Notes under the pieces: model-generated | The model's database searches: none | What the model was told of the DNA's origin: nothing | Seen by the model: only the letters and a program-made list of their open reading frames with translations | In this document: positions 1-32,046 of the stretch, in pieces | How the letters are laid out: each line of letters begins with the position of its first letter | How positions within the stretch are numbered: position 1 is the stretch's first letter | NCBI GenBank assembly: GCA_029263335.1 | Contig: JAJCXS010000250.1 | Location: 1-32,046, forward strand | Length of the DNA stretch: 32,046 bases | Reading direction: 5' to 3' | Source of the DNA: Acidobacteriota bacterium | Lineage (GTDB): Bacteria > Acidobacteriota > UBA890 > WLXD01 | Made by a program: the position numbers and the translations under genes

Positions 1-150
1 GATCATGTCGAACGCCGCGTAGTCCGCGCGGCCCACTTTCGACAACACCAGCGTGATCGCCTGCGTCAGCGTCGTCTTGCCGTGATCCACGTGACCAATC
101 GTCCCGACGTTCACATGCGGCTTTGTACGCTCAAACTTTTCCTTCGCCAT
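1..150 (-). CDS. tuf: Elongation factor Tu, N-terminal part (cut by window edge)
   Basis: EF-Tu is the GTPase that carries aminoacyl-tRNA to the ribosome. Only the first 50 codons are in the window. The translation begins [20 protein letters not shown] and contains the P-loop (G1) motif GHVDHGKT, which is diagnostic of translational GTPases and in this context of EF-Tu. The ATG at 150 is preceded by a strong Shine-Dalgarno (GAGGAG, 4 bases away). It is the last visible gene of a tRNA cluster (Thr-Tyr-Gly-Thr-tuf) that matches the well-known thrU-tyrU-glyT-thrT-tufB arrangement, so it is probably co-transcribed with those tRNAs. The rest of the gene lies to the left of the window. Confidence 0.97.
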
Positions 151-221
151 CGTTCTCCTCAGACGTCTTTAACAGGCTGGTCCCTGCGAAGTTTGGGTTG
201 GACCGAAGAAACTAAAAATGA

Positions 222-296
222 TGGAGCCCACGACCGGGATTGAACCGGTGACCTCTTCCTTACCAAGGAAGCGCTCTACCGCTGAGCCACGTGGGC
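222..296 (-). tRNA. tRNA-Thr (anticodon GGT)
   Basis: A full cloverleaf can be drawn. The acceptor pairs GCCCACG with CGTGGGC, the anticodon stem CTTCC/GGAAG holds the loop TTGGTAA (anticodon GGT, Thr), and the T-loop is TTCAATC. Discriminator T is followed by an encoded CCA, unlike the three neighbouring tRNAs. It is the last tRNA before tuf, 71 bases upstream of the tuf start codon, equivalent to thrT. Confidence 0.97.
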
Positions 297-374
297 CTCC
301 CGAAAACCGATGTGGGTCGCGCCGGAGCCTCGAGTTGGATGGCCGAAAGTTCCGCCCCAGCGCTGCGCACACAG

Positions 375-447
375 AGCGGGAAACGGGACTCGAACCCGCA
401 ACCCCCAGCTTGGAAGGCTGGCGCTCTACCAATTGAGCTATTCCCGC
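375..447 (-). tRNA. tRNA-Gly (anticodon TCC)
   Basis: Acceptor GCGGGAA pairs with TTCCCGC. The anticodon stem CCAGC/GCTGG encloses CTTCCAA (anticodon TCC, Gly), and the T-loop has TTCGAGT. The discriminator is T and the following bases are CTG rather than CCA, so the 3' CCA must be added after transcription. It is equivalent to glyT of the classic tRNA-tuf cluster. Confidence 0.97.
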
Positions 448-463
448 CTCATAACTAGAAGTG

Positions 464-484
464 CGCACAGAGATCCCCTGTGCG
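464..484. other. Perfect 7-bp hairpin in the Tyr-Gly tRNA spacer
   Basis: CGCACAG (464-470) and CTGTGCG (478-484) are perfect inverted repeats around a 7-base loop. They sit in the 138-base spacer between tRNA-Tyr and tRNA-Gly, the longest spacer of the cluster. There is no T-tract on the minus (transcribed) strand, so it is not an intrinsic terminator. A processing hairpin is possible. Nothing else is visible in this spacer. Confidence 0.4.
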
Positions 485-585
485 AGCGGCTCATCGTAAC
501 ACCAGATTTCAAACACGCCAAGTCGCCTAGCGGGAAAAGACACCGCAATCACAGCGCCGCACGCCCACCGTCCGGCATTCGCGAG

Positions 586-668
586 TGGGAAGTGGAGGAT
601 TCGAACCTCCGTAGGCATAAGCCGGCAGATTTACAGTCTGCTCCCTTTGGCCGCTCGGGCAACTTCCC
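586..668 (-). tRNA. tRNA-Tyr (anticodon GTA)
   Basis: This is a class II tRNA with a long variable arm. Acceptor GGGAAGT pairs with ACTTCCC. The anticodon stem GCAGA/TCTGC encloses CTGTAAA (anticodon GTA, Tyr), and the T-loop is TTCGAAT. Discriminator A is followed by CTC, so CCA is not encoded. It is equivalent to tyrU of the tRNA-tuf cluster. Confidence 0.97.
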
Positions 669-694
669 CAGAAGTCGGACCACCTTATGCGAAG

Positions 695-767
695 AGCTGG
701 CGAGAGGATTCGAACCCCCGACCTACTGATTACAAATCAGTCGCTCTGCCAACTGAGCTACGCCAGC
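695..767 (-). tRNA. tRNA-Thr (anticodon TGT)
   Basis: Acceptor GCTGGCG pairs with CGCCAGC. The anticodon stem ACTGA/TCAGT encloses TTTGTAA (anticodon TGT, Thr), and the T-loop is TTCGAAT. CCA is not encoded (the bases after the discriminator T are CTT). It is the first tRNA of the transcript, about a dozen bases after the predicted start site of the promoter at 787-815. Confidence 0.97.
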
Positions 768-786
768 AACGGTGCCCCGGCACGCC

Positions 787-815
787 ATTATGGATTCTGC
801 GATTGCCGCCGGCAA
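787..815 (-). promoter_or_regulatory. Promoter of the tRNA-tuf cluster
   Basis: On the minus strand there is a -35 TTGCCG (810-815), a 17-base spacer and a -10 CATAAT (787-792), placing the start near 780, just upstream of tRNA-Thr at 767. The bases between -10 and start are G/C-rich (GGCGTGCC), as is typical of stringently controlled stable-RNA promoters. It lies in the 103-base gap after rlmB, so the tRNAs need not depend on the gltX-rlmB transcript. Confidence 0.7.
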
Positions 816-870
816 GCACTCGCTCACAGCAGCCGACGCGGTTCGGCGAGAAGGCCACGACCGCCGGGCT

Positions 871-1590
871 CTAGTCTCCACGCTGGCGCCGAACCTCGAA
901 GGCCACGGCGGCGAATGCAGCGCTGGCATTGAGCGATTCGACCTTGCCGCAAACCGGCAGTGCGACCAGGTGGTCGCACTCGTGGGCCACGAGCCTACGC
1001 AGGCCCGCCCCTTCGGCACCGACAACCAGCGCAATCGGCCCGCGGTAGTCGACCTGATCCCACCTCTCGCCGCCCTCGGGGGCCAGGCCAACCGACCAGT
1101 AGCCCATCTTGCGCAGTCGGCCGAGCAGACGCGCAATGTTCACCACGCGGTAGATCGGCAAGTGCTCCGTCGCCCCGGCCGCCGCGCGCACTACGGCCGG
1201 AGTAACCTGCGCGGCGCGCCGTTCGGCAATACAAAGCGCGTCGGCCCCCACCACCTCGGCGGTGCGGATGATGGCCCCGAGATTCTGCGGATCCTGAATG
1301 CTGTCCAACACAACGACCAACCGGTTGCCCTCGCCCGAGGGAAGGTCGTGCTCGTGGCGATACCGAAACGCGGAACAGCGCGCGGCCACCGTCGCCCCTT
1401 CGAGATCGAGTCGGGCGAAGTCGTCACGATTGGCGACAGCGATACCTATGCCCTGCTCGCCAGCCAGCGCCTCAATCCGTACGCCGGCCGCTCCGCGCAC
1501 TCCCTTACGGACGAGAACCTCGAAGACATCCCTGGCCGCGCCCGCCAGCGCCTCTTCGACCGCATGGCGGCCGCGCAACCATTCGGTCAT
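871..1590 (-). CDS. rlmB: 23S rRNA 2'-O-methyltransferase RlmB (SpoU/TrmH family)
   Basis: This 239-residue SPOUT methyltransferase probably methylates the ribose of a 23S rRNA guanosine (G2251 in E. coli), using SAM in the cytoplasm. All three SpoU motifs are present: motif 1 NLGAIIRTAEVVGADA, motif 2 IALVVGAEGAGLRR, and motif 3 SLNASAAFAAVAFE with the knot-forming SLN. The N-terminal RGRHAVEEAL segment is the substrate-binding domain typical of RlmB-like members. Length fits the family. The start ATG overlaps the gltX stop by ATGA, so the two genes are translationally coupled. The tRNA cluster follows on the same strand. A related TrmH-like paralogue cannot be fully excluded from sequence alone. 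Confidence 0.92.
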   Translation of the reverse strand: MTEWLRGRHAVEEALAGAARDVFEVLVRKGVRGAAGVRIEALAGEQGIGIAVANRDDFARLDLEGATVAARCSAFRYRHEHDLPSGEGNRLVVVLDSIQDPQNLGAIIRTAEVVGADALCIAERRAAQVTPAVVRAAAGATEHLPIYRVVNIARLLGRLRKMGYWSVGLAPEGGERWDQVDYRGPIALVVGAEGAGLRRLVAHECDHLVALPVCGKVESLNASAAFAAVAFEVRRQRGD

Positions 1591-3047
1591 GGCGAGCTCG
1601 GGAGAGCCGCCGTCAGACGTGCCTCGACCGACTGCACCGCGGGCTCAATTGGCAGCCGCGACCCCAGCTGGATCAGCGGTATCAGCCGAGCGAGCTCGGG
1701 GCCCGTATCCTGACCGGTGACCAGTTTGCGCAACGGATGGAACAACCCTCTACCGCGCAGGCCGGTGTGCTTGCCAATCGCGCGCGCCGCATCGCGGAAC
1801 CCGGCTTCGGTATCGAGTTCGCCAGCCGACGCTGCCGCCACGAAGCTCCGCACGGCCTCCTCCAGGACGCCGTCGAGCGTCGCACTCGGACTCTCGGCCG
1901 GCTTCCAGAACAGCGGCGCCGACTGCGACGGCAGCTCGTCCAGACGGTGCGCGGCCGGCGCCAACAATTGCAGCGCATGCTGCCACCACGCACGCACGGC
2001 AGGGTCATCGCTGAACCGTGCGCCCGCGGCCGCGAAGAACGGCATTGCACGCTGCCGCAGCACCTCGGCCGGGAGGCGTTGCATATGCTGCTGGCTCAGC
2101 CACTCGAGTTTGTCCTGGTCGAAGACCACGTTGGTGGACGAAAGCCCGCCCAGGTCAAACGCCGCGACCATCTGCATGGCATCGAGCACCTCGCCTTCAT
2201 CCGGCGGGGCCCAGCCGAGCAACACGAGGTAGTTCGCCAGCGCCTCGCCAAGGATGCCTCGCTCACGCATGGCGGCCACGCTGGTCGCGCCATGGCGCTT
2301 GGACAGGCGCGAACGGTCAGCGCCCAAGACCAGCGGCAGATGCGTGAACCGAGGAGCAGTCCAGCCTAGCGCGTCGTACAGAGCCACCTGCCCGGGCGTG
2401 TTCGAGAGATGATCCTGACCGCGAATCACATGAGTAATGGCCATGTCGTGATCGTCGACCACCACCGCGAGTTGGTACGTCGGCGTGCCGTCCGGCCGGG
2501 CGATCACGAAGTCGCCGACCTGATCGGCCTCCACGCCAGTTTCACCGCGCAGACCATCGACGAAGCGCACCGGGTCTCGCGGGGCGCGGAAGCGGACGAC
2601 AGCGGGTCCACCGCTCGCTACTCGGCGGGCAGCTTCCTGCGCGTCGATTGCTCGACCTGGCCACTCGAACGGCACGCCCGCCTCGCTCGCCGCCAGCCTC
2701 TCCGCGCGTATCGTCTCGACATCCCCGAAGCAGTAATACGCTGCCCCCGTCTGCACCAGCTCCGCCACCACCGATTGGTGCCGGCACCTCCGCTCGGACT
2801 GCCGGTAGGCGCCGTAGTCGCCGCCAACGTCGGGCCCTTCGTCCCATTCGATCCCGAGCCAGCGAAGATCGTCGAAGATGCGCTGGTCGGCTCCTTCCAC
2901 GTTGCGGCCCTCGTCGGTGTCCTCGACGCGCAGGACCAGGGCACCGCCACAGCCACGTGCGACCAACCAGTTCACCAAAGCGGTGCGCGCATTGCCGAGA
3001 TGCAACGCGCCGGTGGGGCTCGGGGCAAACCGCAGACGCTCTGTCAC
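1587..3047 (-). CDS. gltX: Glutamate--tRNA ligase (GluRS)
   Basis: This is a class I aminoacyl-tRNA synthetase of about 486 residues that charges tRNA-Glu. The HIGH-type signature is in APSPTGALHLGNA (residues 8-20), the KMSKS-type motif is RLSKRHG (247-253), and the Rossmann domain has VEDTDEGR and IRGQDHLSNTP. The C-terminal helical anticodon-binding region begins near KLEWLSQQH. I chose the GTG at 3047 because the conserved protein starts with TERLRFAPSPTG and the GTG forms a GTGA overlap with the stop of the upstream glycosyltransferase. The reading frame stays open for 60 codons upstream without homology. No close Shine-Dalgarno is visible, so translation probably depends on coupling. 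Whether the enzyme is discriminating or also charges tRNA-Gln cannot be told here. Confidence 0.95.
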   Translation of the reverse strand: MTERLRFAPSPTGALHLGNARTALVNWLVARGCGGALVLRVEDTDEGRNVEGADQRIFDDLRWLGIEWDEGPDVGGDYGAYRQSERRCRHQSVVAELVQTGAAYYCFGDVETIRAERLAASEAGVPFEWPGRAIDAQEAARRVASGGPAVVRFRAPRDPVRFVDGLRGETGVEADQVGDFVIARPDGTPTYQLAVVVDDHDMAITHVIRGQDHLSNTPGQVALYDALGWTAPRFTHLPLVLGADRSRLSKRHGATSVAAMRERGILGEALANYLVLLGWAPPDEGEVLDAMQMVAAFDLGGLSSTNVVFDQDKLEWLSQQHMQRLPAEVLRQRAMPFFAAAGARFSDDPAVRAWWQHALQLLAPAAHRLDELPSQSAPLFWKPAESPSATLDGVLEEAVRSFVAAASAGELDTEAGFRDAARAIGKHTGLRGRGLFHPLRKLVTGQDTGPELARLIPLIQLGSRLPIEPAVQSVEARLTAALPSSP

Positions 3048-4522
3048 GTGCGTGCGTCCGTGTATCGGCTCTTCCACGCCTGCCCCAGCGCCAGCAAAGA
3101 GACGTACGCGTATCCTCCGAAAAAGAGAACCAGTACCGGCAGGCCTATCCACATTGCGCGTTGTATCGCGATCACCACCACGGTCAGAAAATAGGCGGCC
3201 AAGGCGAGCTCCGCCCAGGGAAGCCATCCGAGCGGCGCCACATACCGTCCGACCCCAGCCACGGGTGTCGTTGCCACCGCCGCGGTCTTGGGGGTACGAA
3301 CAAACTCACCTGCGGGCCCTCCGAGGCCACGGATTGCCGCCAGCGTGTTGTTCAGCGCAAGTCCCGCGCCGAGGGCCATCAGCGCGGGCAGCCTGACGAC
3401 GGCCCCGAGCCACGAACCGCCCACCGCTCGCTGGGCGATGGCGAAGTAAATACAGATCGACCCGGTGCCGAACAGCAGCACTGGCGCCTCCAGCCATAGC
3501 AGCCAGGTGCCGATGGATTGGGCGCGGAGAACCATCGCCGGAAAGACCAGCAGCGCCAGCAGCACCATCAACACATAGGCCAGGTTGGAGGTGAGATGAA
3601 ACGTCGCCTCGAGTTTTGTCGACAAGGGCACCGGCGCCCGCCAGATCCGCGGCAACAGCTTGCGGGCAGTTTGCACCGCGCCCCGAGTCCAGCGTCGTTG
3701 CTGGCTCTTGAACGCCGCGACACTCTCGGGCAGCTCCGCGGGCGCCTCGAGGTCGTTCAAGTAGACGAAGTGCCAACCGGCGAGCTGTGCTCGATACGAC
3801 AAGTCGAGATCTTCGGTAAGCGTGTCGTGCTGCCAGCCACCGGCCTCCTCGATCGCCGCGCGACGCCACACGCCGGCGGTGCCATTGAAGTTGAAGTACC
3901 TCCCCGCCTGGTTGCGGGCGGCATGCTCGATGGCGAAATGGGCGTCGAGGAAGATCGCCTGAATCCGGGTGAGCAGTGAGCGACCACGATTCAGGTGGCT
4001 CCACCGCGCCTGCACCATACCCACGGTGGCATCGCTGAAATGCGGCATCGCGCGCCGCAAGAAGTCCGCTGTTGGCACGAAGTCGGCGTCGAAAACACAG
4101 ATGAACTCGCCGCGGGCCGTGCCCATGCCAGCTTCCAGCGCACCAGCCTTGTAACCAATCCGATCCGAACGACGAAGATGCTGCACCGCCAGTCCGGCAC
4201 TCGCCAAGCCCGCCACGCGCTCGGCCACAGCGGCGGACGTGCCGTCGTCCGAGTCGTCGAGCACCTGGATCTCGAGCCGCTCACGCGGATAGTCCAATGC
4301 CGCTACGGCGTCGAGCAGGCGTGTAACAACATAGAGTTCGTTGAACACAGGGAGCTGTACCGTGACCATCGGCCACTCGGCGGGGTCTTCAATCGGTACG
4401 GCTCGTTTCTTCGCCGAAGTCATCACCAGTAGCGCGACGAGATACAGACGGTGCAACCCGAACAGACCGAGCAGACCGAGCACGATGGCGTACGCGTAGA
4501 GCGTGACCTCGGCGGCGATCAC
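3044..4522 (-). CDS. GT2 family membrane glycosyltransferase, glycan synthase-like
   Basis: This 492-residue processive-type family 2 glycosyltransferase resembles bacterial cellulose/mannan synthase-like proteins. It has one N-terminal membrane helix (about 9-33), a cytoplasmic GT-A domain and a cluster of C-terminal membrane helices (from about 312). Catalytic motifs are visible: DDSDD (89-93), DAD (145-147), TEDLD (236-240) and QQRRW (274-278), matching the D, DxD, TED, QxxRW set. It probably adds sugars from a nucleotide donor to a growing surface glycan; donor and product are unknown. The GTG start at 4522 has a strong GGGGAG Shine-Dalgarno 6 bases upstream. It leads an operon with gltX and rlmB (GTGA and ATGA overlaps), an odd partner for translation genes. 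Its 5' end overlaps the divergent gene 4451-5845. Confidence 0.88.
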   Translation of the reverse strand: MIAAEVTLYAYAIVLGLLGLFGLHRLYLVALLVMTSAKKRAVPIEDPAEWPMVTVQLPVFNELYVVTRLLDAVAALDYPRERLEIQVLDDSDDGTSAAVAERVAGLASAGLAVQHLRRSDRIGYKAGALEAGMGTARGEFICVFDADFVPTADFLRRAMPHFSDATVGMVQARWSHLNRGRSLLTRIQAIFLDAHFAIEHAARNQAGRYFNFNGTAGVWRRAAIEEAGGWQHDTLTEDLDLSYRAQLAGWHFVYLNDLEAPAELPESVAAFKSQQRRWTRGAVQTARKLLPRIWRAPVPLSTKLEATFHLTSNLAYVLMVLLALLVFPAMVLRAQSIGTWLLWLEAPVLLFGTGSICIYFAIAQRAVGGSWLGAVVRLPALMALGAGLALNNTLAAIRGLGGPAGEFVRTPKTAAVATTPVAGVGRYVAPLGWLPWAELALAAYFLTVVVIAIQRAMWIGLPVLVLFFGGYAYVSLLALGQAWKSRYTDART

Positions 4523-5845
4523 AGTGCGCTCCCCACGGCTGGCCCGCTAGCGGCAGCCGCTGTTCTTGTCGGCGTTGTTGCGTGGCTCAGTTGGATGGGC
4601 GACCTGCGCGCCGCGCCCACCTCAGCAGTTGTCGGGCTCCTGGTGGCCTCGGCCGCACACGGCACGCTCTGCGTGCAGCTGTGGCGCCAGCACCGGCGCG
4701 GTCGCACCGTCGGTACCGTCGCCCTGATCGGCTTCGCCATAGTCCTGCGCACGCTCATGATCCTGGCACCGCCAAGTCTCTCTGATGATGTCTATCGCTA
4801 TCGCTGGGACGGCAAGGTCCAAGCCTCTGGTCGCAATCCGTACGCAGCCTCGCCCGCGGACCCTCGACTCAACGAGCTACGTGATGACGAGTGGGCACAG
4901 ATCAATTATCCCCGAATTCGCACGATTTACCCGCCACTTGCCCAGGGTCTTTTCGCTATCACGTATTTTTTGCACGATAGCCTCAAGGCGTTTCAGCTTG
5001 TTGCGGCGCTTGGCGACCTTTTGTTGATCGTACTGCTGGCGAGCCTGCTGCAGACGCTCAGAGCGCCGCCGTGGCAGCTTGCTCTCTACGCGCTGCATCC
5101 CCTTCCGGTTGTCGAGTTTGCCGGCAGTGGACATTTCGACGCGTGGGTCATGGCCGCAGTCGTGGGCGCCTTTCTCGCGCACGCCCGTCGCCGTCACCTG
5201 TCGAGCACCGGGCTGCTGGCCGCCGGAGTGTTGCTCAAGACCTGGCCCGTGATCCTGGTGCCGCTCCTGTTGCGTCGGCGGCCACGCTGGCACCTCGCCG
5301 TACTCGCCGCGATCGTCGGCGGCGGCTATTTCGCTTACTACGACCCCGGCATGCTCCAACCCTGGCTCGACTACAGTGGTCGCTGGAGATTCAACGACGG
5401 GGCCTTCTGGGTTCTGCATGCGCTGACCGGCTCGCTCGAGATGGCCAAGGCGGCGGCAGCCGGCGTGGGAGCGTTGTTCTTCCTGTTTCTCTGGCGCCGG
5501 AACGCCGACGCTCTTCAGGGCGGCTACTGGCTGTTGCTCGGCTTCATTCTGCTGATGCCCACCGTGCACCCGTGGTACATGCTCTGGGCGCTCCCGCTGG
5601 CCGCCGTGGCGTTTGACCTCGGCTGGATCACGCTGTGCAGCCTCGCGCCTCTCTCCTACGCCATCCTGGTGGTCAACGAGGGCAACAGCGACGCCTGGAC
5701 CGAACCCCTTTGGCCGCGCTTCGTGATCTACGGGATGGCGCTGCTGGTCTGGATGCTGCAGACGGGGATCGATCTGCGAGCGCCGGCGCCGGGCGCACTT
5801 CACCCTTCGGTCCCGGCCAGGAAGGAAACCGACGCCCCCGACTGA
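4451..5845 (+). CDS. GT-C type polyprenol-linked mannosyltransferase-like membrane protein (GT87/DUF2029-like)
   Basis: This is a polytopic membrane protein (464 residues from the GTG at 4451) with about ten hydrophobic helices. The first periplasmic loop has the acidic pair SDDVYRYRWDG (111-121) followed by NPYAA and the TIYPPLAQ motif (158-165), as in polyprenol-phosphate-mannose-dependent or GT87 transferases that use a lipid-linked sugar donor. The start is uncertain. The GTG at 4451 lies inside the divergent GT2 gene (72-base overlap) but keeps an apparent first helix (33-48). The next in-frame start, ATG 4595, would avoid the overlap and lose that helix. There is no convincing ribosome binding site at either. 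It is paired head-to-head with a GT2 glycan synthase, suggesting a joint role in a surface glycan. It ends 2 bases from convergent rpsU. The precise substrate is unknown. Confidence 0.75.
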   Translation: MQPEQTEQTEHDGVRVERDLGGDHSALPTAGPLAAAAVLVGVVAWLSWMGDLRAAPTSAVVGLLVASAAHGTLCVQLWRQHRRGRTVGTVALIGFAIVLRTLMILAPPSLSDDVYRYRWDGKVQASGRNPYAASPADPRLNELRDDEWAQINYPRIRTIYPPLAQGLFAITYFLHDSLKAFQLVAALGDLLLIVLLASLLQTLRAPPWQLALYALHPLPVVEFAGSGHFDAWVMAAVVGAFLAHARRRHLSSTGLLAAGVLLKTWPVILVPLLLRRRPRWHLAVLAAIVGGGYFAYYDPGMLQPWLDYSGRWRFNDGAFWVLHALTGSLEMAKAAAAGVGALFFLFLWRRNADALQGGYWLLLGFILLMPTVHPWYMLWALPLAAVAFDLGWITLCSLAPLSYAILVVNEGNSDAWTEPLWPRFVIYGMALLVWMLQTGIDLRAPAPGALHPSVPARKETDAPD

Positions 5846-5847
5846 GG

Positions 5848-6048
5848 CTAGTCGGTCATCATGCGCCGCAAACGACGACGCCAGCGTCGACGAGCGGCGG
5901 CCTGCTTGGCGCGACGACGCTCGCCAGGCTTTACGAAGTGGGCGTGGCGCTTGGCGTCGCGGAGAATGTTCTCGCGCTGAACGGAACGCCGGAAGCGCCG
6001 CAGGGCGTGATCGATCGACTCGCCCTCTTCCACGCGGATGTAAGCCAT
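5848..6048 (-). CDS. rpsU: 30S ribosomal protein bS21
   Basis: This small, very basic 66-residue protein matches bS21. It has an N-terminal strand MAYIRVEEGESIDHALRRF, then FRRSVQRENIL, then KPGERRRAKQAAARRR and an arginine-rich tail. bS21 sits near the anti-Shine-Dalgarno end of 16S rRNA in the small subunit and affects initiation. Here it stands alone, not in the rpsU-dnaG-rpoD operon of enterics, and is divergent from purD. Its promoter candidate is at 6126-6154, and an AGAGG ribosome site lies about 10 bases before the ATG. The C-terminus is shorter than in E. coli (71 residues), within normal variation. Confidence 0.93.
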   Translation of the reverse strand: MAYIRVEEGESIDHALRRFRRSVQRENILRDAKRHAHFVKPGERRRAKQAAARRRWRRRLRRMMTD

Positions 6049-6125
6049 AGGTCAGGTTTCCTCTACAAGAACGATGGGTATGCCGGAGGGCGCACGAATC
6101 CGTGCGGTCAACAACCGGAACGCCT

Positions 6126-6154
6126 ACGGTACCGAGCCTGGCTCCATGCGTCAA
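6126..6154 (-). promoter_or_regulatory. Candidate rpsU promoter
   Basis: On the minus strand there is a -35 TTGACG (6149-6154), a 17-base spacer and a -10 TACCGT (6126-6131). The -35 is close to consensus and the -10 is moderate. This leaves a leader of roughly 70 bases that includes a small GCACG-GATT-CGTGC hairpin (about 6090-6103). Confidence 0.5.
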
Positions 6155-6170
6155 ACGGGTTTTGCCACCT

Positions 6171-6179
6171 TGGTATAAT
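6171..6179 (+). promoter_or_regulatory. Extended -10 promoter for purD-purE
   Basis: TGGTATAAT gives a perfect TATAAT (6174-6179) preceded by the TGn extension (6171-6173). There is no good -35 at 16-18 bases, as expected for an extended -10 promoter. Transcription would begin near 6186, leaving an 80-base leader before the purD ATG. No known purine riboswitch fold is apparent in that leader. Confidence 0.6.
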
Positions 6180-6267
6180 CGCCCTGCGCACCCGCCTCAT
6201 TGGCGCCTACTTCTTCGCTCGCTTCGCTTTCTGCAAGCGGCTCCTTCGCAGCACGCACGGGGATGGC

Positions 6268-7548
6268 ATGGATGTACTGGTGGTCGGCGGCGGTGGCCGC
6301 GAACACGCTCTCGTTTGGGCGCTTCACCGAAGCCCCAGCGTTGACAAGATCTACTGCGCACCGGGCAACGCCGGCATCGCGCAAATCGCCGAGTGTTGGG
6401 AGATCACCCCGGGGGACCTGCACGGCCTGGCCCGCGCCGCGGACAAGCATGCCGTGGACCTGGTTGTTGTCGGCCCGGAAGCTCCTCTGACGTCGGGGAT
6501 CTCGGCGGTCCTCGATCAAGTGGGTATCGCTTGCTTCGGCCCGACCGCGGCCGCGGCGATCCTCGAAGGCAGCAAGGCCTTCGCGAAGTCGTTCATGGAA
6601 CGACACAACATTCCGACGCCCGCCTTCCGGATATTTCACGACCTCACTCCGGCAGTGGAATTCGCCCGCGATCCCGAGTGGGGTTTCCCGTCCGTTGTCA
6701 AAGCGGACGGCCTGGCGGCCGGCAAGGGCGTGATCATGTGCGCCGGTCCCGATGAGGCCGAGCAGGCCGTGCGGCTGTGCATGGAAGATGGCGCCTTTGG
6801 CGCCGCGGGATCCACCGTGATCATCGAGCAGTGTCTCGTGGGAGCCGAAGCGACAGTGATGGCGCTCACCGACGGCGAGCAACTGGTCGTTCTGCCGCCG
6901 TCCCAGGACCACAAGCAGGCGTACGACGGAGACCAGGGCCCGAACACGGGCGGCATGGGCGCGTTCGCTCCCGCCAACGATGTCGTGGGCGCAGCGATGC
7001 TGGAGCAAATCACCGAGCGGATCCTGCGACCGGCAATCGACGGCATGGCGGCCGAGGACCGTCGGTTTCAGGGGGTCATCTATGCCGGCCTCATGCTCAC
7101 CGAGAGCGGACCGTCGGTGCTGGAGTTCAATTGTCGCTTTGGCGATCCCGAGGCCGAGGTGGTGCTCCCTCTCATCGAGAGCGATGTCGGCGAGTTGCTC
7201 GCGGCGATCGCTGACGGCAGCGTTCCGGATTCCGTCGCCATTTCAGACCGCCACGCGGCGATTGTGGTTCTTGCCGCCGAGGGCTATCCCGGCACGTACC
7301 GGCACGGGGACGCCATTGAGGGGCTCGCCGCCGCAGATGAAATCGAGGATGTAGTCGTCTTCCATGCGGGCACCAGCAGCGATGACGACCAGATCGTCAC
7401 CAGTGGAGGTCGCGTGCTCGGCGTCACCGGGATCGGCGACAACCGCGAAGCGGCGCTCGCAGCAGCGTACGGAACTATCGACAAGATCAACTTCCCCGGC
7501 ATGCACTACCGACAAGACATCGGGCGCCGGGATCAGGAGAAAGAATGA
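6268..7548 (+). CDS. purD: Phosphoribosylamine--glycine ligase
   Basis: This is GAR synthetase (426 residues), step 2 of de novo purine synthesis: it joins phosphoribosylamine and glycine using ATP. The N-terminal [17 protein letters not shown] is the family signature. The ATP-grasp core shows [30 protein letters not shown] and the metal-binding [11 protein letters not shown], and the phosphate-binding [18 protein letters not shown] is complete. I chose the ATG at 6268 because the conserved protein starts there and GGGGAT lies upstream; the frame is open for 211 codons further upstream but that part is the shadow of neighbouring genes. The 4-base ATGA overlap with purE indicates coupled translation of two enzymes of one pathway. 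Confidence 0.97.
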
Positions 7549-8060
7549 GCGCAGTCGCAGTTGGCGTCTTGATGGGCAGTATCTCCGACTACGAAGTGAT
7601 GGCGGCAGGGGTCCGCGTGTTGCGCGACCTGGACGTTGGCTACGAGGTGAAGGTCATGTCCGCTCACCGCAGCCCCGCGGCGGTAGCCGCCTACGCCTCG
7701 GGCGCCCACGAACAGGGCCTGCGCGTGCTGATCGCCGGGGCCGGCGGCGCCGCGCACCTCGCCGGTACTCTGGCGGCTCACACACGCCTTCCGGTGATCG
7801 GCGTGCCGCTCGTCGCCTCCAGCCTGGCCGGGCTCGACGCTCTGCTGGCAACGGTACAGATGCCCGGCGGTGTGCCCGTTGCCACCGTCGGTGTGGGCAA
7901 GTCCGGCGCGGTGAACGCCGCTCACCTGGCGGCTCGCATCATCGCGCTAGGCAGCGAGAGCTTAGCCGCGACCGTCAACGCCAACCGGGCCGGGCAGACC
8001 GACAAGGTCGGCAGCATGCAGGGCGAACTCGAGGCCAAAATGGCCGCCGACGGCCTCTAG
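7545..8060 (+). CDS. purE: N5-carboxyaminoimidazole ribonucleotide mutase (PurE, class I)
   Basis: This 171-residue enzyme isomerises N5-CAIR to CAIR in purine synthesis. The sequence has the phosphate loop GSISDYEVM (usually GSxSD), the catalytic-histidine segment VMSAHRSP, the glycine-rich IAGAGGAAHLAG and the QMPGGVPVATVGVG block of class I PurE. The purD-purE overlap at 7545-7548 (ATGA) implies one operon. The purK partner that makes N5-CAIR is not adjacent, although the class I sequence predicts that one exists elsewhere in the genome. The gene ends 27 bases before the convergent rlmN stop; no clear terminator hairpin with a T-tract is visible there. Confidence 0.95.
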   Translation: MSAVAVGVLMGSISDYEVMAAGVRVLRDLDVGYEVKVMSAHRSPAAVAAYASGAHEQGLRVLIAGAGGAAHLAGTLAAHTRLPVIGVPLVASSLAGLDALLATVQMPGGVPVATVGVGKSGAVNAAHLAARIIALGSESLAATVNANRAGQTDKVGSMQGELEAKMAADGL

Positions 8061-8087
8061 GGCACAGACCTCGACGGGCGGCACCGC

Positions 8088-9140
8088 TCAGCCCGCCGAA
8101 CTCGCAGCCGTGAGCTGGCCACACGCGGCGCCGATGTCGGCGCCGCGGCTGTAGCGAACAAGAACATCGATGCCGGTGCGCAGGACCTCGCGCCGAAACG
8201 CCTCGATGGCTTCGGGCGATGGACGTTGATGTTCCATCGTTGCGACCGGGTTCCAGGGAATCAGATTGACCTTGGCGGGAAGACCGCGCAACAGCCGGCC
8301 GAGCCGACGGGCGTCGTCGGACGAGTCGTTGACGCCACCGAGCAACACATACTCGAAGGTAACTCTCTCGCGCCGTCGCCAGGTGAGTTCGCGCAGGGCA
8401 CCCAGCAGCGTCGCGATGGGGTACTTGCGGTTGATCGGCATGAGTTCCGAACGAACCTCGTCGGTCGTCGCGTTGAGCGAAATCGCCAAGCGTGGCCGCT
8501 GGGCGCCGAGGGCCGCGAGCTTTCGCAGTTCCGGCACCAGACCGACTGTCGAGACCGTGATGCGCCGCCATGACAAGCCCGGCCCACGTTCATCTTGCAG
8601 GGCCTGGACGGCCGCGATGACGGCGGCGGCGTTGTCGAGCGGCTCGCCTTGCCCCATGAACACGACATTGGTGCGCGTCGGCGGAGTGTCCACATCCGCG
8701 AGCATCCGCAGTACCTGGCCGACGATCTCGCCGGCACTCAACGAGCGCTGGAGCTTCAACCGTCCGGTCTGGCAGAACGTGCAGGCAAAACGACAGCCGA
8801 CCTGCGAGGAGATGCACAATGTGGCGCGGCTACCCGTGGGCATGTAGACAGCCTCGACCAGCTCACCGTCGGCAACCTGCAGCAGGTAGCGACGACTGTG
8901 ATCGGCCGAGACGAAGCGCTGCGTGATGGCGGGCGGCTGCACGACAAGGAGATCGGCCAGCTGCTCCTGCATCGCAACGGACAAGTTCGTCATGGCGCTA
9001 AAATCAAAGACGCCTTGCCGAAACACCCAGCTCGCGAGCTGATCGCCACGATACGAATCGAGCCCGGCCGCCGACACGGCATCCCGCCACTGGCAGGCAG
9101 GCAGGTCGAGCAGATTCATCCGCGTTGCGCGTTCGTTCAT
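8088..9140 (-). CDS. rlmN: Dual-specificity 23S rRNA/tRNA adenine C2-methyltransferase RlmN (radical SAM)
   Basis: RlmN methylates C2 of an adenosine in 23S rRNA (A2503 in E. coli) and A37 of some tRNAs. Of 350 residues, the 4Fe-4S cluster motif is CRFACTFC (Cys116, 120, 123). The resolving cysteine is Cys109 in RATLCISSQVGC, and the methyl-carrying cysteine is Cys340 in GAACGQL, so the full catalytic set is present. The GEPLDN and ISLNATTDEVR motifs also fit. The start is ATG 9140 (350 residues) or ATG 9119 (343 residues); neither has a strong ribosome site, and both are within family length. It is divergent from waaA, with overlapping -10 elements in the 61-base gap. Confidence 0.95.
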   Translation of the reverse strand: MNERATRMNLLDLPACQWRDAVSAAGLDSYRGDQLASWVFRQGVFDFSAMTNLSVAMQEQLADLLVVQPPAITQRFVSADHSRRYLLQVADGELVEAVYMPTGSRATLCISSQVGCRFACTFCQTGRLKLQRSLSAGEIVGQVLRMLADVDTPPTRTNVVFMGQGEPLDNAAAVIAAVQALQDERGPGLSWRRITVSTVGLVPELRKLAALGAQRPRLAISLNATTDEVRSELMPINRKYPIATLLGALRELTWRRRERVTFEYVLLGGVNDSSDDARRLGRLLRGLPAKVNLIPWNPVATMEHQRPSPEAIEAFRREVLRTGIDVLVRYSRGADIGAACGQLTAASSAG

Positions 9141-9167
9141 GATCTCGAAGCGTGTCGTGGCCGCAGG

Positions 9168-9175
9168 ACTATAAT
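9168..9175. promoter_or_regulatory. Overlapping divergent -10 elements (rlmN / waaA)
   Basis: The plus strand reads TATAAT (9170-9175), suited to waaA, whose start codon is at 9202. The minus strand reads TATAGT (9168-9173), suited to rlmN, starting at 9140 or 9119. Both lie in the 61-base intergenic gap. The -35 elements are weak on both strands. One AT-rich island may therefore serve both directions. Confidence 0.55.
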
Positions 9176-9201
9176 CGGCGATCAGCAAGGCGATCCACCC
9201 C

Positions 9202-10497
9202 GTGGCCGGCCCCTCACCCACCGTGTTTGCTGCATATACCTTCCTATATACGCTCGGCCTGTGTGCGCTGGCGCCACGGGCGCTGCTGCACTTGCTGACC
9301 GGCGGCAAGTACGGCACCGCTCTGGGCGCCCGACTCGGCCGGGTGCCCGATCACCTGTCGAGATGCCGTGGAGCCGTGTGGCTGCACGCGGTTTCGGTGG
9401 GAGAGGTACATGCTGCCCGCGGTCTGATCCCCCACATCCGCGTCCTGCTACCACAAGTACCTATCGTGTTGTCGACGACAACACCAACCGGACAGGCGAT
9501 CGCCAGGACCGCCGGAGCCGACGCCGTCTTCTATATGCCGCTCGATCTGCCGCACGCCGTTCGCGCCTTCGTCGAGGCTTTGCAGCCTCGCGCCCTCTTG
9601 CTGGTGGAAACGGAGATCTGGCCAAACCTGCTGAGAGCGTGTCACCGTGCCGGCGTGCCGATCGCCATCGTGAATGGCCGGCTGTCGGAACGGTCCGCAC
9701 GCCGTTACGCGCGCCTTGGCCGGCTTTGGTCAGCCCCCACGAGCATGCTGAGTGCGGTCTGCGCTCGCACCGGCACGGAAGCAAAGCGCTTTGCTGCGAT
9801 CGGCGTGAGCCCGGACCGGATCGTGACCAGCGGCAATCTGAAAGCCGACGCCGAAGCGCTGAAGCCGCCACCGCAGCTGGGCACCGCCCTCGGCGAAGCC
9901 CTGGGTCTGGATCCCGAGCGCCCCCTCATTGTCGCCGGCTGCACCATGGATCATGAGGAAGAAAAAGTGCTGCGGGCATTCCGACGCGTACAGGAACGGC
10001 ACCCCAGCGCATCGCTGCTAATCGCTCCACGCCATCCCGAACGCTTCGACGAGGTCGAGGCCTTGGTGCGCAACGCCGGCTTTGCGTGCCGCCGTCGAAC
10101 GGCGCCATCGGACGGGATCGCGGACGTGCTCGTGCTCGATACCATCGGCGAGCTGCCCGCCGCCTATGGTCTCGGCGATGTCGCCTTCGTCGGTGGCAGC
10201 CTGGTAGCCACCGGAGGCCACAACCTTTTGGAGCCCGCGATTCAGCGCCGACCCGTCCTGTTTGGCCCCAACACGGATAACTTCGCGCTCCTCGCCGAAC
10301 AGATGGTGAGTGCCGGAGGCGGCGTCCGAGTAACCGACGCCGAGGCGCTCGCGCGCGAGGTCAGTCTTCTCCTCGACGAACCTGACCGCCGCCATCGGGC
10401 GGGCCAGGCAGCGTACGAGGTAGCGCGACGCGATGCGGCCGCCGGCATGCGCACGGCGCGAGTGCTGGTGCGCATGCTCGCGCCGAGCACATCATGA
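9202..10497 (+). CDS. waaA: 3-deoxy-D-manno-octulosonic acid (Kdo) transferase WaaA
   Basis: WaaA (KdtA) transfers Kdo from CMP-Kdo to lipid IVA at the inner membrane, the first step of LPS core assembly. The 431-residue sequence has an N-terminal membrane anchor (about 8-30) and a GT-B fold with the catalytic glutamate in HAVSVGEVHAA (Glu68). It also shows VETEIWPN, NGRLSERS, the CMP-Kdo site region TMDHEEE and the C-terminal GGHNLLEPA. The GTG start at 9202 has AAGGCG upstream at suitable spacing. It is the first gene of the LPS operon and overlaps lpxK by ATGA. How many Kdo residues it adds cannot be read from the sequence. Confidence 0.96.
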   Translation: MAGPSPTVFAAYTFLYTLGLCALAPRALLHLLTGGKYGTALGARLGRVPDHLSRCRGAVWLHAVSVGEVHAARGLIPHIRVLLPQVPIVLSTTTPTGQAIARTAGADAVFYMPLDLPHAVRAFVEALQPRALLLVETEIWPNLLRACHRAGVPIAIVNGRLSERSARRYARLGRLWSAPTSMLSAVCARTGTEAKRFAAIGVSPDRIVTSGNLKADAEALKPPPQLGTALGEALGLDPERPLIVAGCTMDHEEEKVLRAFRRVQERHPSASLLIAPRHPERFDEVEALVRNAGFACRRRTAPSDGIADVLVLDTIGELPAAYGLGDVAFVGGSLVATGGHNLLEPAIQRRPVLFGPNTDNFALLAEQMVSAGGGVRVTDAEALAREVSLLLDEPDRRHRAGQAAYEVARRDAAAGMRTARVLVRMLAPSTS

Positions 10498-11504
10498 TCC
10501 GCCGGCTAGCGGCTCGGCCCTGGAGCTTCGTGGCCGCAGCACGAGTGGGCATGTACCGCGACGGTTGGCTGCGTTCCCGCGACCTGCCACGGCCGGCCAT
10601 CAGCGTCGGCGCCCTGGAGATGGGAGGCACGGGCAAGACCCCCGCCACGGTAGCCGTGGCAGCAGCGCTGAGAAGGGCTGGTATTCGCCCCGCCATCGTC
10701 AGCCGCGGGTACGGTCGCGTCGGCTCGAGTCCGCTACTGGTGAGCGATGGTGCTGGCACTGGCCCGAAAGTAACGGCTTCGCAGGCAGGTGACGAGCCGT
10801 GGCTGATGGCCCACTTGCTGCGCGACGTACCCGTAGCAGTCGCCGGCGCACGTGAGCTCGCGGCGGCGCTGGTGCCGCACGACCGGGTGGACGTGTTCGT
10901 TCTGGACGATGCTTTCCAGCACGTCCGCGTGCGTCGAGCACTCGACCTTCTCGTGGTCGATACCGCAGCACCTTTCTGGACACAATACCCACCACCGTCC
11001 GGGCGCCTACGCGAGGGCGCGGCGGCGGCCTCGAGGGCAGACGCCTTCCTGGTGCGAGGCCATGGTGAAGCCGAGAACGAGCGCTGGAGCAACAAACCCA
11101 GGATCCAGTTATCCGCCGCACCGAGCCGAATGCTCCCTCTGCGTGAATGGCGGCAAGACGCTGAAGGCACCGCGATCGCAGCCCCACCGTCGACTGGTGT
11201 GGCCTTCGCCGGCATCGCCAAGCCGCAGCGCTTCTTCGGCGACCTGCGGGCGATGGGAGTTCATCTCGAGCTCGCCCAGCAGTATCGCGATCATCAGATG
11301 TACACGGCCACTGAGATCAACGGCCTGGCTGAACGGGCGCGGTTGCGCAATTGCCGCACGCTGCTCACCACCGAGAAAGACGCCGCCCGACTCGCCCACC
11401 TAGAGATCGACGACGCCAGCATCGTGGTCGTCACCTACCGACTGGAGCTGCGCAATGAGACCGACCTGGTCGACCTGCTTGCGGCCTCGAGGGGCCCAGC
11501 ATGA
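10494..11504 (+). CDS. lpxK: Tetraacyldisaccharide 4'-kinase
   Basis: LpxK phosphorylates the 4' position of the lipid A disaccharide precursor at the cytoplasmic face of the inner membrane. The 336-residue protein has a membrane-associated N-terminal helix, the P-loop MGGTGKTP (43-50), VSRGYGR (69-74), the catalytic pair in DDAFQH (138-143), the GIAKPQRFF motif and TTEKDAARL near the end. All are family hallmarks. It overlaps waaA at its start and lpxL at its end by ATGA, which suggests coupled translation. The other lpx genes (lpxA, B, C, D) are not in this window. Confidence 0.96.
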   Translation: MIRRLAARPWSFVAAARVGMYRDGWLRSRDLPRPAISVGALEMGGTGKTPATVAVAAALRRAGIRPAIVSRGYGRVGSSPLLVSDGAGTGPKVTASQAGDEPWLMAHLLRDVPVAVAGARELAAALVPHDRVDVFVLDDAFQHVRVRRALDLLVVDTAAPFWTQYPPPSGRLREGAAAASRADAFLVRGHGEAENERWSNKPRIQLSAAPSRMLPLREWRQDAEGTAIAAPPSTGVAFAGIAKPQRFFGDLRAMGVHLELAQQYRDHQMYTATEINGLAERARLRNCRTLLTTEKDAARLAHLEIDDASIVVVTYRLELRNETDLVDLLAASRGPA

Positions 11505-12367
11505 GCATCGCGTCGTTCATCGTTGATCGAGTATCGCGCCGCGCACAGCGATGGTCCTTCGCCACGGCAGGGCAACGCGGCGCGGGTCTCGGCCGTCTTC
11601 TTTACCGACTTGATCGACGCCATCGGCAGGTCGCTCTCCGGAATCTGGCCATCGCCTTTCCCGATCGAGAACCATCGTGGCACGAGCAGGTCGCCCGCAG
11701 CTCCTTTGCACAGGCCGGACGAACGATCATGGAACTGCTCTGGAGCCCCCGCCTGGCTACGCTCGACCAGCCGAGCGAGATCGTGAAATTCGACAGTCTC
11801 GACAATCTCCGGCAGGCGCTGGCAGGGGGCAAGGGCGCCATCGTCGCAACCGCCCATGTCGGCAACTGGGAGCTCATGGGGATCGCCGCCGCCCACTTCG
11901 GGATTCCGTTGATCTCGATCGCCAGGACACTCGACGACCCCGCGCTCGATGCCCGTCTCATCGACCTCAGGACGCGAACAGGGCAGCGCATCTTCGCAAA
12001 GCGAAATGCTCTGCGCCCAACACTGCGCGCGCTTCGCGCTGGCGATGCCGTGGCCCTGCTGAGCGATCAGAACACGCTCCGTCGCGAGGCCGTGTTCGTT
12101 CCATACTTTGGCCGCCTGGCCGCCACGACACCGGCGGTAGCGCACCTTCACCTACGCACGGGGGCTCCCATCCTCAACGCCTTTTCGATTCCGGAGGAAG
12201 GACGCTACCGAGTGATCCTCGAGCCCCCCATGGAGATACCCGAGGGCGACGGCGACGAAGCGGTGACGGCGATCACCGCGGCGATCACCGCCAAACTCGA
12301 GCACTATGTCCGGGCGCATCCGGAGGCTTGGTTGTGGATGCATGATCGCTGGCGCGAGCGCCCATGA
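11501..12367 (+). CDS. lpxL: Lipid A late acyltransferase (LpxL/HtrB family)
   Basis: Family members move an acyl chain from acyl-ACP to Kdo-lipid A. The 288-residue sequence has the catalytic HxxxxE motif as HVGNWE (His119-Glu124). It is followed by SIARTLDDPALDARL, the DQNTLRREAVFVPYFG segment and the C-terminal WLWMHDRW typical of LpxL/LpxM. The N-terminal hydrophobic anchor is weak compared with the E. coli enzyme. Only one late acyltransferase is present here; whether it acts as LpxL or LpxM is unresolved. It overlaps lpxK by ATGA and ends 7 bases before waaF. Confidence 0.92.
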   Translation: MSIASFIVDRVSRRAQRWSFATAGQRGAGLGRLLYRLDRRHRQVALRNLAIAFPDREPSWHEQVARSSFAQAGRTIMELLWSPRLATLDQPSEIVKFDSLDNLRQALAGGKGAIVATAHVGNWELMGIAAAHFGIPLISIARTLDDPALDARLIDLRTRTGQRIFAKRNALRPTLRALRAGDAVALLSDQNTLRREAVFVPYFGRLAATTPAVAHLHLRTGAPILNAFSIPEEGRYRVILEPPMEIPEGDGDEAVTAITAAITAKLEHYVRAHPEAWLWMHDRWRERP

Positions 12368-12374
12368 GGGAACC

Positions 12375-13385
12375 ATGAGGCAGGCGCACTGGGTCATCCG
12401 AATGCCCACGTGGCTGGGCGACACGATCATGGCCGTGCCAACGGTCAGAGCGTTGGAACGCGCGGTGCCGAACCTGGTGCTGTGGGGACCCGCAAGCCAT
12501 GGTCAGCTCTTGCAGGCGACCGGTGTGAGAGGCGAACTGCTCCCCTACTCTCGGCGCCGCGGCCCGAGCGGACTGCTCGACATGCAGAGCGCCGTGAACA
12601 AACTGGCAGCCTTGCGACCCACCGGGGTTGTCATTCTGCCCAACGCCTACGAGCCGGCGTTGATCGCGCGCCTGGCCCGTATCCGGCGACGGATCGGCTA
12701 CGCGACGCAGCTGCGCGGCAACCTGCTTACCGAAGCGCTGCCGGCACCGGATCCGCTGTCGGCCGTGCACGAGTCCCGTCGCTACGTGGAGCTGTTGGGG
12801 CCCACTCCGGCACAGCCTCCGTTGCACGATGACTGGCGTCTGGCGGCGCCGCCCGGGGCTCGTCAACGCGCGAGGGCGATCGTCGGCAGCGAGGCGCCCC
12901 TCCTGGTCGTCGCACCGGGTTGCGCCAACGGCCCCGCGAAAAGATGGCCAGCAGAACATTACGGGCGACTCGTCGCACATGCAGCACAGCAGTGGGACGC
13001 GGTTCCGGTGCTCGTCGGTGGACCCCAGGATGCCGAGGCCACCGCAGCAGTGGAAGCGGCCAGTCAGGTGGCGTGCGTGAACCTGGCCGGTACGACGGAC
13101 ATTCTGGATCTCGCGGCAATCCTGGCCTGCAGTCGAGCCGTGATCGCCAACGACACCGGCGCCGCGCATCTCGCCGGCGCGTTGGGAGCCAGGACTCTCG
13201 TCCTGTTCGGCCCCACCGATCCGCTGCGTACGAAGCCTTTGGGGCCCCACGTGCGCATCGCCAGCATGGCGGCCTTCTGCCGCCCCTGCCTGTCGGCGCG
13301 TTGTCCCCTCGACCACCGCTGCATGAGCGGCCTGACACCCGACCTCGCCATCAACATGCTCGATCCACTCTGGCATGGATCGTAG
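12375..13385 (+). CDS. waaF: ADP-heptose--LPS heptosyltransferase II (GT9)
   Basis: This GT9 GT-B enzyme (336 residues) adds the second L-glycero-D-manno-heptose to the LPS inner core. The N-terminus has MPTWLGDTIMAVPT with the catalytic-type Asp16. The C-terminal ADP-heptose site reads NDTGAAHLAGALG and FGPTDPLRTKPLG, and a four-cysteine tail (FCRPC...RCPLDHRCM) is common in WaaF. The ATG at 12375 is chosen because GAGGG lies 5 bases upstream and conservation starts there; an earlier in-frame start would overlap lpxL. The spacing to lpxL is 7 bases. The paralogue waaC follows two genes later, and the split WaaF/WaaC assignment rests on the WLGD versus SSIGD N-termini. Confidence 0.9.
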   Translation: MRQAHWVIRMPTWLGDTIMAVPTVRALERAVPNLVLWGPASHGQLLQATGVRGELLPYSRRRGPSGLLDMQSAVNKLAALRPTGVVILPNAYEPALIARLARIRRRIGYATQLRGNLLTEALPAPDPLSAVHESRRYVELLGPTPAQPPLHDDWRLAAPPGARQRARAIVGSEAPLLVVAPGCANGPAKRWPAEHYGRLVAHAAQQWDAVPVLVGGPQDAEATAAVEAASQVACVNLAGTTDILDLAAILACSRAVIANDTGAAHLAGALGARTLVLFGPTDPLRTKPLGPHVRIASMAAFCRPCLSARCPLDHRCMSGLTPDLAINMLDPLWHGS

Positions 13386-13406
13386 TCGCTGCCCCGAATT
13401 GCCAAG

Positions 13407-13435
13407 TTGCCCCTCGACAGAAGTCGCAGTTAAGC
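13407..13435 (+). promoter_or_regulatory. Possible internal promoter before hldE1-waaC-ICMT
   Basis: There is a -35-like TTGCCC (13407-13412), a 17-base spacer and a -10-like TTAAGC (13430-13435) in the 116-base gap between waaF and the heptose kinase. This is the only sizeable gap in the LPS run. The match to consensus is modest; the rest of the gap shows nothing clear. Confidence 0.3.
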
Positions 13436-13501
13436 TAGCTCGGCTTCCCCAACTCCCGATCACCGGCCGCATTCACGGCCCCACACGACGGCCCGGACGG
13501 C

Positions 13502-14512
13502 ATGCCGCACTCCCCCCAACCCGCAGCGACGGAAGATCTCTGCTCGGCGGTTGAATCGTTCGCCGGTCGGCGGTTGCTGGTCTGGGGCGACTTCGTGGCC
13601 GACCGCTTCCTGCATGGATCGACGACACGCGTCTCGCGGGAGGCGCCCGCCCTGGTACTGCGCTACGAGGGCGAGGAAGTGCGTCCGGGTGGCGCTGGCA
13701 ACGCCGCGCTGAATGCCGCGGCGCTCGGCGCCGAGGTCATCGCCTGTGGCTTCGTCGGCGACGATGCGGCGGGCGTGGCGCTCCTGGAAGCGCTGGCAAC
13801 CGCGGGCATCAACGTGGACCACATCAGCCGTCGCCACGACGGCGCAACACCGGTCAAGACGCGCGTCATGGCTGGCGGACAACACACCGTCCGTCAACAG
13901 ATTCTCCGCATTGACGACGAAAGGCCGTGGAGCCAGAGTGCGCCATGCTCGACGATCGCGGAACAGATCACCGAGCTTGCCGCCGAGGTAGACGGCGTCA
14001 TGATCTCGGACTACGGGCTCGCAACTGTGTGTGCCTCCGCGGCCCGGGAGTGGATGGCAACGACGCCCGGTCTCCCTGTGGTGCTGGACTCGCGCCATCG
14101 CCTGCTCGAATTTGTTGGCGTCACAGCCGCTACTCCCAACGAAGGGGAGGCCGAGGAGGCAGTGAGACGTGCCTTCGCCAACGACCTCGAAGCCGTGGAG
14201 GTCGCGGGCGCGGAAATCACCGCGAACCTGGGATGTGACCACCTCCTGATCACCCGAGGCTCCCACGGTATGGCCGTCTTTTCGCAGGGCCAGGAGCCCG
14301 CCCATTTGCCCACTCACGGGACGCACGAGATCGCCGATGTGACCGGCGCCGGCGACACCGTGATCGCCTCGTTCACGCTGGCTCTCGCAGCCGGCGTAGA
14401 AGTGCTGCCCGCGGCGCAGGTTGCCAACGTCGCAGCCGGGCTGGCGGTCCTCAAGTACGGCACGGCGACCGTTACCTCCGCGGAGTTGCTCGGCGCCCTG
14501 CGCGGAGCATGA
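13502..14512 (+). CDS. D-glycero-beta-D-manno-heptose-7-phosphate kinase (stand-alone RfaE domain I)
   Basis: This 336-residue PfkB/ribokinase-family enzyme phosphorylates C1 of heptose-7-phosphate on the route to ADP-heptose. It matches domain I of HldE/RfaE: LVWGDFVADRFLHG (27-39), SREAPALV, RPGGAGNAALNAAALGA (61-77), the TPNEGEAE block (211-218), ITRG (250-253) and the anion hole VTGAGDTV (280-287) with the catalytic Asp. It stops where the kinase ends, so the adenylyltransferase domain found fused in E. coli HldE must be encoded elsewhere. It overlaps waaC by ATGA, linking donor synthesis to heptose transfer. A different PfkB sugar kinase is unlikely given the flanking heptosyltransferases. 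Confidence 0.9.
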   Translation: MPHSPQPAATEDLCSAVESFAGRRLLVWGDFVADRFLHGSTTRVSREAPALVLRYEGEEVRPGGAGNAALNAAALGAEVIACGFVGDDAAGVALLEALATAGINVDHISRRHDGATPVKTRVMAGGQHTVRQQILRIDDERPWSQSAPCSTIAEQITELAAEVDGVMISDYGLATVCASAAREWMATTPGLPVVLDSRHRLLEFVGVTAATPNEGEAEEAVRRAFANDLEAVEVAGAEITANLGCDHLLITRGSHGMAVFSQGQEPAHLPTHGTHEIADVTGAGDTVIASFTLALAAGVEVLPAAQVANVAAGLAVLKYGTATVTSAELLGALRGA

Positions 14513-15597
14513 GCGCAGCACCAGCGATCGCCAGCGAGGCGGCCCCGGCCCGGGTTTTGCTGTTGCGGCTGAGCTCTATCGGCGACGTCGTTCACGCGAT
14601 ACCAGCCTTCCAGGCACTGCGCGATGCTCTCCCAGAGGCCGAGATCGGATGGGCGGTCGAACGCATGGCAGCACCGCTGGTGCGACGCCTTCCCGGTCTC
14701 GATCATGTGCACGAACTCGATGTTCAGCAATGGCGGGGCGCTCTTCTCCGCCCCGCCACCTGGCGCGCGGCCAGGGCGGCGCTGGCAGCAATCAAGGCCC
14801 GAAACTACGACGTCGCGATCGATCTGCAGGGTCTGTGGAAGTCGGCGGCCCTGGCGCGACTCTCCGGCGCCCGCACCCTGGGTCTGGCAACGTCGGATCT
14901 ACGGGAACGGGGAGTTCGCCACCTCTACCACGCGCAGGCCAAGCCAGCCGGTGCCCACGCCCATGTCACCGACCGCGGCATGCGACTGGCGCAGGCCGCC
15001 TGGCCGGGCATCAGTGGTGTCGCGCGGTGGCCAACGATGAGCACCCCCCAGGATGGCCACGCCGCGGAACAAGGACTGGCGCGCTTGGGCACGGGGCGCC
15101 CGGTTCTGATTCACAGCGCGGCGAATTGGTCCAGTAAGCAATATCCCGACGCAAGCTGGGCTGCCGTCGGGCAAGGGATTCACGATGCTACCGGCCATCC
15201 CGTGATCTGGCTCTGGGGTCCAGGGGAAGAGGCCCGGGCGCTGCGGCTAGCCGAGGTCGCGGGCCCCGGCAACCATGCCTGCTTCGCCACCGAACTGCCC
15301 GAGCTCGCTGCCCTGATCGGGCACGCCCGAGTGCTGGTGGGCGGCGACAGCGCGCCGCTGCATCTCGCGGTAGCCTGTGGGACGCCAGTGGTTGCACTGT
15401 TCGGCCCGACGGACCCCGCCCGGTTGGGGCCCCTAGATCCCGCCGATCGCGTCGTCGTACGCCGCCTCGAGTGCTCGCACTGTCACCGTCGCACGTGTCC
15501 GCTGGGCACTAACGAATGTTTGACCACCATCGGCCCGGACGAGATCGTCCGCGCTGTGATCGCGCGCCTCGAGCATAGCGCAGGCGTTGAAGGGTAA
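14509..15597 (+). CDS. waaC: LPS heptosyltransferase I (GT9)
   Basis: This 362-residue GT9 enzyme should add the first heptose to Kdo2-lipid A. The N-terminus after a variable 13-residue lead is VLLLRLSSIGDVVHAIPAF with the catalytic Asp26, the WaaC-type signature. The donor site is GGDSAPLHLAVACGTPVVAL with FGPTDPARLGPL. A cysteine cluster CSHCHRRTC lies near the end. The start ATG overlaps the heptose kinase stop (ATGA at 14509-14512). An ICMT-like methyltransferase gene follows after 3 bases. Confidence 0.91.
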   Translation: MSAAPAIASEAAPARVLLLRLSSIGDVVHAIPAFQALRDALPEAEIGWAVERMAAPLVRRLPGLDHVHELDVQQWRGALLRPATWRAARAALAAIKARNYDVAIDLQGLWKSAALARLSGARTLGLATSDLRERGVRHLYHAQAKPAGAHAHVTDRGMRLAQAAWPGISGVARWPTMSTPQDGHAAEQGLARLGTGRPVLIHSAANWSSKQYPDASWAAVGQGIHDATGHPVIWLWGPGEEARALRLAEVAGPGNHACFATELPELAALIGHARVLVGGDSAPLHLAVACGTPVVALFGPTDPARLGPLDPADRVVVRRLECSHCHRRTCPLGTNECLTTIGPDEIVRAVIARLEHSAGVEG

Positions 15598-15600
15598 CGG

Positions 15601-16167
15601 ATGCGTCTGACCGCACGTTGGCGCGCTTGGGCCGCACATCACCGCGTACATGTGGGCATCGTCTTTGCGCTCGCATACGTGGCGTTCAGTCGGCCCTCTG
15701 CTGCGACCTTCTGGTACGGAGCCGTGCTGGTTGCCGTCGGCGAATCCATCCGGGTCTGGGCCTGCGGCCACCTGGTGCGCAACGAAGAACTGACGCGCGA
15801 CGGTCCCTACAGCGTCGTCCGACACCCCCTGTATTTGGGCAGCATGCTCATCGGCCTCGGCCTCGTTGTTCTTGCTCAGCACCAGTGGCTCTGGTTTGCG
15901 GCCTTCGCGGCTCTCTACGGAGGTTTCTACCTACCTGCGATGTACGTCGAAGAATTGCGCCTGCAGTCGCTTTTCGGACCGGAATACCTCGAGTACATGG
16001 ACGAGGTGCCACGCCTGATTCCGAGGCCGCGACGGCGCGAGCCCTGGCAGGACGCCGGTCAGGCGCCGGCGGGGTTCTCGAGCGAAAAGAGCCGCCGTAA
16101 TCGCGAGATGAGGACCGTGGCGATCATGACCCTGCTGCTCATCGTGCAGTACCTCAAGGGCTTCTGA
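15601..16167 (+). CDS. Isoprenylcysteine carboxyl methyltransferase-like integral membrane protein
   Basis: This 188-residue membrane protein of the ICMT/PEMT-like family has about four or five hydrophobic segments. The SAM-binding hallmark is VVRHPLYLGSMLIGLG, followed by a second motif EELRLQSLFGPEYLEYMDEVPRL cut by one membrane span, as in the family. The bacterial substrate is not known; prenylated-protein cysteine is unlikely and a lipid or isoprenoid is more plausible. It lies 3 bases after waaC and is probably the last gene of the LPS operon, which hints at an envelope lipid role (inference). The C-terminus adds a charged linker and a final hydrophobic segment (about 175-187). Confidence 0.85.
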   Translation: MRLTARWRAWAAHHRVHVGIVFALAYVAFSRPSAATFWYGAVLVAVGESIRVWACGHLVRNEELTRDGPYSVVRHPLYLGSMLIGLGLVVLAQHQWLWFAAFAALYGGFYLPAMYVEELRLQSLFGPEYLEYMDEVPRLIPRPRRREPWQDAGQAPAGFSSEKSRRNREMRTVAIMTLLLIVQYLKGF

Positions 16168-16242
16168 AGCCGCGCGACAGCTGACCGCAGCGGTCTGCCC
16201 AGCAGCGACACGTGCGGCGGAGAGGCAGAACGCCGGGGGAAG

Positions 16243-16581
16243 CTAGGGGCCGCCCACGCGCAGCCGGTTCACGATTGCCCGGACGCCGTCAACGGTGCCA
16301 GCCCTCCTCAGTGCACGACGCACTTCGGCGACACTGGAGAGAAGTCCCGATAGCTCCACGGTTCCCGACGTGACCCTTACGGTGATCGCGCCCGCGGAGA
16401 TCTCATCATCCGCGGCTAGTGCCACCTCGACCGCCTGCTGCAGAACCTCGTCGGGCGGGGCCGCGACTCCCCCCTTGGGAAGGGTGGAACAGGCCGTCAG
16501 CGCAGCAATAAGTAAGAACGGCCATAAATGACCTGGGATGTGTTTTTGGGCTCCCAAGTACCTAATACAGGGCGTTACCAT
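16243..16581 (-). CDS. Small BON-domain lipoprotein
   Basis: This 112-residue exported protein has a hydrophobic signal (about 20-30) and a lipobox ending LTAC, with the lipidated cysteine at residue 31 if the start is 16581. The mature part is one BON domain (bacterial OsmY and nodulation): GAITVRVTSGTVELSGLLSSV followed by the glycine motif in TVDGVRAIVNRLRV. BON domains bind phospholipid or peptidoglycan-linked partners, and single-BON lipoproteins are common in Gram-negatives. The N-terminal 19 residues are long for a signal, so a later start is possible. The start region is locally less GC-rich than its neighbours. It is divergent from the HD-GYP gene. Confidence 0.75.
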   Translation of the reverse strand: MVTPCIRYLGAQKHIPGHLWPFLLIAALTACSTLPKGGVAAPPDEVLQQAVEVALAADDEISAGAITVRVTSGTVELSGLLSSVAEVRRALRRAGTVDGVRAIVNRLRVGGP

Positions 16582-16640
16582 GGGCAGATGGTGAGAAGGA
16601 CTGACACTCGCGAGGCATTGGGAGGAGTGTACCGCCCTTC

Positions 16641-17537
16641 ATGACCTTGCCGTGTCAGCACTCCGCAACCCTGGAGAACAAGCCCTTGGCTACCGCGCCC
16701 AGCTCGCTACCCGGATTCGTTGAGCAGAATATCGTCCTGCCGCAACGACTCTGGAATCGCGTGGAGCAGTTCGCCAACGATACGGCGCGTGAACCCAGTG
16801 AGGTCGTGGCCGAGGCTCTACGCCTGCTGATCACCGGAGCCGTGCCGACGGCCTCGACGGCGGTCAGCGGCATCGTCGCGATCGCCGATGCCGTAGAGGA
16901 ACCGGCCGTGGAACCGACCCCGGTGGCCGGGAGCGGCGGCGTCGAGATTCAGCTAGCCGATGTTCACGCAGAGCCGACCGATAGCAAGAAACTGATGGAC
17001 CGCCTCCTTCAGGTCATGGAAACGGTCGACAAGAGAGATGGATTCACCGGGTCCCACTCCGGTGCCGTTACCAAGCTCGCCCTGCAGCTTGGCGACGCCC
17101 ACGGCGTGACGGGTACTGCGCGCGTGGAGTTGGAGCTCGCGGCGCTGGTTCACGACCTCGGCAAGATGCGCGTGCCCGAGGAGATCCTGAGTAAACGGGG
17201 GCGCCTCACTGCCGAGGAATGGGCGCTGGTAAAGCAGTATCCGGAGTTCGGGGTCGAAATGCTCCGCCCGTTCGAGCACCTGCAGGGGGTTCGCGACATC
17301 GTCGAATCGCATCAGGAACGCTGGGATGGCAGTGGGTATCCGCGTGCGCTGGAGGGCGACGCTGTCCCGCTCGCTGCTCAAATCGTTGGCCTCTGCGACG
17401 TCTATGCGGTCCTCACCTCGGAGCGGTCGTACCGGCCGGCCCTCGACACGGACACTGCGCGCCAAACGATCGAGGCCGGAGCCGGCCGCCTGTGGAACCC
17501 GGAGCTGGTTCGCAAGTTGCTGGAAGGGAAGCGCTAG
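16641..17537 (+). CDS. HD-GYP-type protein with RHH-like N-terminus and altered metal ligands
   Basis: HD-GYP domains hydrolyse cyclic di-GMP. In this 298-residue protein, residues about 30-66 (NIVLPQRLWNRVEQFANDT then EPSEVVAEALRLLI) look like a ribbon-helix-helix fold, normally a DNA-binding or dimerisation element. A linker rich in Ala, Val and Pro leads to the HD-GYP domain (about 115-296). Seen there: His139, HDLGK (171-175), RWDGSGYP (227-234) and Asp253. Two usual metal ligands differ: the histidine of the HPxxG motif is Tyr200, and the second of the paired histidines is Gln225. This resembles a reduced, perhaps mononuclear, site. The ATG at 16641 has GGAGGAG 13 bases away; TTG 16686 with a closer GGAG is an alternative. 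The target is unknown. Confidence 0.85.
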   Translation: MTLPCQHSATLENKPLATAPSSLPGFVEQNIVLPQRLWNRVEQFANDTAREPSEVVAEALRLLITGAVPTASTAVSGIVAIADAVEEPAVEPTPVAGSGGVEIQLADVHAEPTDSKKLMDRLLQVMETVDKRDGFTGSHSGAVTKLALQLGDAHGVTGTARVELELAALVHDLGKMRVPEEILSKRGRLTAEEWALVKQYPEFGVEMLRPFEHLQGVRDIVESHQERWDGSGYPRALEGDAVPLAAQIVGLCDVYAVLTSERSYRPALDTDTARQTIEAGAGRLWNPELVRKLLEGKR

Positions 17538-17577
17538 CGGACGCCGCCAGCGCCCGAGCCAGCGGGCGACGCCGACT

Positions 17578-17605
17578 TTGCCATCGTCTCGCGGGGGATT
17601 ACCCT
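17578..17605 (+). promoter_or_regulatory. Candidate nadE promoter
   Basis: TTGCCA (17578-17583), a 16-base spacer and TACCCT (17600-17605) lie in the 109-base gap before nadE, giving a leader of about 35 bases. The -35 matches 5 of 6 consensus bases and the -10 is modest. Confidence 0.4.
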
Positions 17606-17646
17606 GCGAGCTACAGCGTTCGTCCACTCCCGAACCCGGGCAGCTC

Positions 17647-19554
17647 ATGCGCCTCCTCAAGATCGGCATCGCGAACATCAATACAACGGTCGGCGCCGTG
17701 GAGTCCAATACCGACACCATGATCGCCCTGGCGGCGGCTATGACACACCAGGGCGTGAGCGTCGCGAGCTTCTCGGAACAGGTCATTGGCGGATACCCGC
17801 CCGAGGATCTCGTGCAGTGGCGTGCGTTCCTGGCCAGCCAACGCCAGCAGCTCGGCCGCTTTGCCGCGGCCACCGAAGCCTCTCCGCTGGTGTCGGTCGT
17901 CGGGCTGTTGGTGCCGGTCGGTGGGCAGATCTTCAACGTCGCGGCAGTACTCCACAGCGGTCAGGTCCTCGGCCTGGTTCCGAAGGAAAAGCTCCCCTCA
18001 TACAACGTCTTCTACGAAGGTCGCACGCTGTCGCGCGGCAGCGCTTACATGGAGCTCGACGCCGGCGGCGACCGCCTGGGCGACTTCGTGTTCGACTTCG
18101 AGTTCGGCCGGCTGGCGGTGGAGGTTTGCGAGGACGCCTGGTCACCGGACGGGCCCATGCGGCGGCGCTGTTACTCGGGCGCGGAGATTGTAATCAACGT
18201 CTCCGCGTCGCCGTATCGAGTGGGAATCACGGAGACCCGCCGCGAGATGTTGGCCACGCGCTCGGCCGACAACGAGGTCACGCTGGTCTGGGCTAACGCC
18301 GTGGGGGCCCAGGATGGTCTGATCTACGATGGAGGTGGTTACGTCTTCCAGAACGGGCGGCGCGAGATGACGGCCCCTAGCTTTCGTGAGGGGTTCAGCA
18401 CCTGCGTTGTCGATCTGGACCGGACGGTGCGGTTGCGGACCGAGAACACGACCTGGCGCACCGACTGTGAGGGCTTCCTCGAAGAGTGCGAGCCGATGCG
18501 GGCCATACTGTCTGAAGCGCCTGTGGCCGACTCTTCTTCGCTGCCCTACCCCACTCCCGACAGCGACTCGTTCTTCTTGCCCGCTGCCGGCCTGGAAGCG
18601 AGTGCCGCCCGTCCGGCCGCGCTCGACGAACTGCACGAGGCGCTCGCCTTCGGCCTCAAGGACTACTACTGCAAAACTGGAGCCTTCCAGTGCCTGGGCG
18701 TCGCGCTCTCGGGTGGGCGCGACTCGCTGCTGACCTTGCTGGTGGCGTGGCGGGCGGCCGCCCTGATCGTCGAACAAACTGGCGAGGGAGACGCGGCGGC
18801 GCTCATCCACGCGTTCTACATGCCGAGCCGGTTCTCGACGGAGGGCACTCGCGATGCCGCGGCGACGATCTGTGCCGAACTCGGCATCGACCTGCGCGTC
18901 GTCCCGATCGACGATGCTTTCGAGCGAGAACTGGACGCCACGCGCCTGATGCTCGGGGGTGCCCAGCCCACAGGAATCACCGAACAGAACGTCCAGGCAC
19001 GAATTCGTGCGCAACGGATGTGGAACTGGGCGAACAGCTCGGGTGCCCTCTTCCTGCAAACCGGGGACATGAGCGAGAAGGCGGTCGGCTACACCACCAT
19101 CGGCGGCGACCTGGAAGGGGCCTTGTCGGTGATCGCCAACGTCCCCAAGACCGTTGTCGTGGCGTTGCTGGAGCGGCTACTCGAAGTGCATGGATTCGGC
19201 GGTATCGCGGCGTCCCTGGCCACCGAGCCGGGACCTGAGCTGACAACCGCCCAGGAGGCTGAAAGCGAGCTCATGCCGTTCGCGGTCCTGGACGCATGCC
19301 TGTGGCTCTACGCCGGGGAGAAGCTCGCCCCAGTGGAAGTGGCGCGAGCTCTTTGCTCGGTGTTCCCGGAACGCGACGCGGATCAACTCCGTACCTGGGC
19401 GCTGAGCTTCGCCACCATGTTCTCTCGCTCGATCTACAAATGGGTCCAGGCGCCCCTGGCGCTGCACGTCGGATCCCTCGATCTGGATCGCGAGCGGGCG
19501 CTGCAACTGCCCGTCGTGCAGTCGGACGAATGGGCCTCCGACTCGGACGAGTGA
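17647..19554 (+). CDS. nadE: Glutamine-dependent NAD+ synthetase (two-domain)
   Basis: This 635-residue enzyme makes NAD+ from deamido-NAD+, ATP and ammonia released from glutamine. The N-terminal nitrilase-fold glutaminase shows the catalytic triad: Glu44 (SFSEQ), Lys115 (PKEKLPSYNVFYEGR) and Cys161 (EVCEDAW). The C-terminal synthetase has the PP-loop ALSGGRDS (353-360), where SGGxDS is the ATP pyrophosphatase motif. It then has the deamido-NAD+ site TGITEQNVQARIR and TGDMSEKAVGYTTIGGD. The ATG at 17647 is where conservation starts; the frame is open for 107 codons upstream without homology. Domain order and length are normal for the two-domain type. It is a single gene between the HD-GYP gene and convergent selC. 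Confidence 0.96.
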   Translation: MRLLKIGIANINTTVGAVESNTDTMIALAAAMTHQGVSVASFSEQVIGGYPPEDLVQWRAFLASQRQQLGRFAAATEASPLVSVVGLLVPVGGQIFNVAAVLHSGQVLGLVPKEKLPSYNVFYEGRTLSRGSAYMELDAGGDRLGDFVFDFEFGRLAVEVCEDAWSPDGPMRRRCYSGAEIVINVSASPYRVGITETRREMLATRSADNEVTLVWANAVGAQDGLIYDGGGYVFQNGRREMTAPSFREGFSTCVVDLDRTVRLRTENTTWRTDCEGFLEECEPMRAILSEAPVADSSSLPYPTPDSDSFFLPAAGLEASAARPAALDELHEALAFGLKDYYCKTGAFQCLGVALSGGRDSLLTLLVAWRAAALIVEQTGEGDAAALIHAFYMPSRFSTEGTRDAAATICAELGIDLRVVPIDDAFERELDATRLMLGGAQPTGITEQNVQARIRAQRMWNWANSSGALFLQTGDMSEKAVGYTTIGGDLEGALSVIANVPKTVVVALLERLLEVHGFGGIAASLATEPGPELTTAQEAESELMPFAVLDACLWLYAGEKLAPVEVARALCSVFPERDADQLRTWALSFATMFSRSIYKWVQAPLALHVGSLDLDRERALQLPVVQSDEWASDSDE

Positions 19555-19590
19555 ACGCAAGCCCGCGACGGCGACCCCTCGCGTAAAGAA

Positions 19591-19688
19591 TGGCGGAAGC
19601 GCCTGGGAATCGAACCCAGCTGAGACACCTTCCGGTGCCCCACGACGGCTTTGAAGGCCGGGAGAGCCACCAGACTCCATTCGCTTCC
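19591..19688 (-). tRNA. selC: tRNA-Sec (selC, anticodon TCA)
   Basis: This 98-base tRNA has the features of selenocysteine tRNA. The anticodon loop CTTCAAA carries TCA, which reads UGA. The acceptor pairs GGAAGCG with CGCTTCC, with an A-G mismatch at the eighth position where Sec tRNAs have an extended pair. A very long variable arm (GGGGCACC with GGTGTCTC around GGAA), T-stem CTGGG/CCCAG, discriminator G and an encoded CCA complete the picture. The organism therefore probably makes selenoproteins, using selA, selB and selD elsewhere; none is here. It is convergent with nadE (36 bases apart). No integrase or duplicated 3' end is seen beside it, although selC is a frequent integration site. 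Confidence 0.93.
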
Positions 19689-19824
19689 GGATTGGCACAG
19701 CGGACTTGGATGCCCCTGGCCGCGGAACATTGTGGCAGCCCTTTGCGTAGCTCGCTAGTGAAGGCTATCGGCGCCAACGCCGGATTGGTTGAATCACAGA
19801 GTATTCCCCGACGGGAGAGGCACC

Positions 19825-20193
19825 ATGACGGAACCGACAGGCGGCAAATTCGGAGTGCGGAAAGATCTCGGCGACCACCTCGACCGGATCTGGCGTGAGC
19901 TCAAGGAGGTCACGCAGGAAGTTGAGCGGGAGACGCGCCGCGGCGGACGAATCGCGAAGCTACACTACGACATCCGCGGGCTGCGCCAAGAAGTGACCGA
20001 GCACATGTCGCAGCTTGGGCGACTCGTCTACGAGGCCCAACGTCAGAGCACACGGCGTCCCGCCCTCGCACGGATCGACGGCTATGACGAGCTGGTTGCT
20101 CTGATCGGCGCCCTGCGCGATGAGATCGAGGCCAAGCGACGGTGTATCCGCGAACTTGGTGGGGATGTCGGCGCAAGAGCCGACGCGGCGTGA
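19825..20193 (+). CDS. Small helical coiled-coil protein, function unknown
   Basis: This soluble, charged 122-residue protein is predicted to be almost all helix. A heptad-like stretch (LDRIWRELKEVTQEVERETR) is followed by IAKLHYDIRGLRQEV and LGRLVYEAQ, with a second helical hairpin ending in EIEAKRRCIRELGG. There is no signal peptide and no membrane segment. I chose the ATG at 19825 because GGGAGAGG lies 4 bases upstream; an earlier in-frame start at 19789 has no such site. I do not recognise a named family. The two-helix pattern resembles small structural or regulatory coiled-coil proteins. It lies between selC (divergent) and tRNA-Ala on the same strand. Confidence 0.75.
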   Translation: MTEPTGGKFGVRKDLGDHLDRIWRELKEVTQEVERETRRGGRIAKLHYDIRGLRQEVTEHMSQLGRLVYEAQRQSTRRPALARIDGYDELVALIGALRDEIEAKRRCIRELGGDVGARADAA

Positions 20194-20203
20194 GTCCAGC
20201 GGC

Positions 20204-20209
20204 TACAAT
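20204..20209 (+). promoter_or_regulatory. Likely -10 element for tRNA-Ala
   Basis: TACAAT (20204-20209) ends 11 bases before the first base of the tRNA. It is one base off consensus. No good -35 is present at the expected distance (about 20181-20186). Confidence 0.45.
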
Positions 20210-20220
20210 ACTGGCCGCCC

Positions 20221-20293
<73 letters not shown>

Positions 20294-20302
20294 CTTCAGA
20301 AG

Positions 20303-20340
20303 CGCCGTCGGTGGACTAACCGACGGCGTTTTCATTTTCC
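20303..20340 (+). terminator. Rho-independent terminator after tRNA-Ala
   Basis: This is a perfect 10-bp stem, CGCCGTCGGT (20303-20312) with ACCGACGGCG (20319-20328), around a 6-base loop, followed by TTTTCATTTT. It is the clearest intrinsic terminator in the window. The next ORF starts only 18 bases downstream on the same strand. Confidence 0.9.
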
Positions 20341-20358
20341 TCGTGCCAACATGACCCC

Positions 20359-20661
20359 ATGAACTTCGACGACCCTGAAGCTCGGCTCGAACACCTGGCA
20401 GGCCTCGAGAAACTCTCGCAGACGCTCGGCGACCGGGACGGTGGCGAGTTGTTTCAGCGCGATCTCGAAGAGGCCAAGGTGCTGGCGCAAGAGGATCCGC
20501 GCTTCGCCACGCTGGCCGAGGGGCTCGCGGCACCGTCTTTGGGTGAGCGCATGGCCGCCGTGAACAGGTTCTTCGACAGCATCGCGCCTACGGAACTCGC
20601 GACCCTGCAACTGCCCAACCACCTGGCGCAGCTGCGTCAGATCTACCTCAGCTCCCGGTAG
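20359..20661 (+). CDS. Unknown 100-residue soluble protein
   Basis: This small acidic protein (FDDPEARLEHLAGLEKLSQ, later LGERMAAVNRFFDSIAPTEL) has no signal or membrane segment and is predicted mostly helical. I do not recognise it. The base composition is similar to its neighbours. The ATG at 20359 is preceded by a tiny frame ATGACCCCATGA whose stop overlaps the start codon; no clear Shine-Dalgarno is seen. It begins 18 bases after the tRNA-Ala terminator, so it is either transcribed by read-through or from a start within the terminator tail. It overlaps the convergent secreted-protein gene by 14 bases. Confidence 0.6.
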   Translation: MNFDDPEARLEHLAGLEKLSQTLGDRDGGELFQRDLEEAKVLAQEDPRFATLAEGLAAPSLGERMAAVNRFFDSIAPTELATLQLPNHLAQLRQIYLSSR

Positions 20662-21259
20662 TTTGGTCGGTAACGCGTAACCATCCTGGCGGCACGCCCA
20701 GGCGCCTCGCCTCGCGGCGCAGGTCGGCCAGTTCCTGATCCAACTCCTCATCTCGCTCCTGCGCAGCTTCGATCTTGGCGCGCGTCTCCGCCGTCGAGCG
20801 CTTCGAGAACAGGAACGCCCGCTCCTCGCGTCGCAGCACCACAATGTTCGCGTCGATCTCCGCCTTCTCGCGTCGAATCGACAGTATGCGATCGCGCCAG
20901 TACTCGGGCGTCGATTCCGGCGGCACCTCTTCCCCCTCCCCGGCCTCGCTCTCCTCCGAAGGCTCCGTTTCTGCCGGCGCACCGCCGGGTGCTGCTGGGA
21001 GTACGGGCGGCAGGGCTGGATCCTCGCCGCGCTCATCGCGTTCGATGCGTAGGACGATGGCCGCGGGAATGGAAACAGTCTCGCCGAACTGCTCGAACTC
21101 GACCTTCTCGCCCACCTGCTTGGCGCGCGGGGTGTGGATTACACGGCCGTTCTTGAGGTAGATGGTGTCCGCCAGGGCAGCACCAGGAACCGCCCATAGC
21201 AACGCTAGGACAGCGCCATATCGCAAGAGGGTCGACGAACGAGGTGATTGGAACCGCAT
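20648..21259 (-). CDS. Secreted protein with C-terminal coiled coil, function unknown
   Basis: This 203-residue protein has a Sec-type signal (positive start, hydrophobic about 12-26, cleavage near GAALA). A small beta-rich module follows, DTIYLKNGRVIHTPRAKQVG then VEFEQFGETVSIPAAIVLRIE. Next is a low-complexity Pro/Glu linker (about 80-113) and a helical, charged coiled coil (about 115-190) rich in Arg, Glu and Ala. The DTIYLKNGRVI-type module occurs at the start of many small exported proteins of unknown function. A periplasmic role is inferred. It is divergent from the polyprenyl-phosphate glycosyltransferase gene and overlaps the convergent 20359 gene by 14 bases. Confidence 0.78.
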   Translation of the reverse strand: MRFQSPRSSTLLRYGAVLALLWAVPGAALADTIYLKNGRVIHTPRAKQVGEKVEFEQFGETVSIPAAIVLRIERDERGEDPALPPVLPAAPGGAPAETEPSEESEAGEGEEVPPESTPEYWRDRILSIRREKAEIDANIVVLRREERAFLFSKRSTAETRAKIEAAQERDEELDQELADLRREARRLGVPPGWLRVTDQTTGS

Positions 21260-21361
21260 GGATTACAGGCTAGCATGCGCTAGGCGATCCGCCGAGGGGA
21301 CAGTCGACGGATCGGCGTGGAATTCTTACCTGTGCAGGCCGCGGAAAGCCAGAAATGACCA

Positions 21362-22333
21362 ATGCTAATCATGCCTGAGCGTAGTAGCGAGACTCTCGAA
21401 CTCAGCATCGTGATTCCACTGCACAATGAGGCCGACAACGTCGACCCCTTGATCGACGAGTTGTACTCGACACTCGGCGACCTGGGCATGAGCTTCGAGT
21501 TGATCCTGGTGGACGACGGCAGCACCGACGAGACCTTCGCGCGGCTGCGCGCTCAGGCCGACCGACGCGCCAACCTGCGACTGATCCGCTTCGCCCGCAA
21601 CTACGGCCAGACGGCCGGTCTTTCGGCTGGATTCCACGCGGCGAACGCCAAGGTCGTCATCACGCTCGACGGCGATATGCAGAACGACCCGCGCGACATC
21701 CCCGCGCTACTGGCCAAGATGGACGAAGGTTACGACGTAGTCAGCGGTTGGCGCAGGGACCGCAAGGACACCTTCATCAATCGCACCCTGCCATCGCGCA
21801 TCGCGAACCGGCTGATTTCCCGCAGCACCGGCGTGGCGCTGCACGACTACGGATGCGCGCTCAAGGCGTACAAGCTGAGCGTGTTGCGACGCTTCGAACT
21901 GTACGGTCAGCTACATCGGTTTCTGCCGGCGCTGTGTGCCATGGCCGGCGCGCGCGTCAGCGAGATCGTGGTCAACCACCGCGCCCGTGAACGAGGCACG
22001 ACCAAGTATGGCATCGGCCGGACCCTGACCGTCGTTCTCGACCTCACGACCGTCAAGTTCATGCTCAGCTACGGAGCTCACCCGATTCGGGTGTTCGGGA
22101 TGACCAGCTTTCTGTCGGCGCTCCTTGGCATCGGCGCCCTCGGCGTGACGATTGGCATGAAGGTCTGGATGGGCGTCGACATGACGGGCAACCCGCTGCT
22201 GTACCTCGCGATGATGGGCGTCATTCTGGCAGCCCAATTCCTTCTGATGGGCATCATCGCGGAGATGCTGACGCGCACGTACCACGAGGCTCAGGGCAAG
22301 CGTCCGTACATCGTGGTCGAAACGGTGAACTAG
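21362..22333 (+). CDS. Polyprenyl-phosphate glycosyltransferase (GT2, GtrB/ArnC/DPM1-like)
   Basis: This 323-residue enzyme is likely to transfer a sugar to undecaprenyl phosphate for envelope glycan modification. The GT-A domain has LSIVIPLHNEADN, LVDDGSTDET, RFARNYGQTAGLSAGF and the metal-binding TLDGDMQNDP motif. KAYKLSVLRRFELYGQLHRFLP and the RERGTTKYG segment match the DPM1/ArnC/GtrB subfamily. Two C-terminal membrane helices (about 240-262 and 274-298) anchor it with the catalytic domain in the cytoplasm. The ATG at 21362 is used; ATG 21371 is equally possible. The sugar is unknown. The 102-base gap to the divergent gene contains two small inverted repeats. Confidence 0.9.
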   Translation: MLIMPERSSETLELSIVIPLHNEADNVDPLIDELYSTLGDLGMSFELILVDDGSTDETFARLRAQADRRANLRLIRFARNYGQTAGLSAGFHAANAKVVITLDGDMQNDPRDIPALLAKMDEGYDVVSGWRRDRKDTFINRTLPSRIANRLISRSTGVALHDYGCALKAYKLSVLRRFELYGQLHRFLPALCAMAGARVSEIVVNHRARERGTTKYGIGRTLTVVLDLTTVKFMLSYGAHPIRVFGMTSFLSALLGIGALGVTIGMKVWMGVDMTGNPLLYLAMMGVILAAQFLLMGIIAEMLTRTYHEAQGKRPYIVVETVN

Positions 22334-22338
22334 GCGCT

Positions 22339-23190
22339 CTACTCGTTGATGCGCCGGGCACGCGTGCCGCGGCGCACGGCGCCCGCGCCGTCGGTGATCA
22401 TTACCACCGCCGTCTGATCGAGCGCGTAGATGACCATGCCCTGGCCTTGCACCACTCGGGCGACCTTGTGAGCGTCGTCAGGCGCGGCGGAGTCGAGCTT
22501 GGACGAATACAACAGCACCCGCGTGCCCTCCTGCCAGCCGTCCGCCGCTCCCTGATCGACCGTCACGACATCGCCTGCCGCGTAGGTCTCCCAGTTACCC
22601 AGCGTTTCTCGCGGCTCTCCCAGTTCAGTGGACAGGGACTCGCTATGCCCATACACCACTGTGGCGTCCGCATCGCTCTCGGTCAGCAACAGGTCCGGCT
22701 CAACGGCAGGAAACCCGATGCGGGCGGGCACGCGGTCCTCGAGCATCGCGTGGAGGTAGTCACCAGACTCGATCTCCCCGCACGTCTCGCCGATTCGGCC
22801 GAGGGCGCGGCTCCCCGCCTCCACCTGAGTCACCTCGATCCGACCCAGCAGATTCACGGCTCTGCCAAGCACGGCGTCCGTCTCCGGGTGGCGAACCTCG
22901 CCATCGATCCGATAGAGCAGGTAGGTCTCCCCCTCCCGGACTCCCTGGCCAGCCACCTCGAGAAACACGACATCGCCGGCGGAGAAGATCTGCATGGTGG
23001 GTTCACGCCCGGCGCTGATCTGTCCGAGCGCATCAACGACGTCCGGGAGCACCGTGGCAAAACACTGCGGCCCGGCGTACCGGGTGGGGCTCGGGCGCAT
23101 CTGGGCGTGCGCCGGCGCAGAAAGAGAGGCAACCGCGGCAGCAACGATGCCACCGCGGAAGATGAGACCTGAGATCGCAGACTGACGCAT
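22339..23190 (-). CDS. Secreted protein with two copies of a beta-rich module
   Basis: This 283-residue protein has a signal peptide (hydrophobic about 13-27, cleavage near PAHA) and no later membrane segment. The body contains an internal duplication: residues about 71-145 (AGDVVFLEVAGQGVREGETY then LLYR) and about 205-276 (AGDVVTVDQGAADGWQEGTR then VLLYSS) share a GDVV...EG...LLY pattern with a later hydrophobic strand pair. Cys43 and Cys137 may form a disulfide. The module recalls domains that follow LysM repeats or the FlgT C-terminal domain, but I am not certain. The ATG at 23190 is chosen for GGAGAGG 5 bases upstream. It follows bamD after 47 bases, so an envelope role is plausible. Function unknown. 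Confidence 0.8.
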   Translation of the reverse strand: MRQSAISGLIFRGGIVAAAVASLSAPAHAQMRPSPTRYAGPQCFATVLPDVVDALGQISAGREPTMQIFSAGDVVFLEVAGQGVREGETYLLYRIDGEVRHPETDAVLGRAVNLLGRIEVTQVEAGSRALGRIGETCGEIESGDYLHAMLEDRVPARIGFPAVEPDLLLTESDADATVVYGHSESLSTELGEPRETLGNWETYAAGDVVTVDQGAADGWQEGTRVLLYSSKLDSAAPDDAHKVARVVQGQGMVIYALDQTAVVMITDGAGAVRRGTRARRINE

Positions 23191-23237
23191 CTTCACCTCT
23201 CCGCGCTGGGGAATCCTAGGATCCCGAGACCTGCCTC

Positions 23238-24014
23238 CTATGACGGCCGCGACGCGACGCCCTGGCCCAGGCGCCGTTGTGCTTCGCTCGCTCGCTCGCA
23301 ATCAGGATAGTCGTCGAGAATCCGCTGGAAATAGATCGTTGCCTGTCGGTCATCGCCCTGCCGGCGGTGTGACTCGGCCAGGATCCAGACGAAGTCGCAG
23401 CGATGCGAGGTCGCTGCGTACTTGCGCATGGCGTAGCGCGCACGCTCGCGCGCCGCTGCAAGGAGGCCCTTGGATAGCTGAAATTCGGCCACCTTGAGTT
23501 CGTGCTCGGACAGGTTGTCGATGACAGCCTGCATCTGCGTTCGCGCATCGTCCCCGTTGGCACTCTCGGGGTAGTCCTCGAAGAAGATCTCGAACGCGCG
23601 CAACGCCTCCATAGCCTGCGACTGATCGCGATCCGGCGAGCGCATCATGCTCATATAACTCATCGCGATCATGAGCTGAGCGTAGTCCACCTGATCGTGC
23701 GACGGATGGTAGGTCAGGAAGTTGCGGAAGGCGTCGATGGCGAGGATCAGCGACGAGGTGCGATCCTGCTCGTAGTAGGCACGACCCAGCGCCAAGCGCG
23801 CCTGCGGCAGATGGGGGCTCGTGGGGTAGTTGCGCAACAACGTATCGAAACCCACGACCGCGCCGCTCCATTTCTCTTGCTCCATCAGGTCCTGTGCCTG
23901 CTGGAACAACTCGGTCCCGGCCGAATCGGCCGGCAGCACCAGCTGGGCCGTACCGCAGGCGGAAGCGGCAAGAAGGCCGACCACGGCTGCCGTTTTACGA
24001 AGAATGGCACTCAT
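23238..24014 (-). CDS. bamD: Outer membrane assembly lipoprotein BamD-like
   Basis: BamD is the essential TPR lipoprotein of the BAM complex that inserts beta-barrel proteins. The 258-residue sequence has a signal with a near-lipobox ending in Cys20 (AASAC). Tetratricopeptide-like repeats follow: AQDLMEQEKWSGAVVGFDTL, then NYPTSPHLPQARLALGRAYY and YAQLMIAMSYMSMM. The ending RFLDxYP-type FQRILDDYPDC and C-terminal SEAQRRLG are typical of BamD/ComL. The ATG at 24014 is 4 bases after the epimerase stop. Length is slightly above E. coli BamD (245). It lies in an operon with rpe and a sugar epimerase. A different TPR lipoprotein is possible but less likely. Confidence 0.88.
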   Translation of the reverse strand: MSAILRKTAAVVGLLAASACGTAQLVLPADSAGTELFQQAQDLMEQEKWSGAVVGFDTLLRNYPTSPHLPQARLALGRAYYEQDRTSSLILAIDAFRNFLTYHPSHDQVDYAQLMIAMSYMSMMRSPDRDQSQAMEALRAFEIFFEDYPESANGDDARTQMQAVIDNLSEHELKVAEFQLSKGLLAAARERARYAMRKYAATSHRCDFVWILAESHRRQGDDRQATIYFQRILDDYPDCERASEAQRRLGQGVASRPS

Positions 24015-24018
24015 GTCG

Positions 24019-24969
24019 TTAGCGAATCGGGTTGCCGCGGGCCAGTACGTGCTGCCATTGACGCTCGAGTCCCTCTCGCAGCTGCGTCGTTGGCGCGAAA
24101 TCAAGATCGGCCCGCGCTCGGGTCGTGTCGGCGCATGTGTCACGGACATCTCCGCGCTGCGCCACCTGTCTATCCACCTCTAGACGGCAACCTGACACCT
24201 CTTCAATCGCCTCGATGAGCCGATTCACGGTGACGGTACTGCCCCCGCCGACATTATACACAGCCCCTTCCTGGCCCAGTTCGGCGGCGCGTACCATCGA
24301 CTCGACCGTATCGGCCACAAAGGTGAAGTCGCGGGTCTGCTCGCCATCACCAAAGAGCATGATGGGGGTACCGTCCCGAGCCGCGGTGAGGAAGCGCTGA
24401 ATCGCCATATCCGGCCGCTGTCTTGGTCCGTACACGGTAAAGAACCTGAGACTGACCGTCGCCAGACCGTAGTTGCGGTGATACAGCCGCGCGAGATGCT
24501 CCGCCGCCAGCTTCGTCACCCCGTAGGGCGAGTGCGGCCGCTCACGCGCATCCTCGCTCATTGGCAGATCGGCCGCATCCCCGTAGACCGAAGAAGAAGA
24601 CGCATAGACGAAGCGGGCCACTCCGGCTCCCAGCGCCGCTTCCAGCAGCCGCTGGGTGGCGTAGACATTGTGCGAAGAATAATCCTCGAAGCTGTCGCCC
24701 CAGGAGGATCGAACGCCGGGAAGCGCTGCCAGATGAAATACGCGCTCCACGCCCTCGAGCAGGGTGCCGAGATCTCTGCGCTCGATGAAATCCTCAACGA
24801 ACTCGAACTGAGGGTGCTCGGCGTACAGGGCCAGTTGCGACTCCTTCAGGGAGCGATCGTAGTTGTCCACGAAGCCATCAATGCCGACCACGGCGTGACC
24901 GTCGGCAAGCAAGCGCTCAACGAGGTGAGAACCGATGAAGCCGGCGGCGCCGGTTACCAAACAACGCAT
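24019..24969 (-). CDS. NAD-dependent sugar-nucleotide epimerase/dehydratase (extended SDR)
   Basis: This 316-residue extended short-chain dehydrogenase has the Rossmann motif TGAAGFIGSH (6-15), the acidic GIDGFVDNYD loop, catalytic Tyr149 and Lys153 in SPYGVTK and the substrate segment FFTVYGPRQRPDMA. Together these are close to UDP-glucuronate or UDP-N-acetylglucosamine 4-epimerases (CapI/WbpP-type). The substrate cannot be fixed. I use the ATG at 24969, which has GAGGGG 6 bases upstream; the TTG at 24981 is weaker. It is 8 bases after rpe and 4 before bamD. It probably makes a sugar nucleotide for surface glycans. Confidence 0.87.
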   Translation of the reverse strand: MRCLVTGAAGFIGSHLVERLLADGHAVVGIDGFVDNYDRSLKESQLALYAEHPQFEFVEDFIERRDLGTLLEGVERVFHLAALPGVRSSWGDSFEDYSSHNVYATQRLLEAALGAGVARFVYASSSSVYGDAADLPMSEDARERPHSPYGVTKLAAEHLARLYHRNYGLATVSLRFFTVYGPRQRPDMAIQRFLTAARDGTPIMLFGDGEQTRDFTFVADTVESMVRAAELGQEGAVYNVGGGSTVTVNRLIEAIEEVSGCRLEVDRQVAQRGDVRDTCADTTRARADLDFAPTTQLREGLERQWQHVLARGNPIR

Positions 24970-24977
24970 TGGACCCC

Positions 24978-25670
24978 TCAATCGTTGATAGTCGCCCGTA
25001 GCGCCGACTCGCGCAGGGCATGGGCGGCCGCCACGGGGTCTTCCGCACCAGTGATGGACGAACCTGCGACCAGTACCGCCGCCCCGGCAGCAACGCAGGC
25101 CTCGGCATTGCCCGCGCCAACGCCGCCATCGACTTCGATGTCCACGCCAGCGAGACCCGCATCATCGAGGTAGCGGCGAACCGCGGCGATCTTGCGATAC
25201 GAGGCTTCGATAAACGACTGCCCGCCGAACCCTGGATTAACAGTCATCACCAGCACGAAATCACCGTCTCGCAAAACGAACTCGAGGCCATCGGGAGACG
25301 TCGCCGGATTGAGCGCCACACCGGCCCGCGCGCCCGACTCCCGGATTACGCTCACCGTCCGCTCCAGATGCGCGGTTGCTTCGGCGTGGACGCTGATCCA
25401 ATCAGCGCCCGCCTCGCGGTACAAGGACACCCAGCGCTCGGGACGCTCCACCATGAGGTGGACATCGAGCGGCCGCTTGGTTCGCGGCCGGACGCTCTCC
25501 ACGAGCGATGGGCCAAAAGAGATATTGGGAACAAAATGTCCGTCCATCACATCGATGTGGAATACGTCGATGTGATCATCAAGCTGTGCCATCACAGCGC
25601 CAATCTCCGCCTTGTCGGCGGCCAGCAACGAAGGCGCGATCTTGATATCCGCGGCCGCCACCTCGCTCAT
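24978..25670 (-). CDS. rpe: Ribulose-phosphate 3-epimerase
   Basis: This TIM-barrel enzyme (230 residues) interconverts ribulose-5-phosphate and xylulose-5-phosphate in the pentose phosphate pathway. Motifs are IAPSLLAAD at the N-terminus, HIDVMDGHFVPNISFG (metal-binding His/Asp), DVHLMVERP, VMTVNPGFGGQSFIE and the second catalytic Asp in EVDGGV. Length and residues are normal. The ATG overlaps the stop of the PASTA protein (ATGA at 25667-25670), so translation is coupled. Confidence 0.96.
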   Translation of the reverse strand: MSEVAAADIKIAPSLLAADKAEIGAVMAQLDDHIDVFHIDVMDGHFVPNISFGPSLVESVRPRTKRPLDVHLMVERPERWVSLYREAGADWISVHAEATAHLERTVSVIRESGARAGVALNPATSPDGLEFVLRDGDFVLVMTVNPGFGGQSFIEASYRKIAAVRRYLDDAGLAGVDIEVDGGVGAGNAEACVAAGAAVLVAGSSITGAEDPVAAAHALRESALRATIND

Positions 25671-26407
25671 CTACTCACCTGCAGCACGATTTCTCCTCCG
25701 GCGGCAATCCTGAATCCGGGTTGAGGAAGTTGAGCCACGACCGTCCCCGGGGGGACGTTGGTATGGACTCGGCGATTCGATCCCTCGGTGACGCGGAAGC
25801 CCAGCGCCTCGATCCGCGATCTGATCTCGGTGACGGGGCGCGTCACCAGATTCGGCATGACGTAGTACGTCGTCGGCGCTCCCAACGAGACCAGCAATCG
25901 CAGCGGGCGCAAGGCCTGTCCTTCCATCGCCGCGGGTTCCGGTGATTGCGCGATGATCGTGTCACGACTCACTTCGAGACTCCGAGCGCTGGCCACATAG
26001 TCAACCGCGATGCCCTGCTGTTCGAGCGCGATCAGAGCCCGCTGCCGGGAGTCTCCCACCAGACTGATCACACTCTGCACGAGGGGACCCGTCGACATCA
26101 TCACGCGCACTGCGCGCATGCGTTTCACGTGGGTCCCCGCGACGGGATCCTGCCGGGCGACATGGTCTGCGGGCACGCTGTCGATCTGCAAGCGATCGTC
26201 ATCAACCTCGAGGGTCATGCCGGCAGCCTGAAGTATGGCCACGGCTTCCTCGCTTTCCATGCCCACGATCTCCGGCACGCGATCGGCCGGCCCGCTGACC
26301 GCGAACTTGGTCGCGAACACGCCGCCAATAGCGAACGTAAGCACGGATACCGCGAGGATTAATGCCAGGCGGCCGAGCGATGCCAGATAGGAAGCGACAG
26401 ATGCCAA
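25667..26407 (-). CDS. Membrane-anchored protein with three PASTA domains
   Basis: This 246-residue protein has one membrane helix (about 13-33) and three PASTA domains (about 42-106, 110-173, 177-246). Each has a short P-x-hydrophobic strand, such as VPEIVGMESEEAVAIL and MPNLVTRPVTEIRSRI, followed by GxxV strands and a QxPxPG turn (QDPVAGTHV, QSPEPAAMEG, QLPQPGFRI). PASTA domains bind muropeptides or cell-wall precursors; there is no kinase domain, unlike PknB. The predicted topology is an N-in anchor with the domains outside. The start is TTG 26407, with a weak AGG upstream; later starts would remove the anchor. It sits between rsmB and rpe. The function is not established. Confidence 0.85.
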   Translation of the reverse strand: MASVASYLASLGRLALILAVSVLTFAIGGVFATKFAVSGPADRVPEIVGMESEEAVAILQAAGMTLEVDDDRLQIDSVPADHVARQDPVAGTHVKRMRAVRVMMSTGPLVQSVISLVGDSRQRALIALEQQGIAVDYVASARSLEVSRDTIIAQSPEPAAMEGQALRPLRLLVSLGAPTTYYVMPNLVTRPVTEIRSRIEALGFRVTEGSNRRVHTNVPPGTVVAQLPQPGFRIAAGGEIVLQVSR

Positions 26408-26477
26408 GTTGATCGACCTGAGCGGGATCAGCTGAGACAGGGCCAGAGACTGTTCCGACCGGGGTACGCGAAGCGCG

Positions 26478-26483
26478 ATTCTA
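26478..26483 (-). promoter_or_regulatory. Possible extended -10 upstream of the PASTA gene
   Basis: The minus strand reads TGATAGAAT, giving an extended -10 (TGA then TAGAAT, 26478-26483) in the 85-base gap between rsmB and the PASTA gene. No good -35 is seen. It could drive the downstream half of the operon independently. Confidence 0.35.
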
Positions 26484-26492
26484 TCATGTGCC

Positions 26493-27818
26493 TCAGTCGG
26501 CTGACCGAGTCATCCGCGCCGCGTAGAAGCCATCCAGGTCGGGGTCCTCCGGATACGTGCGCACGTCGCCAACGTCGTCCACAACACACCCGGATGGCGC
26601 TGCTGATATGGGGCTGCGCACCACTCCGCCATCGGCCGCCAGCGCGGCCTCTACGACCTGCTCATTCTCTTCCGCTTCCGTCGAGCAGGTAACGTAGAGC
26701 AACTGCCCCGCGGGCGCGAGTTGCCTCAGGCACGTGCTCAGAATGGCACTCTGCGTTGCGGCGTGACGCTGCAGATCGGCCGGCCTGGCGTGCCATTTGA
26801 TCTCCGGGTGGCGTCGGATCGTGCCCAGGCCGGAGCACGGTACGTCGACGAGGATGCGCGGGAAGGGTCCACGCAAGGGCGCAGCGGCCGCGAGGTCGGC
26901 CTGGACCCACGCAATTCGCCCGGCGGCAGTGCGCTCGGTCAGGGCGCGCGAGGCCCGCAGGCGCCCGGCGTGGTTATCGATCGCGACCACCAATCCGCCG
27001 CGTTGGGCCATCTGCCGCGCCTTGCCTCCACGACCGGAGCACGCATCGAGAATCGGCGCCACCTCGTTGTCGAGAAGACTCGTGGTGAGCTGCGCCGCCT
27101 CGCTGCGCGGCAGGGCAATCCCCTCCTCGATCAGTGTGGTGACCTGCTCGCGCTCACCGTCGAGCACCTGCACGCTTCCCGGCGCGCGCTCGCCGACGCG
27201 GGCGCTGCCGCCCGCGGCCTCCAGCCGAGTAACAACCTCCGCGGGCGTCGCCTTGTCGGGGCTGACCCACAGGTACGTGTGGGGTGGACGCAGGGTGGCC
27301 GCGAGCCATTCCTCGCCGCCAGCTCGCAGGCGCGCGCTCCACCGCTCGGCGAGCCAATCCGGCAGATCGAAGCGCTGGCCCAGCGATCCGTCGCCTGGGT
27401 CCGGTGCACCCCCATCGCGAAGCCACGCGCGCAGAACGGCGTTCGCTAGCCCGGCCGCGCGCGGCATCATCCGCTTGAGCGCCTCGACGCTGCGGTGCAC
27501 GGCGGCGTGGGCCGGTACCGAGCCCAGGTAGGCGCTCTGATAAGCGGCCATCCGCAGCGCCACGCGGACGGGAACATCGAGCGTAGCCAGGCGCCTCTTG
27601 CAGTACGGCGTCAGGGTTCGGTCCAGTGTTCGCTGGCGCCGCAGCGTTCCGTAGACGATCTCCGTGCATAGAGCACGGTCACGCGCGTCCAAGCGATGGC
27701 GCGCCATGACCTGATCGAGCGAGCGATCGGAGCGCCTGCCGTTCTCGACCCGCGCCAGCACTCGCAAGGCGACGTTGCGGACCGCGTGTCCGCCCACTCC
27801 TGGCTCGGCGTCCGTCAC
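26493..27818 (-). CDS. rsmB: 16S rRNA (cytosine-C5)-methyltransferase RsmB
   Basis: RsmB methylates C5 of a 16S rRNA cytosine (C967 in E. coli) with SAM. The 441-residue protein has an N-terminal NusB-like RNA-binding domain (about 15-135: RVLARVENGR, then TEIVYGTLRRQRTLD) and a Rossmann methyltransferase domain. That domain has the SAM motif DACSGRGGK (258-266), the catalytic motif DVPCSG (Cys328) and the release cysteine TCS (Cys378). The GTG at 27818 is chosen because it overlaps the fmt stop as GTGA; the open frame further upstream (263 codons) is the shadow of fmt. Family members of similar domain content exist, but the NusB domain favours RsmB. Confidence 0.94.
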   Translation of the reverse strand: MTDAEPGVGGHAVRNVALRVLARVENGRRSDRSLDQVMARHRLDARDRALCTEIVYGTLRRQRTLDRTLTPYCKRRLATLDVPVRVALRMAAYQSAYLGSVPAHAAVHRSVEALKRMMPRAAGLANAVLRAWLRDGGAPDPGDGSLGQRFDLPDWLAERWSARLRAGGEEWLAATLRPPHTYLWVSPDKATPAEVVTRLEAAGGSARVGERAPGSVQVLDGEREQVTTLIEEGIALPRSEAAQLTTSLLDNEVAPILDACSGRGGKARQMAQRGGLVVAIDNHAGRLRASRALTERTAAGRIAWVQADLAAAAPLRGPFPRILVDVPCSGLGTIRRHPEIKWHARPADLQRHAATQSAILSTCLRQLAPAGQLLYVTCSTEAEENEQVVEAALAADGGVVRSPISAAPSGCVVDDVGDVRTYPEDPDLDGFYAARMTRSAD

Positions 27819-28786
27819 GAGTTGCCGATCCCCATCACGGTTCCCGTCGCGAGCGGGAACCCTCGGAGCAGCTCGACGACGGCCATGCGGCGGCCGCCGG
27901 CGCGCTGCATCTCCAGTATGCGGAGGGTCTGCGACTCCCCGCAGGCGACGATCAGTTCGCTGCCCGCTTCGATGACGGTGCCCGGCAGTGCGGCGGTCCG
28001 CTGCTTCGCCGCCTCGACCTTCCAGACCTTGAAACGATCGACGCCGCTCCGCGTGTGAGCCACCGGCCAGGGCTGCATTGCCCGCACCCGACGGTCGATC
28101 GCGAGGGCGGTCTCGCGCCAGTCGATTTCGCCATCCCGCTTGTTGATCAGGCGCGTCATCGTGGCCGCGGTCGGTTCCTGCGCCACCGGCTCCAGCTTCC
28201 CTGCCGCCAGCGCGTCCAGGGTCTCGACCATCAACTCGGCGCCAAGCTCCCCCAGTCTGACGCCGAGGGTCCCAGCGGTTTCGGCCGCATCCAGACGGAC
28301 GCTTCGTTGCTGCAGAATCGGGCCGGTATCGAGCCCTTCGTCCATCAGCATCGTGGTTACGCCACTGTCGGCATCGCCCGCGAGAATCGCGGCCTGGAGC
28401 GGACTCGCACCACGATGCCTTGGCAACAAGGAAGCATGCAGGTTCACGCAACCCAACCGCGGGATGTGGAGAACAGCCGCCGGCAGAATCTGCCCGAACG
28501 CCACGACCACCGCCACCTCCGGACACGTCGCCTCGATCGCTTCGATGGCCTCGGCGTCGCGCACGCGCCGCGGCTGAAGCACGGTCGTGCCGGCCTTCTC
28601 GGCCCACTCTTTGACCGGCGACGCGACGAGGCGCCGTCCTCGGCCGGCCGGGCGGTCGGGCTGCGTCACCACCGCCACGACGTCATGGTGGTCCGCAACG
28701 GTCGCCAGCGTTGGTACCGCCAGCGCCGGGGTCCCCATGAAGAGCACGCGCAACCGCTCGCTTCCGGTCGCGGCCGAGTCGTTCAC
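27815..28786 (-). CDS. fmt: Methionyl-tRNA formyltransferase
   Basis: Fmt formylates initiator Met-tRNA using 10-formyl-THF. The 323-residue protein shows the N-terminal LRVLFMGTPALAVPTL, the TQPDRPAGRG loop, the catalytic region NLHASLLPRHRGASPLQAAI (Asn and His), the Asp in LMDEGLDTGP, and the C-terminal tRNA-binding domain. I chose the GTG at 28786 because GGAAG lies 5 bases upstream, inside the end of def; the in-frame TTG at 28801 is weaker. It is 8 bases after def, its functional partner in formylmethionine processing, and overlaps rsmB by GTGA. Confidence 0.95.
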   Translation of the reverse strand: MNDSAATGSERLRVLFMGTPALAVPTLATVADHHDVVAVVTQPDRPAGRGRRLVASPVKEWAEKAGTTVLQPRRVRDAEAIEAIEATCPEVAVVVAFGQILPAAVLHIPRLGCVNLHASLLPRHRGASPLQAAILAGDADSGVTTMLMDEGLDTGPILQQRSVRLDAAETAGTLGVRLGELGAELMVETLDALAAGKLEPVAQEPTAATMTRLINKRDGEIDWRETALAIDRRVRAMQPWPVAHTRSGVDRFKVWKVEAAKQRTAALPGTVIEAGSELIVACGESQTLRILEMQRAGGRRMAVVELLRGFPLATGTVMGIGNS

Positions 28787-28794
28787 GTTACTTC

Positions 28795-29307
28795 CTACCA
28801 ATCCTGGGCCTGGATGCGGCGTCGGATCTTGCGGCGGGCGAGATCTCGCTTCAGCGGCGAAACCCGGTCGATAAAAAGCACTCCGTCGAGATGGTCGATC
28901 TCGTGGTGCAGGCAGCGCGCCAGCAGTTCCTCGCCCTCAATCCGAATCGGGTTGCCATCGAGATCCTGGGCTTCCACCACGACGCGTTCCGGCCGCGGCA
29001 CGATGATCATCAGGTCGGGGAACGACAGGCAACCTTCTTCGTCTTTCACGTTCCCGTGTTCCTCGACCACGCGCGGGTTCACCAGCACCATGAGTTCCGC
29101 CTCGTCATCGCCCACCGACAGGTCGAGCACGCACAGGCGCTCGCTGCGGCCCACCTGCGGCGCGGCAAGACCGATCCCGGGCGCGGCGTGCATGGTGGCC
29201 ACCATGTCGGCGGCGAGTTCACGTAGTTCGTCGTCGAATTCCTCCACGGCGCTCGTGGGCTCCATGAGCACCGGCTCCGGATACTTGACGATGTCGAGGA
29301 TTGCCAT
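28795..29307 (-). CDS. def: Peptide deformylase
   Basis: This metal-dependent enzyme (170 residues) removes the N-formyl group from new proteins. The three motifs are GIGLAAPQVG (44-53), EGCLS (91-95, metal ligand Cys93) and HEIDH (135-139, metal ligands His135/His139 and catalytic Glu136). The ATG at 29307 is where conservation starts (AILDIVKYPEPVL); no strong ribosome site is visible. It heads the def-fmt-rsmB run. A 78-base GC-rich gap separates it from the divergent truA; a TATCTT there is a weak -10 candidate. Confidence 0.96.
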   Translation of the reverse strand: MAILDIVKYPEPVLMEPTSAVEEFDDELRELAADMVATMHAAPGIGLAAPQVGRSERLCVLDLSVGDDEAELMVLVNPRVVEEHGNVKDEEGCLSFPDLMIIVPRPERVVVEAQDLDGNPIRIEGEELLARCLHHEIDHLDGVLFIDRVSPLKRDLARRKIRRRIQAQDW

Positions 29308-29385
29308 TCGTGTGAGGGAAAGCCCGGCGCGCGCGGCGCCGACGGGCGGGCAAGATAGCGGGCTGATCGAGGATACCATCGGGGC

Positions 29386-30129
29386 ATGCGCGTCAAGATC
29401 ACACTCGCCTACGTGGGCACGAACTACGCTGGCTGGCAGCGGCAGAGCAATGCCCCCACTGTGCAGGGCGCGGTCGAGGCGGCCGCGGCGGTCATCGCGG
29501 ACCAGCCGGTCACCGTATACGGGGCCGGGCGCACCGATGCCGGGGTCCACGCGCGCGGGCAGGTGGCCCATTTCGACACCAGCAGAGACTGGCCTGCGGA
29601 GGAGTGGCAGAGGGCCCTGAACGCGCTGATGCCGGCCGATGTCCGCGTCGTCGACGCGGCGCCGGCCGATCCACTCTTCCACGCGCGCCATGGAGCGCGC
29701 GGCAAGACCTACTCGTACCAACTCGATACCGAGGCCGTCGCCTCGCCCTTCCTGGCACCATACGCTTGGCACGTCGGGTCCGGCCTCGACGAGGCGGCGT
29801 TGAGCGCCGCGACGGAGGCGCTGCTCGGTCGTCTCGACCAGCGGGCCTTCGCCACCCAGCCGGAACCAGGCGAACGCACCGAGCGGCCGCTGCAGAGTGC
29901 CACGATCGAACGCGACGGTAGCGTCGTGCGGATCACGATCCGCGGACGGAGCTTTCTGCGTTTCGCGGTGCGCGGCATGGTCGGCACCATCGTCGAGGTC
30001 GCGCGCGGTCGGCGCACCGTCGCCTCGGTAAGAGCCGCGGCGGAATCTGGCGACCGCACTCTCGCCGGCGCCACCGCACCGCCACACGGCCTCTGTCTGT
30101 GCCGGGTTCACTATCAAGAACCGGAATAG
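29386..30129 (+). CDS. truA: tRNA pseudouridine(38-40) synthase TruA
   Basis: TruA converts uridines 38-40 of many tRNAs to pseudouridine. The 247-residue protein has LAYVGTNYAGWQRQ, the catalytic Asp51 in GAGRTDAGVHARGQVAHF, the HARHGARGKTYSYQL segment and the C-terminal SFLRFAVRGMVGTIVEVARG. Length is normal. ATG 29386 follows a short G-rich run (CGGGGC). It is divergent from def, so two translation-related genes share one 78-base region. Confidence 0.96.
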   Translation: MRVKITLAYVGTNYAGWQRQSNAPTVQGAVEAAAAVIADQPVTVYGAGRTDAGVHARGQVAHFDTSRDWPAEEWQRALNALMPADVRVVDAAPADPLFHARHGARGKTYSYQLDTEAVASPFLAPYAWHVGSGLDEAALSAATEALLGRLDQRAFATQPEPGERTERPLQSATIERDGSVVRITIRGRSFLRFAVRGMVGTIVEVARGRRTVASVRAAAESGDRTLAGATAPPHGLCLCRVHYQEPE

Positions 30130-30159
30130 CACGCTACGCGAGAGGCCGGCGGTGCGTCG

Positions 30160-30173
30160 CTATCAGCTGATAG
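30160..30173. promoter_or_regulatory. Perfect 14-bp palindrome upstream of galE
   Basis: CTATCAGCTGATAG is fully self-complementary and lies 70 bases before the galE ATG. It is followed after 4 bases by TACACT (30178-30183), a possible -10 box. A symmetric site next to a promoter suggests a dimeric repressor or activator operator, but no regulator is known. Nothing else is clear in the 114-base gap. Confidence 0.4.
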
Positions 30174-30243
30174 GCATTACACTGCGGGCGATTCACGGCA
30201 GTTTCGGTGGCCGCCAGCCGGCCGCGCGACGAAGGAGTTAGCG

Positions 30244-31239
30244 ATGCACGTACTGGTGACCGGAGGCGCCGGTTATGTGGGCGCCAACGTCGTGCGCGCC
30301 CTCCTGCAGGCGGGGCACACCGTCACGGTCGTCGACGACCTCTCCTCGGGGCACCGCGCCGCCGTTCCCGAGGGCGTGCGGCTGATCCGCGGCGGCTGCG
30401 GCGACCACGCCATTCTCGAGCAGATCCAGGAGCCGCTCGACGGGGTGATGCACATGGCGGCCAGATGTTCGGTCGGCGAGTCCATGGCGCGACCGCGCGA
30501 CTACTACGAGACCAACGTCAGCGAGAGCTTGCGCCTGCTCGATTGGATGCTGCGGCGTGACGTTCGCTGGATCATCCACTCCTCCACCTGCGCCGTTTAT
30601 GGAATTCCCCGTGAGCTGGCGATGGATGAATCGGTGGTCCCGCACCCCATCAATGCTTACGGGGCCACCAAGCTCGCCGTCGATACGGCTATCGGCTACT
30701 ACGCTGACGCGTATGGCATCGGCGGCACGTGCATGCGCTACTTCAACGCCGCCGGCGCCCAGCCGGACGGCACGCTCGGTGAGGACAAGTCACCTGCGAG
30801 CAACCTGATCCCGCGTGTGCTCGGAGTCCCCCTGGGGGTCCATGACGCCGTGCAGATCTACGGCACCGACCACGGCACCGCTGACGGAACCGGCGTGCGC
30901 GACTACGTACACGTTGTCGACCTCGCTGCCGCCCATCTGGCGGCTATGGATCGACTCGCTGCCGGCGAGCCCGGCAGCATATACAACCTCGGCACCGAGA
31001 CCGGGTCTTCCGTCCTCGAGGTTCTCGCCATGGCACGGGAGATCACCGGCCACGACATTCCGGCCACCGCGGTGGATGCTCGAAGTGGTGACCCCGCCAT
31101 GCTGGTGGCGTCAAGCCATCGAGCTCGCAACGAGCTGGGCTGGACGCCGGAGCGCTCCGACCTGCGCACCATCGTCGAGGATGCCTGGCGATGGCATCGC
31201 GGCCACCCACGCGGCTACGAAGACGGTCCACACTCATGA
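30244..31239 (+). CDS. galE: UDP-glucose 4-epimerase
   Basis: This 331-residue extended SDR is likely to interconvert UDP-glucose and UDP-galactose (possibly also the N-acetyl forms). It has the Rossmann motif VTGGAGYVGANVV (5-17), the DDLSSGH loop, SSTCAVYG, catalytic Tyr139 and Lys143 in NAYGATK, RYFNAAGAQPDG and VRDYVHVVDLA. The helix-2 region HMAARCSVGES differs from the common AAYKAVGES, within family variation. The ATG at 30244 has an ideal ribosome site (AAGGAG). The gene overlaps cdsA by ATGA, so a sugar-nucleotide enzyme and a phospholipid enzyme are translationally coupled. Confidence 0.92.
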   Translation: MHVLVTGGAGYVGANVVRALLQAGHTVTVVDDLSSGHRAAVPEGVRLIRGGCGDHAILEQIQEPLDGVMHMAARCSVGESMARPRDYYETNVSESLRLLDWMLRRDVRWIIHSSTCAVYGIPRELAMDESVVPHPINAYGATKLAVDTAIGYYADAYGIGGTCMRYFNAAGAQPDGTLGEDKSPASNLIPRVLGVPLGVHDAVQIYGTDHGTADGTGVRDYVHVVDLAAAHLAAMDRLAAGEPGSIYNLGTETGSSVLEVLAMAREITGHDIPATAVDARSGDPAMLVASSHRARNELGWTPERSDLRTIVEDAWRWHRGHPRGYEDGPHS

Positions 31240-32027
31240 CACGGGTACTCACCGCCACGGTCATCATCGCCTCGCTACTGGTGGTGCTCTACCTGCCGCC
31301 GATCGCCTTCACGCTGGCCATGAGCCTCGTACTGCTGCTCGGCTGGAACGAATACAACGCACTGTGCCGCAAGTTGGATGTCAGCGTCGCGGCAGGCTCC
31401 GGCGGCCTCATCGCCATTGGCGTTGCGAGCTCCTTCGCCGCTGGCTCGAACACGGCGACGGTCGCACTCATGGTGGCCCTGCCGCTGCTGGCGCTGGCAA
31501 CACTGCGCGCCCACTTCACCGACCCCAAGGGTCTCGCCACGGCCACGGCGGCCGGTCTGGCCGGACTTGCCTGGTTGGCACTGCCTCTCGGCGCCCAGAT
31601 CGGCATACGGTACGAGTACCGTGGCGCTGCGTGGCTGCTGTTCCTGTATGCAGCAGTCGCCATCGGCGATTCGGCCGCGTACTACGGCGGCACGAAGTTC
31701 GGCAAGCATCGACTTGCCCCCGCGTTGTCGCCGAAGAAATCCATCGAGGGCTCTCTGTTCGGGCTGGCGGGCAGCGCCACGGCTGGGTTGATCGCCGCTC
31801 ACTGGCTCCCCGGTACCTCCTACCTCGAGGGCGCCATCGCAGCAGCCATCCTCGGCCTCGTGGGCCAGGCCGGTGATCTGATCGAGTCCGCGCTCAAACG
31901 CGCTGCGGGGCAGAAGGACTCCTCCGGCCTGCTTCCGGGCCACGGCGGCATTCTCGATCGCGTCGATGCGCACCTGCCGGCCGGAGCGCTCCTGTACGCC
32001 GCCCTGCGCGCTGGCTGGCTGAGCTAG
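31236..32027 (+). CDS. cdsA: Phosphatidate cytidylyltransferase
   Basis: CdsA makes CDP-diacylglycerol from phosphatidate and CTP, the branch point of phospholipid synthesis, in the inner membrane. The 263-residue protein has about eight hydrophobic segments and the family signature ESALKRAAGQKDSSGLLPGH followed by GGILDRVDAHLPAG, including the SxxKRxxxxKDxxxxxPGHGGxxDRxD pattern. The ATG at 31236 overlaps the galE stop (ATGA); an earlier in-frame start is less likely. In many bacteria cdsA follows uppS; here galE takes that place. The window ends 19 bases after the stop, so the next gene is not visible. Confidence 0.95.
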   Translation: MTRVLTATVIIASLLVVLYLPPIAFTLAMSLVLLLGWNEYNALCRKLDVSVAAGSGGLIAIGVASSFAAGSNTATVALMVALPLLALATLRAHFTDPKGLATATAAGLAGLAWLALPLGAQIGIRYEYRGAAWLLFLYAAVAIGDSAAYYGGTKFGKHRLAPALSPKKSIEGSLFGLAGSATAGLIAAHWLPGTSYLEGAIAAAILGLVGQAGDLIESALKRAAGQKDSSGLLPGHGGILDRVDAHLPAGALLYAALRAGWLS

Positions 32028-32046
32028 CAGGCGGCAAGCGCGGCGA

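Follow-up and report, generated by a model that had tools for sequence, protein, structure and literature searches.

The nearest described systems are the HD-GYP enzymes PmGH and PA4781, the HD-GYP receptor DvhD, and the RHH protein CdbA. In the published account of PmGH, the metal ligands common to both HD-GYP subgroups are given as H189, H221, D222, H250, H276, H277, and D305; phosphodiesterase activity is reported to be essentially gone in the H250A, H276A, and H277A variants, with D308A behaving similarly, and mutants of the GYP motif, R314, and K317 are reported to show no substantial drop in activity (PMC4159591). The same source describes R314 and K317 as touching one guanine of the bound c-di-GMP and Y285 as touching a phosphate, and it presents Tyr or Phe at the E185 position as a common state of the HD-GYP family (PMC4159591). 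DvhD from Desulfovibrio vulgaris is described as a metal-free, non-hydrolyzing HD-GYP receptor for c-di-GMP, whose dimerization changes on binding and whose c-di-GMP site uses R650, Y652, and R653 (PMC13090378). CdbA from Myxococcus xanthus is reported to be an RHH protein of 67 amino acids in which DNA binding and c-di-GMP are connected, the nucleotide being bound by the RHH domain itself (K8, S10, R27, and R30) (PMC7156744).

The locus compared here with these systems belongs to an Acidobacteriota bacterium (GenBank assembly GCA_029263335.1, contig JAJCXS010000250.1), from which a stretch of 32,046 nucleotides, referred to as the window, was analyzed. Its protein has the same fold, the HD and GYP motifs, and the same guanine-contact residues as PmGH (PDB 4MCW) and PA4781 (4R8Z); however, these two enzymes keep H250 and H277, whereas our protein has Tyr and Gln at those positions, plus Ala at the position of D308. 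With DvhD (9RBZ and 9RC0) it shares an HD-GYP fold in which metal ligands have been lost, and R650, Y652, and R653 in the L10/11 loop of DvhD align with Arg262, Tyr264, and Arg265 of the target in HMMER alignments, a likeness to be read alongside the retention of R314 in all 93 domains that we aligned. DvhD, in contrast, sits in the membrane as a receptor, has PAS and dCache domains, and has lost the HD motif (SQ), while the target keeps both HD and GYP and adds an RHH-like part. CdbA is without an HD-GYP domain, whereas the target has one. Among the titles and abstract openings covered by our literature search, which did not take in the 2022 survey of HD-GYP architectures by Galperin and Chou, no description of an RHH-HD-GYP fusion was found, nor any work on HD-GYP architecture in Acidobacteria.

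Gene and Domain Organization

The first-pass annotation had placed the gene at positions 16641–17537 of the forward strand, and this frame is indeed open, coding for 298 amino acids. The comparison of orthologs moved its start: translation probably begins not at ATG 16641 but at TTG 16686, 45 bases further 3′, giving a protein of 283 amino acids, because the start codons of the two orthologous genes, TTG for L018 and ATG for L019, are in the same register, and GGAGA lies just 5′ of the TTG in the window. Residues are numbered according to the 298-residue reading (P0001), from which 15 is subtracted to obtain the numbering of the 283-residue protein (P0002). The features are collected in Table 1.

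Table 1. Features of the RHH-HD-GYP locus and its neighbors, in window positions
Feature	Position	Strand	Evidence
BON-domain, lipoprotein-like gene, divergent, marking the slot	16243..16581	-	Pfam BON 2.2e-12
RHH-HD-GYP gene, probable start shared with orthologs	16686..17537	+	TTG/TTG/ATG register, GGAGA upstream
RHH-like domain (P0001 residues 26–66)	16716..16838	+	Profiles, helix prediction, dN/dS
Variable linker, predicted to be disordered	16839..16976	+	pLDDT, ortholog comparison
HD-GYP domain	16977..17534	+	Pfam, HMMER alignment, Foldseek
Tyr200 codon (TAT), PmGH H250 position	17238..17240	+	HMMER alignment, pattern scan
Gln225 codon (CAG), PmGH H277 position	17313..17315	+	HMMER alignment, pattern scan
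NAD synthase gene, downstream	17647..19554	+	Pfam NAD_synthase 2.2e-26

Metal Ligands of the HD-GYP Domain

The HD-GYP region matched Pfam HD_5 (residues 128–284, E 2.2e-33) and Pfam HD (residues 137–256), and a Foldseek search with the predicted model of the target returned 4R8Z at E 2.6e-10 and DvhD at rank 3 (E 2.0e-9), with PmGH also matched. The correspondence between target residues and those of PmGH, V-cGAP3, PA4781, and DvhD was taken from HMMER alignments. Both the HD diad (H171-D172) and the GYP motif (G232-Y233-P234) are present, and His139, His224, and Asp253 are kept, together with Lys175 and Asp133. Tyr200 falls at the position of PmGH H250 and Gln225 at that of H277, so that every residue assignment made earlier from the letters alone (His139, His171-Asp172, His224, Asp253, Tyr200, Gln225, and GYP) was borne out by the alignment with characterized enzymes. 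The PmGH iron closest to the GYP loop is presumably coordinated by H250, H276, and H277, although the published account lists the ligands together. The target holds five of the seven ligands common to both subgroups, with H250 and H277 replaced; in addition, Phe135 occupies the E185 position and Ala256 the D308 position, the latter being Ala or Thr in the three short orthologs and Asp in the two long paralogs. The Tyr and Gln substitutions are kept in all five RHH-HD-GYP members, as are Arg262, Tyr264, Arg265, and the GYP motif. Between orthologs, the HD-GYP region showed a dN/dS of 0.12–0.14, with dS saturated.

Two other explanations were ruled out. The Tyr and Gln are common to all five genes in three assemblies, which excludes chance or sequence error, and dN/dS values well under 1 exclude pseudogene decay, the ratios being rough as dS is saturated.

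The N-Terminal RHH-Like Domain

An RHH-like N-terminus had been proposed from the sequence of the target, and the evidence for it comes mainly from relatives. The target alone gave no Pfam RHH match. The N-terminus of one paralog (P0005) exceeded the Pfam RHH_1 cut-off (23.0 versus 20.5 bits, E 7.3e-5), while a second paralog (P0006) matched RHH_1 at 0.023 and an ortholog (P0004) matched RHH_5 at 0.0044, both under the cut-off. A five-sequence profile searched against the PDB matched CopG (9kkd, E 1.1e-4) and the antitoxin EndoAI (E 0.0012), matches that depend on the paralogs included in it, and a profile of the three orthologs reached CopG at E 0.65 only. When the ortholog-only profile was run against 6207 frames, the RHH piece of a sister-genus genome (G008, 9.3e-12), a stand-alone RHH-like frame (6.2e-6), and a paralog (2.5e-5) came out on top, a result to be taken as a ranking and not as an unbiased test, the set having been enriched for RHH loci with the five-row profile. 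Fifteen target and ortholog loci were left out of this set together with L131, which by its place is the long paralog of G001; the same paralog was kept as L009.

AlphaFold placed two helices where they would be expected, at about residues 35–47 and 52–65, with low to moderate confidence, and the model of a 52-residue RHH monomer had a pLDDT of 76. Searches with this monomer gave no significant fold match: Foldseek returned nothing under E 1, and VIA-align 2 reached a best Z of 3.0, with MatP, Reg576, and TraM, which we take to be RHH proteins, among unrelated rows; the monomer models count neither for nor against the fold. The N-terminus is likely an RHH domain, as argued by the paralog above the RHH_1 cut-off, the five-sequence profile, and the ortholog ranking, although the case for the target taken alone is weak. 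The RHH region was the most constrained part of the protein between orthologs (dN/dS 0.029 and 0.054 for two pairs, the third giving an infinite dS and hence no ratio) and the linker the least conserved (0.12–0.61), dS being saturated in both. The linker also showed a pLDDT below 50 at residues 52–98 of P0002. By inspection, acidic residues outnumber basic ones in the RHH piece.

Distribution in Acidobacteriota

The RHH profile matched 55 of 396 Acidobacteriota genomes, a set in which the class of the target is represented by 9 genomes, and the RHH-HD-GYP fusion was found as five genes in three genomes of one genus. Beyond these five fusions, the frames with RHH matches either had no room for both domains or carried a C-terminal RHH piece (G012 and G130); the last two were ruled out as further fusions since their frames extend upstream of the C-terminal RHH. 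The fusion was also sought in the GTDB genome collection by means of short peptide patterns reaching close relatives only. The genome of the target contains six matches to the protein at E ≤ 0.001, itself counted, and the remaining two genomes of the genus, which correspond to named Acidobacteriota MAGs, each have a whole-protein ortholog (78% and 70%). The target's own genome (L003) and G001 (L009) also encode a longer paralog that shares the Tyr and Gln and whose long linker is acidic and rich in proline.

The two substitutions had been given equal weight in the first-pass annotation; both are real and conserved, but the Gln is common in the phylum and the Tyr is specific to the RHH fusion. 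The pattern H-Q-E..[DN]G.GYP, with Gln at H277, occurred at 91 sites in 83 of the 396 genomes, and its H-H-E version in 353. Tyr at the H250 spacing occurred at five sites in three genomes, exactly the five RHH-HD-GYP genes, in a search that required a fixed spacing and the exact GYP motif and that other spacings would escape. Acidobacterial HD-GYP proteins with Gln for the second paired His commonly keep the His of HPxxG: among 60 loci examined, His was found at the H250 position in 30 of 30 HQ loci, as well as in 27 of 30 HH loci, the three exceptions having a different spacing with a His nearby. Because of the 91 sites in 83 genomes and the His retained at H250 in every HQ locus, Gln at H277 on its own is, by these counts, ordinary, whereas Tyr at H250 together with an RHH domain is not. 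Across 93 aligned domains, a non-random set fetched with the target and by the HQ and HH patterns, H250 was Tyr in five (all RHH) and Ala or Val in five relatives from the class, D308 was Ala or Thr in three (the short RHH proteins), R314 was Arg in all 93, and the K317 position was Arg or Lys in 89. Five duplicate RHH-ortholog loci (L018, L019, and L041–L043), loci L131–L144, and frames whose domain was too short, cut off, or without a GYP-type anchor were left out of this set.

Descent of the HD-GYP Domain

In the maximum-likelihood tree, the five RHH members formed one branch (98/93), nested in a 17-row clade (100/99) otherwise composed of HD-GYP domains from the longer proteins of the class, two of which (L002 and L004) were GAF-GGDEF-HD-GYP proteins in a domain scan of these two. 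By this placement, the HD-GYP domain derives from class-specific GGDEF-HD-GYP proteins. The closest HD-GYP relatives of the RHH members are the class-specific GAF-GGDEF-HD-GYP proteins (L002, L031, L004, and relatives), which, as scanned in L002 and L004, have GAF and GGDEF domains where the target has RHH. Canonical domains (L002 group), Gln-only domains (L031 group), the RHH members with Tyr and Gln, and domains that combine Ala or Val with additional losses (L004 group) all fall within this one clade.

The Ala/Val proteins formed a separate branch (82/92). They make up a second degenerate group (L004, L012, L013, L036, and L035), in which H250 is Ala or Val and four of the five members have Cys or Thr at H276.

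Genomic Neighborhood

Within the genus, the target is situated between the divergent BON gene and the NAD synthase gene, beyond a gene for a PEMT/ICMT-type methyltransferase and heptosyltransferase genes. The BON-gene order is the same in L018, L019, L139, L140, and L142, and the NAD synthase gene lies downstream in both orthologous loci too. In the same slot, the sister-family genomes G003 (L140, C337) and G007 (L142, C125) bear a PilZ gene beside the BON gene (E 2.7e-7 and 1.1e-9, respectively), and the sister-genus genome G008 (L139:1-369, C450) bears an RHH piece followed almost immediately by a HisKA-like H-box, with a HisKA match of 0.012, below the Pfam cut-off, in a gene that runs off the contig end. 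No comparable gene was found in the slot at the G005 and G006 loci, and G004 gave no match for the anchoring methyltransferase. As a positional hint, these contents suggest that the slot carries a signaling protein. The gene of G008 is possibly an RHH-histidine kinase.

The long paralogs (L155 in G000 C246 and L156 in G001 C2) are located on the same strand as, and downstream of, a gene for an AcrB-type RND pump (Pfam ACR_tran, E 3.2e-222 and 1.1e-229); in G000, a beta-propeller-like gene separates pump and paralog. Both PilZ and GAF-GGDEF-HD-GYP proteins are encoded in the host genome, which makes c-di-GMP signaling plausible in this organism. Upstream of the target, a repeat search and a three-way alignment found no conserved operator outside the BON coding part, the conserved upstream stretch being the coding sequence of the BON gene itself, and a promoter scan of the upstream region found none. 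With no conserved site outside that coding part, an upstream operator was rejected as evidence of autoregulation.

Possible Functions of the Protein

Three options had been put forward for this protein, namely a mononuclear enzyme, an altered nucleotide specificity, or a sensor, and the last is the best supported. We consider it close to an even call that the protein is a one-component regulator in which a non-hydrolyzing cyclic-dinucleotide sensor controls the RHH domain. The HD-GYP pocket would bind c-di-GMP or a related cyclic dinucleotide via Arg262, Arg265, and the GYP Tyr233, and the bound nucleotide would no longer be hydrolyzed. Binding would alter the pairing of the HD-GYP domains, and the flexible linker would relay this change to the RHH dimer, which may then hold its target differently, be it a partner or DNA, the latter possibly in the gene's own divergent promoter region. 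The sensor is favored because Arg262, Arg265, and Tyr233 are kept and because DvhD, whose loss of ligands is worse, is a proven non-hydrolyzing receptor. Further sequence evidence points the same way: the H250 and H277 ligands are lost in all five members, and D308 in the three short ones; Tyr at H250 appears, among 396 genomes, only alongside the RHH fusion; and RHH is the most constrained part, in a slot that elsewhere holds PilZ (G003 and G007) or an RHH-HisKA-like gene (G008). Against a sensor, the four-residue mononuclear HD site is intact, whereas DvhD lost HD itself, and conservation of the guanine-contact residues discriminates weakly, since all 93 aligned domains have Arg at R314. The weak RHH assignment of the target alone and the more acidic than basic character of its RHH piece also argue against it, as does the lack of a conserved operator upstream, and the PilZ neighbor is a positional argument only.

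The intact H...HD...D site (residues 139, 171, 172, and 253) is what keeps a mononuclear HD phosphohydrolase among the alternatives, although we judge it unlikely. Such an enzyme would hold one metal in this site and cleave a phosphomonoester or another nucleotide, with the RHH domain bringing it to DNA or to a partner. His139, His171, Asp172, Asp253, Lys175, and Asp133 are all kept, the HD-GYP region is under purifying selection, and whether an HD enzyme acts on phosphomonoesters or phosphodiesters is described as a matter of its center being mono- or binuclear (PMC4159591). The HD-GYP enzymes compared here are, however, described as using two or three metals, and D308, a support of the PmGH center, is lost in the three short members.

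A scaffold, in which the degenerate HD-GYP domain would bind a partner, for instance a diguanylate cyclase or a genuine phosphodiesterase, while the RHH domain would serve mainly for dimerization or nucleoid tethering, likewise seems improbable. Dimerization would be an obvious use for an RHH piece that runs almost directly into a HisKA-like helix, as in G008 (E 0.012), NosR has been discussed as a degenerate HD-GYP protein working through partners (PMC12570481), and the GAF-GGDEF-HD-GYP relatives are encoded in the same genome. Yet apart from the BON and NAD synthase neighbors that the loci share, no gene linked to the target is an obvious candidate for a partner, and the long paralogs adjoin RND pump genes instead.

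That the protein is still a c-di-GMP phosphodiesterase, with Tyr200, Gln225, or other residues replacing the missing ligands, is very improbable: Gln at H277 is common with otherwise canonical ligands (91 sites, 83 genomes) and may be tolerated, and the other pocket residues are family-like, but Tyr at H250 is confined to the RHH fusion, the short members lack D308 as well, and the H250A and H277A variants of PmGH are both reported as inactive (PMC4159591).

Returning to the cyclic-dinucleotide sensor, we tentatively suggest, while holding it somewhat doubtful, that the RHH-HD-GYP proteins are transcription factors of a new class, controlled by cyclic dinucleotides, with an HD-GYP domain that has lost part of its catalytic metal site sensing the ligand for a DNA-binding RHH domain. 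This class would have arisen once, in one acidobacterial genus, by the joining of the HD-GYP domain of a GAF-GGDEF-HD-GYP protein to RHH, in a slot otherwise used by PilZ or an RHH-kinase. If this is true, HD-GYP would count among the domains by which c-di-GMP-responsive transcription factors bind their ligand, and the proteins would offer a case in the HD-GYP family where binding of the nucleotide is naturally uncoupled from its hydrolysis, as well as a tree for testing the stepwise loss of HD-GYP metal ligands within one well-supported clade.
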